Below, in pieces: positions 1-64,000 of a stretch of 64,000 bases of DNA. The DNA is from Luteimonas sp. 9C (GTDB taxonomy: Bacteria; Pseudomonadota; Gammaproteobacteria; Xanthomonadales; Xanthomonadaceae): contig NZ_LR733312.1 in assembly GCF_902506295.1 (NCBI RefSeq), positions 541,064 to 605,063 on the forward strand, written 5' to 3'. Numbering within the stretch: position 1 is the first letter of the stretch; each line of letters opens with the position of its first letter. The translations under genes were made by a program, and so were the position numbers. The notes beneath the pieces are model-generated. The model saw nothing but the letters and a program-made list of their open reading frames with translations, searched no databases and had not been told where the DNA came from.

Positions 1-585
1 GAGAACGCGCGGATCCCCACGCTGACCGACCTGATGGTGATCATCGCGGTCGCGTTCGGTTTCGTCGGCCTGGCGCACGCGGTGTCCACGCCGCTCGCCG
101 CGTGGTTCGCCCGTTACGACTGGGCTGCGCGCTTCAGTCTCGACTCGGCGTTCGTGTGGGTGGTGGTGATCGCCACGCTCGCCGGGTTGCTGCTCAGCTT
201 CACCCGTGCGCGCCGGCTCGAAAGCGCAGGCGCGTCGAAGGTCGGCACGGTCTTCCTGTATTTCCTGATCGCCTGCATCGGCATGCAGATGGATTTCCTC
301 AAGCTCGCCGACCGCCCGGAACTGCTGGCCATCGGCGTGATCTGGATGAGCGTGCATGTGCTGGTGATCTGGGGCGCGGCGCGCCTGGTCCGCGCGCCGA
401 TGTTCTACGTCGGCGTCGGCTCGATGGGCAATGTCGGCGCCGCCGCATCCGCGCCGGTGATCGCCGCGGCCTTCCATCCCTCGCTCGCGCCGGTGGGCGT
501 GCTGCTGGGCACGGTCGGCTATGCGACCGGGACCGTGATCGCCTACTTCGTGGGGCAGATCCTGCGGGTCATGGCGGGGCAGTAA
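1..585 (+). CDS. DUF819 family integral membrane protein (3' part only)
   Basis: The reading frame is open from base 1, so only the C-terminal ~194 residues are in the window; the stop is TAA at 583-585. The visible part has about five hydrophobic membrane segments. It contains a 'GSMGNVGAAASAPV' stretch and a Gly-rich final helix, which I associate with the DUF819 (YjcL-like) family of inner-membrane proteins. Its substrate and role are unknown. A GC-rich dyad just after the stop (about 590-660) may end transcription. The family call is from pattern memory; another multipass transporter family is possible. Confidence 0.7.
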   Translation, partial: ENARIPTLTDLMVIIAVAFGFVGLAHAVSTPLAAWFARYDWAARFSLDSAFVWVVVIATLAGLLLSFTRARRLESAGASKVGTVFLYFLIACIGMQMDFLKLADRPELLAIGVIWMSVHVLVIWGAARLVRAPMFYVGVGSMGNVGAAASAPVIAAAFHPSLAPVGVLLGTVGYATGTVIAYFVGQILRVMAGQ

Positions 586-732
586 GCGCCGCAGCCCGGT
601 CGCGCGCCGGCCGGGCGTGTCGCGCAGGCGCCGCGGGCCGGTGATCGCGTGTCGCCGCCGGACCCGCAACCGGATCCGGGCGTCGAACGTTCGACGGGCG
701 TCGCCCGCCGTCGCGGCAAGCGCGTCGGGGGA

Positions 733-957
733 TCAGCAGCAGCGGAATCCGCTGCGCCCGCCGAAGCGGGCTTCCTGGCGTTCGCGGAAGAACGTCTTGT
801 AGTCCATCGGTTCCCGGTCGGGATGTTTTTCGAGGACGTGGCGCACGTAGTTGTCGTAATCGGGCACGCCGCAGCACAGTCGCGCCGTCTGCACCACGCG
901 TCGCCACACACGCTTGTGCGTGGCGAAATACTCGACCGGCACCAGTGCGCCGGCCAT
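733..957 (-). CDS. YbdD/YjiX family small protein (CstA partner)
   Basis: This 74-residue protein carries the YbdD/YjiX signature: 'PDYDNYVRH' at about 32-40, then 'FFRERQEARFGG' and a C-terminal Cys-Cys (73-74). In E. coli, YbdD and YjiX are encoded directly downstream of the pyruvate/peptide transporters CstA and BtsT. The gene starts 31 bp after the cstA stop on the same strand, so the two are very probably co-transcribed. Biochemical function is not established. The conserved terminal CC suggests a metal- or thiol-dependent role, which is inference. Confidence 0.93.
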   Translation of the reverse strand: MAGALVPVEYFATHKRVWRRVVQTARLCCGVPDYDNYVRHVLEKHPDREPMDYKTFFRERQEARFGGRSGFRCC

Positions 958-988
958 CAGTGCAGTGCTCCGCCTGCAGCCCGGGCCG

Positions 989-3082
989 TCACAGCCAGGC
1001 CTGCTGCTGTTCGGGGGTGAGTTCGACGAACGGCGATTCCTTGGCCGTGGGCGCCGGGTTGCGACGGGCCTTGAGGATGGCGCGGACCGCGAAGAACAGC
1101 GTGCTGAAGACCACGAACAGGAACAGCGTCGTCAGGCCGGCGTTGACGTAGCCGTTGACGACGACCTGCTGCATCTGGCCGGCGGTCTTGGCCGCGCCCA
1201 GCAGCTCGCCGTTGTCCAGCGCCGTCTGGTAGTGACGGGCCTGCGCGAGAAAACCCATCGCCGGCTTCGGATCGAACAGCTTGATCAGGCCCGCCGCGGT
1301 GGTGCAGATCAGCAGCCACACGGCCGGCACGATCGTGACCCACGCGTAGCGGTCCCGCTTCATCTTGAACAGCACCACCGTGCACAGCATCAGGGCGATG
1401 CCGGCCAGCATCTGGTTGGCGATGCCGAACAGCGGCCACAGGGTGTTGATGCCGCCCAGCGGATCCACGACGCCCTGGTAGAGGAAGTAGCCCCACAACG
1501 CCACGCAGCCCGCGGTGCCGATCGCGTTCGCGCCCCAGTGGTCGGTCTTGCGCAGGACCGGAATGAAGTTGCCGAGCAGGTCCTGCAGCATGAAGCGTCC
1601 GGCGCGGGTGCCGGCATCGACTGCGGTGAGGATGAAGAGCGCCTCGAACAGGATCGCGAAGTGGTACCAGAACGCCATGGCGCCATCGCCCGTGCCGGGC
1701 AGGGCATCGTGCAGGATCACCGCGATGCCCACGGCCAGCGTCGGCGCGCCGCCGGCGCGGGAGATGATCGTGCCCTCGCCGATCTGCTGGGCCTTGAGTG
1801 CCAGCGCTTCGGGGGTGATGACGAACCCCATCTGGCTGACGGCCGCCGCCGCACTCTGCACATCCGTGCCGAGCACGGCCGCCGGGCTGTTCATCGCGAA
1901 ATAGATGCCCGGGTCGAGCACCGACGCCGCGACCAGCGCCATGATCGCCACGAACGATTCCATCAGCATGCCGCCATAGCCGATGTAGCGCGCGTGGGAT
2001 TCGCTGGCGAGCAGCTTGGGCGTGGTGCCCGAAGAGATCAGCGCATGGAAGCCGGAGACGGCGCCGCACGCGATCGTGATGAACAGGAACGGGAACAGGC
2101 CGCCCTTCCAGACCGGGCCGTCGCCGGTGGAGGCGAACTCGGTGAAGGCGGGCATCTTCAGCGAGGTCACTTCCGGGCTGGCGATGACGATGCCGATGGC
2201 CAGGGCGACGATCACGCCGATCTTGAGGAACGTCGACAGGTAGTCGCGCGGGGCGAGCAGCAGCCAGACCGGCAGGGTCGCGGCGACGAAGCCGTAGCCG
2301 ATCAGCATCCAGGTGATCTGGATGCCGGTGAAGGTGAAGGCCGGTCCCCAGGTCGGATGCGCGCCGACCTTGCCGCCCAGCCAGATCGCGGCGAGCAGGG
2401 CGACGATGCCGAAGATCGAGATCTCGCCGATCCTGCCCGGGCGGATGTAGCGCATGTAGAGGCCCATGAAGATCGCGATGGGCATCGTCGCCATCACCGT
2501 GAACATGCCCCAGGGGCTTTCGGCGAGCGCCTTGACGACGATCATCGCCAGCACCGCCAGGATGATGATCATGATCATGAAGGCGCCGAACAGGGCGATG
2601 GTGCCGGCGACCTGGCCCATCTCCTCGCGCACCAGGTCACCGAGCGAGCGGCCGTTGCGGCGCGTGGACACGAACAGGACCATGAAATCCTGCACCGCGC
2701 CGGCGAGCACCACGCCGACGATCAGCCACAGCATGCCGGGCAGGTAGCCCATCTGCGCGGCGAGCACCGGGCCGACCAGGGGCCCGGCGCCGGCGATGGC
2801 GGCGAAATGGTGGCCGAACAGCACGTGCTTGTTCGTGGGCACGTAGTCGAGCCCGTCGTTGTGGACGTGCGCGGGCGTGGCCCGGCGAGGGTCGAGCCCC
2901 AGCACCTTGTCGGCGATGTAGAGGCTGTAATAGCGATAGGCGACGAGGTAGATCGAGACCGCGGCCACCACGATCCACAGCGCACTGATCTGCTCGCCCT
3001 GACGCAGGGCGATGACCCCCATGCAGGAGGCGCCCAGCAGTGCCACCGCGCCCCACAGGGCATGTTTCCCGACACCGTTCAT
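989..3082 (-). CDS. cstA: Carbon starvation protein CstA (long form)
   Basis: This is a 697-residue multipass inner-membrane transporter, close to the ~700 residues of E. coli CstA. It has the CstA signature 'DYVPTNKHVLFGHHF' at 79-93, followed by 'GAGPLVGP', and 12 or more hydrophobic segments. Family members import pyruvate or peptides during carbon limitation. The downstream partner ybdD is on the same strand. Upstream, a 284-bp region is shared with a second, shorter CstA gene in the opposite direction. The ATG at 3082 has only a weak GGTG-type ribosome site. Confidence 0.95.
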   Translation of the reverse strand: MNGVGKHALWGAVALLGASCMGVIALRQGEQISALWIVVAAVSIYLVAYRYYSLYIADKVLGLDPRRATPAHVHNDGLDYVPTNKHVLFGHHFAAIAGAGPLVGPVLAAQMGYLPGMLWLIVGVVLAGAVQDFMVLFVSTRRNGRSLGDLVREEMGQVAGTIALFGAFMIMIIILAVLAMIVVKALAESPWGMFTVMATMPIAIFMGLYMRYIRPGRIGEISIFGIVALLAAIWLGGKVGAHPTWGPAFTFTGIQITWMLIGYGFVAATLPVWLLLAPRDYLSTFLKIGVIVALAIGIVIASPEVTSLKMPAFTEFASTGDGPVWKGGLFPFLFITIACGAVSGFHALISSGTTPKLLASESHARYIGYGGMLMESFVAIMALVAASVLDPGIYFAMNSPAAVLGTDVQSAAAAVSQMGFVITPEALALKAQQIGEGTIISRAGGAPTLAVGIAVILHDALPGTGDGAMAFWYHFAILFEALFILTAVDAGTRAGRFMLQDLLGNFIPVLRKTDHWGANAIGTAGCVALWGYFLYQGVVDPLGGINTLWPLFGIANQMLAGIALMLCTVVLFKMKRDRYAWVTIVPAVWLLICTTAAGLIKLFDPKPAMGFLAQARHYQTALDNGELLGAAKTAGQMQQVVVNGYVNAGLTTLFLFVVFSTLFFAVRAILKARRNPAPTAKESPFVELTPEQQQAWL

Positions 3083-3248
3083 AGGTCACCCCTGGTTGAT
3101 GGCGCGAAGCGTCTCGCCGTCGCCGGGCGTCGTCAACGGGATTTTCGTTGCGTGCGCCGGGGTGACGCTTGTTAATACGCGCGCGCACGCGCGTTGCCTT
3201 GTGGAAACAAGGACATGCAGGCGCGCATGCCCGGCGTCGGGCGGCTCA

Positions 3249-3279
3249 GACTTTAGTCGTAGCCGGGGGACTTATCGTC
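3249..3279. promoter_or_regulatory. Candidate regulator sites between the two cstA genes
   Basis: The 284-bp divergent intergenic region (3083-3366) contains two similar elements in direct orientation. GACTTTAGTCGTA lies at 3249-3261 and a GACTTATCGTC form starts near 3269, with starts 20 bp apart (about two helical turns). This spacing fits two protomers of a DNA-binding regulator. CstA genes are commonly controlled by two-component LuxR/LytTR-type regulators, but assigning a regulator here is inference. No -10/-35 could be assigned with confidence. Confidence 0.35.
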
Positions 3280-3366
3280 CCTTCGGGGGTTCCCTCGCCG
3301 TGTCCCAGCGGCGATCCTGCCCGCTTGGCGGTCTTTCCACCGCGCAGTACAGGGGAGGTGTGACAC

Positions 3367-5037
3367 GTGAATGCGATCATTCTGCTCGTCGTCGGTCTGA
3401 CGGTCATGGCGCTCGGCTACTTCTTCTATTCGAAGTTCGTCGCCGAGAAGATCTACCGGCTCGAAGCCGACTTCCGCACGCCCGCGCACACCATGCGCGA
3501 CGGCGTGGACTACGTGCCGACCAACAAGTTCGTGCTCTGGGGACACCACTTCACGTCGGTCGCCGGTGCGGCGCCGATCGTCGGGCCTGCGATCGCGGTG
3601 ATCTGGGGCTGGGGTCCGGCGTTCCTCTGGGTGGTGTTCGGCACGGTGTTCTTCGCCGGCATGCACGACTTCGGCGCGCTGTGGGCCAGTGTGCGCAACA
3701 AGGGCCAGTCGATGGGCATGCTCAGCGGCAGCTACATCGGCCGCCGCGGGCGCAACCTGTTCCTCGTCGTCATCTTCCTGCTGCTGCTGATGGTCAATGC
3801 CGCGTTCGCGGTCGTGATCTCGAACCTGCTGGTGTCCACGCCCACCTCGGTGATCCCGGTCTGGGGCGCCATCGTGGTCGCGCTGCTCATCGGCCAGGCC
3901 ATCTACCGCTTCAAGATGGGGCTGTTGTGGCCGTCGATCATCGGCGTCGTGGTGCTGTACGCGCTGATCTGGCTCGGCAGCCTGTATCCGATCGTGCTGC
4001 CCGAGACGGTGCTGGGCATGAGCGCGAACTCCACGTGGATCGTGCTGCTGTTCCTCTACGCCGGCGTGGCCTCGCTGCTGCCGGTGTGGGTGCTGCTGCA
4101 GCCGCGTGACTACATCAACGGCCTGCAGCTGTTCGTCGGCCTGGGCATCCTCTACGCCGCCGTGCTGATCGCCTCGCCGACCATCGTGGCGCCGGCCTTC
4201 AACACGGCCGTACCCGCGGGCACGCCGAGCATCGTGCCGTTGCTGTTCGTGACCATCGCCTGCGGCGCGATCTCCGGCTTCCACGGCATGGTCGCCTCGG
4301 GCACCACGTCCAAGCAGCTCGACAAGGAAACCGACGCGCGCTTCGTCGGCTACTTCGGCGCAGTGGGCGAGGGCATGCTGTCGCTGGCGGCGATCATCTG
4401 CTGCACCGCGGGCTTCGCCACGCTGGTGGACTGGCAGACGGTCTACAGCAGCTTCGGCAGCGGCAACGTCACCGCGTTCGTCAATGGCGGCGAAGCGCTG
4501 ATCACCGCCGGTCTGGGCCTGCCGCAGAATCTCGGCGCCACGCTGCTGGCGACGATGGCGATCCTGTTCGCCGCGACGACCATGGACACCGGCCTGCGCC
4601 TGCAGCGGTTCGTGGTGCAGGAGGCCGCCGAGCTCGCCGGTTTCAAGGTCGGCACCATCCTCGGCACGGTGATCGCACTGGCGGTGTGTCTGGCGCTCGC
4701 GTTCGGCGCCGGCAGCGGCGGCAGCGGCGGTATGGTGATCTGGCCGCTGTTCGGCACCACCAACCAGCTGCTCGCGGCACTCACGCTGGCGATCATCACC
4801 GTGATCCTGATCCGCAAGGGCCGCAACCCGTGGCTGACCGCCATCCCGATGGTGTTCCTGATGCTGATGTCGGTCTATGCGCTGGTCGTGCAGCTGGGCA
4901 CGTTCTACAACGACGGCAAGTGGCTGCTGCTGGCCATGGACATCGTGATCCTGATCGCGGCGGTCTGGGTCGCCTTCGAGGCCGCGGTCGCGATGCGTCA
5001 GGGTCGTGAGGGCCGCGAACCGGTCGGGACGCGATGA
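3367..5037 (+). CDS. Carbon starvation CstA family transporter (short form)
   Basis: The 556-residue protein has the CstA signature 'DYVPTNKFVLWGHHF' at 48-62 and about 14 hydrophobic segments, but it is ~140 residues shorter than the neighbouring CstA. The chosen start is GTG at 3367, preceded by a strong AGGGGAGG ribosome site at 3350-3357. The stop overlaps the ATG of the next gene (ATGA), implying translational coupling. Its partner is not YbdD but a different Cys-Cys-tailed protein, so it is a distinct subfamily. Pyruvate, a peptide or another small carboxylate is the likely substrate, by family. Confidence 0.92.
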   Translation: MNAIILLVVGLTVMALGYFFYSKFVAEKIYRLEADFRTPAHTMRDGVDYVPTNKFVLWGHHFTSVAGAAPIVGPAIAVIWGWGPAFLWVVFGTVFFAGMHDFGALWASVRNKGQSMGMLSGSYIGRRGRNLFLVVIFLLLLMVNAAFAVVISNLLVSTPTSVIPVWGAIVVALLIGQAIYRFKMGLLWPSIIGVVVLYALIWLGSLYPIVLPETVLGMSANSTWIVLLFLYAGVASLLPVWVLLQPRDYINGLQLFVGLGILYAAVLIASPTIVAPAFNTAVPAGTPSIVPLLFVTIACGAISGFHGMVASGTTSKQLDKETDARFVGYFGAVGEGMLSLAAIICCTAGFATLVDWQTVYSSFGSGNVTAFVNGGEALITAGLGLPQNLGATLLATMAILFAATTMDTGLRLQRFVVQEAAELAGFKVGTILGTVIALAVCLALAFGAGSGGSGGMVIWPLFGTTNQLLAALTLAIITVILIRKGRNPWLTAIPMVFLMLMSVYALVVQLGTFYNDGKWLLLAMDIVILIAAVWVAFEAAVAMRQGREGREPVGTR

Positions 5038-5315
5038 CCGATCCGGGCGCACACGAAGCGCCCACCGCGCTGGCCCGCCTGTCGGCGGGTCTGCGCGAGT
5101 TCTACATGACGCCCTACCGGCGCACGTTCGCCCGCGCGCAGCGTGACGAGGAGGACCTCTTCATGCTGATGGTGTTCTCCGAGTCGCTCGGCGTGCCCAA
5201 TCCGGTGGGCTACTACACGCTCGAGCTGATGCCGGCGATGTACGAACGCTTCCACGACTGGCATCGCCGGATGGGCCTGGAGCGCTCGCCGCTGGATCAC
5301 ATTTCATGCTGTTGA
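5034..5315 (+). CDS. Cory-CC-star-type small protein, CstA-associated
   Basis: This 93-residue soluble protein ends in Ser-Cys-Cys (91-93). It has an aromatic/basic N-terminal part ('LREFYMTPYRRTFARAQ', 20-36) and a helix 'DEEDLFMLMVFSESLGVPNPVGYY'-type core. It matches my recollection of the family named for its C-terminal 'CC*' and found beside CstA-like and ArsA-like genes. Its ATG overlaps the transporter stop, and its own end overlaps the ArsA-like start by 10 nt. It may be the functional counterpart of YbdD for the short CstA (inference). Molecular function is unknown. Confidence 0.8.
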   Translation: MTDPGAHEAPTALARLSAGLREFYMTPYRRTFARAQRDEEDLFMLMVFSESLGVPNPVGYYTLELMPAMYERFHDWHRRMGLERSPLDHISCC

Positions 5316-6346
5316 CCACCGCCGCGGCGCGGCGCGTCGTGTTCGTGGGCGGCAAGGGTGGGGTGGGCAAGACCTCGGTGGCGTCCGCGCTGGCGCTGTC
5401 GCAGGCCCGGGCAGGCCGCCGCGTGCTGCTGGTGTCCACCGATCCGGCCCACAACCTGGGTCATCTCTGGCAATGCGAGGTCGGGCCGGATGCGCGGGCC
5501 CTGGCCGAGCGACTGGACGCGATCGAGATCGACCCCGACGCGACCGTTGCCGCGCATCTCCAGCAGGTCGGCGATGCCCTGCGCAAGCTGATGCCGGCGC
5601 ATCTGGCGGGCGAGGTGGGGCGGCACCTGGCGCTGTCGCAGGATGCACCCGGCATGCACGAAGCGGCGCTGCTGGAGCGGATCGCCGAGCTGGTCCACGA
5701 CGGACTGCACCACTACGACCTGCTGGTCTTCGACACCGCGCCCTCGGGACACACGGCGCGTCTGATGGCGTTGCCGGAAATGCTGAGCGCCTGGACCGAA
5801 GGCCTGCTGCAGCGGCAGACGAAGAGCGAGCGCTTCGGCGCCGCGCTGCGCAATCTCGGGCGGGACGACGGCATCGCCGGGCGCGCGCTGGGTGGGGAGA
5901 CGCCTTCGGCCACGCCGGCGGACCGGGACCAGGCGATCCGCAGCCTGCTGCACCGGCGGCGTCACCGCTTCGAGCATCTGCGCAACGTCCTGGCCGATGC
6001 GCAGCGCACCGCGTTCTTCATCGTGCTGGCCGCCGAGCGCCTGCCGGTGCTGGAGACGATCGAGTTGCACGCGCAGCTGGCACGCGCCGGTATCGACGTC
6101 GCGGGGCTGGTGGTCAACAAGCGCTCGCCCGACAATGCCGGACCGTTCCTCGCCACCCGGCATCGGCAGGAAGCGGTGCATCTGCAGGCGTTGCACGAGG
6201 CGTTGCCGTCGTTGCCGCTGCAGGAAGTCCCGCTGCTGGCCACCGATGTGGTCGGGCTGGGCGCGCTCGATGCCTTCGGTGCCCTGCTTGGATCCCACAT
6301 GACGCCTTCCGCGACCGTTCCGACTGCCGATCCGGGTTCGACGTGA
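5306..6346 (+). CDS. ArsA/Get3-like ATPase
   Basis: The 346-residue protein is a single-domain member of the ArsA/GET3 branch of P-loop ATPases. It has a deviant Walker A 'GGKGGVGKTS' at 15-24, 'STDPAHNLGHLW' at 44-55, and 'FDTAPSGHTARLM', the ArsA switch II signature. It contains only one cysteine (Cys57), so it lacks the cysteine triad used by arsenite-pump ArsA, and no ars genes are nearby. Gene overlaps on both sides place it in the CstA/CC-star operon. A chaperone or targeting ATPase for the small Cys-tailed protein or the transporter is the likeliest role (inference). Confidence 0.88.
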   Translation: MLLTTAAARRVVFVGGKGGVGKTSVASALALSQARAGRRVLLVSTDPAHNLGHLWQCEVGPDARALAERLDAIEIDPDATVAAHLQQVGDALRKLMPAHLAGEVGRHLALSQDAPGMHEAALLERIAELVHDGLHHYDLLVFDTAPSGHTARLMALPEMLSAWTEGLLQRQTKSERFGAALRNLGRDDGIAGRALGGETPSATPADRDQAIRSLLHRRRHRFEHLRNVLADAQRTAFFIVLAAERLPVLETIELHAQLARAGIDVAGLVVNKRSPDNAGPFLATRHRQEAVHLQALHEALPSLPLQEVPLLATDVVGLGALDAFGALLGSHMTPSATVPTADPGST

Positions 6347-6978
6347 CGCCGCCCGCCGCGACCTCGCTGCGCGAGCAACTGCTGTCGTTGATCGCGCGGT
6401 TGCCCGACGGCGACGTGCAGGTCGGCCCGCTGGTCGACGAACTCGGCACCCAGGGCATGTTGCTGCTGGTGATTCTGCTGACCCTGGTGTTCCTGATTCC
6501 GGTGTCGATCCCCGGCGTCAGCACGGTGTTCGGCGCGGTGATCGTGCTGATCGGCGTCGCCCGCATGGCCGGTCGTGCGCTGTGGCTGCCCGGGGCGGTG
6601 CGCCGGCGCACGGTACCGGCAGGCCGCCTGCGCGGCGCGCTCGATACCGGCCTGATCTGGGTACGCCGGCTGGAACGCATCACCAAGCCCGGTCGCCTGT
6701 CGCGGCTGACCGATGGCCGCGCGATGGGGCTGGTCAACGACGGCGCACTGGTGCTCGGGGCGGTGCTGCTGATGGCGCCGTTCGGCTTCATTCCCTTCAG
6801 CAACACGATTCCCGGGGTCGCCCTGATGTGCCTGGCGATCGGGCTGCTGCAGCGCGACGGCCGGATGGTGCTGCTGGGCCACGTCGCCAACGTGCTGGCG
6901 ATGGTGTATTTCGCGGTCCTGATCGGCGGCGGTGGTCTGGCGATCCGCGAACTGTTCCTGCGGATCTGGCCCGCCTAG
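6343..6978 (+). CDS. ExoD family membrane protein
   Basis: I chose GTG at 6343, whose GTGA overlaps the stop of the ATPase gene, giving 211 residues. The protein has ExoD features: a short soluble N-terminus ('LVDELGTQGMLLLVILL'), paired hydrophobic segments with 'IPVSIPGVSTVFG', a basic central loop with 'RLERITKPGRL', and 'PFSNTIPGVALMCLAIGL'. ExoD of Sinorhizobium affects exopolysaccharide, but most homologues have no known role. It is the last gene of the four-gene overlapping CstA operon, so its connection to carbon uptake is by context only. Confidence 0.85.
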   Translation: MTPPAATSLREQLLSLIARLPDGDVQVGPLVDELGTQGMLLLVILLTLVFLIPVSIPGVSTVFGAVIVLIGVARMAGRALWLPGAVRRRTVPAGRLRGALDTGLIWVRRLERITKPGRLSRLTDGRAMGLVNDGALVLGAVLLMAPFGFIPFSNTIPGVALMCLAIGLLQRDGRMVLLGHVANVLAMVYFAVLIGGGGLAIRELFLRIWPA

Positions 6979-6994
6979 GCCGGCGCGTGCGCGC

Positions 6995-8017
6995 TCACAG
7001 CCAGCGCGCCTTCTTGAACATCCGGTAGAGCACGACCATCACCACGCCCACGCCGCCGATGAGCAGCGGATAGGCATAGCGTTCGTCGAGCTCCGGCATG
7101 CCGCGGAAGTTCATGCCGTACCAGCTGGTGATCAGCGTCGGCGCGGCCAGCAGGGCGGCCCAGGCGCCGAGTTTCTTGACGATCTCGCCCTGGGTCAGGG
7201 TCACCAGGGCCTGGTTCACCCCGAGCGCGGTGCCGAGGATGTCGCGGATCGCATCGATGGTCTCGTTGATGCGTACCGAATGGTCCAGCACGTCGCGGAT
7301 GTAGAGCTTGGCCTCGCTCGTGATCAACGGACTGCTGCTGCGCACCAGCTGCGAGAGCACGTCCTGCAACGGCGTCACCGCCACGCGCATGTAGGTCAGT
7401 TCGCGCTTGAGTTGGTACAGCCGGATCACGATGCCGCGATGGAACTGCTCGCTGACGATGTCCTGCTCCAGTGCATTGAGCGTGGTCTTGAAGTCGTCGA
7501 CGATCGGCAGGTAGTTGTCGACGATCGCATCCAGCACGGCGTACAGCGCGGCGGGTGCGCCCATCGCCAGCAGTTCGGGTTCGCGTTCGATGCGCTGCCT
7601 GGCCGGGGCGTAGGACAACGAGGCCCCGTGGCGCACCGTCACCAGATAGCGTGCGCCGAGAAAGATGTGCGTCTCGCCGTAGGCGATGCGCGCGTCGATC
7701 GCCTGCGCGGTATTGGCGACGATGAACAGTGAATCGCCATAGGCCTCGATCTTCGGCCGCTGGTGCGCCTTGCCGGCATCCTCGATGGCCAGGTCGTGCA
7801 GACAGAACTCGGCCTGCAACTGGTCCAGCACGTCGGTGTCCGGTTCGAACAGGCCGATCCACACGAAGCTGCCGTCGTCGACGCCGAGCACGTCGCTGAT
7901 GTCGTCGAGCAGGATGTCGCGTTTGCCATCCGGTCCGTAGACGGCGCAGTTGACCACGCAGCTCGGGTTGGCAGTGGCCGGTGCACCGGCGGGCGTGGGA
8001 TCGGACGAAGTCTGCAT
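6995..8017 (-). CDS. corA: Magnesium/cobalt transporter CorA
   Basis: This CorA-type divalent cation channel (340 residues from ATG 8017) has a large N-terminal cytoplasmic domain and two C-terminal membrane helices. The selectivity motif Gly-Met-Asn (in 'WYGMNFRGMPE') is at about 301-303, and the end is basic ('KKARWL'). An in-frame start at 8086 would add 23 unusual Arg-rich residues, so the internal ATG is preferred. It stands alone, facing the ExoD gene, with a 16-bp gap between the convergent stops. Confidence 0.95.
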   Translation of the reverse strand: MQTSSDPTPAGAPATANPSCVVNCAVYGPDGKRDILLDDISDVLGVDDGSFVWIGLFEPDTDVLDQLQAEFCLHDLAIEDAGKAHQRPKIEAYGDSLFIVANTAQAIDARIAYGETHIFLGARYLVTVRHGASLSYAPARQRIEREPELLAMGAPAALYAVLDAIVDNYLPIVDDFKTTLNALEQDIVSEQFHRGIVIRLYQLKRELTYMRVAVTPLQDVLSQLVRSSSPLITSEAKLYIRDVLDHSVRINETIDAIRDILGTALGVNQALVTLTQGEIVKKLGAWAALLAAPTLITSWYGMNFRGMPELDERYAYPLLIGGVGVVMVVLYRMFKKARWL

Positions 8018-8136
8018 CGCGCCATCGTCCGCCAGTGGGCGCGCTCGGACAAGCACCGGCACGCGCAGGAGCACGCTTGCGCGCAATGAGGCGTCTCGCG
8101 GCGACGCCCCGCCGCGCGCGAGCGCGCCTCCACAGA

Positions 8137-10179
8137 TCAGCGTGCGATGAAGCGCACCGCCTGTCCGCCGCCCGGGGCCATCGCGATCGACAGCGTGTCG
8201 CCGGCGCCGACCTCGCGCGATTCGATGGCGAGCGCGTGCGGATCGGTCTGCCAGCCGGCGCCGTCACCGTCGCGGTAGATCTGCGCGGTGTAGCGGCGGC
8301 CTGCCTCGAGGAAGTCCAGCGGCAGCGCGACGGTGCGGGGCGTGTCGTCGGTCACTGCGCCCAGATACCAGTCGTCGCCGCCGCGTGCGCGCCGCGCGAT
8401 CACCGCGTACTCGCCCACCGCGCCGTCGAGGGCGCGCGTCTCTTCCCAGTCCACCGGCACGTCGCGGACGAACCGGAAGGCGTCGGGGCGCGACTCGTAA
8501 TGCTCCAGCAGGTCGGCGGCCATCTGCAGCGGGCTGTAGATCACCACGTACAGCGCGAGCTGCTTGGCCAGCGTCGTCGCCATCGGCGTGCCGGATTTCG
8601 TGTCCATGCCGAAGATGCCGGGCGTGAAATCCATCGGCCCGGCGAGCAGGCGCGTGTAGACCAGCGTCGCCTCGTGTTCCGGCGGATTGCCCGGCTGGCC
8701 CCAGGCGTTGTATTCCATGCCGCGCGCGCCTTCGCGCGTGACCAGGTTCGGGTACGTGCGGCGCAGACCGGTGTCCTTCACCGGCTCGTGCGGATTGACG
8801 CTGATGCGGTGCTGCGCGGCCGCTTCGACGACACGCTGGTGGTGGCGCACCATCGACTGGCCTTCGTGCCAGGCGTAGTGCAGCGCGCCGTCGGCGCCGA
8901 GGACCTTGGCCTGGCCTGCGTCGGCCACGTAGCCGGTCTTCACCGCCTGCACGCCGAGACGGCCATAGAGCGCCATCGCATCGTCGAGCTGCGCCTCGTA
9001 ATGCGCGGCGTGGCCGGAGGTCTCGTGATGGCCGATCAGGGTCACGCCCTTCTCGCGCGCGTGGCGGGTGACGGCCTCGATGTCGAAATCGGGGTAGGGC
9101 TGCGTGAAGCTGAAGGTCTCGCCGTTGCCGAACCAGTCGCCGTCCCAGCCGACGTTCCAGCCTTCGACCAGCACGCCGCCGAAGCCGTTGTCCGCGGCGA
9201 AGTCGATGTGCCGGATCGCGTGCGCGGTGGTCGCGCCGTGCTTCGGGCCGGACGCCCAGGTCTTGCGGTCGAGGTGCATCTCCCACCAGATGCCGACGTA
9301 CTTCATCGGCCGCACCCACGAGACATCACCCAGCGCATTGGGTGCATTGAGGTTGAGGATCAAGCCCGATTCCACCAGCCCGCCGGCGCGCTCACTGATC
9401 TGGATGGTGCGCCAGGGCGTGGCGAACGGCGTGGCCACTTCGACCTTCGCCGCGCCGATGCCCGGCGTCAACGCGGCCTTGAAGCGGCGACCTTCCGCGC
9501 GCGTGAGGTTCATGCCCGAATAGTCGACCAGCGCCGCCTCGTGGATCGACAGGTGCAGGCCATCCCCGGTGCGCAGGGTGATCGGCGTCTGCGCCAGACC
9601 GACTTCCTCGACCGGCGTTCGGTGATAGATGTACTCCTCTCGGTTCCATTCGAACGCGGGAATCCACCACGCCGTCGCGGCGTCGGCGATGTCGAATTCG
9701 GTCAGCTCCTCGGCGATCGACAGGCGCGCGAGCCCGGCCTGCTTCGGAATGTCGTAGCGGAAGCCGAGGCCGTCGTCGAAGACCCGGAACACCACGTCGA
9801 AGCGACGCTGCGGTCCCGCGGTTTCGGCCAGCGTGACGCGCAGTTCGTTGTGGTGGTCGCGCATCTGCCGGCGCTCGCCCCAGGGCTGTTCCCAGCGTTC
9901 GTCGTGCGATCGCGTGGTCTGGTCGACGATCGCGAGATTGCGCTCGAACTTGCGCGTGTCGGTGAACATCAGGCCCAGGCGCGACGGCGCGATGACCGGG
10001 CGACCGTCGCGGCTGACCGCGTAACTGGCGCGGCCCTCGTTGTCGGTCGTGACCTCGACGGTGATGCGCGCATCCGGCGAGGCGACGCGCGCGCTCGTAC
10101 GCGGTTCGGCGGCCAGGGTGATGAGCGGCAGGCAGGCGGCCATCGCTACGGCCAGCAATCGGACAAGACGGTTCGACAT
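8137..10179 (-). CDS. Glycoside hydrolase family 97, alpha-glucosidase-like
   Basis: The 680-residue exported enzyme has a signal peptide ending near 'ITLAA'. It has an N-terminal beta-sandwich, a TIM barrel and a C-terminal all-beta domain, as in GH97. Visible active-site segments are 'HHETSG' (Glu386), 'NPHEPVKDTGLRRTYP' (Glu465) and 'GARGMEYNAW' (Glu489). The Glu465-Glu489 spacing equals that of the two catalytic glutamates I recall in the inverting alpha-glucosidase SusB, so cleavage of alpha-glucosides is the likely activity; an alpha-galactosidase-type member is the alternative. A perfect palindrome lies 74 bp upstream of the ATG. Confidence 0.92.
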   Translation of the reverse strand: MSNRLVRLLAVAMAACLPLITLAAEPRTSARVASPDARITVEVTTDNEGRASYAVSRDGRPVIAPSRLGLMFTDTRKFERNLAIVDQTTRSHDERWEQPWGERRQMRDHHNELRVTLAETAGPQRRFDVVFRVFDDGLGFRYDIPKQAGLARLSIAEELTEFDIADAATAWWIPAFEWNREEYIYHRTPVEEVGLAQTPITLRTGDGLHLSIHEAALVDYSGMNLTRAEGRRFKAALTPGIGAAKVEVATPFATPWRTIQISERAGGLVESGLILNLNAPNALGDVSWVRPMKYVGIWWEMHLDRKTWASGPKHGATTAHAIRHIDFAADNGFGGVLVEGWNVGWDGDWFGNGETFSFTQPYPDFDIEAVTRHAREKGVTLIGHHETSGHAAHYEAQLDDAMALYGRLGVQAVKTGYVADAGQAKVLGADGALHYAWHEGQSMVRHHQRVVEAAAQHRISVNPHEPVKDTGLRRTYPNLVTREGARGMEYNAWGQPGNPPEHEATLVYTRLLAGPMDFTPGIFGMDTKSGTPMATTLAKQLALYVVIYSPLQMAADLLEHYESRPDAFRFVRDVPVDWEETRALDGAVGEYAVIARRARGGDDWYLGAVTDDTPRTVALPLDFLEAGRRYTAQIYRDGDGAGWQTDPHALAIESREVGAGDTLSIAMAPGGGQAVRFIAR

Positions 10180-10252
10180 CGTGCGGCGCCCTCCCAGACG
10201 CGGTCAGTCGTGCGTGCGTCCGGATTCTTGCATGCGCATTCCGCGTGGTTCG

Positions 10253-10270
10253 GCTGCATACGTATGCAGC
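10253..10270. promoter_or_regulatory. 18-bp perfect palindrome, LacI-family-type operator
   Basis: GCTGCATACGTATGCAGC reads the same on both strands and has a central CG step, as LacI/GalR-family operators do. It ends 74 bp upstream of the GH97 start codon and would overlap its promoter. It is the longest perfect palindrome I noticed outside the repeat regions. A sugar-responsive repressor (maltose or glucose type) is the natural candidate; no such regulator is in the window. Confidence 0.55.
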
Positions 10271-10330
10271 GAGCCAGGCGCGCGCGCGATGCGGCGCTTG
10301 CCGGAAGACCCGTCGCGTGCAAGCGCGCTG

Positions 10331-11548
10331 CTACGGGGCGTGCCGCCTGCGGAGTGCGAGCCACAGGCCGGCATGTACCGGCATCAGCAACGACAGCCAC
10401 GCCGCATTGCGTTGCGGCAGCACCGGCAGCCAGTGCAGGAACAACGCGGCGACGCCGCACAGCAGCACGGCCACCAGCACCCACTGGAACAGGGCGCCCG
10501 GTGCGCGGCCGCGCGCGAGGCGCCAGCCGCCGGGCAGCAGTAGCAGGCACAGCGGATTGCACAGCAGCAGATTGTGGTTGCGCCAGGCGAAGCCGTGCGC
10601 CGTGCCCAGCCACAGGAACAGCATCACGCCGCCCAGCAGGGCGCTCGCGGTCCAGAACGGCAATGCGATCGCCGCCACTGCACGGGGCGCGAATCGACCG
10701 GCGACGAGGATCGCCATGCCCAGTGCCAAGCCGGCCACCAGCCACGGCCACAGCAGGCGCGCGCGTTCGGCAGGTTCCGGCGCCTGCGTGTGCGGGACGA
10801 TGATCTGTTCGCCCGACACCAGCGGGCGCCCGTCCACATTGCGCGCGCTGCGCAGGGCGTCGGCGAGCCGCATCGGCACGAAGGCGTCTTCCCACAGCGC
10901 GTTCGGACGGTCGGCGGCCGGCCCCAGGCCGATGTCGAAGCCGAGCCACATCCACGGCGCCGGCGATGCCAGCCGTACCGCGTCGCCGCGATAGGTGTTC
11001 CCACGCGAGCGGCCCTGCAGCTGGCCGCGCAGTGCGCCGCCGAGCGTGGTGTCGATGGCGTCGCGGACGCGGGTGGAGCAGTTGTCGGTGAAGTAGTCGT
11101 AGCGGTAGTGCGCGTTCTCCGGCTTCGCGTTCTCGGCCAGCGCCGCAGCGAGGTCGCGCGCCTGCGCCGGGTCGAGATCCAGCCACTGGATCGACACGCC
11201 TCGGCCGACGTCGCGGTAGTAGGCGAGGTCGTCGGCGAGCGGCAGCGCGGCGAGCATGTAGCGCATGTCGCCACGGATGAAGCGCGGCACGAAGTCCGGC
11301 TCGTTCGGATCGAAGAAACCGAAGTTGTAGGAAACCGGTTCCGGCTCGGCCGGATCGTCGACGACGAGGGCGTTGTGGCCGAAGCGCTCGAAGAACACGT
11401 CGCCCGGTTGCATCGTCGCCACGCCGATCCGCGGCACGCCCGGCTCCTGCGCGGCGGCGAGCACCGGCCACAGCAGCAGGCCGAGCAGCAGCGCGAGCGC
11501 ACGGGTGAACACGTGCGCTCGTCGGCGCGACGGCTCAGACGTCGGCAT
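10331..11548 (-). CDS. Lnb-like (DUF4105) lipoprotein N-acyltransferase candidate
   Basis: From ATG 11548 the protein has 405 residues and overlaps the end of corC by 14 nt. It has a signal/anchor segment at about 13-33, then a periplasmic domain with 'FFERFGHNALVV' (His58) and 'YDYFTDNCSTRVRDAID' (Cys157). This His/Cys pair resembles permuted papain-like enzymes. About five C-terminal membrane helices follow. This architecture (periplasmic DUF4105 domain plus 5-TM tail) is that of Lnb, the lipoprotein N-acyltransferase described in Bacteroides. In E. coli the gene after miaB-phoH-ybeY-corC is lnt, so the position also points to lipoprotein N-acylation. Activity is inferred. Confidence 0.78.
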   Translation of the reverse strand: MPTSEPSRRRAHVFTRALALLLGLLLWPVLAAAQEPGVPRIGVATMQPGDVFFERFGHNALVVDDPAEPEPVSYNFGFFDPNEPDFVPRFIRGDMRYMLAALPLADDLAYYRDVGRGVSIQWLDLDPAQARDLAAALAENAKPENAHYRYDYFTDNCSTRVRDAIDTTLGGALRGQLQGRSRGNTYRGDAVRLASPAPWMWLGFDIGLGPAADRPNALWEDAFVPMRLADALRSARNVDGRPLVSGEQIIVPHTQAPEPAERARLLWPWLVAGLALGMAILVAGRFAPRAVAAIALPFWTASALLGGVMLFLWLGTAHGFAWRNHNLLLCNPLCLLLLPGGWRLARGRAPGALFQWVLVAVLLCGVAALFLHWLPVLPQRNAAWLSLLMPVHAGLWLALRRRHAP

Positions 11549-12404
11549 GCACGCTGACTTGCAGCGCGTGCAGGCGTCGCGAGTCCGCATCGGTCACGCG
11601 GAACGCGAAGCGGCCGAGGGTCAATTCCTCGCCGACCTCGGGCAAGTGACCGATCGCACCGGTGATCACGCCGCCGATCGTGTCGTATTCGGCGTCGTCG
11701 AAATCGGCACCGAACCGCTCGTTGAAATCCGAGATCGGGGTCAGCGCGCTGACCGCGAACTGGCCATCGGCCTGGGCGGCGATCAAGGCGTTGGGATCCT
11801 CGGCATCGTCGTGCTCGTCGTCGATCTCGCCGACGATCTCTTCCAGCACGTCCTCGATCGTCACCAGGCCGGCGACGCCGCCGTATTCGTCGATGACGAT
11901 CGCCATGTGGTTGCGCGACAGGCGGAACTCGCGCAGCAGCACGTTGAGTTTCTTGGATTCGGGGATCAGCACCGCGGGACGCAGCAGCTCGAAGATGGAG
12001 CCGGGTCCGTTGTCGGCCACCACGCCGCGCAGCAGGTCCTTCGCCAGCAGGATGCCGAGAATCTCGTCCTTGTCGTCGCCATGCACGGGAAAGCGCGAAT
12101 GGCCCGATTCCACGACCTGCTTCATCAGCTCGAGGAAGGGCGCGTCGGACGGCAGCGCGACCATCTGCGCGCGGGGCACCATCACATCGCCGACGGTCTT
12201 GCTGGAAATGCCGAGCGCACCTTCGAACATGCGCAGCGTATCGGCATCGATCAGGCCGTCCGCGTGGGTGTCGCGCAGCAGTTCCACGAGATCCTCGCGG
12301 TTGCTCGGCTCACCGGAGATCGCGGAGCTCAGGCGTTCGAGCCAGCCGCGGCGTCGCTCCTGGGGTTCGGGGGCGGGGGAAGGTCGACTGTCGTCCTCGG
12401 ACAT
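11535..12404 (-). CDS. corC: CorC/YbeX-type CBS domain protein
   Basis: I chose the ATG at 12404 ('MSEDDSRPS'), giving 289 residues; the longer open frame upstream is low complexity. The protein lacks the DUF21 membrane domain. It has two CBS motifs in the middle (around 'VMVPRAQMVALPSD' and 'MAIVIDEYGGVAGLVTIED') and a C-terminal CorC_HlyC domain, as in YbeX. YbeX/CorC is linked to magnesium homeostasis and, with YbeY, to ribosome metabolism. It lies 73 bp after ybeY and overlaps the Lnb-like gene. Confidence 0.94.
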   Translation of the reverse strand: MSEDDSRPSPAPEPQERRRGWLERLSSAISGEPSNREDLVELLRDTHADGLIDADTLRMFEGALGISSKTVGDVMVPRAQMVALPSDAPFLELMKQVVESGHSRFPVHGDDKDEILGILLAKDLLRGVVADNGPGSIFELLRPAVLIPESKKLNVLLREFRLSRNHMAIVIDEYGGVAGLVTIEDVLEEIVGEIDDEHDDAEDPNALIAAQADGQFAVSALTPISDFNERFGADFDDAEYDTIGGVITGAIGHLPEVGEELTLGRFAFRVTDADSRRLHALQVSVHADV

Positions 12405-12477
12405 GGTGTGGTGCTTGTTCGCAAATCGCCCGGATGGGCCGTGGCGGCAGTCTATCAGGCCGCCGTGGAGGCGCCTG

Positions 12478-12966
12478 TCAGCGCTGCTCGCCGGCGTAGG
12501 GATCATCGATGCCCAGACCGGCCAGGATGTCGCGTTCCAGCTGCTCCATCGCCTCGGCGTCGCGGTCGTTCTCGTGGTCCCAGCCCAGCAGATGCAGCAC
12601 GCCGTGCACGGTGAGATGGGCGTAATGTGCGTTCAGGGACTTGCCCTGGTCCGCCGCTTCGCGCGCGACCACCGGTGCGCACAGCACCAGGTCGCCGAGC
12701 AGCGGCAGATGCACGCCTTCGGGCAGGCCTTCCGGAAGTTCGGCGGGAAAGCTCAGCACGTTGGTCGCGTAGTCCTTGCCGCGGTAGTGGCGGTTCAGCG
12801 CACGGCCCTCGTCCTCGTCGACCAGCCGGACCGCGAGATCCGCTTCACGGATCCGCCCGGCCAGCGCGGCGGCCGACCACTTGCGGAAACTCGCCGCGGC
12901 CGGCAGGCCCTTGCGCGGCAGCGCGTAGCCGATCGCCACATCGAGACGGGTCGGCCCGCGGGTCAT
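12478..12966 (-). CDS. ybeY: Endoribonuclease YbeY
   Basis: This 162-residue protein carries the zinc-binding signature '[16 protein letters not shown]' (H-x3-H-x5-H) near 118-133 and '[14 protein letters not shown]' in the middle, both typical of YbeY. YbeY takes part in 16S rRNA 3' end maturation and ribosome quality control. Its ATG overlaps the phoH stop by 4 nt, and the gene order phoH-ybeY-corC is the widely conserved one. Length matches the family. Confidence 0.97.
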
Positions 12967-13946
12967 GCGCGCGCGGCCGGCGCGGTGGCGTCGGACGCAT
13001 CGCGACGCTCGTAGGCGCTGACGATGCGGGCGACCAGCGGGTGGCGCACCACGTCGCGCGCCTCGAAGAACGTGAAGCTCACGCCGTCGACCTCGTGCAG
13101 TACGTCGATCGCGTCCTTCAGGCCCGACTTCATGTGCTTGGGCAGGTCGATCTGGGTGAGATCGCCGGTCACGACCGCGGTCGAGCCGAAGCCCAGTCGG
13201 GTGAGGAACATCTTCATCTGTTCGATCGTGGTGTTCTGCGCCTCGTCGAGGATCACGAATGCATCGTTGAGCGTGCGGCCGCGCATGTAGGCCAGCGGCG
13301 CGATCTCGATGACGTTGCGTTCCAGCAGCTTGGCCACCTTTTCGACGCCGAGCATTTCGTAGAGCGCGTCGTAGAGCGGCCGCAGGTACGGGTCGACCTT
13401 CTGGGTCAGATCGCCCGGCAGGAAGCCGAGCTTCTCACCGGCCTCGACCGCGGGCCGCACCAGGATCAGGCGCTGGACCTTGGCCTCGTTGAGCGCCTCG
13501 ACCGCCATCGCGACCGCGAGGAAGGTCTTGCCGGTGCCGGCAGGGCCGACGCCGAAATTGATGTCGTGGCCCGTGATCTTGTGCAGATACTTGGCCTGGT
13601 TCGCACCACGTCCGCGGATCGTGCCGCGCTTGACCCGCACCGAGACCTCCTGCGGCGTGTAGTCCTCCTCGACGTTGGCCTGACTCAGGCGCAGGTTGAT
13701 CGCGTGGCTGTCGAGCACCTCGCCCTCGCTCTCGACGTACAGCGCCTTGAGCAGTTTCTCGGTCCGGTCGAGCATGGCCTCGTCGCGGCCGGTGACCCGG
13801 AAGATGTTGCCGCGATTGGCGATCTCCACGCCGAGCCGCAGCTCGATCTGGCGCAGGTGGCCATCGAAAGGACCGGCGAGATTGGACAGGCGCTCGGAGT
13901 CCGCGGGCTCGAGCAGAAAGGTGCGTTCGGGGAGGGCGTTGGTCAT
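12963..13946 (-). CDS. PhoH family ATPase (YbeZ)
   Basis: The 327-residue protein has an N-terminal KH-like region and a PhoH ATPase domain. The domain shows Walker A 'GPAGTGKT' near 136-143, '[10 protein letters not shown]', Walker B '[10 protein letters not shown]' and '[22 protein letters not shown]'. In E. coli YbeZ works with YbeY, and the gene overlap here supports the pairing. It follows miaB by 78 bp on the same strand, so it likely belongs to the miaB operon. Confidence 0.95.
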
Positions 13947-14024
13947 GACGCGGATTCTAGCGAGGGTGGGGCCGGACCGACGTGTAAGCCGTCCCGCGCC
14001 CGGCCCGGCGCGTACGCGCGGCGT

Positions 14025-15440
14025 TCAGTCGCCGTCGCGCAGCGCGATCCGGCCGCGCAGCGAGTTGCTCAGCGCCGCGGTGATCTCGACATCGACGAAC
14101 TGCCCGATGAGCCGCGCCGGCGCGGGGAAGTTCACCGAACGCATGTTCTCGGTCTTGCCGGTGAGCTCGTTGGGGTCCTTGCGCGACGGGCCTTCGACGA
14201 GCACGGTCTGCACGCTGCCGACCATGCGCTCGGAGATCCCCGCCGCATGGGCATTGATGTGCGCCTGCAGGCGCGACAGGCGCGCGTGCTTTTCTTCCTG
14301 GGTCACCGAATCCTCGAGATCCGAGGCCGGTGTGCCGGGCCTGCGCGAATAGATGAAGGAGAACGACTGGTCGAAGCCGACGTCCTCGATCAGCTTCATC
14401 GTCTTCTCGAAATCGGCGTCCGTTTCGCCGGGGAACCCGACGATGAAATCGGAACTGATCGAAATGTCGGGACGTACCGCGCGTAGCTTGCGTATCTTCT
14501 GCTTGAACTCGAGCGCGGTGTAGCCGCGCTTCATTGCCGAGAGGATGCGGTCGCTGCCGGCCTGCACCGGCAGGTGCAGGTAGTTCGCCAGCTGCGGCAC
14601 GTCGCGATAGGCCTCGACCAGCGAGTCGGAGAACTCCAGCGGATGCGAGGTGGTGAAGCGGATGCGGTCGACGCCGTCGATCTCGGCGATGGTGCGGATC
14701 AGCAGGCCGAGATCGGCGATCTCGCCATCGCCCATCGGTCCGCGGTAGGCGTTGACGTTCTGCCCCAGCAGGTTGATCTCGCGCACGCCCTGGCCGGCCA
14801 GTTGCACGACCTCGACCAGCACGTCCTCGAACGGCCGGCTGACTTCCTCGCCGCGGGTATACGGCACCACGCAGAACGAGCAGTACTTCGAGCAGCCTTC
14901 CATGATCGACACGAACGCGCTCGGCCCGTCGGCGCGCGGCTCGGGCAGGCGGTCGAACTTCTCGATCTCGGGGAAGCTGATGTCGACCTGCGGCAGGCCG
15001 GTCTCGCGCTTGGCGCGGATCAGTTCGGGCAGGCGGTGCAGGGTCTGCGGGCCGAACACCAGATCCACGTAGGGCGCGCGCTTGACGATGGCCTCGCCTT
15101 CCTGCGATGCGACGCAGCCGCCGACACCGATCAGGACCGGCTTGCCATCCTTTTTGAGTGCCTTCCAGCGGCCGAGCTGGCTGAAGACCTTCTCCTGGGC
15201 CTTTTCGCGGATCGAACAGGTGTTCACCAGGACGACGTCCGCGTCCTCCACGTTGTCGGTGAGTTCCAGGCCGTCGCTGGCCGCGAGCACGTCGGCCATC
15301 TTGGCCGAGTCGTACTCGTTCATCTGGCAGCCGTGGGTCTGGATGAACAGCTTGCCGCGCGGCGCGGGCTGGGGCGATGCCGGCGTCGTGGCGCGGTCGG
15401 AGGCGGGCGCATTCGGCGCCGCGGAGGCGGTCTGGGTCAT
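14025..15440 (-). CDS. miaB: tRNA-2-methylthio-N6-dimethylallyladenosine synthase MiaB
   Basis: I chose ATG 15440 ('[10 protein letters not shown]'), giving 471 residues; ~40 extra in-frame residues upstream look non-coding. The N-terminal methylthiotransferase domain begins at '[14 protein letters not shown]'. The radical-SAM cluster motif is '[17 protein letters not shown]' (CxxxCxxC), and a TRAM domain ends the protein. The enzyme methylthiolates i6A37 of tRNAs using two [4Fe-4S] clusters. An Ala/Pro-rich linker of about 25 residues precedes the core. It is the first gene of the miaB-phoH-ybeY-corC-Lnb-like series and is divergent from the lytic transglycosylase gene. Confidence 0.97.
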
Positions 15441-15604
15441 GGCAGGTCCGGGGCGCGGCGTTGAGTCCGGGCCGGAAGGCGGGAAGGGGTGGGCAGTGTA
15501 CCGGCAAGCGCCGGCGAGGCCGGCCACAGCGGCTTCGGAGGTCGTGGGCGACGTTCGCAATCAAGCACTTGGCAACCGTCCTCGAACATCGGACACTCCG
15601 CCTC

Positions 15605-16555
15605 GTGAAACGGGGATGGGGACTCATCGCGACACTCGGTCTGCTGGCGGCCTTTCCGGTTGCCGGCAGCACGCTGTATCGCTGCGATTCCGGCGACGGC
15701 GTTCCGCAATACGTCAGCAAGCGCATCAGTGGCGCCAGTTGCCGGATCGTCAGCAGCGCACCGCCGGCGCCCCGGTCCAGCGGCGCGCGCGCCGCGCGTC
15801 CGGCGCCTGCACGGGTGGCGCCCAGCGCGGCACCGGCCAACGTCGACAGCGGTGCACCCGCCACCTTCATGGGCGGCACGTCGGCGGCGTCGCCGGCACC
15901 CGCGCCTGTGGCCGCATCCGCGAAGCCGGCAGTCACCAACGCCCCTGCGCCGGTGCGAGGCGGCAACCAGCGTCGCCTGCAGCAGGGCCAGGTCTATTCG
16001 TACGTGAAGGACGGCGTGCGCCACTACAGCAGCAGCCGACCGGCCGGCGGCGCCCAAGTGGCCGCGGTGCGCACGATCCGCTACAGCTTCTTCGAGACCT
16101 GCTATGCCTGCGGCGCGGCGCCGGGCGTGAACTTCGGCAGCGTGCGGCTCAACGAGAACGCCTACCGCGACGAAGTCGCGCGCGCGTCGCGCGAGTTCGG
16201 GGTCGAGGAGGCGATCGTCCGCGCGATCATGCATGCCGAGTCCGCGTTCAACCCCAATGCGCTCTCGCGCGCCGGTGCCCAGGGGCTGATGCAGCTGATG
16301 CCGGCCACCGCGGCGCGTTTCGGTGTGGTCAACGCGTTCGATCCCGAGCAGAACATCCGCGGCGGCGTCGAATACCTGGCGTGGCTGCTGAAGCGCTTCA
16401 ACGGCGATCTGACCCTGGCAGCGGCCGGCTACAACGCCGGCGAAGGCGCGGTGCAGCGCCATGGCGGCGTGCCGCCGTATGCCGAGACCCAGCGCTACGT
16501 GGTCCGGGTGGGCACTCTGGCGGACCGCTATCGCGGGCAACTCGCCAGCCGCTGA
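15605..16555 (+). CDS. Lytic transglycosylase (SLT domain) with DUF4124-like N-terminus
   Basis: I chose GTG 15605 because it starts directly at a signal peptide (KRGWGLIATLGLLAAFPVAGS), giving 316 residues. A DUF4124-like segment follows ('YRCDSGDGVPQYVSKR'), then an Ala/Pro-rich linker. A second short segment 'YSYVKDGVRHYSSSRP' precedes the C-terminal SLT domain. The catalytic Glu is in 'MHAESAFNPNALS', followed by 'GAQGLMQLMPATAARFGV' and 'AAGYNAGEGAV'. The enzyme would cleave peptidoglycan in the periplasm to 1,6-anhydromuropeptides. Confidence 0.9.
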   Translation: MKRGWGLIATLGLLAAFPVAGSTLYRCDSGDGVPQYVSKRISGASCRIVSSAPPAPRSSGARAARPAPARVAPSAAPANVDSGAPATFMGGTSAASPAPAPVAASAKPAVTNAPAPVRGGNQRRLQQGQVYSYVKDGVRHYSSSRPAGGAQVAAVRTIRYSFFETCYACGAAPGVNFGSVRLNENAYRDEVARASREFGVEEAIVRAIMHAESAFNPNALSRAGAQGLMQLMPATAARFGVVNAFDPEQNIRGGVEYLAWLLKRFNGDLTLAAAGYNAGEGAVQRHGGVPPYAETQRYVVRVGTLADRYRGQLASR

Positions 16556-16713
16556 GCCGCGGTCCGGTCGCGGGATCGGTAAATCGATTGTCGGTCGATT
16601 CAGCGTTCCGTTACACTCGGGCCTCTCTATATATGCGGCCATCCGTCCTGATCGGACGAAACGGTCCGTGGCAGCCAGTACGCAACAGCTACCGAAAGAG
16701 GGCGGGGTACCGG

Positions 16714-17349
16714 ATGGTCGATGAAGCGGTGAGCGGACCTGGTGGGGATGGTCCAGTCAATGAGGGGCGGCGTCGGTTCCTGACCGCCAGTACCCTCGTC
16801 GTGGGAGCGGTAGGCGCGGGCGTGACCGCGATTCCGTTCATCAAGTCCTGGAATCCCAGCGCCCGGGCCAAGCTCGCCGGCGCGCCGGTGACCGTGGACA
16901 TCAGCGCATTGCAGGAAGGACAGCGCCTGATCGCCGAATGGCGCGGGCAGCCGATCTGGATCGTCAAGCGCTCGAAGGCGATCCTCGAGGCGCTTCCGAC
17001 GCTCGACGGCATGCTCAAGGATCCCGAATCCGGGAATCCCGACCAGCAGCCCGAGTACGTGCTGGAAGCCAACCCCGAGCTGCGCTCGATCAAGCCCGAC
17101 ATCTCGGTGCTGGTCGGTCTGTGCACGCATCTGGGCTGTTCGCCGGAAATGGTCGCCGAGATCCGCCCGGCGCCGTTCGACGCCAACTGGAAGGGCGGTT
17201 ATTTCTGCCCCTGCCACAAGTCGAAGTTCGACATGGCCGGCCGCGTCTACGACGGCGTGCCCGCCCCGACGAACCTGCTGGTGCCGCCGCATTACTACGC
17301 CGACGACAACACGCTCGTCATCGGCGTCGATCCGCAGGGAGCCGCCTGA
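16714..17349 (+). CDS. petA: Ubiquinol-cytochrome c reductase Rieske iron-sulfur subunit
   Basis: This 211-residue protein has a twin-arginine-type N-terminal anchor ('GRRRFLTASTLVVGAVGAG') and the two Rieske cluster motifs 'CTHLGCSP' and 'CPCHKSKFD'. I preferred ATG 16714 to a possible ATG at 16634 because the N-terminus then matches other petA products. Its stop overlaps the petB start (TGATG). It is the [2Fe-2S] subunit of the bc1 complex, oxidising ubiquinol in the inner membrane. Confidence 0.97.
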   Translation: MVDEAVSGPGGDGPVNEGRRRFLTASTLVVGAVGAGVTAIPFIKSWNPSARAKLAGAPVTVDISALQEGQRLIAEWRGQPIWIVKRSKAILEALPTLDGMLKDPESGNPDQQPEYVLEANPELRSIKPDISVLVGLCTHLGCSPEMVAEIRPAPFDANWKGGYFCPCHKSKFDMAGRVYDGVPAPTNLLVPPHYYADDNTLVIGVDPQGAA

Positions 17350-18608
17350 TGGCCAACGTCCTCGTCCGCGGCGCCAACGGCGTCTTCAACTGGGTCACCG
17401 AGCGTGCACCGGCCTTGATGCCGATGTACCGCAAGCACATGACCGAGTACTACGCGCCGAAGAACTTCAACATCTGGTACATCTTCGGCGTGCTGTCACT
17501 GGTGGTGCTGGTCAACCAGATCCTGACCGGCATCTTCCTGACGATGCACTACAAGCCGAGCGCGACGGAAGCCTTCGCCTCGGTCGAATACATCATGCGC
17601 GACGTGGAGTGGGGCTGGCTGATCCGCTACATGCACTCCACCGGTGCGTCGCTGTTCTTCATCGTGGTCTACATCCACATGTTCCGCGGCCTGATGTACG
17701 GCAGCTACAAGAAGCCGCGCGAGCTGGTGTGGATCCTGGGCATGCTGATCTACCTGGTGCTGATGGCCGAAGCCTTCCTCGGCTACGTGCTGCCGTGGGG
17801 CCAGATGTCGTTCTGGGGCGCGAAGGTCATCATCTCGCTGTTCGGCGCGATCCCGGTCATCGGCAACGGACTGACCGAATGGATCATGGGCGATTACCTG
17901 CCTTCCGATGCCACGCTCAACCGCTTCTTCGCCCTGCACGTGATCGCGTTGCCGCTGGTGCTGCTGCTGCTGGTGGTGCTGCATCTGGGTGCGCTGCACG
18001 AGGTGGGGTCGAACAATCCCGACGGTGTCGAGATCAAGTACGGTCCGAAGGGCAACCGCTGGTCGCCGGCTGCGCCGACCGACGGTATCCCGTTCCACCC
18101 GTACTACACGGTCAAGGACGGGTTCTACGTCTGCTTCTTCCTGATCATCGCGGCTTTCATCATCTTCTTCGCGCCCGCGTTCGGCGGCTGGTTCCTCGAG
18201 CACGACAACTTCACCGAGGCCAACCGCCTGGTGACGCCCGAGCACATCAAGCCGGTCTGGTACTACACGCCGTACTACGCGATGTTGCGCGTGGTCCCGC
18301 ACAAGCTCAGCGGCGTGCTGGTCATGTTCGGGGCGATCGCGATCCTGTTCCTGGTGCCATGGCTCGACCGCTGCAAGGTGCGCTCGCACCGCTACCGCGG
18401 TCCGATCACCAAGGTCATGCTCGCGATGCTGGTGGTGTGCTTCATCTGGCTGGGCAAGATCGGCGCCGGTCCCGGTACCGATCCGGTGGAGACGATCATC
18501 GGCCGCGTGCTGACGTTCCTCTACTTCGCGTTCTTCATCACGATGCCGGTCTGGACCAAGCTCGACCGGACCAAGGCAGTTCCGGAACGGGTGACGATGC
18601 ATGACTGA
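17349..18608 (+). CDS. petB: Ubiquinol-cytochrome c reductase cytochrome b
   Basis: The protein has 419 residues with eight or more membrane helices. Family features are visible: 'MHYKPSATEAFASVEYIMRD', 'RYMHSTGASLFFIVVYIHMFRG' with haem-ligand histidines, 'LPWGQMSFWGAKVI' (Qo-site region) and 'YYAMLRVVPHKLSGV'. It is the core quinol-oxidising subunit of complex III. It overlaps petA by one base and petC by 8 nt. Confidence 0.97.
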   Translation: MANVLVRGANGVFNWVTERAPALMPMYRKHMTEYYAPKNFNIWYIFGVLSLVVLVNQILTGIFLTMHYKPSATEAFASVEYIMRDVEWGWLIRYMHSTGASLFFIVVYIHMFRGLMYGSYKKPRELVWILGMLIYLVLMAEAFLGYVLPWGQMSFWGAKVIISLFGAIPVIGNGLTEWIMGDYLPSDATLNRFFALHVIALPLVLLLLVVLHLGALHEVGSNNPDGVEIKYGPKGNRWSPAAPTDGIPFHPYYTVKDGFYVCFFLIIAAFIIFFAPAFGGWFLEHDNFTEANRLVTPEHIKPVWYYTPYYAMLRVVPHKLSGVLVMFGAIAILFLVPWLDRCKVRSHRYRGPITKVMLAMLVVCFIWLGKIGAGPGTDPVETIIGRVLTFLYFAFFITMPVWTKLDRTKAVPERVTMHD

Positions 18609-19359
18609 CCACGCCTTTACCCGCACGTTCTTCGCGCGCATCGCCACTGCCGTCGCGAGTCTGCTGCTGTCCTTCGGTGCGCTCGCCGCCGCCGGTGGAC
18701 CGGTCGAACAGGCCGGCACCGATATCGGCGACCGGGCCTCGCTCCAGCGTGGCGCGCAGCTCTACATGAACTACTGCGCCGGCTGTCACTCGCTGAAGTT
18801 CATGCGCTACTCGCGGATGGCCGAGGACCTGGGCCTGACCGAGGACGAGGTGATGAACAACCTCAACCTCAGCGGCGCGGCCTACGGCGAGCACATCGTC
18901 TCGTCGATGACCGCCGAGCACGGCGCGCAGTGGTTCGGCCAGGCGCCGCCGGATCTCAGCCTGATCACCCGCGTGCGCGGCAGCGACTGGGTCTTCACCT
19001 ACCTCAAGTCGTTCTACCTCGACGAAAGCCGCCCGCTGGGCTGGAACAACACCCTGTTCCCGAACGCGTCGATGCCCAACCCGCTGTGGGAGATGCAGGG
19101 TCTGCAGCGCCCCGTGCACGGCGAAGTCGACGACACCGGCGAGCCGGTCGTCGCGCATCTGGAACTGGGCACGCCCGGCAGCCAGGACGCGCGCCAGTTC
19201 GACCAGACCGTGCGCGACATCACCACGTTCCTCGAATACGTGGGCGAGCCGGCTGCGCTCAAGCGCCAGCAACTCGGTGTCTGGGTGCTGCTGTTCCTGA
19301 CCCTGCTGACGTTCTTGGCGTGGTTGCTGAAGCAGGAATACTGGCGCGACGTCCATTGA
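18601..19359 (+). CDS. petC: Ubiquinol-cytochrome c reductase cytochrome c1
   Basis: This 252-residue protein has a signal sequence, a covalent haem motif 'CAGCH' at about 60-64 and 'DLSLITRVRGSDWVFTYLKSFY' typical of cytochrome c1. A C-terminal membrane anchor ends in 'LKQEYWRDVH'. It passes electrons from the Rieske centre to soluble cytochrome c. It is the last gene of petABC; sspA follows after 180 bp, as in other Xanthomonadaceae. Confidence 0.97.
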   Translation: MTDHAFTRTFFARIATAVASLLLSFGALAAAGGPVEQAGTDIGDRASLQRGAQLYMNYCAGCHSLKFMRYSRMAEDLGLTEDEVMNNLNLSGAAYGEHIVSSMTAEHGAQWFGQAPPDLSLITRVRGSDWVFTYLKSFYLDESRPLGWNNTLFPNASMPNPLWEMQGLQRPVHGEVDDTGEPVVAHLELGTPGSQDARQFDQTVRDITTFLEYVGEPAALKRQQLGVWVLLFLTLLTFLAWLLKQEYWRDVH

Positions 19360-19539
19360 TCCAGCGCGCCTGCGGCCCGTGTCGCAGGCGTTCCAGCGGG
19401 CCGTCCGGCCATTGCCGTCCGGCTCAGGGAAATGCGAGACTCGAACGAACCGCGATAACCGTCTGCGAGTCGCAGTCGGCGTCACCGGGCTGGCGGACTC
19501 CAGCCTCCGGACAGGCCGGGCGACGGCCGTGGGGCATTC

Positions 19540-20160
19540 ATGCGAAACGTGCTGACGCTGTTTTCTTCTGTCGATGATGTGCTGTGTCACCGTGCGCGCC
19601 TGGTGCTCGCCGCCAAGGGCGTGAACTACGACATGGTCCCGGTGGATGCGCAGAATCCGCCCGAGGATCTGATCGACCTCAATCCGTACCACTCGGTGCC
19701 GACCCTGGTCGAGCGTGAGCTGGTGCTCTACGCCGCGAGCGTGGTCAGCGAGTATCTCGACGAGCGCTACCCGCATCCGCCGCTGATGCCGGTCGATCCG
19801 CTGTCGCGCGCGCGTCTGCGGCTGGCGATGCTGCGCATCGAGCACGACTGGGTGCCGCAGGTCCAGGCCATCCAGATGGGCAACAAGGCCCAGGCCGAAA
19901 GCGGCCGCAAGCGCCTGAAGGAACTGGTGACCGCGGCGGTGCCGCTGTTCAAGGCCAGCAAGTTCTTCCTCAACGCGGAGATGAGTCTGGCCGACTGCGC
20001 GGTCGCGCCGATCGTCTGGCGCCTGCAGGCGCTCGACATCCCGCTGCCCAAGGATGGCGCCAAGGCGATCGAGGACTACGGCAACCGGATCTTCCGCAGT
20101 CCCGGCTTCGTCCGCAGCCTGACGCCGCAGGAGCGGCAGCTGCGCGCGCTGCCCGAGTAA
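19540..20160 (+). CDS. sspA: Stringent starvation protein A (GST-fold)
   Basis: The 206-residue protein has the glutathione-S-transferase fold of SspA. The N-terminal thioredoxin-like part is 'MRNVLTLFSSVDDVLCHRAR', followed by 'NPYHSVPTLVERELVLYAA' and an all-helical C-terminal domain with 'KFFLNAEMSLADCAVAPIVW'. SspA binds RNA polymerase and affects stationary-phase and acid-stress transcription. It lies between petABC and sspB, the usual order in this group. The gap from petC (19360-19539) holds only short GC-rich dyads. Confidence 0.95.
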   Translation: MRNVLTLFSSVDDVLCHRARLVLAAKGVNYDMVPVDAQNPPEDLIDLNPYHSVPTLVERELVLYAASVVSEYLDERYPHPPLMPVDPLSRARLRLAMLRIEHDWVPQVQAIQMGNKAQAESGRKRLKELVTAAVPLFKASKFFLNAEMSLADCAVAPIVWRLQALDIPLPKDGAKAIEDYGNRIFRSPGFVRSLTPQERQLRALPE

Positions 20161-20226
20161 ATCGCGGCTTCGATCCGTTCAGCCGTGCCTGCCTGGGAGG
20201 CGGGACGACCGGCTAAACTGTCGCCC

Positions 20227-20715
20227 ATGACGGACAGTACGCCCCCGATGACCAGCCACCGCCCGTACCTGTTGCGGGCGCTGTACGAATGGATCGCCGA
20301 CAACGGCATGACGCCGCACATCCTCGTCGATGCGCGGCAGCCCGGTGTGCGCGTGCCCGCGCATGCGGTCAAGGACGGGCGCATCGTGCTCAACGTGGCC
20401 GATCGCGCCGTCGGCCGGCTGGAAATGGACAACGACAGCGTGCGTTTTTCGGCGCGCTTCGGTGGCGTCAGCCAGTCGGTGCTGGTGCCCGTCGGCGCGG
20501 TGCTCGCGATCTACGCCCGGGAGACCGGGCAGGGCATGGCACTGCCGGAGGAGATCGGCGGGTCCGGCGAAGTGCACGACGACGCGGAAGACAGCGCGCC
20601 GGCCCTCCACGCCGTCGAAGACGACGGAAGCGGTCCTTCCGACGGTCCGGTCGATCCGCCCGATGGCGACACGCCGCCGGAGCCGCGCCGCGGACATCTG
20701 CGCGTCGTGAAGTAA
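20227..20715 (+). CDS. sspB: ClpXP protease specificity-enhancing factor SspB
   Basis: I chose ATG 20227, giving 162 residues; ATG 20248 ('MTSHRPYLLRALYEW') is also possible. The N-terminal ~110 residues form the SspB substrate-binding domain ('HRPYLLRALYEWIADNGMTPHI', 'FSARFGGVSQSVLVPVGAVLAIYARE'). An acidic Asp/Glu/Pro-rich tail ends in 'RGHLRVVK', which in SspB docks onto the ClpX zinc-binding domain. It tethers ssrA-tagged proteins to ClpXP and follows sspA by 66 bp. Confidence 0.95.
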   Translation: MTDSTPPMTSHRPYLLRALYEWIADNGMTPHILVDARQPGVRVPAHAVKDGRIVLNVADRAVGRLEMDNDSVRFSARFGGVSQSVLVPVGAVLAIYARETGQGMALPEEIGGSGEVHDDAEDSAPALHAVEDDGSGPSDGPVDPPDGDTPPEPRRGHLRVVK

Positions 20716-20790
20716 CTGCCACCGCGGCCGCGCCTGGAACAGCGGATCGGACCGGCGCCGCGCGCCGCCCGCCCGGGTGCCCCGCGCGCG

Positions 20791-21132
20791 TCAGTGCGTC
20801 GAGTGGAGTGAGACGGGCTGCGGCCGGGTCGGCCCGCTGAACGCGACCAGGTGTTCGCCGCGCAGCACGAGCTGCCCGATGTGCCGTTGCATCCCGTCCT
20901 CGGAATATTCGAAGCGGAAACTGCGCTCGACACCGAGCCGCCCGTCGTCGCCGCGGCGCAGGCGCATCGAGTGCGCGTGCACGGCCTGGTCGAGCCACTG
21001 CACGCCTGCACGCTCGCAGGCTTCGCGCCCGAGCTGACCGGCACGCTCGGCAGCCGCACGCGCGCCGCTCCACCACAGGAACGCGGCGAATGCGGCCAGC
21101 ATCGCGAAGATCATCGTCGGGAAATCGAGCAT
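20791..21132 (-). CDS. DUF3301 family small membrane-anchored protein
   Basis: I chose ATG 21132 ('MLDFPTMIFAMLAAFAAFLWW'), giving 113 residues. It has one N-terminal membrane helix and a cytoplasmic region with 'RAGVQWLDQAVHAHSMRLRRG' and 'FEYSEDGMQRHIGQLVLRG', features I associate with DUF3301. Function is unknown. It lies downstream of nadC on the same strand with a 114-bp gap and converges on sspB. Confidence 0.75.
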   Translation of the reverse strand: MLDFPTMIFAMLAAFAAFLWWSGARAAAERAGQLGREACERAGVQWLDQAVHAHSMRLRRGDDGRLGVERSFRFEYSEDGMQRHIGQLVLRGEHLVAFSGPTRPQPVSLHSTH

Positions 21133-21246
21133 GCGTGCACTGTGGCGGCGGCCGGGACGGGATACAAGTCCGCCTGCGTCGGGACGCAGGTGCATCGCGT
21201 CTCTCGTGGAGATGGCGTGTCGCGTCGCGCACGACGCGCGGCGCGA

Positions 21247-22119
21247 TCAGCCCGGCGGTGGGCCGAGCTTGAGCGACAGATCGATCGCGCGGACGTGCTT
21301 GGTCAGCGCGCCGATCGACACGCAGTCCACGCCGTCCCCGGCGATCGCGCGCAGTCCATCAAGGTCCACGCTGCCCGAGACCTCCAGCGGAATGCGTCCC
21401 GCATACGGTGCGGCCTTCGCGATCCGCACGGCTTCGCGGCGCGTGGCCGCGTCGAAGTCGTCGATCAGTACGCGCGTGCACCCCGCGTCCAGTGCGGCAC
21501 GCAGCTCGTCGAGCGTCTCCACCTCGACCACCAGTGGCAGGTCCGGCGATTGCGCACGCGCGGCCGCGACCGCGGCCGCGATGCCGCCTGCCGCGCGCAC
21601 GTGGTTTTCCTTGAGCATCACCGTGTCGTAGAGCCCGACGCGATGGTTGTGGCCGCCACCGACACGGACCGCGTATTTCTGCGCCAAGCGCAGTCCGGGC
21701 AGGGTCTTGCGGGTATCGAGGATGCGCGTAGCGGTGCCGGCCACCGCGGCGACGTGGCGCGCGGTGACGGTCGCGGTCGCGCTCAGCGTCTGCATGAAGT
21801 TGAGCGAGGTGCGCTCTGCGCTGACCAGCGCGCGGGCACGTCCTTTCAGGGTCGCGAGCACGGTGCCTGCGGCGACGTGGTCGCCCTCGGCCACGCGCCA
21901 TTCGATGTGCACATCGGGATCGAGTGCGCGATGGCAGGCGTCGAACCAGGGACGGCCGCAGACCACGGCGTCTTCCTTGCAGAGCAGGTAGGCGACGTCG
22001 CCGTGATCTGGCAGCAGCGCCGCGGTGACGTCGCCGCTGCCGATGTCCTCGGCGAGCGCGGCCGTGACGTTGTCCGCGACCGCCGCGTGCGGAATGTCGA
22101 AGCGGTCGGGTCCGCTCAT
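21247..22119 (-). CDS. nadC: Nicotinate-nucleotide pyrophosphorylase (quinolinate phosphoribosyltransferase)
   Basis: The protein has 290 residues from ATG 22119. It carries the QPRTase signatures 'EDIGSGDVTAALLP', 'ERTSLNFMQTLSATAT', 'DTRKTLPGLR', 'KYAVRVGGGHNHRVGLYD' and 'LKENHV'. It converts quinolinate and PRPP to nicotinate mononucleotide in de novo NAD synthesis. The start overlaps the stop of the upstream Trm112-like gene (ATGA). Confidence 0.96.
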   Translation of the reverse strand: MSGPDRFDIPHAAVADNVTAALAEDIGSGDVTAALLPDHGDVAYLLCKEDAVVCGRPWFDACHRALDPDVHIEWRVAEGDHVAAGTVLATLKGRARALVSAERTSLNFMQTLSATATVTARHVAAVAGTATRILDTRKTLPGLRLAQKYAVRVGGGHNHRVGLYDTVMLKENHVRAAGGIAAAVAAARAQSPDLPLVVEVETLDELRAALDAGCTRVLIDDFDAATRREAVRIAKAAPYAGRIPLEVSGSVDLDGLRAIAGDGVDCVSIGALTKHVRAIDLSLKLGPPPG

Positions 22120-22385
22120 GCCTTCGGGAAGTCGGGAATCTGCGCGGTGCCGATCGCTTCCTCGACCAGCAGCACCGGGATGCCGTCGTCGACGCGATAG
22201 ACGCGCTTGCGGTCGTGGGTGATCAGGGCCTCGCGCACCGGTCCGCCCTGCGCGGCGCCGTCTTCGCGTCGCGCAGCGCCCGCGGCGATGGCCGCATTGA
22301 GCGCGTCGAGTCCCGCCGCGTCGAGCAGTGCGAGCGGCTGGCGGCTGGCAGGGCAGACGAGGATGTCGAGCAGCTTGCGGTCCAT
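22116..22385 (-). CDS. Trm112/YcaR family small protein
   Basis: This 89-residue protein begins '[21 protein letters not shown]' and continues with '[15 protein letters not shown]', the usual frame of Trm112/YcaR proteins. These are small zinc-ribbon-like proteins that in some lineages activate methyltransferases. Only one Cys (Cys11) is seen, so metal binding may be lost. An Ala/Gly-rich insert separates the two conserved parts. It overlaps nadC, so the two are probably co-expressed, and its start is 121 bp from the divergent purE. Confidence 0.85.
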
Positions 22386-22506
22386 GGGCGGTCTTGTGCG
22401 GGCGTGGGAACGGACCGGAAGGGTAGCATTCGGCCCCGCGCGGCCGCTGCACGCGCACGATGCGGCCGGGACGGATAAAATGCGTCTTTGTGGCCGGGGA
22501 CCCCCA

Positions 22507-23010
22507 ATGACCGCCAGTTCCGTACCGCCGAAGGTCGGCATCGTGATGGGATCGCGATCCGACTGGGACACGATGCAGCACGCCGCGCAGAAGCTCGAGC
22601 AGTTGGGCGTGGCCCATGAAGTCCGCGTGGTGTCCGCGCATCGCACGCCCGACGTGCTGTTCGACTACGCGTCCACCGCCCAGTCGCGCGGGCTGCGCGC
22701 GATCATCGCCGGCGCAGGTGGCGCGGCGCATCTGCCGGGCATGCTGGCGTCGAAGACCGCGGTGCCGGTGCTCGGCGTACCGGTGCAGTCCAAGGCGCTC
22801 AACGGCATGGATTCGCTGCTGTCGATCGTGCAGATGCCGGCCGGTATTCCGGTGGCGACGTTCGCGATCGGCAATGCCGGTGCCGCCAATGCGGCGTTGT
22901 TCGCCGCGGCGATGCTGGCGTCCAACGATGCGGCGGTCGCCGCGGCGCTGGCCGAGTTCCGTCAGCGCCAGACCGACGACGTCGCCGGCAACGACGATCC
23001 GCGTCGATGA
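22507..23010 (+). CDS. purE: N5-carboxyaminoimidazole ribonucleotide mutase PurE
   Basis: The 167-residue class I PurE shows '[17 protein letters not shown]' (catalytic Ser-Asp), 'SAHRTPD' (catalytic His), '[16 protein letters not shown]' and '[14 protein letters not shown]'. It interconverts N5-CAIR and CAIR in purine synthesis. The start ATG 22507 was chosen where the conserved N-terminus begins. The stop overlaps purK (ATGA), the standard purEK arrangement. Confidence 0.97.
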
Positions 23011-24155
23011 GCGCGACCACGGTCGGCATCCTGGGCGGTGGCCAGCTCGCCCGCATGCTCGCGCTGTCGGGTGCGCCGCTGGGCCTGCGGTTCCTGGTGA
23101 TGGACACCTCGGGCGATGCGTGCGCGGGCCAGTTCGCGCCGCTGCTGGTCGGTGACTACCGCGACGAAGCCGCGCTGGCCGAGTTCGCGTCGAAGGTCGA
23201 CGTCGCGACGTTCGACTTCGAGAACGTGCCCGCCGAGAGCGCGCGCTGGCTGGCCGAGCGGGTGCCGGTGTTCCCCAATCCCGGCGCGCTGGCGCTGACC
23301 CAGGACCGGCTTGCCGAGAAGACGCTGTTCCGCGAACTCGACATCCCGGTGCCTGAGTTCGCCGACGTCGCCACGCGCGCGCAGCTCGACGATGCCGTCG
23401 TCCGCATCGGGACGCCCTGCATCCTCAAGACGCGGCGCCTCGGCTACGACGGCAAGGGCCAGTTCCGGATCAAGTCGCCGGCGGATGTCGAGGCGGCATG
23501 GACTGCACTCGGCGCGCAGGCCGATACGGTCGGACTGATCCTCGAAGGCTTCGTGGCGTTCCAGCGCGAACTCAGCGTGGTGGCCGTGCGCGGCCGCGAC
23601 GGCGAGTTCCGCGCCTGGCCGCTGACCGAGAACTGGCATGTCGACGGCGTGCTGTCGGCGAGCCTCGCGCCTGCGCGCGTCGATGCATCCCTGCACGCGA
23701 CCGCGCTGTCGCATGCGCGGGCGATCGCCGAGCGTCTGGGTTACGTGGGAGTGTTCGCGCTCGAACTGTTCTGCCGCGATGGCGAACTGCTCGCCAACGA
23801 ACTCGCGCCGCGCGTGCACAACTCCGGACACTGGACGATCGAAGGCAGCGAGACCTCGCAGTTCCAGAACCATCTGCGCGCGGTGCTCGGCCTGCCGCTC
23901 GGCGATACCGCCGTGCGCGGCGTGGCCTGCATGCTCAACTGGATCGGCGAGATGCCCGATGCCGCGCCGGTGCTGTCGACGACCGGCGGCCACTGGCACG
24001 ACTACGGCAAGCAGGCGCGCGACGGCCGCAAGGTCGGCCACGCGACGCTGCGCGCCGATGAAGCCGAGGCGCTCGCGCAGCGGCTGGCGGATGTCGGCGA
24101 CGCGCTGGGCCGGCAGGCGCAGGTCGCGCCGGTCGTGGCGCGTCTGCGCGAGTGA
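23007..24155 (+). CDS. purK: N5-carboxyaminoimidazole ribonucleotide synthase PurK
   Basis: The 382-residue ATP-grasp enzyme starts '[21 protein letters not shown]'. It contains '[12 protein letters not shown]' (ATP binding), '[13 protein letters not shown]' and '[19 protein letters not shown]' plus '[11 protein letters not shown]' (Mg/ATP site). It makes N5-CAIR from AIR, bicarbonate and ATP and works with the overlapping purE. The 118 bp after it, up to the convergent ABC ATPase stop, contain only GC-rich sequence. Confidence 0.97.
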
Positions 24156-24273
24156 TGCGCGCGTAGCAGCGCGCTCGCGCGTGATCGGATCTCGCGTTGA
24201 AGCTTGATCGCGCGCGCGCCTACTGCGGCTGCGCGCCTGTCATCCTACGCCCGGCATCCTGCGCCGGTGTGCC

Positions 24274-25070
<797 letters not shown>

Positions 25071-25074
<4 letters not shown>

Positions 25075-26126
25075 GCGGCACCCTTGCGACGCAGCACCAG
25101 CCACAGGAAGAACGGCGCGCCGAGGGCGGCCGAGAACAGGCCGAGCGGAATTTCCGATGGCGGATCGAGACTGCGCGCCGCGGTGTCGGCGACGACGATC
25201 AGCAGGCCGCCGGCGACCGCCGACAGCGGCACCAGCCAGCGGTGGCCCGGGCCGGCCAGCAGGCGCACGAAATGCGGCACGACCAGACCGACGAACCCGA
25301 CCACGCCGGCGAACGCGACCGCCGAGCCGACCAGCAGCGCGCAGACCGCGATCAGCATCAGGCGCGCGCGTTTGACGTCCAGACCGATGTGCTGCGCCTG
25401 GCGCTCGCCGAGCGCGAGCATGTCGAGTGGCGTCGCCAACGCGCGCAGTGCGACCGCGCCGAGTGCGAACGCGGGCAGGGCGGCCAGCATCGAGTTCCAG
25501 TTCGCCATCGCCAGCGAACCCATCTGCCAGAACACCAGCGACTGCAGATCGTCGGCATCGGCGATGTAGGTGAAGAACCCGATCGCTGCCGAACACGCTG
25601 CGGCGATCGCGATGCCGACCAGCAGCAGGGTCGCCGTGCCGGTGCCGCGATCGGGCCGGGCGAGCACGTAGATCAGCGTCGTGGTCGCGGCGCCGCCGAG
25701 GAAGGCCGCGACCGGAATCGTCCACGCACCGAATGCAGTGGCGCCGATCACGATCGCGCCGACCGCGCCGAGCGCCGCGCCATGGGTCACGCCGACGATG
25801 CCGGGATCGGCCAGCGGGTTGCCGAACAAACCCTGCAGGCCGGCGCCGGCCATCGCCAGCGACGCGCCGACGATCACCGCCAGCAGCGCACGCGGCACGC
25901 GCAGGTTCCAGACCACCGAGATGTCGCGCTGGCTCAAGCTTCCGGCATCGACCAGCCCGAGCTTGTGCGCGATCACGTGCACCACGTCGCCCGGCGGAAT
26001 CCGCAGCGGGCCGATGCCGAACGACAGCACGATCACGACGACCAGCAGCGCCAGCAGGCCGACGAACAGCAGGCCGCCCGGCGGTCGCCGGACCAGGCCG
26101 GTGCGTCGTGCCGCGGCGCCGCTCAT
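25071..26126 (-). CDS. FecCD/HmuU-type ABC transporter permease
   Basis: From ATG 26126 ('MSGAAARRTG') the permease has 351 residues and about ten membrane helices. It has the BtuC/FecCD hallmarks 'RVPRALLAVIVGASLAMAGAG', 'GNPLADPGIVGVTHGAALGA' and 'GFVGLVVPHFVRLLAGPGHR'. It overlaps both neighbours by 4 nt. It forms the inner-membrane channel for an iron chelate or haem delivered by the upstream binding protein. Confidence 0.92.
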
Positions 26127-27172
26127 GCGCCGGGCGCGGCGTCGAGTTCGGCGGCCAGCGTGGACAGCGCCTGTGCCAGTGCCACCGCACCTGCGCCGCC
26201 GCCGATGCTGCTGACCTTGAGCTGGGTGTCGGGCATCACCCAGACACGATTGGCGAAGCCGGCGGGCGTCTGCTTCAGCGACGGGTACGCCTTCCAAAGC
26301 CCGGCTTCACCGCCGAACACGCGCAAGTCGTCCTCGCTGACGAGGATCACCTCGGGCTCGACGGCGACGATGCCCTCGTTGCTGAGCTGCGAATAGTTGG
26401 CCACCTTGGCCTCGTCGCCGACGTTGATGCCGCCGGCGAGGCGGATCAGTCCCGCGGCTGCGGTATCGGCGCCGCCGACGGTGGGCGAGCCGCCGCCACC
26501 GGTGGCGGAAATGTGGATCACGCGCGGCTTCCGCGTATGGGTGCCGGCGATGCGCGCGGCCTCGTCGAGCTGCTGCTGCACCTGCGCGGCGAGCTGCTCG
26601 CCTTCGTCGGCGTGGCCGAACACGGTGGCGAGCTTGCGCACCTTGTCGGGAATCGGCTGCAACTCGTCGACGATCACGAGCGTCTGCCCGGCATCGCGCA
26701 GCGGCTGCGCGAGCTTGCCGTGGCGGCGCAGGCTGTTGCCGACGAACAGCGTGCCGTCGAGGCTGAGGATGCCTTCGACGCCGGTGGTGCGGTTGAACAG
26801 GAAGTGGTGCTGCGCGGCGCGGCCGGTGCCGGTGACGGCGTTGGTCGGTGCGGCGAAGACTTGGTCGGACAGACCCAGCGCGTCCATGACCATCACGATG
26901 TCGTCGTTGCCGACGATCGTGCGACTGGTGTCGGTGATGGTGACTTCGACGTCGTCGTCGGAGCGCACCGTGACCGGAAGATCCTGCTGCGAACGCGCGA
27001 CGCGCGGAATGTCGGTGCCGGCGATGCGCAACCAGCCGTCGGGCAGGGCATCCGGCGTGGCGCGCGCCCCGGTCGTCGATGCGGCCTCGGGCGGCTTGGA
27101 CGACGGTGCGCAGGCGACCAGCGCACTGGCGAGGACGAGGATCAGCGGGGCGCGGAGGCGGCGTTCGGACAT
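26123..27172 (-). CDS. FecB/HmuT-type periplasmic binding lipoprotein
   Basis: ATG 27172 gives 349 residues with a lipobox 'ALVAC' (Cys21), so the protein is probably a lipoprotein. Two Rossmann-like lobes typical of class III binding proteins are seen ('VGNSLRRHG' region and 'GGADTAAAGLIRLAGGINVG'), with 'LSNEGIVAVEPEVILVSEDD' near the C-terminus. The last part resembles haem-binding HmuT, but no haem-degradation gene is present. Overlap with the permease and location behind a TonB receptor fit ferric-siderophore or haem capture. Confidence 0.87.
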   Translation of the reverse strand: MSERRLRAPLILVLASALVACAPSSKPPEAASTTGARATPDALPDGWLRIAGTDIPRVARSQQDLPVTVRSDDDVEVTITDTSRTIVGNDDIVMVMDALGLSDQVFAAPTNAVTGTGRAAQHHFLFNRTTGVEGILSLDGTLFVGNSLRRHGKLAQPLRDAGQTLVIVDELQPIPDKVRKLATVFGHADEGEQLAAQVQQQLDEAARIAGTHTRKPRVIHISATGGGGSPTVGGADTAAAGLIRLAGGINVGDEAKVANYSQLSNEGIVAVEPEVILVSEDDLRVFGGEAGLWKAYPSLKQTPAGFANRVWVMPDTQLKVSSIGGGAGAVALAQALSTLAAELDAAPGA

Positions 27173-27189
27173 CTGCAATATCTCGGGAC

Positions 27190-27220
27190 AAAAGACGACG
27201 GCCGGACCGAAGTCCGGCCG
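27190..27220 (-). terminator. Rho-independent terminator-like hairpin after the yncE-like gene
   Basis: On the minus strand, CGGCCGGAC-TTCG-GTCCGGCCG forms a perfect 9-bp stem (27199-27207 with 27212-27220) with a stable TTCG loop, followed by TCGTCTTTTG. It lies between the yncE-like gene and the binding-protein gene. It could end the upstream transcript or reduce read-through into the ABC transporter genes. The T tract is short, so termination may be partial. Confidence 0.65.
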
Positions 27221-27247
27221 CCGCGTGGCGCATTTTACAGGGGTTTC

Positions 27248-28630
27248 TCAGTCGGCCTTCGGCGTGATCCGGCGGATCTGGTCGCCGTCGACATCCTCGG
27301 CGCCGCGCGACTTGTTGATCGCGTAGACCGTGCCGTCGCCGGTCGGCAACACGTGGTTGGGGAACGTGCCGCCGTCGAGGTTGGCGACGATGGTGCCGTC
27401 CGCGTCCACGGCGGTGATCGTGCCGGCGCCGCGGCTCGCGACATAGGCGAGCCTGGTGTGCGGATCGAATGCCACGTAGACCGCGCCCGCGCCCACGTAG
27501 ACGTCGTGCAGCACTTCGCCGGTGTCGGCGTTGGCGATCACCAGGTTGTCGCTGCCCTGCGCTGCGACGTAGAGGCGACGGCCCACGGGATCGATCGCGA
27601 CGCCGATGCCGCCGTTGATGGTCGGGAAGCGGAACATCCTGTCGACCTTGCCGGTGGCGCCGTCGAGCACCACCACTTCGCCGGTCGACAGGCCCACCGA
27701 GTAGAGCTTGCCGCCGACCGGGTCGACGGTCAGCGCCATCGGTCCGAATTCCTCGCCGCGCACCTCCGACGGCACGGTCAGGTCCTGCACCAGCTCGAGC
27801 GTCGTCGCGTCGAAGGCCACGAACTTGCCGCCGCCGAAGCCGCTGGCCCAGACGCGGTTGTCCTTGGTGTCCACGACCACGTCGCGGCCGTGCGGCAGCA
27901 CACCCGCGTCGAACTGCTTGACCAGCGACAGGTCGGACTGGCGGTACACGGCCACGGAATCGTCACGGGTATTGGTCACCCAGACGTTGCCATTGGCATC
28001 GTCGACGGCGACCCCGTAGACCGCGTAGACACGACCGTCGGTCTGGCCCTCGACCTGCGCCGGCGTGACGCGTGCGGTGATCTCCAGCGTCTGCGGATCG
28101 AGCTTGAGCAGTTCCGACCGGGTGACCGGCGGACGTCCCACCGCGGCGGTGACGAACAGCGCGTTCGACGCCTGGCTGTGCGCGACCTGGTACAGGCCCT
28201 GCACCAGCTTGTTGGTGACCACGTCGTAGCGCTCCGCACCCGACAGCGGCACGTCCTTGGAGACCTTCACTTCGACCACGGCGGCGGCATCCGGATTGGC
28301 GACGCGGACCACGACCGGGTGGCGGCCGACGGCGGCATCGGCGGGAATCTGCACCGAGCCGGCGACCTTGCCTTCGGCATCGGCGGTCCACGGGCTGGCA
28401 TTGAGCACGGTCTCGCCGCGCAACAGCGTCACCGCCTGGCCCGGCGTGAAGCCCTGGCCGGTCATCTCGACGGTGTCGCCGGCCTTGATCACGGGGCTGG
28501 CGGCGCGCACGGCGCCCTTGAAATCGGGGTCCGGCTGGCCGAAGCCCTGCGCGCCTGCAGCACCGACGGCGGCGCACAGGGCGATGGACAGGGCGGCGAT
28601 GCGCAGACGACGCGAGGACAGCTTTTGCAT
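27248..28630 (-). CDS. YncE-like periplasmic beta-propeller protein with extra N-terminal Ig-like domain
   Basis: From ATG 28630 the protein has 460 residues. A signal peptide (to about 'GAAGAQG') is followed by an Ig/IPT-like domain at about 38-125 ('SPVIKAGDTVEMTGQGFTPG'). A seven-bladed YncE-type propeller follows, with repeated 'VAVDDANGNVWVTN', 'VDTKDNRVWASG' and 'AIDPVGRRLYVAAQG' blades. E. coli YncE (353 residues) is Fur-regulated and lies beside the TonB receptor gene yncD; it lacks the Ig-like part. The location in an iron-uptake operon agrees. Molecular role is unknown. Confidence 0.88.
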   Translation of the reverse strand: MQKLSSRRLRIAALSIALCAAVGAAGAQGFGQPDPDFKGAVRAASPVIKAGDTVEMTGQGFTPGQAVTLLRGETVLNASPWTADAEGKVAGSVQIPADAAVGRHPVVVRVANPDAAAVVEVKVSKDVPLSGAERYDVVTNKLVQGLYQVAHSQASNALFVTAAVGRPPVTRSELLKLDPQTLEITARVTPAQVEGQTDGRVYAVYGVAVDDANGNVWVTNTRDDSVAVYRQSDLSLVKQFDAGVLPHGRDVVVDTKDNRVWASGFGGGKFVAFDATTLELVQDLTVPSEVRGEEFGPMALTVDPVGGKLYSVGLSTGEVVVLDGATGKVDRMFRFPTINGGIGVAIDPVGRRLYVAAQGSDNLVIANADTGEVLHDVYVGAGAVYVAFDPHTRLAYVASRGAGTITAVDADGTIVANLDGGTFPNHVLPTGDGTVYAINKSRGAEDVDGDQIRRITPKAD

Positions 28631-28728
28631 GAGGCACTCCTGGAACATGGATTTGACCGGCATTCCGTATCGCCGGAGGGAAGCAGCGTGTAGAGCGGGC
28701 AGTACGGCGCCCGGGATCGCGAGGATCT

Positions 28729-30054
28729 TCATCGCGGCGCCCGCCGGGAGGCGGCCGTCCCGGCTGCAGGCAGCAACGCCAGCGCGGGAACGTCCGTGCG
28801 CGACGCGAGTTGACGTGCCAAGGCGTCGGCCGGCGCATCGCGACCCGCCGGCACGCAGATGTGCACGCATCCGGCCCAGGTCAGCGCCTGCAGGGCCTGG
28901 TTGAGCAGGCCGGGCGCAGCGTCGTAGGGCGCGCGCGTACGCAGGCCCGCAAACGACCGGGGTCCCTGCGCCAGCGCCTCCAGCGCCGGGGCGAACAGGT
29001 CGCGCGCGCCGGTCACCGGGCCGATGCGTGTGTCGAAGCGCAGATCGCCGCCGAGCGCCGATGGCGCGCCGGGCAGGGCGGCGAACACCAGCGCATCGAG
29101 CGCGTCGAGATGCGCGGCGTCGTCGAGGCGCTGTGCGCCGCGCTGGAACAGGTCCCGGCGCAGGCTCTGGTTGCGGGCGAGATCGCGTGCGGTCTCGGCC
29201 AGGGGCCCGGGTGGCAACCTGCGCAACCGCGCCTGCAGCGCAGCAGGAATCGACAGCGCATCGATGTTCTCGATCGGTGTCGCGCTGCCGATAAACCCGC
29301 AGCCCACACCGGCGAACGCGCGGATCACATCGGCGACGTGCTGCGGTTGCCAGTGCGCGCCGAGGAATTCGTGGGCGATGTAGCCGGCCGGCTCGCGTTC
29401 CATTGCGTCGAGCTGGCGCGCCGCGCCCGGATGTTCGGCGAAGAAGCCGGCGCCGCCGTCGGCGAACTCGCGCAGCAGCGACAGCGCGGTGGCACTGCGC
29501 GCGGCCACGTCGCCTTCCAGGTGCCGTGCGGCTTCGCGCAGCAGACGTTGGGCGCCCTGTAGCTGCGAGGCGCCGGGATGGCTCATGTAGCCGAGTTCGA
29601 GCAGGCCACCGGGCGCGAGACGTCGCTCGACAGTTTCGAGGATCGCGTCACGGACCGCATCCGACACCCAGGCCCACAGACCGTGCGAGACGATGAAATC
29701 GAAGGCATCGCCGTGCTGCGTTGCGTAGTCGCGCAGGTCGGCAAGGACGAATTCGAGATTGGCCAGGCCCGCGCGTTCGGCGATGCCGCGTGCGCGGGCG
29801 ATCTGGGCCGCGTCGGCATCGACGGCGGTGAGCCGGCCCGAGGGATTGCAGGCCGCGGCGACCAGCGCGGTGAGACCCGCGCCGCTGCCGAGCTCGCACC
29901 AGCGGTAGGGCCGTGCGAGGTCGGGCGCGCGGAAACCGAGCGCGGTTGCGGTGGCGTGCAGCCACGCGGGCATCTGTTCGCGATGGAAATGCATCGGGTA
30001 CGCGGCATCGGCATCCGCCACGTCGCCGTCGATGTCCATCGCGACTGCGGTCAC
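28729..30054 (-). CDS. SAM-dependent methyltransferase with C-terminal regulatory domain
   Basis: I chose GTG 30054, which overlaps the esterase stop (GTGA), giving 441 residues; ATG 30039 is an alternative. The N-terminal half is a class I methyltransferase: 'CELGSGAGLTALVAA' (motif I), 'TAVDADAAQIARAR', 'FDFIVSHGLWAWVSD'. The C-terminal half matches the 'methyltransferase regulatory domain' pattern ('HEFLGAHWQPQHVADVI', 'RRDLFQRGAQRL'). The target is unknown. Being embedded between an iron-chelate esterase and transport genes, it may methylate a siderophore or a transport protein (inference). Confidence 0.85.
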   Translation of the reverse strand: MTAVAMDIDGDVADADAAYPMHFHREQMPAWLHATATALGFRAPDLARPYRWCELGSGAGLTALVAAACNPSGRLTAVDADAAQIARARGIAERAGLANLEFVLADLRDYATQHGDAFDFIVSHGLWAWVSDAVRDAILETVERRLAPGGLLELGYMSHPGASQLQGAQRLLREAARHLEGDVAARSATALSLLREFADGGAGFFAEHPGAARQLDAMEREPAGYIAHEFLGAHWQPQHVADVIRAFAGVGCGFIGSATPIENIDALSIPAALQARLRRLPPGPLAETARDLARNQSLRRDLFQRGAQRLDDAAHLDALDALVFAALPGAPSALGGDLRFDTRIGPVTGARDLFAPALEALAQGPRSFAGLRTRAPYDAAPGLLNQALQALTWAGCVHICVPAGRDAPADALARQLASRTDVPALALLPAAGTAASRRAPR

Positions 30055-31091
30055 CGGTTCGGATCCACGCCGTCGGCGCGGCTCGGCGTGTCGCTGTGGT
30101 CGGCGATGCCGGCGACCGCGTGCAGCGCCCACATCAGCGATGCGCGGAACATCGGGCCGTGGGTCAGGGCGGGGAACTCGCGGTAGGTGACCTGCAGACC
30201 ATCGACATCCGACAGCCGCCGCGCCAGCTTTTCCGCCGAATCCGGCGGCGCGGCAGCGATGCGGCGCAGGTGTACCTGCACACGCGGATCGTCGAGATCA
30301 CGGTGCGCGACCTGGCGTTCGCCTTCCCCCAGGCCGATCAGCACACGCGCCGGACGGCCGGCGTTGTTGTCCACGAAGCGCTGCTCGGGCTCGCCCAGCA
30401 GGGCGCCGTCGCCCCACCACAGCGACGGGCTGCCGGCTGCGTAGGTGTCGAACGCACCGGTGCGGGTGTAGAGCGCATGCAGCGCGAACAGACCCGCCAG
30501 CGAGTGGCCCCACAAGGTCTGCTGCGTCGGATCGGTCGCGACCCGGCGTTCGACTTCGGGCCGGATCTGCCGTTCGATGACCTCCAGCAACGCATCCGCG
30601 CCGCCACCGCCGGTGATCGTGCCGCCACTGCGGACCGGGCGTTCACCGGCGAACGGCGTGTAGTCGCGCGTCCGCGCTTCGGAATCGATGCGCAGATCAT
30701 TGGCGTAGCCGACGAACACCAGCGCCTGCGGCACCGGTTGCGCGGCGAGTTCGGCCAGCAGCGCCTCGTCGAATTCGATCAGTGCGGCATTGCCGTCGAG
30801 CATCCAGAACGCCGGCCAGCCGCCTTCGGGCGCCGCGCCTTTCGGCGCCGCGACGTGCACGCGCCAGGTCCGCTGTCCGTCGGCGCTGTGGACCTCGAAC
30901 CGGTTGAAGGCGTAGTGCGCCGACGGTTGGCTGGCGACGGTCTCGCCGATCGACCGGGTGGGATCGCGCTGCTGCGCGGACGCGGTCTGCGGCATGGCCT
31001 GCAGCGCGAACAGCAGGCCCGCGGCCGCTGCAAGCGTGGCCAGGCGCAGCGGGCGAGGAGCGGAGGGGCGGCGGAGCATCATGTAGGGCAT
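30051..31091 (-). CDS. Periplasmic alpha/beta hydrolase, siderophore esterase-like (IroE/Fes type)
   Basis: I chose ATG 31091 (346 residues); ATGs at 31082 and 31079 are close alternatives. A signal peptide (to about 'QTASAQQ') suggests the periplasm, as for IroE. Esterase-family features are 'GWPAFWMLDGNAALIEFDE', nucleophile 'LWGHSLAGLFALHALY', 'AGSPSLWWGDG' and a late His in 'LTHGPMFRASL'. It likely hydrolyses the ester backbone of imported ferric catecholate. It follows the TonB receptor by 103 bp and overlaps the methyltransferase gene. Confidence 0.87.
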   Translation of the reverse strand: MPYMMLRRPSAPRPLRLATLAAAAGLLFALQAMPQTASAQQRDPTRSIGETVASQPSAHYAFNRFEVHSADGQRTWRVHVAAPKGAAPEGGWPAFWMLDGNAALIEFDEALLAELAAQPVPQALVFVGYANDLRIDSEARTRDYTPFAGERPVRSGGTITGGGGADALLEVIERQIRPEVERRVATDPTQQTLWGHSLAGLFALHALYTRTGAFDTYAAGSPSLWWGDGALLGEPEQRFVDNNAGRPARVLIGLGEGERQVAHRDLDDPRVQVHLRRIAAAPPDSAEKLARRLSDVDGLQVTYREFPALTHGPMFRASLMWALHAVAGIADHSDTPSRADGVDPNR

Positions 31092-31194
31092 CGCGTGGGG
31101 CGGGGGTCCGATCTTCGTGCGACGGGCCGGATGCGTCCAGATCGTCGCGGAATGGAGGCCGGACCGCGGACGGTCCGACGGGGTGCGCACGGCA

Positions 31195-33462
31195 TCAGAA
31201 GCCGAGGCGCACGCTGACGTAATAGGAACGGCCCGGCTCGTTGTAGGTCGCCGCGCCGGCGTACTGGCTGTTGGACTCGCGGAACAGGCGCTTGTCGAGC
31301 AGGTTGTTCACGCCGCCGCCCAGGCTCACCGTCGGCGTGATGCGGTAGCGCGCGCCGATGCCCCAGATGCTGTACGGCTCGCGCACCTGGCGCACCGACG
31401 CACAGTCGGCGCCGGCCTCGTCGCAGCGGTCGTCGTTGTTGATGTCGCGCGTCGCCGGCGCCTGGCGGCCGTAGAACGTGCCGGTCAGCAGCAGCGACAG
31501 CGCGTCGGTGGCCTGCCAGTCGAGCGAGGTGTTGACGGTGTACTCGGGAATCACCGACAGCGGCTGGCGGGTCACCGTGTTCTCGTTCTCGATCATGTAG
31601 GTGACGTTGTTGTTCCACTTCAGCACGTTGCCACCCGTGCCGAGCAGCGGAACATTGAAGTTGCCTTCCAGGCCCGAGACCACCGCTTCGGGCGCGTTCT
31701 CCCACCTGAAGATGCGGGCCGGCCCGGCCACGGGTGTGCCGGGCGTCAGTCCGACCGGGGTGACGCCGGCGACCACCTTGTCGCGGTAGTCGTTGTGGAA
31801 ATAGGTCAGCGACGCGTGGTGGCCGGAGACCGGCGCCCACTCGATGCCGATCTCCTTGTTGAGGCTGGTCTCGGCGTCGAGATCGGCGTTGCCGAGGATG
31901 TAGCAACCCGAACCGAGGCTCGGGAAGTTGTCCGGGCAGCCGAACCCCATCGTGTAGTAGAGGTAATTCGGGTTCGACTGGTAGAGGTTGGGCGCCTTGA
32001 ACGCGCGCGCCACGCCGCCCTTGAGCTTGAGGTCGTCGCCCAGCGCGAACTGCACGTTGAGACTGGGGCTGGCGTTGTTGCCGAACTGGCTGTGGTGGTC
32101 GAAGCGCACGCCCGGCGTCACGATCCAGCGCTCGCCGGCGTAGATGTTGTCTTCGACGAACACGGCCGATGTCCGGGAATCGGCCTTGCCGCCGCCGCGG
32201 TCGGGATCGAGGCCCGGGATGCCGCCGCCGTTGTTGCCGGACTGCGACACCGAATAGGGATCCTCAAGCTCGCTGTCGCGATGTTCGAAACCGACGGTCC
32301 AGACGTGCTCGGTCGCGCCGAGGGTCGTCGGCAGGTTCACTTCGCCGTCGATCGCGTAGTTGCGCAGGCGCGAGGTCGACGACGCGGTCGCGCTGCCGAT
32401 CGTGCCTTCCGGACCACCGGCCAGGCCTTCGTTGAGGCGGGTGTTGTTCGTCCCTTCGAACGCGAGCGTGACACGCGAGGACGCATCGCCCCAGCGGCCG
32501 CGGTGCGTCACCGCGCCGCTGTTGCGGTACATGCGGTTGGTCTCGGCGCCCTGTTCGGCGAGTTCGGTCGTCAGCGGTGTGCCGTCGAGGCTGACCGCGC
32601 GGTCGCCGGCGTAGATGTTGCCCTGGCGGCTGGTGCCGGCCTCGAACTCGACCACGTGCGCGTCGTCGAGGTCCCAGCGCAGCAGCGCGTTGACATCCCG
32701 ATTCCGCACGCCCTCGCGGCCCGCGGGCGGGGTGACGCCCGCATCGGTCAGGAAATCGCCGTTGAGGTCGAGCGAATCGGCCTCGGTCTTGTTGAGGTTG
32801 CCGTAGAGGCGGAACGACAGCGCATCGGTCAGCGGACCGCTCAGGGTCACGCCGGCGCGCTGGCTGCCGCCTTCCTCGCCGTGCTGCGGCACCTGGCCGA
32901 ACAGGCTCAGCGACCCGGTGAGGTCACCGGTCGGTCGCTTGGTGATGATGTTGACCACGCCGCCCGAGGCGCCTGAGCCGTAGCGCGCGGCTGCGGGACC
33001 GCGCAGCACTTCGATGCGCTCGACCGCTTCGGCCGGCACCCAGTTGGTGTCGCCGCGCGTGTTGCGCTCGCCGCTGCGGCCCATGCGGATCGAATCGCGC
33101 GAGCCGACCGGCTTGCCGTCGACGAGGATTAGCGTGTTTTCAGGCCCCATGCCGCGCAGGTCGATCTGGCGGTTGTTGCCGTACTGGCCGGACGCGCTGT
33201 TTCCGGTGAGGTTCACGCCCGGCATGGTGCGGATCAGTTCGGACAGATCGTTGGCCGGCGGGCGGCGTTCGATGTCCTCCACCGTGATGACCGAGGTGCC
33301 CAGCGCCTGGCGGGCGATGGCTTCGGCAGTGACGCGCACCGTGTCGAGATCCACCGCCGTGCGGTCGGCATCCGGGGCCGGGCTTTGCGCGAAGGCGGGG
33401 CCCCAGATCAACAGGGCGATCGAGGCGGACAGCGTGGTGCGGTACACGGGGGCGGACGACAT
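31195..33462 (-). CDS. TonB-dependent catecholate siderophore receptor (FepA-like)
   Basis: This 755-residue outer-membrane protein starts at ATG 33462. It has a signal peptide, a TonB-box-like 'DTVRVTAEA', and a plug domain with 'RTMPGVNLTGNSASGQYGNN', 'RQIDLRGMGPENTLILVDGKPV' and 'VLRGPAAARYGSGASGGVVNI'. A 22-strand barrel ends in 'YYVSVRLGF' with the terminal Phe needed for assembly. The plug is strongly FepA/PfeA-like, so ferric enterobactin-type catecholates are the likely ligand. A Fur-box-like site lies 93 bp upstream. Confidence 0.93.
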   Translation of the reverse strand: MSSAPVYRTTLSASIALLIWGPAFAQSPAPDADRTAVDLDTVRVTAEAIARQALGTSVITVEDIERRPPANDLSELIRTMPGVNLTGNSASGQYGNNRQIDLRGMGPENTLILVDGKPVGSRDSIRMGRSGERNTRGDTNWVPAEAVERIEVLRGPAAARYGSGASGGVVNIITKRPTGDLTGSLSLFGQVPQHGEEGGSQRAGVTLSGPLTDALSFRLYGNLNKTEADSLDLNGDFLTDAGVTPPAGREGVRNRDVNALLRWDLDDAHVVEFEAGTSRQGNIYAGDRAVSLDGTPLTTELAEQGAETNRMYRNSGAVTHRGRWGDASSRVTLAFEGTNNTRLNEGLAGGPEGTIGSATASSTSRLRNYAIDGEVNLPTTLGATEHVWTVGFEHRDSELEDPYSVSQSGNNGGGIPGLDPDRGGGKADSRTSAVFVEDNIYAGERWIVTPGVRFDHHSQFGNNASPSLNVQFALGDDLKLKGGVARAFKAPNLYQSNPNYLYYTMGFGCPDNFPSLGSGCYILGNADLDAETSLNKEIGIEWAPVSGHHASLTYFHNDYRDKVVAGVTPVGLTPGTPVAGPARIFRWENAPEAVVSGLEGNFNVPLLGTGGNVLKWNNNVTYMIENENTVTRQPLSVIPEYTVNTSLDWQATDALSLLLTGTFYGRQAPATRDINNDDRCDEAGADCASVRQVREPYSIWGIGARYRITPTVSLGGGVNNLLDKRLFRESNSQYAGAATYNEPGRSYYVSVRLGF

Positions 33463-33554
33463 GCAGGAACTCCGGCGCGGGTCACTCGCCATGGCGGCGG
33501 CAGGCGGTAGATGGGGAAGGGCGTCGCGGGACGACGTCCGCCCATAGTAAATTG

Positions 33555-33573
33555 AATGCGAATTGTTCTCAAT
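33555..33573 (-). promoter_or_regulatory. Fur box for the leftward receptor operon
   Basis: AATGCGAATTGTTCTCAAT is close to the inverted-repeat Fur consensus (AATGAGAATnATTCTCATT-like). It lies 93 bp before the receptor ATG in the divergent iron promoter region. Iron-loaded Fur would repress the receptor-esterase-methyltransferase series. Confidence 0.72.
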
Positions 33574-33631
33574 CACATCATGCTCTCGAGGCGCCGGGAC
33601 TGACCGTTCCGCGCCGCCCCGGTTCGCGTGT

Positions 33632-33652
33632 AAATGCGATCTGTTATCATTT
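33632..33652 (+). promoter_or_regulatory. Fur box for the rightward siderophore synthesis operon
   Basis: A 21-bp dyad starts AAATGCGAT and ends TTATCATTT, the right half matching the Fur consensus half-site well. It lies 89 bp before the MFS gene start. With the site at 33555-33573 it gives each divergent operon its own Fur site. The whole gap (33463-33740, 278 bp) is otherwise non-coding. Confidence 0.65.
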
Positions 33653-33740
33653 GGAAGTCGATCGCCGTGCCGGTTCCCCCGGGCACGACGCCGTGATCCG
33701 CCTGCTGGACCGCCGCCCGCGGCCGCCAACCGAGATTCTG

Positions 33741-34949
33741 ATGCTCACTGCGACGACCACGCGTTCCACCGCGTCCGCACTGCCGACGCTGGTGTTCACC
33801 GTCCTGGTGGGCACGATGGCGATGATGGCGTTCGTCGCCGTGGTGGGTCCGATCGTCCGGTTGCTGGGTCTGGCCGAATGGCACGCAGGTCTGTCGGTGA
33901 GCGCGGCGGGTGTGCTGCTGATCGTGTCGGCGCGGCGCTGGGGTCGGCTGAGTGACCGGATCGGCCGCCGGCGTGTGCTGTTGATCGGCCTGTCCGGTTA
34001 CGCCGCCGTGTACATCGTGATGGCCGTGTTCGTGGATGCCGCGCTGCGCGGGCCACCGGCCGTGTTGCTCTCGGTGGCGATGCTGGTGGCCACGCGCGCG
34101 CTGATCGGTCTGTTCTGGGCGGCGGTGTCCCCGACGGCGATGGCGACCATCGCCGACGAAATGCCCGCGGGCGTCCGCGGGGCGGCGATGGCCAAGCTCG
34201 GCACCGCCAGCGCGATCGGCATGGTGATCGGACCGGCGGTGGCCGGCTGGATCGCCGCCCACGGCATCGGCATCACGCTCTACATCGCCGCGTCGCTGCC
34301 GCTGCTCTCCCTGGCGGTCGTGTGGAGCCGCTTGCCCGACACGACGCCATCCCATGCCGGACGCGCGGGCCCGCGGCCGACGCTCGCGTATGCCGATCCG
34401 CGGTTGCGGCTGCCGCTGTGCGCGGTCTTCGCGGCGATGGCCTCGGTGAGCATCGCGCAGGTCGTGGTCGGCTTCTTCGCGATCGACCGTCTGCAGCTGT
34501 CGCCGGCCGACGGCGCGCGGGTCGCCGGTCTGGCGCTGACCGCGGTCGGCGTCGGGCTGATCCTGGCGCAGTCGCTGGTGATGCGCTTCAAAGCCGTGCC
34601 GCCAGCGCGCTGGATCGCCGCCGGCGCGCTGATCTCCGGTGTCGGCTTCGCCTCCGCGGCGCTGGTGGCGGCGCAGTGGCAGTTGTTGCTGGCTTACGGC
34701 GTCGCAGCGTTCGGCATGGGCTTCGTGTTCCCGTCCTTCCAGGCGCTGGCCGCCGATTCCGTGGAATCGCACGAGCAGGGCGCCGCTGCGGGCACGGTCG
34801 CGTCGGTGCAGGGCATGGGCATGGTGGCCGGTCCCCTGCTGGGGACGCTGCTGTATCGCGGGTCGCCGGCGGCGCCGTACATCTGCGTCGGGGCGGTCCT
34901 GGTCGGCCTGTCGCTGGTCGCGGCGCTGCACGCGAGGCGGCCCGCGTGA
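33741..34949 (+). CDS. MFS transporter, probable siderophore exporter
   Basis: I chose ATG 33741, giving 402 residues and 12 membrane segments; the longer open frame upstream covers the promoter region. The MFS loop motif 'GRLSDRIGRRRVLLIG' lies between helices 2 and 3, and 'SVQGMGMVAGPLLGTLLY' is in the C-half. It is the first gene of the ent operon and overlaps entC (GTGA). Export of the catecholate product, as by EntS, is the likely role from position; sequence alone shows only a drug/metabolite-type MFS. Confidence 0.85.
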   Translation: MLTATTTRSTASALPTLVFTVLVGTMAMMAFVAVVGPIVRLLGLAEWHAGLSVSAAGVLLIVSARRWGRLSDRIGRRRVLLIGLSGYAAVYIVMAVFVDAALRGPPAVLLSVAMLVATRALIGLFWAAVSPTAMATIADEMPAGVRGAAMAKLGTASAIGMVIGPAVAGWIAAHGIGITLYIAASLPLLSLAVVWSRLPDTTPSHAGRAGPRPTLAYADPRLRLPLCAVFAAMASVSIAQVVVGFFAIDRLQLSPADGARVAGLALTAVGVGLILAQSLVMRFKAVPPARWIAAGALISGVGFASAALVAAQWQLLLAYGVAAFGMGFVFPSFQALAADSVESHEQGAAAGTVASVQGMGMVAGPLLGTLLYRGSPAAPYICVGAVLVGLSLVAALHARRPA

Positions 34950-36112
34950 GTGCGGTCCGCGCCGGAGAGATGCGCGACCCGGCGGGCGATGTCGCCAGCC
35001 TGTTCCGGCTGCATGCGCCGGACCGGCGCCTGACCACCGGCGGCATTCACGAGCGCCTACCCCCGGGTCCTGCCGCGACGCTCGGCGCACGCGTCGCTGC
35101 GTTCTTCGCCGCGCGGCGCAGCGGGCCGGAGCTGCTGGTGGGCGCGCTGCCGTTCGATCCGCATCACGACGACGCGCTGTACCAGCCGGCGCAGATCGCC
35201 GCGCCGGCGCGCCCCGCGGCGCTCCCGACGCCCGGGCCGTCGTGCGCGGCGACGGAGCTGCCGTCGGCGGACGACTACGCCGATGCCGTCGCACGCTGCG
35301 TGGCCATGCTGCGCCACGCGCCTGCCGGCCCGGACGCATTGCACAAGGTCGTGCTCGCGCGCGGCCTGCGTGTGGACAGCGCGACGCCGATCGATCCGGG
35401 CATGCTCGCCCGCCGGCTCGCCAGCGATGCCAGCGTGACCACCTACGTCGTGCCGTTGCCGGCGGCATCCGGCGAGCCGCCCGCGTGGCTGGTCGGTGCC
35501 ACGCCGGAACTGCTGGTGTCGCGGCGCGGTCGCGCGGTCGTCTCGCACCCGCTGGCCGGCTCCGCGCGTCGCGTCGGCCACGAGGCCGAAGACCGCCGCC
35601 GTACCGATGCGCTGCTGGCATCGGACAAGGATCTGCACGAGCACCGCCTCGTCGTCGAAGCGATCCTCGACGGCCTGGCGCCGCTGTGCAGCCAGCTGCA
35701 GGCACCGCCGCGGCCGTCGCTGCATGCGACCGCGACGATGTGGCATCTCGCGACGCGCATCACCGGCACGCTGAAACGTGACGACATCTCGTCGGCGACG
35801 CTCGCTGGTGTGCTGCATCCCACGCCCGCGGTCTGCGGCACGCCGCGGCTGCCGGCGCTGCAGGCGATCCGCGAACTCGAACCCTTCGACCGCGGTTTCT
35901 ATGCCGGCGCAGTCGGCTGGACCGATGCGTCGGGCGATGGCGACTGGTACGTGGCGATCCGCTGCGCGCGCGTGCAGGGTCACACGATGCATCTGTTCGC
36001 CGGGGCCGGTATCGTGGCCGACTCGCAGCCCGCGCTCGAGGTCGACGAGACCGCGGCCAAGTTCATGGCCCTGCGCAATGCGCTCGGCATCGACGACGCC
36101 CGCGCGGCCTGA
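34946..36112 (+). CDS. entC: Isochorismate synthase EntC
   Basis: The 388-residue protein starts at GTG 34946 within the stop of the preceding gene. Chorismate-enzyme features are '[12 protein letters not shown]' (general base Lys), '[14 protein letters not shown]', '[10 protein letters not shown]', '[17 protein letters not shown]', '[11 protein letters not shown]' and '[14 protein letters not shown]' (Mg-binding Glu nearby). It converts chorismate to isochorismate, the first committed step to 2,3-dihydroxybenzoate. Length fits EntC/DhbC. Confidence 0.95.
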
Positions 36113-36137
36113 AGACCCACCTGGACCCCTGTTGCGC

Positions 36138-37787
36138 ATGACCGATGCATCCCGACACACCGTGCCGCTGCGGCAGACGTGGCCCGACGATTTCGTCGCG
36201 CGCTACCGCGCCGCCGGGCACTGGCGCGGCGAGACCTTTCCCGGCTTCCTGCGCGAGCGCGTGACGCGCTTTGCCGACGGCATCGCCGTCGTCGGTGGCG
36301 ATACCCGCTGGACCTACGCGCAGCTGTGGGCGCAGGCCGAGCGCATCGCCGCCGGCCTGCTCGCACAGGGCCTCGCATCCGGCGACCGCGTCGTCGTGCA
36401 GCTGGGCAACATTCCGGAATTCATCGCCGTGGTCTGCGCGCTGTTCCGCGCGCAACTGGTGCCGGTCTACGCATTGCCCGCGCATCGCCTGACCGAGGTC
36501 GCGCACTTCGCGCGCAAGGCCGAGGCCAGCGCCTACATCTGCGCGGACCGCTACGAGACATTCGACTACCGCACGCTCGCCCGCGAACTGCAGGCCGAGG
36601 TGCCGGCGGTGCGGCAGGTGTTCGTCGTCGGCGATGCGGCGGAGTTCGCTTCGATCGATGCGCTCGACGGCCCGCGCGACGCGCTCCCGGGCGATCCCGA
36701 CCCGCAGTCGGTCGCCTTCCTGCAGATCTCCGGCGGCAGTACCGGCCTGTCGAAGCTGATCCCGCGCACACACGACGACTACATCTACAGCTTCCGCGCC
36801 AGCAACGACCTGTGCGGCATCGATGCGGACAGCGTCTACCTGGTCGCGCTGCCGGCCGCGCACAATTTCCCGATGAGTTCGCCCGGTTTCTTCGGCGCGC
36901 TGTATGCCGGCGCGCGCGTGGTGCTGAGCCCTGGTCCGGGCCCCGATGCCGCGTTCCCGCTGATCGCGGCTGAGCGCGTGACCTGCGTCGGCCTGGTGCC
37001 GCCGCTCGCGCTGTTGTGGGCCGATGCTGCGGGCAAGACTTCGCACGATCTGTCGAGCCTGCAGGTGCTGCAGGTCGGCGGCGCCAAGCTGGTGCCGGAG
37101 GCCGCACGCCGCGTTGTCGCGGGCCTGGGCTGCACGCTGCAGCAGGTGTTCGGCATGGCCGAGGGGCTGGTGAACTACACGCGGCTCGACGATCCGGACG
37201 AGATCGTGTTGACCACGCAGGGCCGGCCGATCAGCGCCGACGACGAAGTGCTGGTGGTGGATGACCACGGCACGCCGGTCGCCGAGGGCGAGGTCGGCCA
37301 TCTGCTGACGCGCGGGCCGTACACGATCCGCGGCTACCACGCCGACGGCGCGGCGAACGCGCGCGCGTTCACCGACGACGGTTTCTACCGCACCGGCGAC
37401 ATGGTGCAGCGCCTGCCGAGCGGTCATCTGATCGTGCAGGGCCGGGCGACCGACCACATCAACCGCGCCGGCGAGAAGATCTCGGCCGAGGAAATCGAAG
37501 ACCACCTGCTCGCGCATCCGCAGGTGTTCGATGCGGCGGTGGTGTCGATCCCCGACGAATTCCTCGGCGAGCGCAGCTGCGCGTTCGTGATTCCCGGCGA
37601 TACGAAGCCGCGTCCGGCCGAGCTCAAGGCCTGGGTGCGTGGCCGCGGTCTCGCCGCGTTCAAGGTGCCGGACCAGATCGTGTTCGTCGACGCGTTCGGG
37701 ACCACGGCGGTCGGCAAGATCAGCCGGCGCGAGCTGCGTGCGCAGCTGCGCGCGCGTTTCCTCGACGAGCAGAAGGATGCCGGCTGA
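36138..37787 (+). CDS. entE: 2,3-dihydroxybenzoate-AMP ligase EntE
   Basis: ATG 36138 gives 549 residues. The adenylation motifs are clear: '[20 protein letters not shown]' (P-loop-like), '[17 protein letters not shown]' with the Asn that reads catechol acids, '[15 protein letters not shown]', '[10 protein letters not shown]' and '[18 protein letters not shown]', with Lys in '[12 protein letters not shown]'. It activates 2,3-dihydroxybenzoate and loads it on the aryl carrier encoded two genes downstream. The stop overlaps entB. Confidence 0.96.
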
Positions 37788-38422
37788 TGGGCCTGCCGAA
37801 GATCGCGTCATACCCGCTGCCCACCCCAGCCGAACTGCCGGCTGCCCGCGGCCAGTGGACGCCCGAAACCTCCCGCGCCGCGTTGCTCGTCCACGACATG
37901 CAGCGCTACTTCCTCGCCGCATTCGCGCAGGACGACGCGCCGCTGGCGCCCGCGATCCAGAACCTCGCGCGCCTGCTCGCGCATTGCCGCAGCGCCGGCA
38001 TCCCGGTCTTCTACACCGCGCAGCGCGGCCACCAGGACCGGCGCGATCGCGGCCTGCAGGCCGATCTCTGGGGCCCGGGCATGCAGGCGATTCCCGAACA
38101 CGAAAGCATCATCGATGCGCTGGCGCCTGCCGACGGCGACCACGTGCTGGTCAAGCATCGCTACAGCGCCTTCCAGCGCAGCAACCTCGAGACGCTGATG
38201 CGCGCGCGCGGCCGCGACCAGTTGTTGATCACCGGCGTCTACGCACATATCGGTGTGCTGTCGACGGCGACCGACGCCTTCCAGCGCGATATCGAAACCT
38301 TCGTCGTCGCTGACGCGATCGCCGATTTCTCGCGCGCCGACCACGACCTCGCGCTGCACTGGATCGCGCGCACCTGCGGCGTGCCGCTGACCACCGACCG
38401 ACTCTTGGAGATGCTGCAGTGA
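37787..38422 (+). CDS. entB: Isochorismatase EntB (catalytic domain only)
   Basis: This 211-residue protein corresponds to the N-terminal domain of E. coli EntB (285 residues). Motifs are 'ALLVHDMQRYFLAAF' (catalytic Asp), 'VFYTAQRGHQD', 'LVKHRYSAFQRSNLE' (catalytic Lys) and 'ITGVYAHIGVLSTATDAF'. It hydrolyses isochorismate to 2,3-dihydro-2,3-dihydroxybenzoate and pyruvate. The aryl carrier domain is a separate overlapping gene, as reported for Stenotrophomonas entB/entB'. Confidence 0.95.
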   Translation: MGLPKIASYPLPTPAELPAARGQWTPETSRAALLVHDMQRYFLAAFAQDDAPLAPAIQNLARLLAHCRSAGIPVFYTAQRGHQDRRDRGLQADLWGPGMQAIPEHESIIDALAPADGDHVLVKHRYSAFQRSNLETLMRARGRDQLLITGVYAHIGVLSTATDAFQRDIETFVVADAIADFSRADHDLALHWIARTCGVPLTTDRLLEMLQ

Positions 38423-38685
38423 TTGTGGACCGCACCGGCCCGTTGACCCTCGAGCGCATGCGCGCCGATGTCGCCAAGCTGATCAGTGAAGCGCCGGAAG
38501 ACGTGCGCGACGACGACAACCTCATGGACCTCGGCCTCGACTCGATGCGCGTGCTGGGCCTGGTGATGGCCTGGGGCGAGCACGGCATCGCGCTGGAGTT
38601 CTCGCAGCTCGCCGAGCACACCACGCTCGCCGGCTGGTGGCAGGTGGTGCAGGGCCTGCAGCGCGACACGCCCGCCGCCGGATGA
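38419..38685 (+). CDS. Stand-alone aryl carrier protein (EntB')
   Basis: This 88-residue acyl-carrier-like protein has the phosphopantetheine attachment motif 'DLGLDSMRVLGL' with Ser42. It starts at GTG 38419 (GTGA overlap with the isochorismatase) and ends in an ATGA overlap with entF. It would carry 2,3-dihydroxybenzoate from EntE to the condensation domain of EntF. No phosphopantetheinyl transferase gene is seen in the window, so it must be supplied from elsewhere. Confidence 0.93.
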   Translation: MIVDRTGPLTLERMRADVAKLISEAPEDVRDDDNLMDLGLDSMRVLGLVMAWGEHGIALEFSQLAEHTTLAGWWQVVQGLQRDTPAAG

Positions 38686-41600
38686 CCGCGACGGCGTCTC
38701 CTGTCGAATCCGACGCCGCAGCGTCGGGCACGGTCTGGCCGCTGACCGAAGCGCAGGCCGGCCTCTGGTATGCGCAGCGGCTGGCGCCGGACAACCCCGC
38801 GTTCAACACCGCGCACGCCTTGTGGATCGATGGCGCGCTGGACGTCGACGCCTTCGTGCGCGCGGCGGACCAGGCCGCCGACGAGGCGCCGGCGCTGGCC
38901 TTGCGCATGCGCAAGACGGCCGAGGGGCCGATCCAGTGGATCGATGCGGGTCACGTGCCGCATCTGGACGTCGTCGACCTGTCGGCCGAACCTTTACCAG
39001 ACGAGGCCGCGCGCGCAGCGATGACGCGCGATCGGCTGTCGCCGGTCGATCCCGCGCGTGATCGCCTCGCGCTGCAGCAACTGTTCGTGCTCGGTAGCGA
39101 GCGCTTCGTCTGGTATCTGCGCGTGCATCACCTCGCGACCGACGGTTACGGCATGGCGCTGCTCACCGAGCGCGTCTGTGCGCTGTATGCCGACGCATCG
39201 GCCGGCGCGGCCTTCGCGCCGCTCGATGGCGTGCGGGCCGAGGACGCGACCTATGGCGCGTCGGAGAAGCGCGCGACCGACGCGGCGTACTGGCAGCAGA
39301 CGCTGGCCGGCATGCCGGCGGCGTCGGGGCTCGGCGGCGGCTTCGCCCATGCCGCGCCCGATTGCCTGCGCCACGTCGAAGCGCTCGATGCGGATTTCCG
39401 TGACGGGCTTGCACGCGCGGCCACCGCGCTCGGCCAGCCCTGGCCGGACGTGCTGACCGCACTCACCGCCGCCTATTGCCAGCGCTTCGGCGGGCAGGGC
39501 GAGGCCGTCGTCGGCGTGCCTTTCATGGGCCGCCTCGGCAGCGCGTCCGCGCGCGTGCCGGCGATGGTCATGAACGTGTTGCCGCTGCGCGTGCCCGCGC
39601 TGCGGGATGCCAGCGCCGCGGATTTCATGCAGGCGATGGTCCGCGCGCTGCTGCGCGGCCGCCGGCATGGTCGCTATCGCGGCGAGCAACTGCGGCGCGA
39701 TCTCGGTCTGATCGGTGGGCAGCGCCGGCTGCATGGTCCGCTGATCAACGTGCAACCGTTCTATCGCCCGACACTGCTCGCCGGCACGCGCGCGTCCATG
39801 GAAATCCTCGGCACCGGCCCGGTCGACGACATCACCCTGGGCTTCCGCGGCGACGGTGTGCAGGCGCTCGATCTGGAGATCGAAGCCAATCCCGGTCTGT
39901 ACACGCGGACCGATGTCGCGTCGCATGCGACGCGTCTGCGCATCTTCCTGGCCGCTGCGTTCGCGCTCGCGACGCAGCCGGATGCGCGGCTCGACGACGT
40001 GCCGCTGGCGACACCGGCCGAAGCCGCGCGCACGCTGTTCGAATTCAACGCCACCGCGCATCCCGTACCCGATACGACCCTGGTCGCGCTGATCGAAGCG
40101 TCGATGGCCGCCACGCCCGATGCGCCGGCACTGGCGTTCGAAAGCGAGACGCTGACATACCGCGCACTCGACACACGCAGCCGCGCACTCGCACAGGCGC
40201 TGCAGGCGCGCGGGGCAGGCGCCGACACCGTCGTCGCCGTCGCATTGCCGCGCTCGATCGAACTGGTCGTCGCGCTGGTGGCGGTGCTGCGCGCCGGTGC
40301 GGCCTATCTGCCGATGGATCTTGCGCATCCTGTGGAACGCCGCGCGCGCATCCTGCGATCCGCGCAACCGGCCGTGCTGCTGGCGCATGCCGACGACGGG
40401 ATCGACTGGCCGGACGATACGCCGCGCTTCGCACCGCGCACTTGGCCGCAGATCGCGGACGACGGCGCGCTGCCGGCCATCGACCCGCAGCATGCTGCCT
40501 ACGTCATCTACACCTCCGGCTCGACCGGCGAGCCCAAGGGCGTCGTCGTCGAGCATCGCGCGATCGTCAACCGCCTCGAATGGATGCGCACGCATTACGG
40601 AATCGATGCGAGTGATCGCATCCTGCAGAAGACGCCGGCGACGTTCGACGTTTCGGTCTGGGAATTCTTCCTGCCGCTGCTGGCCGGGGCGACGCTGGTG
40701 GTCGCGCCGCCGGACGCACACCGCGACCCGCTCGCGATCGCGCGGTTGATCCGTGAGGCCGGCATCACCACGCTGCATTTCGTGCCGTCGATGCTGGCTG
40801 CCTTTCTCGCGGCGCCCGAAGCGCGTGGGCTGTCGACGCGTCGCGTCTTCGTCAGTGGCGAGGCCCTGGACGCGGATCTGCGCGACCGTTTCCACGCGAC
40901 CGTGGATGCCGAGCTGCACAACCTCTACGGTCCCACCGAAGCCGCAGTCGACGTCAGCTTCTGGCCGGCCGCTGCCGACGACAACTCGCGTCCGGTGCCG
41001 ATCGGCTTCCCGGTCTGGAACACGCGGCTGTACGTGCTCGATGCGCGCATGCGCGCGCTGCCGACCGGTGTCGTCGGCGATCTGTACCTCGGCGGCGTGC
41101 AGCTCGCGCGCGGCTATCTGGGCCGCGATGATCTGACTGCCGAACGCTTCCTCGACGACCCGCATCTGCCCGGCGAGCGCATCTACCGCACCGGAGACCT
41201 TGCCCGCTGGCGCGACGATGGCGCCGTCGAATTCCTCGGCCGCAGCGATCACCAGGTCAAGCTGCGCGGCCTGCGCATCGAGCTGGGCGAGATCGAAGCG
41301 GCCATCGTCGCCAGCGGACTCGCCTCGCAGGCGGCGGTCATCGTGCGCGAGGACCGCGCCGGCGACCGGCGCCTGGTCGGCTATCTGCAGCCTGCGTCAG
41401 GTTTCGATCCCGCAACGCTGCGGACAGCCGTCGCCGCGCAGCTGCCGGACTACATGGTGCCGTCGGCCTTCGTCGCGCTCGCCGACTGGCCGGTCACCGC
41501 GAACGGCAAGCTCGACCGCGATGCGCTGCCGGCGCCTGCATTCGAGGCCGGCGCCTTCGTCGCGCCGCGCACGCCGACCGAAACCGCATTGGCCGCCTTG

Positions 41601-42611
41601 TTCGCCGAAGCCCTCGGCGTCGAGCGCGTCGGCGCGGATGCCGACTTCTTCGCACTCGGTGGTGATTCGCTGCTCGCGGTGCATCTGCTGCTCGCGATCC
41701 AGCAACGCGTCGGCCGCGATCCGGGGCTCGGCGCGCTGTTCGCCATGCCGACGGTCGAAAGTCTCGCTGCCGCGCTCGACGCAGGCAAGGGCGACGATCC
41801 CGATCACGGCCTGGCGCCGGTGATCGCACTCGCACGAGCCGATGCCGCGCGTGCGCCGCTGTTCGTCGTGCATCCGGCGGGCGGCATCGCCTGGTGCTAT
41901 CGCGAACTCGCGCGGTCGCTCGCAACGGCGCGCAGCGTGTATGGCCTGCAGTCGCCTGCGCTCGATCGCACGCAGGCGCTGCCCGGCAGCATCGACGCGC
42001 TGGCGGCGGAGTACGCCGACCGCGTCATCGCGCTGCAGCCGGAGGGTCCTGTGCATCTGCTCGGCTGGTCGGTCGGCGGCATCCTCGCCCAGGCGATGGC
42101 TGTGCGCCTGCACGCGCTGGGTCGCCAGGTCGGCGTGCTCGCGCTGCTCGATGCGTATCCCGCCGACGTCTGGCGCGCGGAACCCGAGCCCGATGCCGTC
42201 GCTGCACTGCGCGCGTTGCTGGCGATTGCCGGCTACGACCCGGAGGCCTATCCCGAGCTGCGCACCCGCGAAGCGATTGTCGACTTCCTGCGTCGCGGTG
42301 ACAGCGCGCTGGGCAACCTGCCCGGTGCGGTGCTCGACGGCGTGGTGCGCGCGGTCACCGACACCAATCGTCTCGTGCGCCTGCATCACCACCATCGTTT
42401 CGACGGCACGCTGCTGCACGTGCGCGCCGGCAACGACCACGCCGACCGCCCGCAGCTGCAATCGTCGCTGTGGGCGGCACATGCCGCTCGCGTCGAATCG
42501 ATCGAGTTGCCGTTCCTGCATGCCGAACTGACGGGTCGAGATGCCACTGCGCGCATCGCGCCGTTGCTCGATGCAAGACTGGCGACGTTCGATCCCGTCG
42601 ACATGCGCTGA
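38682..42611 (+). CDS. entF: Non-ribosomal peptide synthetase EntF-like (C-A-T-TE)
   Basis: The 1309-residue single module matches EntF (~1293). Order: condensation domain with 'HHLATDG' at 149-155; adenylation domain with 'YTSGSTGEPKG' near 610; thiolation domain 'LGGDSLLAVHLL' with Ser996; thioesterase 'GWSVGG' with Ser1130. Read by eye, the specificity positions in 'FDVSVWEFF', 'TLHFVPSM', 'VFVSGEAL' and 'NLYGPTEAAVDV' give D-V-W-H-F-S-L-V-D plus the C-terminal Lys, the EntF serine code. It should join dihydroxybenzoyl units to serine and release an oligoester. Confidence 0.95.
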   Translation: MTATASPVESDAAASGTVWPLTEAQAGLWYAQRLAPDNPAFNTAHALWIDGALDVDAFVRAADQAADEAPALALRMRKTAEGPIQWIDAGHVPHLDVVDLSAEPLPDEAARAAMTRDRLSPVDPARDRLALQQLFVLGSERFVWYLRVHHLATDGYGMALLTERVCALYADASAGAAFAPLDGVRAEDATYGASEKRATDAAYWQQTLAGMPAASGLGGGFAHAAPDCLRHVEALDADFRDGLARAATALGQPWPDVLTALTAAYCQRFGGQGEAVVGVPFMGRLGSASARVPAMVMNVLPLRVPALRDASAADFMQAMVRALLRGRRHGRYRGEQLRRDLGLIGGQRRLHGPLINVQPFYRPTLLAGTRASMEILGTGPVDDITLGFRGDGVQALDLEIEANPGLYTRTDVASHATRLRIFLAAAFALATQPDARLDDVPLATPAEAARTLFEFNATAHPVPDTTLVALIEASMAATPDAPALAFESETLTYRALDTRSRALAQALQARGAGADTVVAVALPRSIELVVALVAVLRAGAAYLPMDLAHPVERRARILRSAQPAVLLAHADDGIDWPDDTPRFAPRTWPQIADDGALPAIDPQHAAYVIYTSGSTGEPKGVVVEHRAIVNRLEWMRTHYGIDASDRILQKTPATFDVSVWEFFLPLLAGATLVVAPPDAHRDPLAIARLIREAGITTLHFVPSMLAAFLAAPEARGLSTRRVFVSGEALDADLRDRFHATVDAELHNLYGPTEAAVDVSFWPAAADDNSRPVPIGFPVWNTRLYVLDARMRALPTGVVGDLYLGGVQLARGYLGRDDLTAERFLDDPHLPGERIYRTGDLARWRDDGAVEFLGRSDHQVKLRGLRIELGEIEAAIVASGLASQAAVIVREDRAGDRRLVGYLQPASGFDPATLRTAVAAQLPDYMVPSAFVALADWPVTANGKLDRDALPAPAFEAGAFVAPRTPTETALAALFAEALGVERVGADADFFALGGDSLLAVHLLLAIQQRVGRDPGLGALFAMPTVESLAAALDAGKGDDPDHGLAPVIALARADAARAPLFVVHPAGGIAWCYRELARSLATARSVYGLQSPALDRTQALPGSIDALAAEYADRVIALQPEGPVHLLGWSVGGILAQAMAVRLHALGRQVGVLALLDAYPADVWRAEPEPDAVAALRALLAIAGYDPEAYPELRTREAIVDFLRRGDSALGNLPGAVLDGVVRAVTDTNRLVRLHHHHRFDGTLLHVRAGNDHADRPQLQSSLWAAHAARVESIELPFLHAELTGRDATARIAPLLDARLATFDPVDMR

Positions 42612-42670
42612 GGCCCGGCCGGCATCCATCTACCCGCGACGCGCGCGTCGCATCCCAAGGACCCGCTTCC

Positions 42671-43435
42671 ATGCAACTCACAGGCTTCGACGGAAAGATC
42701 GCTCTCGTCACCGGCGCGGCAGGGGGTATCGGCGCTGCGGTGGTGCGGCTGCTGCAGGTCAGCGGCGCGACGGTGATCGCGACCGATCGCGAGGCGCCGG
42801 TGATCGAGGATGGCGGCACGCGCGTGCGGGCCCGTGCGCTCGACGTCACGGATGCCGCGGCCGTCGACGCGTGCGTGGCACAGGTCGAGGCCGACATCGG
42901 CCCGATCGACCTCGCCATCAACGTCGCCGGCATCCTTTCGACCGCATCGGTCCTCGACCTCACTGCCGAAGAGTGGCGCCACACCTTCGCCGTCAACACC
43001 GACGGCGTCTTTCACGTCTCGCAGGCCGTGGCCCGCGTGATGGCGCCGCGTTGTCGCGGTGCGATGGTGACCGTCAGTTCCAACGCGGCCGGCATTCCGC
43101 GCCAGAACATGGCGGCCTATGCCGCATCGAAGGCCGCGACGACGATGTTCGCGCGCTGCCTCGGCCTGGAGCTCGCGCCGCTGGGCATCCGCTGCAACAT
43201 CGTCGCGCCCGGTTCGACGCGCACGCCGATGCAGACCGGCATGTGGACCGACGCCGGCGGCGAGGCGCGCACGATCAAAGGCACGCTGGAGACCTTCAAG
43301 AGCGGTATTCCGCTGGGCAAGCTCGCCGAGCCCGAAGACATCGCGCATGCGGTGATGTTCCTGCTGTCGGACCAGGCCGGGCATATCGCGATGGGCGATC
43401 TCTATGTCGATGGCGGGGCCACGCTGCGCGCCTGA
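42671..43435 (+). CDS. entA: 2,3-dihydro-2,3-dihydroxybenzoate dehydrogenase EntA
   Basis: ATG 42671 gives a 254-residue classical short-chain dehydrogenase. NAD motif '[15 protein letters not shown]', 'NVAGIL', catalytic Ser in '[15 protein letters not shown]', 'YAASKAA' (Tyr/Lys) and 'PGSTRTPMQ' agree with EntA. It oxidises the isochorismatase product to 2,3-dihydroxybenzoate. It lies 59 bp after entF and completes the set of enzymes from chorismate. Confidence 0.93.
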
Positions 43436-43493
43436 TGATTGCTGCGCGGTGCACTTCCGGTCCACCGTCTTCCCGATACGACAGGCCACGACC

Positions 43494-43919
43494 ATGACCC
43501 CACCAGTGCAGCCCGGCGCCATCCTGGTCGGCGTCGGCGTGATCATCCTTCGCGACGGGCGCGTGCTGCTGGGCGAACGCGCGGGCGCGCACGGCGCCGG
43601 CACCTGGGCCTTGCCCGGCGGCCATCTGGAATTCGGCGAGACGGTGGCCGACTGTGCGCGGCGCGAGGCTCTGGAAGAAACCGGTCTGGTGTTGCACGAC
43701 ATCGCGCCTGCGCCGTATGCCAGCGATGTCTTCGCAGACGCAGGCCAGCATTACGTCACCCTGTTCGTCACCGCCCAGGCCACCGGAACGCCGGCGGTTC
43801 TCGAGCCCGCGAAGTGCCTGGGTTGGACCTGGTGCCGATGGTCCGATCTCCCCGGGCCCCTGTTCGCGCCCTTGCAAAGCCTGCACGCCTCCGGCTTCGT
43901 CCCGGCCGGCACTGCCTGA
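43494..43919 (+). CDS. Nudix hydrolase
   Basis: ATG 43494 gives 141 residues; an in-frame ATG at 43404 would overlap entA and adds an unlikely N-terminus. The Nudix box G-x5-E-x7-REUxEExGU is complete ('[10 protein letters not shown]' through 'REALEETGL'). The protein resembles MutT-like pyrophosphatases acting on nucleotides such as CTP or dihydroneopterin triphosphate. It follows entA by 58 bp on the same strand and may be co-transcribed, but a link to siderophores is not evident. Confidence 0.92.
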
Positions 43920-43998
43920 CGGCGTCCGGACCCGGCCTGCGGGCGCCCGGTATCGACCGCGTTGCGGCATGATCCGCGAAACCGCGCCGGAGCCCGCC

Positions 43999-44358
43999 AT
44001 GCCTGTCCACGCCACCCTCGACTACGTCGAATTTCCCGCCCGCGATCTGGACGCGACGAAGCGCTTCTTCGCAGCGGCGTTCGACTGGACCTTCGACGAT
44101 TACGGTCCCGATTACATCGCGTTCGCCAACCAGGGCCTCGACGGCGGTTTCTACCGCGCCGACCTGCAGGCGCGCAGCGAGGCGGGCAGTGCGCTGCTGG
44201 TGTTCTACAGCACTCGCCTCGAGGACACGCTGGCGAAGGTCGAGGCTGCGGGCGGCACGATCCTCAAGCCCGTGTTCGAGTTCCCGGGTGGCCGTCGTTT
44301 CCATTTCGCCGAGCCGAGCGGCAACGAGTTCGCAGTGTGGTCCGATCCGGTGGCGTGA
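43999..44358 (+). CDS. VOC (glyoxalase/bleomycin resistance) superfamily protein
   Basis: ATG 43999 gives 119 residues; ATG 43969 would add ten. The two babb-repeat halves begin 'LDYVEFPARDLDATKRFFAAAFDW' and 'VFYSTRLEDTLAKVEAAGG', and the end 'FHFAEPSGNEFAVW' is typical of VOC proteins, with a metal-ligand Glu. The substrate is unknown. It is the last rightward gene before the convergent non-coding region at 44359-44888. Confidence 0.9.
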   Translation: MPVHATLDYVEFPARDLDATKRFFAAAFDWTFDDYGPDYIAFANQGLDGGFYRADLQARSEAGSALLVFYSTRLEDTLAKVEAAGGTILKPVFEFPGGRRFHFAEPSGNEFAVWSDPVA

Positions 44359-44494
44359 CCGGGCGGCGCAACGCGGATCGATCGGGAAGCACAGCCGCGT
44401 GCGCGGATCAAGACCATGGATCGGGAGCGGATCCGCGCATGGTGATTTTATGACCACCCCGGAATGGCCCGCTTCCGCAGCGGGTTCGCGCCGC

Positions 44495-44540
44495 TTATCC
44501 ACATCTTTGTCATCCGGGCATCCACACCCGGTGTGGACAA
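44495..44540. promoter_or_regulatory. DnaA-box pair, copy A
   Basis: TTATCCACA (44495-44503) is the perfect high-affinity DnaA box. TGTGGACAA (44532-44540) is TTGTCCACA on the other strand, one base from consensus. A weaker GCATCCACA lies between them. TCCACAC-CCG-GTGTGGA (44521-44537) can also fold as a hairpin. Confidence 0.6.
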
Positions 44541-44786
44541 GCGATGCCGAGCGCGTCCGTGCGCGTGCGTCAAGCGGGGCGCCGTCTCCCGTCGCGCGGG
44601 TGCGGTCGGCGCCGGGATGTCGCGTGCGAATGGACATGTCGCGTCGAAGCGTGCAGCGCAATCCGGGTCAGCCGCCCGATGCACGTCGCGTTGCGCGGAT
44701 CAAGACCGGCGTGTGCCACGCCGGATGCATGTGGCGATGAATTGACCAGCGTGTCGCGGGCCGCACGGGACGCGGGCTCGCGCGGC

Positions 44787-44832
44787 TTATCCACACCTTT
44801 GTCATCGGACCATCCACATGCGGTGTGGACAA
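44787..44832. promoter_or_regulatory. DnaA-box pair, copy B
   Basis: TTATCCACA (44787-44795) and inverted TGTGGACAA (44824-44832) repeat the copy A arrangement, again with starts 37 bp apart and with an intermediate CATCCACA. The bases between the boxes have diverged more than the boxes themselves, which suggests the boxes are selected. Confidence 0.6.
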
Positions 44833-44888
44833 CGCGCCCGCAACGTTTCGGGACCACGCCGTCAAGCGCCGCATCGGCGCGGTCGGGA

Positions 44889-45167
44889 TCAGTCCGTCGC
44901 GTCGCCGCCGGGCTGCGCCAGGGACATCGCGACAGCGCGCCCGCTGTCGGTGAGACGCGCCAGCGTGCGCTCGCCATCCTCGACCGTGCGTACCCAGCCC
45001 GGTCCCTGCGCGTCGCCGATGCGGTCGTCGCCGAGATAGGCGAGGGTGCGCAGCAGCACGCTCATGCGGATGCCGAGGCGCTTGCACAACCGCGGCAGCG
45101 ACATGCCGTCCGGCGCTGCCGCCAGCTCGGTCAGCAGCGCCTGCAGCAGGGCCTCGTCAGCGGACAA
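44889..45167 (-). CDS. Small winged-helix-like protein of the formate dehydrogenase cluster
   Basis: The 92-residue protein looks like a small winged helix: 'LLQALLTELAAAPDGMSLPRLCKRLGIRMSVLLRTLAYLG' gives helix-turn-helix, then 'GPGWVRTVEDGERTLARLTDSGRAVA' gives the wing. Its ATG lies inside the end of the molybdoenzyme gene (11-nt overlap), so it is co-expressed as the last gene of the operon. It may be a regulator or a DNA-free adaptor; function is not known. Confidence 0.75.
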   Translation of the reverse strand: MSADEALLQALLTELAAAPDGMSLPRLCKRLGIRMSVLLRTLAYLGDDRIGDAQGPGWVRTVEDGERTLARLTDSGRAVAMSLAQPGGDATD

Positions 45168-47511
45168 CGGCGGCGTGGATGTCGCGCTGGCGCGGCATGT
45201 GCGCGCCGACGTCGGCGAGGTGCGGGGTCACGATGACCGGTACCGACTTCGACGTCGGCGTGCGCGACTCGTCGGCGAAGCTCGACAGCGGTACCAGCGG
45301 ATTGGTCTCCGGGTAATACGCCGCCAGGCACCCGCGCGGGATGTTGTACTCGACCAGCAGGAAGCGCGGTGCCTGCCGGCGCACGCCGTCGTCGCAGATG
45401 CTCTCCAGATCCACCCAGTCGCCGGCCTTCATGCCCAGCGCGGCGATGTCGTCGGCATGTGCGAACAGCACGCGACGCTCGCCGAACACGCCGCGGTAGC
45501 GGTCGTCGAGTCCGTAGATCGTGGTGTTGTACTGGTCATGCGAACGCGTGGTCGCGAGCGTGAACACCGGCTGCGTGCCGTGCATGCGGCGCGCACGGTG
45601 GATCGGATTGTCGGTCGGCACCGGGCAGGCGAAGAACACGGCCTTGCCGGCGGGGTTCGCCCATTTGCGGTCGCGCGCGGTGTTGGAGAGGCGGAAGCCG
45701 CCCGGCACGCGCACGCGGATATTGAAGTCGTGGAAGTCCTCGAACGTCAGCGCGATCATGTCGCGGATGCGGTCGTAGTCCTCGATCACGCCCAGCCAGT
45801 CGATCTTCGACCGCGTGCCGAGCGTGGCATGCGCGAGTCGCGCGACGATCGCCGGTTCCGACAGCAGCGTGTCGGACGCCGGCGGATTGATGCCCGACGA
45901 CAGGTGCACCATGCTCATCGAATCCTCGACCGTCACGCCCTGCGGGCCGCCGGCCTGGACGTCGATCTCGGTGCGCCCCAGGCAGGGCAGGATCAGCGCG
46001 TCCCGGCCGTGGATCAGATGGCTGCGGTTGAGCTTGGTGGTCACGTGCGCGGTCAGGTCGCAGTTGCGCAGGCCGCGCGCGGTGGCGTCCGAATCCGGGG
46101 TGGCGATGGCGAAATTGCCGCCCATGCCGAAGAACACCCGGCCGCGTCCGTCGAGCATCGCCTCGATCGCGCCGACGGTATCGAAGCCGTCCTCGCGCGG
46201 CGGCTCGAAGCCGAACACGTCGCGGATGCGGTCGAGGAATGCGGCCGGCGGCTTCTCGTAGATCATCATCGTGCGGTCGCCCTGCACGTTGCTGTGGCCG
46301 CGCACCGGGCAGGGGCCCGCACCGGGGCGCCCGAGGTTGCCGCGCAGCAGCAGCAGGTTCATCAGCACGTTGATCGTCGCGACCGAATGCTTGTGCTGGG
46401 TGATGCCCATGCCCCAGCACGCGATCACGCGTTCGCACGACAGATACAGCTCGCCGGCGCGGCGGATCTGCGCCTCGTCGAGTCCGGACTCCTCGATGAT
46501 CACGTCCCAGGGTTCGGCCAGTACGTCGGCCACGAAGTCCTCGAAGCCGGTGGTGTGCTCGGCGATGAAGGCCTGGTCGAGCAGCGTCGCGCCGCCGTTG
46601 CCGGTGACTTCGATGTCGCGCTCCAGCACGTGCTTGATCATGCCTTTCACGGCCGCGAGGTCGCCGCCGATCTTGAGCTGGAAATAGTCCGACGAGATCT
46701 GCGTCGAGCCGTAGGTCGCCATCTCCAGCTTGTCCTGCGGATCGGCGAAGCGTTCCAGGCCGCGCTCGCGCAGCGGGTTGAACGAGACGATCTTCGCGCC
46801 GCGCTTCGCCGCCTCGCGCAGTTCGCCGAGCATGCGGGGATGGTTGGTGCCCGGGTTCTGTCCGAAGATGAAGATGCCGTCCGCCAGTTCGAAATCGTGC
46901 AGCGACACCGTGCCCTTGCCGACGCCGATCTGCTTCTTGAGCGCGGTGCCGGACGATTCGTGGCACATGTTCGAGCAGTCGGGAAAATTGTTGGTGCCGT
47001 ACTCGCGCACGAACAGCTGGTAGAGGAACGCGGCCTCGTTCGAGGTGCGGCCCGAGGTGTAGAAGATCGCGTTGTCGGGCGAGGGCAGGGCCTTGAGATG
47101 CGTCGCGACGAGGCCGAGCGCTTCGTCCCAGCTCACCGGCACGTAGTGGTCGGTCGCCGCGTCGTAACGCATCGGCGTGGTCAGGCGGCCCTGCTGTTCC
47201 AGCCAGTAATCGCTGTATTCGGCCAGCTGCGTGACCGTGTATTTGGCGAACAGCTCGGGACCGGCGCGGAACTTCGTGGCTTCGGCGGCGACGGCCTTGG
47301 CGCCGTTCTCGCAGAACTCGAAGGTCGAGGTGTGGTCGCGGTCGGGCCAGGCGCAGCCGGGACAGTCGAAGCCGTCGGGCTGGTTGGCGCGCAGCAGGGT
47401 CTTCGCGCCGCTGACCGCGATCTTCTGTTCGCTCAGATGCCTGGCCACGCTCTTGAGCGCGCCCCAGCCACCGGCGGGGCCGTCGTACTTGCGGATCGTG
47501 TCGTTGCTCAT
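45157..47511 (-). CDS. FdhF/YdeP family molybdopterin oxidoreductase
   Basis: The 784-residue protein is a Mo-bisMGD enzyme of the YdeP-like branch. Features are an N-terminal 'FDCPGCAWPD' (Cys50, Cys53) with Cys67 nearby, 'YTSGRTSNEAAFLYQLF', 'NNFPDCSNMCHESSGTAL' (probable Mo-ligand Cys), 'FGQNPGTNHPRML', 'GMGITQHKHS', 'PGAGPCPVRGHSNVQGDRTM' and a C-terminal molybdopterin-dinucleotide domain. A formate dehydrogenase-like activity is suggested by overlap with fdhD and a nearby OFA transporter. YdeP itself is linked to acid resistance, so the substrate is uncertain. It carries no Tat signal, so it is cytoplasmic. Confidence 0.92.
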   Translation of the reverse strand: MSNDTIRKYDGPAGGWGALKSVARHLSEQKIAVSGAKTLLRANQPDGFDCPGCAWPDRDHTSTFEFCENGAKAVAAEATKFRAGPELFAKYTVTQLAEYSDYWLEQQGRLTTPMRYDAATDHYVPVSWDEALGLVATHLKALPSPDNAIFYTSGRTSNEAAFLYQLFVREYGTNNFPDCSNMCHESSGTALKKQIGVGKGTVSLHDFELADGIFIFGQNPGTNHPRMLGELREAAKRGAKIVSFNPLRERGLERFADPQDKLEMATYGSTQISSDYFQLKIGGDLAAVKGMIKHVLERDIEVTGNGGATLLDQAFIAEHTTGFEDFVADVLAEPWDVIIEESGLDEAQIRRAGELYLSCERVIACWGMGITQHKHSVATINVLMNLLLLRGNLGRPGAGPCPVRGHSNVQGDRTMMIYEKPPAAFLDRIRDVFGFEPPREDGFDTVGAIEAMLDGRGRVFFGMGGNFAIATPDSDATARGLRNCDLTAHVTTKLNRSHLIHGRDALILPCLGRTEIDVQAGGPQGVTVEDSMSMVHLSSGINPPASDTLLSEPAIVARLAHATLGTRSKIDWLGVIEDYDRIRDMIALTFEDFHDFNIRVRVPGGFRLSNTARDRKWANPAGKAVFFACPVPTDNPIHRARRMHGTQPVFTLATTRSHDQYNTTIYGLDDRYRGVFGERRVLFAHADDIAALGMKAGDWVDLESICDDGVRRQAPRFLLVEYNIPRGCLAAYYPETNPLVPLSSFADESRTPTSKSVPVIVTPHLADVGAHMPRQRDIHAAVVR

Positions 47512-48395
47512 GGTGCAAAGCTCCTGCCTGTGCGCGCGGCGTCCGGCGATGGCGCCGGCGGGGGCAGCAGCCGCTGCGCGTGGGTGTACACGGCGTGCCC
47601 GTCGTCGCGGGCGAAACCGATCAGGGTGAGATGGGCGCGCTGCGCCAGCGAAATCGCGAGTGCAGTCGGTGCGGAAATCGCCGCCATCAATGAAATACCG
47701 ACGCTCGCCGCCTTCATCGCCATTTCGTAACTGGCGCGGCTGGTGACGACGAGGAACCCGGTGGCAGGATCGAAGCCGGTGACGTGCAGCGCGCCGATCA
47801 ACTTGTCGAGCGCGTTGTGGCGGCCGACGTCCTCGCGTGCGAGCTGCAGCGTGCCGTCGAGCGACGCCCAGCCGGCCGCGTGCGTGGCGCCGGTGAGCAC
47901 GGCGATGGATTGCGCCTCGCGCAATGCACGCAAGGCGCGACCGAGCGATTCGGGCGACACGCGGACATCGGTGGTGACCGGCGCCGGATACCGCAACGCC
48001 GCTTCGAGCAGTTCGCTGCCGCAGACGCCGCAGCCGCTGCGTCCGCTCATGCTGCGGCGACGCAGGGCCAGGGCCTCGGCGCGCGCGTCGGGAATCCGCA
48101 GGCGGATCTCGATGCCTTCGATGAAGTGTTCGACGCGTTCGATCGCCACATCGCCCGGTGCATCGACGATGCCCTCGCTGATCGCGAAACCACGCGCGAA
48201 ATCCTCGAGATCGACGGGCGTCGCCATCATCACTGCGAACGGCACGTCGTTGTAGACGAAGGCCACCGGCACTTCCTCGGCCACGTGGTCGTCGACCTGA
48301 CGCACCGCGCCTTCGCGCCAGCGCTCGACCGGCCGACGCACCGCGCCGGTGGTCGTGTCGCCCTGCGGAAGATCCGTGTCGGAGGTCTGTGTCAT
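47508..48395 (-). CDS. fdhD: Formate dehydrogenase accessory sulfurtransferase FdhD
   Basis: ATG 48395 gives 295 residues. Signature elements are 'EVPVAFVYNDVPFAVMMATP', 'DLEDFARGFAISEGI', the functional Cys loop 'SGCGVCGSELL', 'AREDVGRHNALDKLIGA' and 'SRASYEMAMKAASVGI'. FdhD passes sulfur from IscS to the molybdenum cofactor of formate dehydrogenases. It overlaps the molybdoenzyme start by 4 nt, strong evidence that this enzyme is its client. Confidence 0.95.
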   Translation of the reverse strand: MTQTSDTDLPQGDTTTGAVRRPVERWREGAVRQVDDHVAEEVPVAFVYNDVPFAVMMATPVDLEDFARGFAISEGIVDAPGDVAIERVEHFIEGIEIRLRIPDARAEALALRRRSMSGRSGCGVCGSELLEAALRYPAPVTTDVRVSPESLGRALRALREAQSIAVLTGATHAAGWASLDGTLQLAREDVGRHNALDKLIGALHVTGFDPATGFLVVTSRASYEMAMKAASVGISLMAAISAPTALAISLAQRAHLTLIGFARDDGHAVYTHAQRLLPPPAPSPDAARTGRSFAP

Positions 48396-48447
48396 GTCGG
48401 AAGCGTACCGGCGACCGCGTGAGCGGCCGCCGGTCCTGTGCCTGGCC

Positions 48448-50133
48448 TCAGGTGAACAACACCAAGGCTTTTTCCAGTGTTTTCCAGATGCCGAAGGCGA
48501 GCGGAACGCCGACCGCGGCCCAGCAGAAGGCGACCAGTGCCGGATTGCCACCCGAGCCGATGCGATCCATCTCGTCCTGCGACACCAGCGAGTTGCCGGA
48601 TGCGTCGACTTTTTCGTGCGCCAGCTGCTTCTCGTGTGCCAGTTCTTCCGGCGTCATGAAGTACTTCGGGTTGACCGGGCGCACCAGCAGGTTGCAGATC
48701 AGGCCCAGCACCAGCATGCCGGCCAGGATGTACATCGTGGTGTTGTAGACCTGCGACGGCGGCATGCCCAGGCCCAGCTGGTACTCGCGCATGTAGCCGA
48801 TCACGAACGGACCGAGGATGCCGGCGGTCGCCCAGGCGGTCAGCAGACGACCGTGGATCGCGCCCACGTGCTGGGTGCCGAAGAGATCGGCGAGGTACGC
48901 CGGCACGGTGGCGAAGCCGCCGCCGTACATCGACAGGATCACGCAGAAGGCCGCGACGAACAGTGCGATCGAACCCGCATTGCCGAGCGTCGGCGCCGAA
49001 GCGTAGAGCGCGATGCCGAGGATGAAGAAGATCGAGTACGTGACCTTGCGTCCGAACTTGTCCGACATCGAGGCCCAGAAGAACCGGCCGATGATGTTGG
49101 CCAGGCTCAGCATGCCGACGAAGCCCGCGGCGATCGCGGCGATGGCCGACAGCTGCTCGGTGCTGAGGTCACCGAAGCCGACATCCAGACCGATCAGACG
49201 GCCACCGAACATCTCCTGCAGCATCGGCGAGGCCAGACCCAGCACGCCGATACCGGCCGAGACGTTGAGGCACAGCACGCCCCAGACCAGCCAGAACTGC
49301 GGAATGCCCCAGACGCGCTTCACGTGCACGTGGCCCTGGGTGATCATCGCGTTGTCCTTCGCCGGCGGCGGCGTCCAGCCCTTGGGCTTCCAGCCGGTCG
49401 GCGGCACGCGGTAGCCGAACGCGCCGGCCATCATGAAGACGAAGTAGGCCGCGGCCATCACCAGGAAGGTTTCCTTCACGCCGACCGAGGTCGGGGTGGC
49501 GAAGTGGCGCATCAGCATGTCGGCCAGCGGGCTGCCGATCAGCGCGCCGCCGCCGAAACCCATGATCGCCATGCCGGTCGCCATGCCGCGACGGTCCGGG
49601 AACCACTTGATCAGCGTCGACACCGGCGAGATGTAGCCCAGGCCCAGGCCGATACCGCCGATCACGCCCGAACCCAGCCACAGCATCCAGATCTGGTGCA
49701 GGTGCACACCGAGCGCGGAGATCAGCAGGCCGCCGCACCAGCACAGCGCGGCGACGAAACCGGCCTTGCGCGGGCCGACGCGTTCCAGCCAGCCACCCCA
49801 GATCGCCGCCGAGCACCCCAGCAGCACGAAGAACAGCGTGTACATCCACTGCAGCTCGCTGATGTTCCAGTCGCAGCTGGCCGAGGTGATGCGGGCGAAG
49901 AAGCCCATGTCGGCGCCGCAGGCGACCGCGGCATCGATGCCCACCGCCTTCGACAGCGGCAGCCAGAACACGCTGAAGCCGTAGGCCATGCCGATGCACA
50001 GATGGATCGCCAATGCGGCCGGCGGGACCAGCCAGCGGTTGAAACCGGGCCTGGCGATGATGCGTTCTTTCGAGAGCAGACTGCCTTCGCGGGCGCTGCC
50101 GGCGGAATGTGTCGCTGCGGAACTGGTGGCCAT
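48448..50133 (-). CDS. OFA-type MFS transporter (oxalate/formate antiporter family)
   Basis: ATG 50133 is preceded by GGGGAGGATT, an excellent ribosome site, and gives 561 residues with 12 membrane segments. OFA features are 'RWLVPPAALAIHLCIGMAYGFSVF', 'LGYISPVSTLIKWFPDRRGMATGMAIMGFGGGALIG', 'LANIIGRFFWASMSDKFGRK' and 'YGGGFATVPAYLADLFG'. It is longer than OxlT (~420) because of extended loops and a C-terminal tail. It precedes fdhD by 52 bp on the same strand, so formate or oxalate is the likely substrate. Confidence 0.9.
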   Translation of the reverse strand: MATSSAATHSAGSAREGSLLSKERIIARPGFNRWLVPPAALAIHLCIGMAYGFSVFWLPLSKAVGIDAAVACGADMGFFARITSASCDWNISELQWMYTLFFVLLGCSAAIWGGWLERVGPRKAGFVAALCWCGGLLISALGVHLHQIWMLWLGSGVIGGIGLGLGYISPVSTLIKWFPDRRGMATGMAIMGFGGGALIGSPLADMLMRHFATPTSVGVKETFLVMAAAYFVFMMAGAFGYRVPPTGWKPKGWTPPPAKDNAMITQGHVHVKRVWGIPQFWLVWGVLCLNVSAGIGVLGLASPMLQEMFGGRLIGLDVGFGDLSTEQLSAIAAIAAGFVGMLSLANIIGRFFWASMSDKFGRKVTYSIFFILGIALYASAPTLGNAGSIALFVAAFCVILSMYGGGFATVPAYLADLFGTQHVGAIHGRLLTAWATAGILGPFVIGYMREYQLGLGMPPSQVYNTTMYILAGMLVLGLICNLLVRPVNPKYFMTPEELAHEKQLAHEKVDASGNSLVSQDEMDRIGSGGNPALVAFCWAAVGVPLAFGIWKTLEKALVLFT

Positions 50134-50340
50134 GAATCCTCCCCGGGTCGATGTGCCGAAAGCTGGTGTCTGTCGCCTGGTTATGTTCTTGGATACATAT
50201 TGGCTGCGACAAATCGCCGCAACGGTACCCCCGGTGGCCTTGCGCCGCCACTTCCATTGGTCGAATATCCGGCTTTCATGAACATATTGAACCTGCGGCC
50301 CGCGCGCGCTGCACCGCAGCAGGTTCCAGGGGAGCACCGC

Positions 50341-51417
50341 ATGTACAAGGTCCGCATCCAGCCGCAGTGGGCGCTGGAAAGCGCGTCGGGGGCGAAGCTG
50401 CCATCGCATCTGGTGGCCCTGCTGATCGCGGTGCGCGGCACCGGCTCGCTCGCCGCTGCCGCGCGCGAGGTCGGACTGTCCTACCGCTACGCCTGGGGCC
50501 AGCTGCAGGACGCGCGCGCCGTCTTCGGCCAGCCGCTGCTGCGCATGACCCGCGGCCGCGGCGCGCGGCTGACGCCGATCGGCGAGCGGCTGGTCTGGGC
50601 CGACAACCGCATCGCCGCGCGCCTGTCGCCAATGCTCGACAGTCTGGCGACGGAGCTGGAGGCCGAACTCGAACGCACGGTCAGCGCGCATGCCACGCCG
50701 CTGCGCATCCACGCCTCCCACGGGTTCGGCGTCGAGACCCTGCGCCGCTGCATGGCCGAGGGCGAACTGCCGCTGGACCTCAAGTACCGCAGCCCCGACG
50801 ACGCCCTGGCCGCGCTGCGCGCCGGCGCCTGCGACATCGCGGGCCTGCACCTGCCGATCGGCGATCTGGAGCCGGCACTGTTCGCGCACTATCTCGAGCG
50901 CCTCGATCTGGACCACGACCGGGTGATCCACCTGGCGATGCGCCGGCAGGGTCTGGTGCTGGCGCCCGGCAATCCGCTGCGCATCGAGACCCTGCAGGAT
51001 CTCGAGCGTCCGGACATCCGCATGATCCATCGCCAGCCGGGCTCGGGAACGCGTCTGCTGCTCGAGGCGATGCTCGCGCGTCACGGCATCGCCTTCGAGC
51101 GCATCCGCGCCTGCGACGTGGAAGAACTCACGCACGCGGCGGTCGCTGCCTACGTCGCCAGCGGTCTGGCGGATGTCGGATTCGCGCTCGAACCGCCGGC
51201 GCGCAAGTACGGGCTGGATTTCTTTCCGCTGATCACCGAGCACTATTTCTTCCTGTGCCACAGCGACGTGCTCGATGCCGGGCGACTGGTCGACCTGCTC
51301 GCGCTGCTGCGCAGCGACCGCTTCCGCCGCGAACTCGGGCTGCTGCCCGGCTACGACCCCAGCTACTGCGGCAACGTGCAGACGCTGCGCGAGGCGTTCG
51401 CGTCGGCGCGCATCTAG
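50341..51417 (+). CDS. ModE-like HTH regulator fused to a periplasmic-binding-protein-like domain
   Basis: I chose ATG 50341 (358 residues); ATG 50278 would add 21. The N-terminal ~110 residues are a LysR/ModE-type winged helix ('GTGSLAAAAREVGLSYRYAW', 'FGQPLLRMTRGRGARLTPIG'). The rest is a type 2 binding-protein fold ('IHASHGFGVETLRRCMAEGE', 'IRMIHRQPGSGTRLLLEAML', 'DVGFALEPPARKYGLDFFPL') that may sense molybdate or a small anion. It is divergent from the OFA-fdhD-molybdoenzyme operon and is the natural candidate to control it. Confidence 0.87.
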   Translation: MYKVRIQPQWALESASGAKLPSHLVALLIAVRGTGSLAAAAREVGLSYRYAWGQLQDARAVFGQPLLRMTRGRGARLTPIGERLVWADNRIAARLSPMLDSLATELEAELERTVSAHATPLRIHASHGFGVETLRRCMAEGELPLDLKYRSPDDALAALRAGACDIAGLHLPIGDLEPALFAHYLERLDLDHDRVIHLAMRRQGLVLAPGNPLRIETLQDLERPDIRMIHRQPGSGTRLLLEAMLARHGIAFERIRACDVEELTHAAVAAYVASGLADVGFALEPPARKYGLDFFPLITEHYFFLCHSDVLDAGRLVDLLALLRSDRFRRELGLLPGYDPSYCGNVQTLREAFASARI

Positions 51418-51540
51418 ACCACGCCGCCGGCGCGGTCCTGCGACGCGTTGCGACCGCGCGTGTCCTGCCTTGTATCGCGCAGGCGCGCCGCGTACCGTGC
51501 GGCGGCGCCGCGCCATCACGATCCGGCCACGGGAGACGAC

Positions 51541-51945
51541 ATGCACTGGGTGCTGCAGCTGCTGGGTGTGGCGATCGGCGGGGCGCTGGGCGGGCTGGCG
51601 CGCTTCTGGTTGTCGGGCGTGATCGCGCGCCGTCTTCGCGAGACCTTTCCCTGGGGCACCCTGGTGGTGAACACGACCGGTGCGTTCGCGATCGGTGCGC
51701 TGGCAGCGCTGCTGACGGCGCGCCCGGGCCACACCGTCCTCCACACCCCGCTCTGGGCCGCGCTGGTCATCGGCGTGCTCGGCAGCTACACCACGGTCTC
51801 CTCGTTCTCGCTGCAGACGCTCGCGCTGCTGCGCGAGCGCGACTACGCACGCGCGCTCGGCAACGTGGCCGCCTCACTGGCCGGTTGCCTGGCTGCGGTG
51901 TGCGCCGGGTATCTGCTGGCGCTGCTGATCCGGGGCGCTGCATGA
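51541..51945 (+). CDS. crcB: Fluoride channel CrcB/Fluc, first copy
   Basis: ATG 51541 gives 134 residues with four membrane helices. The Fluc signature is seen in 'GGALGGLARFWLSG', 'FPWGTLVVNTTGAFAIGAL' (conserved Asn) and 'GSYTTVSSFSLQ' (central Na site and Phe region). Dual-topology or paired CrcB proteins export toxic fluoride. It overlaps the second crcB by 4 nt. I saw no fluoride riboswitch in the 123 bp upstream. Confidence 0.93.
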   Translation: MHWVLQLLGVAIGGALGGLARFWLSGVIARRLRETFPWGTLVVNTTGAFAIGALAALLTARPGHTVLHTPLWAALVIGVLGSYTTVSSFSLQTLALLRERDYARALGNVAASLAGCLAAVCAGYLLALLIRGAA

Positions 51946-52352
51946 GTGCGGAGCGTGTCCATGCGGCGGTGATGCTGGGCAGCGCGCTGGGCGCGCTCGC
52001 GCGCTTCGGTTGCTCGCTGGCGATGCTGCAGCTGCTGGGCCCCGGCTTTCCGTGGGGGACGTGGGCGGTCAACGTGATCGGCTCCTTCCTGATCGGTCTG
52101 TTCGCCGCCGTCACCGCGCCCGACGGGCGATGGCCCGCCACGCCTGCGCAGCGTCACTTCCTGCTCGCGGGCGTGTGCGGCGGCTTCACCACGTTCTCGG
52201 TCTTCAGCCTGGAAACGCTCTACCTCGTCGAGGTGGGCGCGTTTGCGTTCGCCGGCCTCAATGTCGCGGCATCGGTCATCGCGTGGCTGCTGGCCGTGTG
52301 GGCCGGCCATGCGGTCGGCATGCGATGCAATTCGGCGGTCCGCACGCGGTAG
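51942..52352 (+). CDS. crcB: Fluoride channel CrcB/Fluc, second copy
   Basis: The 136-residue second copy shows 'GSALGALARFGCSLAM', 'FPWGTWAVNVIGSFLIGLF' and 'GGFTTFSVFSLETLYL'. The two proteins differ clearly, so this is an old pair rather than a recent duplication. In bacteria with two overlapping crcB genes the products are thought to form antiparallel heterodimers, while single-gene channels are dual-topology homodimers. Start ATG 51942 is coupled to the first gene. Confidence 0.93.
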   Translation: MSAERVHAAVMLGSALGALARFGCSLAMLQLLGPGFPWGTWAVNVIGSFLIGLFAAVTAPDGRWPATPAQRHFLLAGVCGGFTTFSVFSLETLYLVEVGAFAFAGLNVAASVIAWLLAVWAGHAVGMRCNSAVRTR

Positions 52353-52388
52353 GGCGGCCGGTCCGGACCGCGTCCCACGGGGCGTCCG

Positions 52389-54056
52389 CTACAGCCCCTG
52401 CGCCGCCAGCTCCGCCTTCAGCGCGGCTACCGAGCGCGCGTCCCAGGTGTCCGCGCCCGCGGTTGCGATCCACGCATCCACATAGTCGTCGGCGGCGAAC
52501 ACATGGCCGTAGCCGGTCGGTGTCGAGGTCGCGACCGCCATGTCCATGCCCAGCTGCAGGAAGGTCACCAGCGGAAACCAGCGCAGCGAACCGGACACGT
52601 CGTCCGCGCGCGGTCCGGACAGCCAGACCGGTCGGCGCAGCGCCGAACCGGGTTCGAAGAACGTGATCGGATCGCTGGGGTACTGCAGATAGACGATGCG
52701 CGGGCCGCTCCAGGCGGCATTGCCGGCAGGCGCCCCGTCCTGCGTCATGAAGCGCACCACCGAGCCGTCGCCGTAGCGCGGGCGCCAGGCGGGCGTGGCC
52801 GGATCGCGTCCGAGCGTCGCATGGCGCCAGGTCCGGCTCGGAAACGGCGGGCCGGCCCACAGCGCGCCGTCGAAGGGCTCACCGAGCAGGTCGAACAGAT
52901 CGAGCGACAGGTCGGAGTTCAGCGCGCCGAGGCTCAGGCCGTGCAGATACAGCCGCGGGCGGCGGTCGCGCGGCAACGTGCGCCAGTGGCCGTGCACGGC
53001 GGCGAACAGCGCACGCGCCGAATCCGCGCCGTAGGTCGGGTCGACCATCAGCGCCAGCCAGCTGGCCAGATACGAGTACTGCATCGACACCGTGGCGACG
53101 TCGCCGCGCTGCAGATATCCCAGTGCCTTCTGGCTCGCGGGATCGAGCCAGCCGGTGCCGGTGGGTGTGTTGATCACCAGCGTCGAACGCTCGAACGCGC
53201 CGACGCGGATCATCTCGGCCAGTGCGAGATCGGCGCGGGCACGGATGTCCGGCGCGGAATTGAGGCCGACGTAGATGCGCAACGGCTCCTGCGCGGGCTG
53301 GCCGGTCAGTGCTTCGATCTCCGCCTGCGTCGGGCCGGCGGCCACCGCCGCGCGTCCCATGCGGCCCAGGCCGGACCAGTCGATCAGCGAGGCCGCGCTG
53401 CCGGTCTTCGACGGATCACGCGGCGGGTCGAGCGCGGTATCGACGACGGCGTCGAGTTGCCGGTACGAGGAATCCAGCGCCCGCAGGCCGGCTTCGAACA
53501 CGAGGCCGTTGCCGATGCCCCAGAACAGCAGGCCCGCCAGCGCCACGCTGACGATCAGCGACACGCGCCGCGGCAGATGCCGGCCCAGGCGCTGCGAGAG
53601 CACGTACACCACGCCGCCGAAGAGTCGACCGAGCAGCAGCAGCACCAGCGCGACGCCGCCCGCCACCAGACCGACGAAGACCGGGCGCGCACTCGTCACC
53701 GCCGCCATGCCCATGCGTGCGCGGATGTCGTTCTGCCAGCCCGAGGCCTGCGCGAGGAAGACGATCACCATCGCTGCGCAGACGACCACCGCGAGCCCGG
53801 TCGCGACACGCCCGATCGCCAGATCACGCAGCCGCGGCAGGCCGAGGAAGATCCACAGCCACCGCATCAGCACGCCGACACCGTAACCGGCCGCGAACGC
53901 GATACCCGACAGCACGCCCTGCAGCAGCGCGTCGCGCGGAATCAGGCTGGGCGTCAGCGACGCGGCGAAGCACAGCGTGCCGAGCCACAGGCCCATGCTG
54001 CACAGCGGATCGAGCATGCGTGCGGCGGCGTGGCGAATGGAAGCGCGTGTGGGCAT
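52389..54056 (-). CDS. Membrane-bound alpha/beta-hydrolase family protein
   Basis: ATG 54056 ('MPTRASIRH') gives 555 residues; the in-frame extension to 54227 looks non-coding. The N-terminal half has about four to five membrane helices ('LGTLCFAASLTPSLIPRDALLQG'). The C-terminal half is a hydrolase domain with nucleophile elbow 'LYLHGLSLGALNSDLS' and 'FDGALWAGPPFPSRTWR'. This fits the two-part alpha/beta-hydrolase family known from mycobacteria and proteobacteria (Abhydrolase_9 type). The substrate, possibly a lipid, is unknown. Confidence 0.82.
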   Translation of the reverse strand: MPTRASIRHAAARMLDPLCSMGLWLGTLCFAASLTPSLIPRDALLQGVLSGIAFAAGYGVGVLMRWLWIFLGLPRLRDLAIGRVATGLAVVVCAAMVIVFLAQASGWQNDIRARMGMAAVTSARPVFVGLVAGGVALVLLLLGRLFGGVVYVLSQRLGRHLPRRVSLIVSVALAGLLFWGIGNGLVFEAGLRALDSSYRQLDAVVDTALDPPRDPSKTGSAASLIDWSGLGRMGRAAVAAGPTQAEIEALTGQPAQEPLRIYVGLNSAPDIRARADLALAEMIRVGAFERSTLVINTPTGTGWLDPASQKALGYLQRGDVATVSMQYSYLASWLALMVDPTYGADSARALFAAVHGHWRTLPRDRRPRLYLHGLSLGALNSDLSLDLFDLLGEPFDGALWAGPPFPSRTWRHATLGRDPATPAWRPRYGDGSVVRFMTQDGAPAGNAAWSGPRIVYLQYPSDPITFFEPGSALRRPVWLSGPRADDVSGSLRWFPLVTFLQLGMDMAVATSTPTGYGHVFAADDYVDAWIATAGADTWDARSVAALKAELAAQGL

Positions 54057-54301
54057 GACGCGATGGTAGCGCGGGTGCTTCCACGACTCTGAAAGCGTCC
54101 ATGCCAAGCACGACACCGGGCGCGTGAAACGCTGCTGCCCCTCGGCAGCCGGTGCATCTTTCGACGCTTCGTCCCATCGTCTTTTGACAGACGCATGTCG
54201 CGTCAGGCGGGGGCGACGATGCTGCATCGTTAGGCGGCAATACCCGTCACCTCGCGCGTGCGGATTCCGCCATCGCGCCTGGTCGGTGTTTCGGATCCGA
54301 A

Positions 54302-54337
54302 GTCACCGGGCCCCGGCCTGCGCCGGGGCGACGTGAC
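54302..54337. repeat. GC-rich palindromic repeat/hairpin in the 54057-54367 intergenic region
   Basis: The 311-bp gap between two same-strand genes has no credible gene. Its left end contains nested dyads: outer GTCAC/GTGAC (54302-54306, 54333-54337) and inner CCCCGGC-CTGC-GCCGGGG (54311-54328). This is the type of short dispersed palindrome common in Xanthomonadaceae intergenic DNA. It follows the DUF885 stop on the minus strand and could act as a terminator, though no T tract is seen. The rest of the gap shows nothing clear. Confidence 0.6.
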
Positions 54338-54367
54338 GTTGCAATCGACGGATCGAAAACCGGACGC

Positions 54368-56179
54368 TTACTCGATCGTCTCGTCCAGCATCAGCTGACG
54401 TGCGAAGCGCACCGGCGGCGCGCCCTGGGCCAGCATGTCGTCGTGGTACTGCTTGAGGTTGAAGGCGTCGCCGGCCTTCGCTTCGGCGGCCTTGCGCGCG
54501 TCGAAGTGCTCCTGCGCGCCGACGAAGTAGGTCGCGAGCTGGGTCGACGAGAGCTGCGCGCGGATCCACTTGCCTTCGGCTTCGCTGGTCTGCTGGAAGG
54601 TCTGGCGGACCATCAGGTCCATCGCCTGTTCCTTGGTCCAGTTGTCGACGTGGATGCCCTGGTCGAGGATCGCGTTGGCCACGGCGCGCGCATAGAACTT
54701 CAGCTGCATCAGGCGGAACAGCGGATCGTTGTCGGCGTAGCCGGCGTCGGCCATCATCCGCTCGGTGTAGACCGCCCAGCCTTCGGCGAACGGACCCGAG
54801 CGGAACACCGCGCGCAGCGTCGACGGATGGTTCACCGAATGTGCGCCTTCGAGGTAATGACCGGGCATCGCCTCGTGGATCGTCAGCACGTGGATCATGT
54901 GCTTGTTGTATTCGCGCAGGAACGAATCGACCTGGCCATCGTCCCAGTCGTCGGGGATTGGCGAGATCGCGTAATAGGTGTCCAGGCCCTTGTCGAGCGG
55001 GCCGGGCGAATCGCAGTAGGCGACCGCGACGCCGCGCTGGAATTCCGGCATCAGGATGATCTTGACCGGATCGTCGGGCACCGTGACCAGGTCGTTCTGG
55101 CGGGTGAATTCGGTGGCCACGTCCAGCGTGTGCTTGGCGAAGTCGACCACTTCGTCGCGGCCCGGCTTGTCGGCGTAGGCGACTTCCATCGCCGCTTCGA
55201 TGGCGGCCTGGCGCTGGTCCTCGCTCGGCTGCGCGGGCGTCTCCGGCGCGCCTTCGCGGTCCTTCAGCACGGCCTGGGCGACGACGTACATCTCGTCGCG
55301 GATGCGCACCAGTTCGGCTTCCGCACGCTGGCGGATGTCCTGTCGGCTGAGCGAGGAATTGAGCGCGAACTTGAGCTTCTGGTCGTAGATCTCGGCGCCG
55401 ACGCGGAACTCGCCCTTGGCGTTCGGCACCAGGGTGCCGTCGAGCCAGGTCTGGTGTTCGTCGACCGCGGCGCGCAGCGTCTCCACCGCGGCATCGAGAC
55501 GCGTGCGGTCCTCGCCCTGCAGCTGGTCGGCGTTGGGCGTGATGAAGGTGTCGATCAGCGACAGCACGCCCTTGTTCTGCGCAGCGACGGTGCGCGCATG
55601 GGTGGCGGGGACACGCGCGGGGTCGAGGTTCTCGCGCGCCTGGGCGAGGATCGCCGGGATCTTCTCCATGCGCGCCGTCGCCGACTTCAGGCGCTCGGGC
55701 ATCGGCGCGAACTCGCGCGCCATCAGGTTGTAGATCGCGCCGCCAGCGAGGCCACTGTAGATCTGCGGATCCCAGGCCCAGCTCTGCAGCGTCTCGGTGT
55801 CCCAGATGCCGTATTCGAGCGTGTTCTTGAGGATCAGCGCATCGACGTGGTTGTCGCGCGAGAGCTGGGCGAAGTCGATCGCCTCGAGTTCGGTCACGTA
55901 ACGGCGGTTGAAGTCGAGCGCCGCCTGACGGCCGGCCGCGGAGAGATCGTCGACCTCCGCATCGAAGCGGTGATCGCCGATCTGCGTGGCCGAGATCGGC
56001 GAGAGCTTCATGCCTTCGTCGAGATAGCGCTTCGACAGTTCGGCGAATGCGGCGTCGGCCTGCGACGGTGCGGTGGCAGCGGGCGCGTCCTGCGCAGTGG
56101 CGGGCGTGGTCGGCGCCTCACGGTTGCAGCCGGCGAGGGCGGCGGTGAGCACGGCGACAGCGAGCAGGGAACGACGCAT
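54368..56179 (-). CDS. DUF885 family metallopeptidase-like lipoprotein
   Basis: ATG 56179 gives 603 residues with a lipoprotein signal 'MRRSLLAVAVLTAALAGC' (lipobox LAGC). The DUF885 body includes 'LSPISATQIGDHRFD' and a zincin-like motif 'TIHEAMPGHYLEG' near residue 433, followed by 'GPFAEGWAVYTERMM' with the likely third ligand Glu. Members are thought to be periplasmic metallopeptidases related to M3/M32 fold enzymes; the substrate is not known. It stands alone, divergent from the TldD pair. Confidence 0.9.
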   Translation of the reverse strand: MRRSLLAVAVLTAALAGCNREAPTTPATAQDAPAATAPSQADAAFAELSKRYLDEGMKLSPISATQIGDHRFDAEVDDLSAAGRQAALDFNRRYVTELEAIDFAQLSRDNHVDALILKNTLEYGIWDTETLQSWAWDPQIYSGLAGGAIYNLMAREFAPMPERLKSATARMEKIPAILAQARENLDPARVPATHARTVAAQNKGVLSLIDTFITPNADQLQGEDRTRLDAAVETLRAAVDEHQTWLDGTLVPNAKGEFRVGAEIYDQKLKFALNSSLSRQDIRQRAEAELVRIRDEMYVVAQAVLKDREGAPETPAQPSEDQRQAAIEAAMEVAYADKPGRDEVVDFAKHTLDVATEFTRQNDLVTVPDDPVKIILMPEFQRGVAVAYCDSPGPLDKGLDTYYAISPIPDDWDDGQVDSFLREYNKHMIHVLTIHEAMPGHYLEGAHSVNHPSTLRAVFRSGPFAEGWAVYTERMMADAGYADNDPLFRLMQLKFYARAVANAILDQGIHVDNWTKEQAMDLMVRQTFQQTSEAEGKWIRAQLSSTQLATYFVGAQEHFDARKAAEAKAGDAFNLKQYHDDMLAQGAPPVRFARQLMLDETIE

Positions 56180-56283
56180 GCGGCGGTTTTCCGGAAGTCG
56201 GGACAGCGCGCAAGCATAGAGGCGCACCGGCGCGCCTGCATGTGCCGATGGTGGCGGAACGCGGATTCACCCGGCGGCGTCGC

Positions 56284-56303
56284 GCATGCGTCCTCACGCA
56301 TGC
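56284..56303. promoter_or_regulatory. Perfect inverted repeat between divergent genes
   Basis: GCATGCGT-CCTC-ACGCATGC is an 8-bp perfect stem with a 4-base spacer in the 203-bp divergent gap between the DUF885 gene and the first tldD-like gene. It sits 80 bp before the ATG at 56383. It could be an operator or a 5'-leader hairpin; no regulator is suggested. Confidence 0.35.
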
Positions 56304-56382
56304 GGATGGCACCTGATTTGACGCATCCACGCGCGCACCGAAGAATCGGACGGCAAGCGGCCATCGCCGCGGGGAGAGTGGA

Positions 56383-58014
56383 ATGCGGCGTCGCGACTTC
56401 ATGGCCTACGGTGGAATCGGGCTCGGCAGCCTGTTGTTGCCCGGTGGCATCGGCCGCGCGATCGCGGCGGAAGAACTGACCGGTACGCTCGATCCGGCGC
56501 TGAAGAAGCGGCTTGCCGATGTCGCCCTGCAGGCGTCGCGCGATGGCGGCGGCAGCTACTGCGACGTGCGCATCGGGCGCTATCTGCGCCATTACGTGAT
56601 GACCCGCGAGACGCGCGTGGAGAACGTGGTCAACGAGGAATCGACCGGCGTCGGCATCCGCGTGATCGCGAACGGTGCCTGGGGCTTCGCGGCGACGCGC
56701 TCGCTCGATCCCGACGGCATCGCCGAAGCGACACGTCAGGCGCTGGCGATCGCCAAGGCCAATGCGCGCATCCAGACCGCGCCGGTGCAGCTGGCGCCGG
56801 TGCGCGGCGTGGGCGAAGTGGCGTGGGCGACGCCGGTGCGTCGCAACGGCATGGCGGTGCCGCTGGAAGAAAAGGTCGCGCTGCTGATGGACGTGAACGC
56901 GGCGGCGACCGCTGAGGGCGCGGACTTCGTGAGCTCGCGGCTGTTCCTGGTCAACGAGCAGAAGTACTTCGCCAGCACCGACGGCTCCTACATCGACCAG
57001 GACGTGCACCGGATCTGGGCGCCGTTCACCGTCACCGCCGTCGACAAGGCCAGCGGCAAGTTCCGCACTCGCGACGGCCTGTCGGCGCCGATGGGCCTGG
57101 GCTACGAATACCTCTCACCCGATCCCGCGCAGCGCTTCGAATTGCCTGGCGGCGTGATCGCCTACGGCCAGGCCTACGACATGCGCGCCGATGCCGCCGC
57201 TGCGGCGCGCCAGGCCCGCGAGAAGCTGTCGGCGCCGTCGGTGCAGCCCGGCCGCTACGATCTCGTGCTCGATCCGTCGAACCTGTTTTTAACCATCCAC
57301 GAGAACGTCGGCCACCCGCTCGAACTCGACCGCGTGCTGGGGTACGAGGCCAACTACGCCGGCACCAGCTTCGCCACGCTCGACAAGCGCGACGAGGGTT
57401 ATCGCTGGGGCAGCGACATCGTCAACTTCTTCGCCGACAAGACCCAGCCGGGCAGCCTCGGCGCGGTGGCGTACGACGACGAAGGCGTGCAGTGCAAGCG
57501 TTGGGATCTGGTCAAGGACGGCATCCTCGTCGACTACCAGGCGACGCGCGACCAGGCCCATATCCTCGGCAAGACCGAATCGGACGGGTGCAGTTATGCC
57601 GATGCATGGTCGAGCGTGCAGTTCCAGCGCATGCCCAACGTCTCGCTGGCGCCGGGCCAGGCGCCGCTGACGGTCAAGGAGATGATCGCTGGCGTCGAAC
57701 GCGGCCTCTACATCCACGGCCGCGGCTCGTACTCGATCGACCAGCAGCGCTACAACGCGCAGTTCGGCGGGCAGCTGTACTACGAGATCAAGAACGGCGA
57801 GATCGCCGGCATGGTCGAGGACGCCGCCTACCAGATCCGCACGCCGGAATTCTGGAACGCCTGCTCGGCGATCTGCGACGCACGCGACTTCCGTCTCGGC
57901 GGCTCGTTCTTCGACGGCAAGGGCCAGCCCAGCCAGGTTTCGGCGGTGTCGCACGGTTCGGCGACGACGCGCTTCGACGGCATCAACATCATCAATACGG
58001 CGCGCAACCTCTGA
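56383..58014 (+). CDS. TldD-like metalloprotease subunit with Tat-like leader, copy 1
   Basis: The 543-residue protein begins with a twin-arginine-type leader (RRRDFMAYGG, then a hydrophobic stretch to about residue 25 and 'RAIAAEE'). The TldD body has 'YCDVRIGRY', 'GWGFAATR'-like segments, the zinc motif 'HENVGH' at 306-311 (HExxxH), 'VAYDDEGVQCKRWDLVKDG' and 'GTSFATLDKRD'. E. coli TldD pairs with TldE to degrade unfolded peptides such as microcin B17 leader and CcdA, but it is cytoplasmic. The leader predicts export here. It is highly similar to the next TldD-like gene. Confidence 0.9.
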   Translation: MRRRDFMAYGGIGLGSLLLPGGIGRAIAAEELTGTLDPALKKRLADVALQASRDGGGSYCDVRIGRYLRHYVMTRETRVENVVNEESTGVGIRVIANGAWGFAATRSLDPDGIAEATRQALAIAKANARIQTAPVQLAPVRGVGEVAWATPVRRNGMAVPLEEKVALLMDVNAAATAEGADFVSSRLFLVNEQKYFASTDGSYIDQDVHRIWAPFTVTAVDKASGKFRTRDGLSAPMGLGYEYLSPDPAQRFELPGGVIAYGQAYDMRADAAAAARQAREKLSAPSVQPGRYDLVLDPSNLFLTIHENVGHPLELDRVLGYEANYAGTSFATLDKRDEGYRWGSDIVNFFADKTQPGSLGAVAYDDEGVQCKRWDLVKDGILVDYQATRDQAHILGKTESDGCSYADAWSSVQFQRMPNVSLAPGQAPLTVKEMIAGVERGLYIHGRGSYSIDQQRYNAQFGGQLYYEIKNGEIAGMVEDAAYQIRTPEFWNACSAICDARDFRLGGSFFDGKGQPSQVSAVSHGSATTRFDGINIINTARNL

Positions 58015-58207
58015 GCCGCCGGGCGCATGCGACGCGCGCACCGGTCCACGGATGGGCGATGACGCCGTCCGACACCTCGCTGCCCGGCATTGGCGCACGC
58101 TCCGACCGCGCGTCGTCGCCGGACTGCATGCTCCCGCGCAGCGACATCCATCACATCGTCCTGTGCCGAAAGTCACTGGACGCTCCGCATGCATCGCGTC
58201 AAGAATC

Positions 58208-58238
58208 GGGGTGGCCCCGCTGGATGCGATGCCACCCC
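58208..58238 (+). other. Hairpin in the leader between the two tldD-like genes
   Basis: GGGGTGGC (58208-58215) and GCCACCCC (58231-58238) form a perfect 8-bp stem with a 15-base loop. It lies 56 bp before the TTG start of copy 2 in a 279-bp gap. No T tract follows, so it is not a standard terminator; an mRNA-stabilising or attenuating structure is possible. Confidence 0.35.
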
Positions 58239-58293
58239 AGTCAATCCCGTCCACGGCGAGCGCCGCTGCGGACCCGTTCTTCGGAGAGCTCCC

Positions 58294-59928
58294 TTGCATA
58301 GACGCGACTTCCTCGCCCTCGCTGGTGTCGGCGCGGGCGGCCTGATGCTGCCCGCCGTCTTCGGCCGGGTCATCGCCGCCGAGCAGCTGGTGGCCACGCT
58401 CGACATCGGCTTCAAGAAGCGGCTCGCCGATGCCGGTCTCAACGCGGCGACCTCCGCCGGTGCCACGTACTGCGATGTCCGCGTCGGGCGCTACCTGCGC
58501 CAGTTCGTGATGACGCGCGAGGACAAGGTGCAGAACGTCGTCAGCACGGAGTCGATCGGTGTCGGCGTGCGCGTGATCGCGGGCGGCGCCTGGGGCTTCG
58601 CGGCGACCAATACGCTGACCGAACAGGGCGTGGCCGAGGCCGCGCGCCAGGCGACGGCGATCGCGATGGCGAATTCCAAGGTGCAGACCGCGCCGGTACA
58701 GCTGGCCCCGGTCAAGGGCGTGGGCGAAGTCGCGTGGCGCACGCCGATCAGCAAGAACGGCATGGAAGTGCCGGTGGCCGAGAAGGTCGAGCTGCTGCTG
58801 GGCGTCAACGCTGCGGCGATGGGCGCGGGCGCGAGCTTCGTGAACTCCACGCTGTTCCTGGTCAACGAGCAGAAATACTTCGCCAGCACCGACGGCTCCT
58901 ACATCGACCAGGACGTGCACCGCATCTGGGCGCCGATGACGGTGACCGCCATCGACAAGGCCAGCGGCAAGTTCCGCACGCGCGAAGGTCTGTCCGCGCC
59001 GATGGGCATGGGCTACGAATATCTGGACGGCGCGGCGTCGGGCAAGATCGTCTCGCCCAACGGCGTGACCAACTACGGCAAGTCCTACGACATGCGCGAG
59101 GACGCGATCGCCGCGGCCCGCCAGGCGCAGGAGAAGCTCAAGGCGCCGTCGGTCAAGCCGGGTCGCTACGACCTGGTGCTCGACCCCTCGCACACCTGGC
59201 TCACCATCCACGAAGCGATCGGCCATCCGCTCGAGCTCGACCGCGTGCTCGGTTACGAAGCCAATTACGCCGGCACCAGCTTCGCCACGCTCGACAAGCG
59301 CGAGCAGCGTTTCCAGTACGGCAGCGACATCGTCACCGTGTTCGCCGACAAGACCCAGGCAGGCAGCCTCGGCGCCGTGGGCTATGACGACGAAGGCGTA
59401 TCGACCAAGCGCTGGAACATGATCACCGACGGCAAGCTGGTCGATTACCAGGCGATCCGCGACCAGGCCCACATCCTCGGCAAGACCGAGTCCGACGGCT
59501 GCTGCTATGCCGACTCGTGGTCGAGCGTGCAGTTCCAGCGCATGCCCAATGTCTCGCTGGCGCCGGGCAAGGCAAAGCTGAGCGTCGCGGACATGATCAA
59601 GGACGTCGAGAACGGCATCTACATTATCGGCGACGGCTCGTTCTCGATCGACCAGCAGCGCTACAACGCGCAGTTCGGCGGCCAGCTGTTCTACGAGATC
59701 AAGGACGGTGCGATCACCGGCATGATCGAGGACGTGGCCTACCAGATCCGCACGCCGGAATTCTGGAACGCCTGCACCGCGATCTGCGACGAAAGCGATT
59801 ACCGCCTCGGCGGTTCGTTCTTCGACGGCAAGGGCCAGCCGAGCCAGGTGTCGGCCGTGTCGCACGGTTCGTCCACCGCCCGTTTCGACGGCATCAACGT
59901 GATCAACACCGCGCGTTCGCTCGGCTAA
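58294..59928 (+). CDS. TldD-like metalloprotease subunit with Tat-like leader, copy 2
   Basis: I chose the rare TTG start at 58294: GGAGAG lies 5 bp upstream, and translation gives 'MHRRDFLALAGVGAG', matching the leader of copy 1. With this start the zinc motif 'HEAIGH' is at 306-311, the same positions as in copy 1, so the two align without net gaps. Length is 544 residues. An upstream in-frame ATG at 58090 would hide the Tat motif in the interior. It precedes the tldE-like gene by 12 bp. Confidence 0.9.
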   Translation: MHRRDFLALAGVGAGGLMLPAVFGRVIAAEQLVATLDIGFKKRLADAGLNAATSAGATYCDVRVGRYLRQFVMTREDKVQNVVSTESIGVGVRVIAGGAWGFAATNTLTEQGVAEAARQATAIAMANSKVQTAPVQLAPVKGVGEVAWRTPISKNGMEVPVAEKVELLLGVNAAAMGAGASFVNSTLFLVNEQKYFASTDGSYIDQDVHRIWAPMTVTAIDKASGKFRTREGLSAPMGMGYEYLDGAASGKIVSPNGVTNYGKSYDMREDAIAAARQAQEKLKAPSVKPGRYDLVLDPSHTWLTIHEAIGHPLELDRVLGYEANYAGTSFATLDKREQRFQYGSDIVTVFADKTQAGSLGAVGYDDEGVSTKRWNMITDGKLVDYQAIRDQAHILGKTESDGCCYADSWSSVQFQRMPNVSLAPGKAKLSVADMIKDVENGIYIIGDGSFSIDQQRYNAQFGGQLFYEIKDGAITGMIEDVAYQIRTPEFWNACTAICDESDYRLGGSFFDGKGQPSQVSAVSHGSSTARFDGINVINTARSLG

Positions 59929-59940
59929 GGAGACTCCCAC

Positions 59941-61275
59941 ATGACCATCTTCACCGAAGCCCAGGCGCGCGAGATCCTCGAAAAGACCGTCGCCCTGTCC
60001 ACCGCCGACGAATGCACGGCCACGCTGGCCGGCTCCGTCGACGGCAACATCCGCTTCGCGCTCAACAACGTCTCCACCAGCGGCATCGTCAGCAATGCCG
60101 AGCTCGCGGTGCAGGTCGCGTTCGGCAAGCGCGTCGGCACGGCCAGCATCAATGCCTTCGACGAGGCCTCGCTGCGGAGCGTGGTCAAGCGCGCCGAAGA
60201 CCTCGCGCGTCTGGCGCCGGAGAACCCCGAGTTCCTGCCGGCGATCGGCAAGCAGGAATACCGGGCCAGCCCGACCTACAGCGAATCGACGGCGGCGATC
60301 ACCCCGGAATTCCGCGCGCAGGTCGCGGCCGGTTCGATCACCCCGTGCCGCGCCGAGCAGCTGATCGCGGCCGGCTTCCTCGACGACGGCAAGAACTTCG
60401 TCGCCTTCGCCAACAGCAACGGCAACTTCGGTTACCAGCAGGCGACGAACTTCAACTACACCTGCACTGTGCGCACCGAAGACGGCCGCGGTTCGGGCTG
60501 GGTGGGACGCAACCTCAAGGACGCCAGCGCGTTCAATGCCGAGCGCGACGTGCGCGTGGCGATGCGCAAGGCCAGCGACTCGGCCGAGGCCAAGGCGCTG
60601 GAGCCGGGCAAGTACACGGTGATCCTGGAGCCCGCGGCGGCCGCCGGCCTGATCAGTTTCATGATGCGGTTCTTCGACGCGCGCACGGCGGATGAGGGGC
60701 GCAGCTTCCTGTCCAAGCGCGGCGGCGGCAACAAGCTGGGCGAGCAGGTCTACGACCCGCGCGTCAACATCGTCGCCGACCCTTGGCATCCGGAAGCGGC
60801 GGTGATGCCGTGGGACGGCGAAGGCCTGCCGCGCGAGAAGATGCCGATCATCGAGAACGGCAAGATCGCCAACCTCGACTACTCGCGCTTCTGGGCGCAG
60901 CAGCAGGGCAAGCGGGCCGTGGGCCGCCCGGGCAACCTGCTGATGTCCGGCGGCGAGGGCACGACGGCCGACCTCATCCGCGGCACCGATCGCGGCATCC
61001 TGGTCACGCGCACCTGGTACATCCGCATGGTCGATCCGCAGACCGTGCTGCTGACGGGGCTCACCCGCGACGGCACGTTCTATATCGAGAACGGCGAAAT
61101 CAAGCACCCGGTCAAGAATTTCCGTTTCAACGAATCGCCGGTGATCATGCTCAACAATATCGACGAGCTGGGCCGCCCGGTGCGGGTGGGTGGCGACGAG
61201 TCGTCGATGGTGATGATGCTGCCGCCGATGCGGCTGCGGGACTTCACGTTTACGTCGTTGTCGGATGCGGTCTGA
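59941..61275 (+). CDS. TldE/PmbA-like protein without export signal
   Basis: The 444-residue protein starts 'MTIFTEAQAREILEKTV' with no hydrophobic leader. It is a TldD/PmbA-fold protein lacking the HExxxH motif, as in TldE, with 'KRVGTASINAFDEASLRSVV', 'YTVILEPAAAAGLISFMMRF', 'MPWDGEGLPREKMPIIENG' and 'LLMSGGEGTTADLIRGTDRG'. It should be the regulatory/gating partner of one or both upstream TldD-like proteins. GGAGACTCCCAC before the ATG supports this start. Confidence 0.9.
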   Translation: MTIFTEAQAREILEKTVALSTADECTATLAGSVDGNIRFALNNVSTSGIVSNAELAVQVAFGKRVGTASINAFDEASLRSVVKRAEDLARLAPENPEFLPAIGKQEYRASPTYSESTAAITPEFRAQVAAGSITPCRAEQLIAAGFLDDGKNFVAFANSNGNFGYQQATNFNYTCTVRTEDGRGSGWVGRNLKDASAFNAERDVRVAMRKASDSAEAKALEPGKYTVILEPAAAAGLISFMMRFFDARTADEGRSFLSKRGGGNKLGEQVYDPRVNIVADPWHPEAAVMPWDGEGLPREKMPIIENGKIANLDYSRFWAQQQGKRAVGRPGNLLMSGGEGTTADLIRGTDRGILVTRTWYIRMVDPQTVLLTGLTRDGTFYIENGEIKHPVKNFRFNESPVIMLNNIDELGRPVRVGGDESSMVMMLPPMRLRDFTFTSLSDAV

Positions 61276-61345
61276 GGCATTCGCGTCGCGGTTTTTCGCT
61301 CGTCACGGTGAGGCTCTGCTCGCCGTGACGGCTTCACGATCGTCT

Positions 61346-61770
61346 GCAGACCCGAAGGGCGTCGCCCATGGATGGGCGGCGTTTTCCGACCGAGGCAGGA
61401 TGCCGAGTCGGAAAATCCCTAGGCACGCGACGCCGCGGGCTGTGGACGTGTCGAGGAAGCGCTTTTCTTTGGTTCCGTTTCTTTTGGCGCTTACCAAAAG
61501 AAATGAACTCGGCCGCTTCAGCGGACGAAAGCGTTTGATCTACGCCTGCGCGCTCGTCTTCGGCAAGAGAAGCAACGTCAAACGCTTCCACTCACCTGGC
61601 GGCGAGCGGGTTCATTTCTTTTGCTGGCCCAAAAGAAACGGAACCAAAGAAAAGGGCCAGCCCCGACGAAGCTCACTCGGCGAGTCACTCGTTTCGGAAT
61701 TTTTCGACTCGCCATCCCTGGCTCGGTCGAAAAACGCCGCACATCCATGTGCGGCGCCCTCCGGGTCTGC
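61346..61770. repeat. 425-bp nested inverted repeat (MITE-like intergenic element)
   Basis: Three pairs of arms share one centre near 61558. The outer arms are 61346-61418 and 61697-61770 (GCAGACCCGAAGGGCG against GCAGACCCGGAGGGCG reversed). The middle arms are 61461-61508 and 61610-61656 (TTTCTTTGGTTCCGTTTC against its complement). The inner arms are 61527-61538 and 61578-61589. The middle arms are themselves palindromic around TTTCTTTTGG/CCAAAAGAAA. No transposase is encoded. It fills most of the 633-bp gene-free stretch 61276-61908. Confidence 0.85.
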
Positions 61771-61793
61771 ACCCTGCATTGACCATTCGTTGC

Positions 61794-61858
61794 AAAGCCA
61801 AAGCCAAAGCCAAAGCCAAAGCCAAAGCCAAAGCCAAAGCCAAAGCCAAAGCCAAAGC
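61794..61858. repeat. Hexanucleotide microsatellite (AAAGCC) x ~10.8
   Basis: Ten perfect AAAGCC units (61794-61853) and a final AAAGC lie 24 bp after the inverted repeat and 50 bp before the DUF4159 ATG at 61909. Slippage by six-base steps would change spacing in the upstream region without a frameshift. Open frames through it (Ser-Gln, Lys-Ala or Leu-Trp runs) are artefacts. Confidence 0.95.
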
Positions 61859-61908
61859 AAGTACGTGCTGCATCGGCGATACCCCGGGTTTGCGGGAACG
61901 TACGCGCA

Positions 61909-62607
61909 ATGAATCGCCGCCAATCCCTGCAACTGCTGCTCGCCAGCGCCGCAACACTCGCGTTGCCGCCGCTCGCAGCCCAATCCGCCCGCTACGACTT
62001 CTGGTTCACCCGCCTGCGCTATGAATCCGGCAATTGGGATGTGGACCAGCGGATGCCGTCCAACGTCATCACCTCGCTGATCGACTACACCAGCCTGCGG
62101 GTCGATCCGGAGGAGCGGGTCGTCGCGCTGTCGGATCCGAAGATGCTGGCATCGCCGTTCTGCTATCTCGCCGGCCACAAGCTGGTCGAGTTCAGTCCGG
62201 CCGAGCGACGCAACTTCGAGCGTTATGTGCGCGGTGGCGGCTTCGTGTTCGTCGATGACTGCAACCACGACATCGACGGCCTGTTCGCCAAATCGTTCGA
62301 GGCGCAGATGGCCGCGATCTTCGGCGCATCCGCGCTGCGGAAGCTGCCGAACAATCATGCGCTCTACCGCAGCTTCTTCCAGTTCCCGGATGGCCCCCCG
62401 GCGACGAGCTTCGAGCTCAACGGCTGGGGCGACGATCTGGTGCACGACTACCTCAAGGGCATCACGATCGACGGGCGCCTGGCCGTGCTCTACAGCAACA
62501 AGGATTACGGCTGCGAGTGGGATTACGACTGGCGCAACAAGCGTTTCCTGGCCGAGGACAACACCAAGTTCGCGGTCAACATCGTCATGTATGCCTTGAG
62601 CGCATGA
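61909..62607 (+). CDS. DUF4159 domain protein, exported
   Basis: The 232-residue protein has an N-terminal leader ('NRRQSLQLLLASAATLALPPLAAQSA') that could be Sec or Tat type. The DUF4159 domain has 'FWFTRLRYESGNWDVDQRMP', 'FVFVDDCNHDIDG' and a C-terminal 'YGCEWDYDWRNKRFLAEDN'. DUF4159 proteins are often encoded with MoxR ATPases, DUF58 and VWA-domain proteins, as here. It probably acts in the periplasm; function is unknown. Confidence 0.9.
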   Translation: MNRRQSLQLLLASAATLALPPLAAQSARYDFWFTRLRYESGNWDVDQRMPSNVITSLIDYTSLRVDPEERVVALSDPKMLASPFCYLAGHKLVEFSPAERRNFERYVRGGGFVFVDDCNHDIDGLFAKSFEAQMAAIFGASALRKLPNNHALYRSFFQFPDGPPATSFELNGWGDDLVHDYLKGITIDGRLAVLYSNKDYGCEWDYDWRNKRFLAEDNTKFAVNIVMYALSA

Positions 62608-62659
62608 CCACCATTTCTGTCGTGGGCGCGCGCCCACACCCGCATTTTTCGAGGCACGC

Positions 62660-63661
<1,002 letters not shown>

Positions 63662-63669
63662 TCTCCCCG

Positions 63670-64000
63670 ATGGCGACTGCGGGACCCGACGCGCCCGGAA
63701 CGCCGGTGGCCGATGCCGCGGGCGACGGCCTGTCGCCGGCATTGCGCGCATTGCTGGCGACCCTGCGCCTGCGGCCGCGTCATGCCCTGGGCCGGCAGGG
63801 CATCGGCCACCACGCGAGCCGCAACCGCGGCAGCGGGCTCGAGTTCGCCCAGTACCGCGCCTACGAGTCCGGCGACGAGCCGCGGCAGATCGACTGGAAG
63901 CTCTACGCGCGCAGCGACCGGTTCTTCGTCCGCGAAGCCGAGCGCGACAGTCCGGTCCGTGCATGGCTGCTGCTCGACACCACCGCGTCGATGACCCAGG
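63670..64000 (+). CDS. DUF58 domain protein (5' part only)
   Basis: The first 110 residues are visible from ATG 63670; the frame is open to the window end. The DUF58 hallmark segment is clear: 'RHALGRQGIGHHASRNRGSG', 'EFAQYRAYESGDEPRQIDWK', 'YARSDRFFVREAERD', then the start of a VWA-like fold 'RAWLLLDTTASMT'. DUF58 proteins are standard MoxR partners. More VWA or DUF4175-like genes probably follow outside the window. Confidence 0.92.
   Translation, partial: MATAGPDAPGTPVADAAGDGLSPALRALLATLRLRPRHALGRQGIGHHASRNRGSGLEFAQYRAYESGDEPRQIDWKLYARSDRFFVREAERDSPVRAWLLLDTTASMTQ

What the first reader, a model, noticed from the sequence alone, without database searches (positions are those of the whole stretch)
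10331..11548. Lnb-like (DUF4105 + 5-TM) protein in the genomic slot normally held by lnt
The order miaB-phoH-ybeY-corC-X is conserved in gammaproteobacteria with X = lnt (apolipoprotein N-acyltransferase). Here X is a DUF4105 protein with a His58/Cys157 pair and about five C-terminal helices, the layout of the recently described Bacteroides Lnb N-acyltransferase. It overlaps corC by 14 nt. This suggests a functional replacement of, or a second route beside, Lnt in this lineage.
Basis: partly seen in the sequence, partly recalled or inferred. Interest (0 to 1): 0.72.

Follow-up and report, generated by a model that had tools for sequence, protein, structure and literature searches.

The report
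Lnb-type enzyme in the lnt slot
This bacterium, like nearly all sampled members of its order, has no recognisable gene for the usual enzyme (Lnt) that adds the last fatty acid to lipoproteins, and in that gene's usual place carries a relative of Lnb, an unrelated enzyme known from Bacteroides, so one step of cell-envelope building appears to have been swapped for another.

Summary
Window 11548-10331 (minus) encodes a 405-residue protein passing both Pfam Lnb models, behind miaB-phoH-ybeY-corC and overlapping corC by 14 nt. His58 and Cys157 occur in 102 of 103 aligned copies (the other is broken) and align with His61/Cys160 of a Bacteroides protein over NCBI's Lnb cut-off. The own genome has no lnt over cut-off but has lgt, lspA and lolC/E. 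In the order, 157 of 160 genomes match the protein; the three without it have a canonical lnt behind corC. In the class, full-length Lnb occurs in 6 of 323 genomes, five without an lnt over cut-off. One, G477, lies outside the order; its Lnb branches inside the order's while its neighbouring genes do not: apparently an independent swap into the same slot. Best reading: an Lnb-type N-acyltransferase replacing Lnt. Activity is untested. Lnb is known from Bacteroides, and a 2026 paper already reports DUF4105/Lnt displacement in silico, so this is a new member of a known kind.

The parts
10331..11548 (-). Lnb-family protein (405 aa), proposed lipoprotein N-acyltransferase
   Evidence: Pfam Lnb_N and 5TMH_Lnb over gathering scores; NCBIfam Lnb model 165.1 bits over positions 20-370 of 394, below its 550 cut-off
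11375..11377 (-). codon of His58, proposed catalytic base
   Evidence: 102 of 103 aligned copies; equals His61 of the B. finegoldii protein
11078..11080 (-). codon of Cys157, proposed acyl-carrying nucleophile
   Evidence: 102 of 103 aligned copies; equals Cys160 of the B. finegoldii protein
10577..10597 (-). codons His318 to Asn324 in the membrane part; His318 and Asn324 conserved
   Evidence: 25 of 25 order copies and 6 of 6 Bacteroidota-type copies in one alignment; 102 of 103 in the larger one
11535..12506 (-). corC (ybeX), overlaps the Lnb gene by 14 nt
   Evidence: Pfam CorC_HlyC, CBS
12478..12966 (-). ybeY
   Evidence: Pfam YbeY; TIGR00043 over cut-off
12963..13946 (-). phoH (ybeZ)
   Evidence: Pfam PhoH
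14025..15458 (-). miaB (start codon not settled)
   Evidence: TIGR01574 605.4 bits, cut-off 355.3

Best explanation
The gene encodes a membrane-anchored, periplasm-facing N-acyltransferase of the Lnb type that does the job of Lnt. After Lgt and LspA have made a diacylated lipoprotein with a free amino-terminal cysteine, Cys157, activated by His58 in a permuted NlpC/P60 (LRAT-like) domain, takes an acyl chain from a phospholipid as a thioester and passes it to the cysteine amino group, giving a triacylated lipoprotein for the Lol pathway; the five C-terminal helices anchor the domain and probably help bind the lipids. In the order of this bacterium the gene holds lnt's place behind corC. Shown here: domain content, conserved residues, predicted fold, no lnt over cut-off, presence of lgt, lspA and lolC/E, slot exchange. 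Inferred: the reaction, the acyl donor, the roles of His58, Cys157, His318 and Asn324, topology and essentiality.
Against: No biochemistry for any order member was found or done. The NCBIfam equivalog cut-off of 550 is not met (165.1), though Parabacteroides (398.1) and Hymenobacter (219.9) copies also miss it. Identity to four Bacteroidota copies is only 24-28%. Only one LolC/E-family protein over cut-off was found; by recall, systems with a single LolF can live with diacylated lipoproteins, so N-acylation need not be essential. 30 of 157 Lnb genomes in the order also keep an Lnt-like protein, and 2 of 5 of these that were scanned pass the lnt cut-off.
Confidence: 0.86

Rival explanations
1. 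The protein is a lipid hydrolase or acyltransferase of the same fold acting on another substrate, and lipoproteins of this order stay diacylated.
For: Authors who found no lnt in Xanthomonas campestris B100 assumed diacylated anchors (PMC10368991, passages). The fold family includes toxins that act on membrane lipids. Only one LolC/E protein over cut-off in the own genome.
Against: The gene occupies lnt's usual slot and exchanges with lnt there; full-length Lnb occurs in the sampled class almost only where bona fide lnt is missing; membrane-part residues are shared with Bacteroidota Lnb.
Confidence: 0.08
2. N-acylation is done by another protein, such as the divergent Lnt-like nitrilase-fold membrane proteins or the second DUF4105 protein; the gene at issue is accessory.
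For: 30 of 157 Lnb-bearing genomes of the order carry an LNT_N protein over cut-off; 2 of 5 scanned pass the lnt cut-off, at 192 and 146 bits. The own genome has a second Lnb_N protein.
Against: 127 of 157 Lnb genomes, the own one included, have no LNT_N match over cut-off. The Lnt-like proteins keep Glu-Lys-Cys but have Asp for the Glu of the Cys-Tyr-Glu motif of 22 canonical Lnts (26 of 26 informative rows), and no corC was found near them in the 10 stretches examined. The second DUF4105 protein has no 5TMH match, and a long Lnb_N-type protein occurs in 38 of 323 class genomes that mostly have lnt as well.
Confidence: 0.04
3. A remnant or coincidental neighbour without a role in lipoprotein maturation.
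For: None found beyond the lack of experiments.
Against: A match in 157 of 160 genomes, conserved catalytic and membrane residues, and a possible start within 60 nt of the corC stop in 92 of 101 loci.
Confidence: 0.02

Closest known systems
Lnb, lipoprotein N-acyltransferase of Bacteroides (Armbruster et al. 2024, PNAS; paper not held, known from citations seen and from the Pfam/NCBIfam models)
   Same: Lnb_N plus 5TMH_Lnb architecture, His/Cys pair, conserved His and Asn in the membrane part, similar length
   Different: 24-28% identity to four Bacteroidota copies; lies behind corC in a gammaproteobacterial lnt slot, whereas the B. finegoldii and Parabacteroides copies lie before an alkaline-phosphatase-family gene and secA; below the NCBIfam equivalog cut-off
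Lnt, apolipoprotein N-acyltransferase (TIGR00546; LNT_N + CN_hydrolase)
   Same: Proposed reaction and genomic slot
   Different: No Lnt or CN_hydrolase match in the window protein; different catalytic residues
Permuted NlpC/P60 proteins: YiiX, TseH, LRAT/H-REV107, Tox-Act1
   Same: Predicted fold of the periplasmic domain (Tox-Act1 by the paper's tree), His then Cys
   Different: The structural matches cover the periplasmic part only; different gene context

Membership tests
Lnb family (Pfam Lnb_N + 5TMH_Lnb) | N-terminal periplasmic Lnb_N domain | tested here: met
   62.3 bits, cut-off 22.2
Lnb family (Pfam Lnb_N + 5TMH_Lnb) | C-terminal five-helix 5TMH_Lnb domain | tested here: met
   33.4 bits, cut-off 25.2; five helices in the predicted model
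Lnb family (Pfam Lnb_N + 5TMH_Lnb) | Conserved His and Cys of the permuted NlpC/P60 core | tested here: met
   102 of 103 copies; same columns in 6 of 6 Bacteroidota-type copies
Lnb family (Pfam Lnb_N + 5TMH_Lnb) | Lipoprotein N-acyltransferase activity | not testable with these tools
   needs mass spectrometry or complementation
NCBIfam NF051878 (equivalog name Lnb) | Score over the curated 550-bit cut-off | tested here: not met
   165.1 bits. The cut-off looks tight around Bacteroides: B. finegoldii 667.4 passes, Parabacteroides 398.1 and Hymenobacter 219.9 do not. The equivalog name is therefore not claimed, only membership in the Pfam-defined family.
Lnt (TIGR00546) | LNT_N and CN_hydrolase domains | tested here: not met
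   no match at E <= 0.001
Permuted NlpC/P60 fold | Fold shared with YiiX/TseH/LRAT | tested here: met

The most novel reading that the evidence does not exclude
Lnt and Lnb are interchangeable parts of a corC-coupled lipoprotein module: lnt was replaced by lnb in the ancestor of this whole gammaproteobacterial order, again by horizontal transfer of lnb alone into the same corC slot of G477, and possibly back from lnb to lnt in family f6. This would make an envelope enzyme that is essential in E. coli subject to repeated in-place displacement, and would tie CorC/YbeX to lipoprotein N-acylation.
Probability: 0.45. Interest if true: 0.75.

Novelty: new member of a known kind. Interest (0 to 1): 0.6.

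Why it matters
Lnt is usually taken as the N-acyltransferase of gammaproteobacteria. Here a whole order (the named loci include Xanthomonas, Stenotrophomonas, Lysobacter, Luteimonas and Pseudoxanthomonas) seems to use the other enzyme. That would explain why lnt is reported missing from Xanthomonas and Xylella in two papers, would correct the assumption that their lipoproteins are diacylated, would suggest that Lnt inhibitors should not act on this group, and offers natural swaps in which the two enzymes can be compared in one genetic context.

Tried and rejected
The Bacteroides Lnb paper is not held, so its mutagenesis and acyl-donor data could not be checked. No solved structure related by sequence: one match at E <= 10, a chance-like one at 1.8. 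Foldseek alone gave no match at E <= 0.001. I did not measure the His58-Cys157 geometry: no model coordinates were at hand. (rpoB tree) was discarded: it took the longest open frame, which was evidently the wrong one in several rows. G018 was dropped from evolutionary inference because its RpoB is only 58-61% identical to the 13 other rows printed for it, two outgroups included, so its 'same order' label is doubtful; it is still counted in the tallies of 160. Among the 157 matches one (G083, E 1.5e-10) is much weaker than the rest (1.7e-21 or better) and was not looked at; I did not inspect all 157 one by one. Nesting of the lnt-bearing family f6 inside the order is not secure: the alternative is not rejected (p-AU 0.258) and CorC alone puts f6 at the base of the order with weak support (91/67). 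The clade tested for G477 (p-AU 0.00145) was named after the tree was seen. Fisher's test ignores relatedness, and that G011 is over the lnt cut-off is read from its E-value (3.7e-55), as its bits were not printed. A first corC-lnb distance count was wrong in several loci because it stopped at an early stop codon, and was redone. A Pfam scan of the weak lnt hits failed on a coordinate error in one entry and was not repeated; NCBIfam had answered.

Full report
What is there. On the minus strand the order is miaB (about 15458-14025), phoH (13946-12963), ybeY (12966-12478), corC (12506-11535), then a gene from 11548 to 10331; from phoH on, each overlaps the next. The last gene encodes 405 residues with Pfam Lnb_N and 5TMH_Lnb, both over their gathering scores. 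Against NCBIfam's Lnb model it scores 165.1 bits over positions 20-370 of 394; the equivalog cut-off is 550. Downstream lies a glycoside hydrolase family 97 gene.

No Lnt found in the genome. The own genome is listed as 100% complete with 0.07% contamination. The lnt model finds only three weak matches, at most 30.2 bits against 132.9, which NCBIfam places mainly with nitrilases and amidases. LNT_N finds one match below cut-off, with a stop inside. Lgt, LspA and one LolC/E-family protein are present over their cut-offs, so the core of the lipoprotein pathway is there. A second Lnb_N protein exists on contig C1, but it has DUF7844 in front and no 5TMH match.

Conservation. One search found 169 related stretches in named genomes and kept the best 80 (nearest: Lysobacteraceae bacterium PS02340 at 89%, Luteimonas at 87-88%). 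With 22 loci from families f2-f11 of the order and the window this makes 103 aligned rows. His58, Cys157, His318, Asn324 and Pro332 are present in 102 of 103; the exception throughout is L085, a copy from a metagenome bin whose open frame breaks off at 124 residues. Five Bacteroidota copies on plasmid-labelled records and one on an unverified phage-labelled record align over most of the length; two of them (L188, L189) were read from the first matching base, without their N-terminus. His58 = His61 and Cys157 = Cys160 of the B. finegoldii protein (L186; numbered from the upstream ATG that the script used), and His318, Asn324 and Pro332 are shared by 25 of 25 order rows and 6 of 6 of these. The B. 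finegoldii copy scores 667.4 on the Lnb model. In a set of 24 (20 from the order, 4 Bacteroidota), 24 match the Lnb model and Lnb_N and 23 match 5TMH_Lnb at E <= 0.001.

Distribution in the order. Of 160 genomes, 157 match the window protein, 156 of them at E <= 1e-20 and one (G083) at 1.5e-10. The three without a match (G006 and G016 of family f6, and G018) have the three strongest LNT_N matches. Their proteins score 298-304 bits on the lnt model and lie directly after corC. Thirty further genomes have both the Lnb-type protein and an LNT_N protein over cut-off. Five of these LNT_N proteins were scanned: they score 90-192 bits on the lnt model, two of five over its cut-off. In an alignment of one from each of 27 of these 30 genomes (one row a 13-residue fragment), 26 of 26 informative rows keep Glu, Lys and Cys but carry Asp where all 22 canonical Lnts in the alignment (3, 19) carry Glu two residues after the Cys; the Tyr after the Cys (21 of 22) is Leu in 12, Lys in 12, Phe in 1 and His in 1. 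That Glu, Lys, Cys and the Tyr-Glu pair are important in Lnt is recalled. In the 10 stretches around such proteins that I fetched (9 genomes, some on short contigs) no corC was found.

The slot. corC lies upstream of the Lnb-type gene on the same strand in 80 of 80 loci (two of them, L079 and L080, look like the same stretch of one species) and in 22 of 22 loci of the other families. The nearest possible start codon, chosen for nearness, lies within 60 nt of the corC stop in 92 of 101 loci, with a median overlap of 4 nt; in two loci of family f9 an opposite-strand open frame of about 260-280 codons lies between. Nineteen lnt loci were taken from the top-scoring listed matches in other families of the class, for enough sequence around them and before their neighbourhood was seen. 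corC is directly upstream in 15 of 19 (14 of these also with miaB, phoH and ybeY; the 15th, L237, lacks a phoH match), about 3 kb away in one, and not found in the fetched stretch in three.

Distribution in the class. Of 323 genomes, 45 match the Lnb alignment, but only six over its full length: five labelled as this order and G477. The other 39 score 34.4 bits or less: in 38 genomes part of the N-terminal domain only, in open frames of 609-887 codons (the long type), and in one (G439) a weak match to the membrane part. The lnt model is over cut-off in 298 of the same 323. Of the six Lnb genomes one (G011) has an lnt-model match that its E-value puts over cut-off, and its LNT_N protein is of the divergent type; of the 317 others 297 have one. 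Fisher's exact p is 1.1e-5, not corrected for relatedness.

History. On rpoB plus rpoC (28 genomes, quick tree), G477 falls outside the clade of the order, and the lnt-bearing family f6 falls inside it next to f8 (SH-aLRT 97). CorC assigns f6 to the order (95/85) but at its base (rest of the order 91/67), and a tree with the Lnb-bearing members held together is not rejected (p-AU 0.258). So f6 either kept lnt or regained it. For G477, miaB-phoH-ybeY-corC together fall with the other orders (clade of the order 100/99), but its Lnb falls inside the order's Lnbs next to family f11 (98/90); keeping it outside is rejected at p-AU 0.00145 (clade named after seeing the tree). The simplest reading is that lnb alone moved into G477's corC slot and lnt is gone there (best lnt match E 7.2e-8). 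The six Bacteroidota-type rows form their own side of the tree (99/98); the direction of any ancient transfer is not resolved with so few.

Literature. Lnb was described in Bacteroides in 2024 (citations seen; the paper is not held). [quoted passage not shown] the text does not name the contexts, the figure is not held, and the corC slot may be one of them. PMC10368991 found no lnt in X. campestris B100 and assumed diacyl anchors (passages). PMC7828034 lists apolipoprotein N-acyltransferase among the core gammaproteobacterial genes missing from X. vasicola, X. albilineans and X. fastidiosa (passages, including part of Table 1). Searches with Lnb and Bacteroides, DUF4105, Xanthomonas with Lnt, Lnb with apolipoprotein N-acyltransferase, Xanthomonadales with Lnt, Stenotrophomonas with Lnt and Xylella listed no paper that I recognised as assigning N-acylation in this order to an Lnb-type protein; I did not open every paper listed, and the library holds open-licence papers only.

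Verdict. It is a new member of a known enzyme family in an order-wide setting, with clean slot-exchange evidence and no biochemistry yet.

Noticed in passing
own genome G000:C1:304669-305181 (-), locus L005: A second Lnb_N (DUF4105) protein of about 604 residues with DUF7844 in front and no 5TMH match; long Lnb_N-type frames also occur in 38 of 323 class genomes. Function unknown.
   Followed up: partly
L090-L116 and related places: Divergent Lnt-like membrane nitrilase proteins in 30 Lnb-bearing genomes of the order, some in open frames of 820-940 codons, with Asp in place of the Glu of the Cys-Tyr-Glu motif.
   Followed up: partly
G018 (L170, L268, L269): Labelled as the same order, but its RpoB is only 58-61% identical to the rows printed for it and its rpoB lies in two open frames about one base apart: possibly a misassigned genome.
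   Followed up: partly
L162, L163 (family f9), between corC and lnb: An opposite-strand open frame of about 260-280 codons that looks like an alpha/beta hydrolase by eye lies between the two.
   Followed up: no
own genome G000:C1:326590-327816 (-), L302: Only one LolC/E-family protein over cut-off was found, which may mean a LolF-type transporter with one kind of membrane subunit.
   Followed up: no
window 8137-10179 (-): A GH97 glycoside hydrolase gene follows the Lnb gene and is found there in part of the Luteimonas and Pseudoxanthomonas loci.
   Followed up: no
L189 (MT836251.1): An unverified record labelled bacteriophage carries a Bacteroidota-type Lnb; more likely a piece of chromosome.
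   Followed up: no
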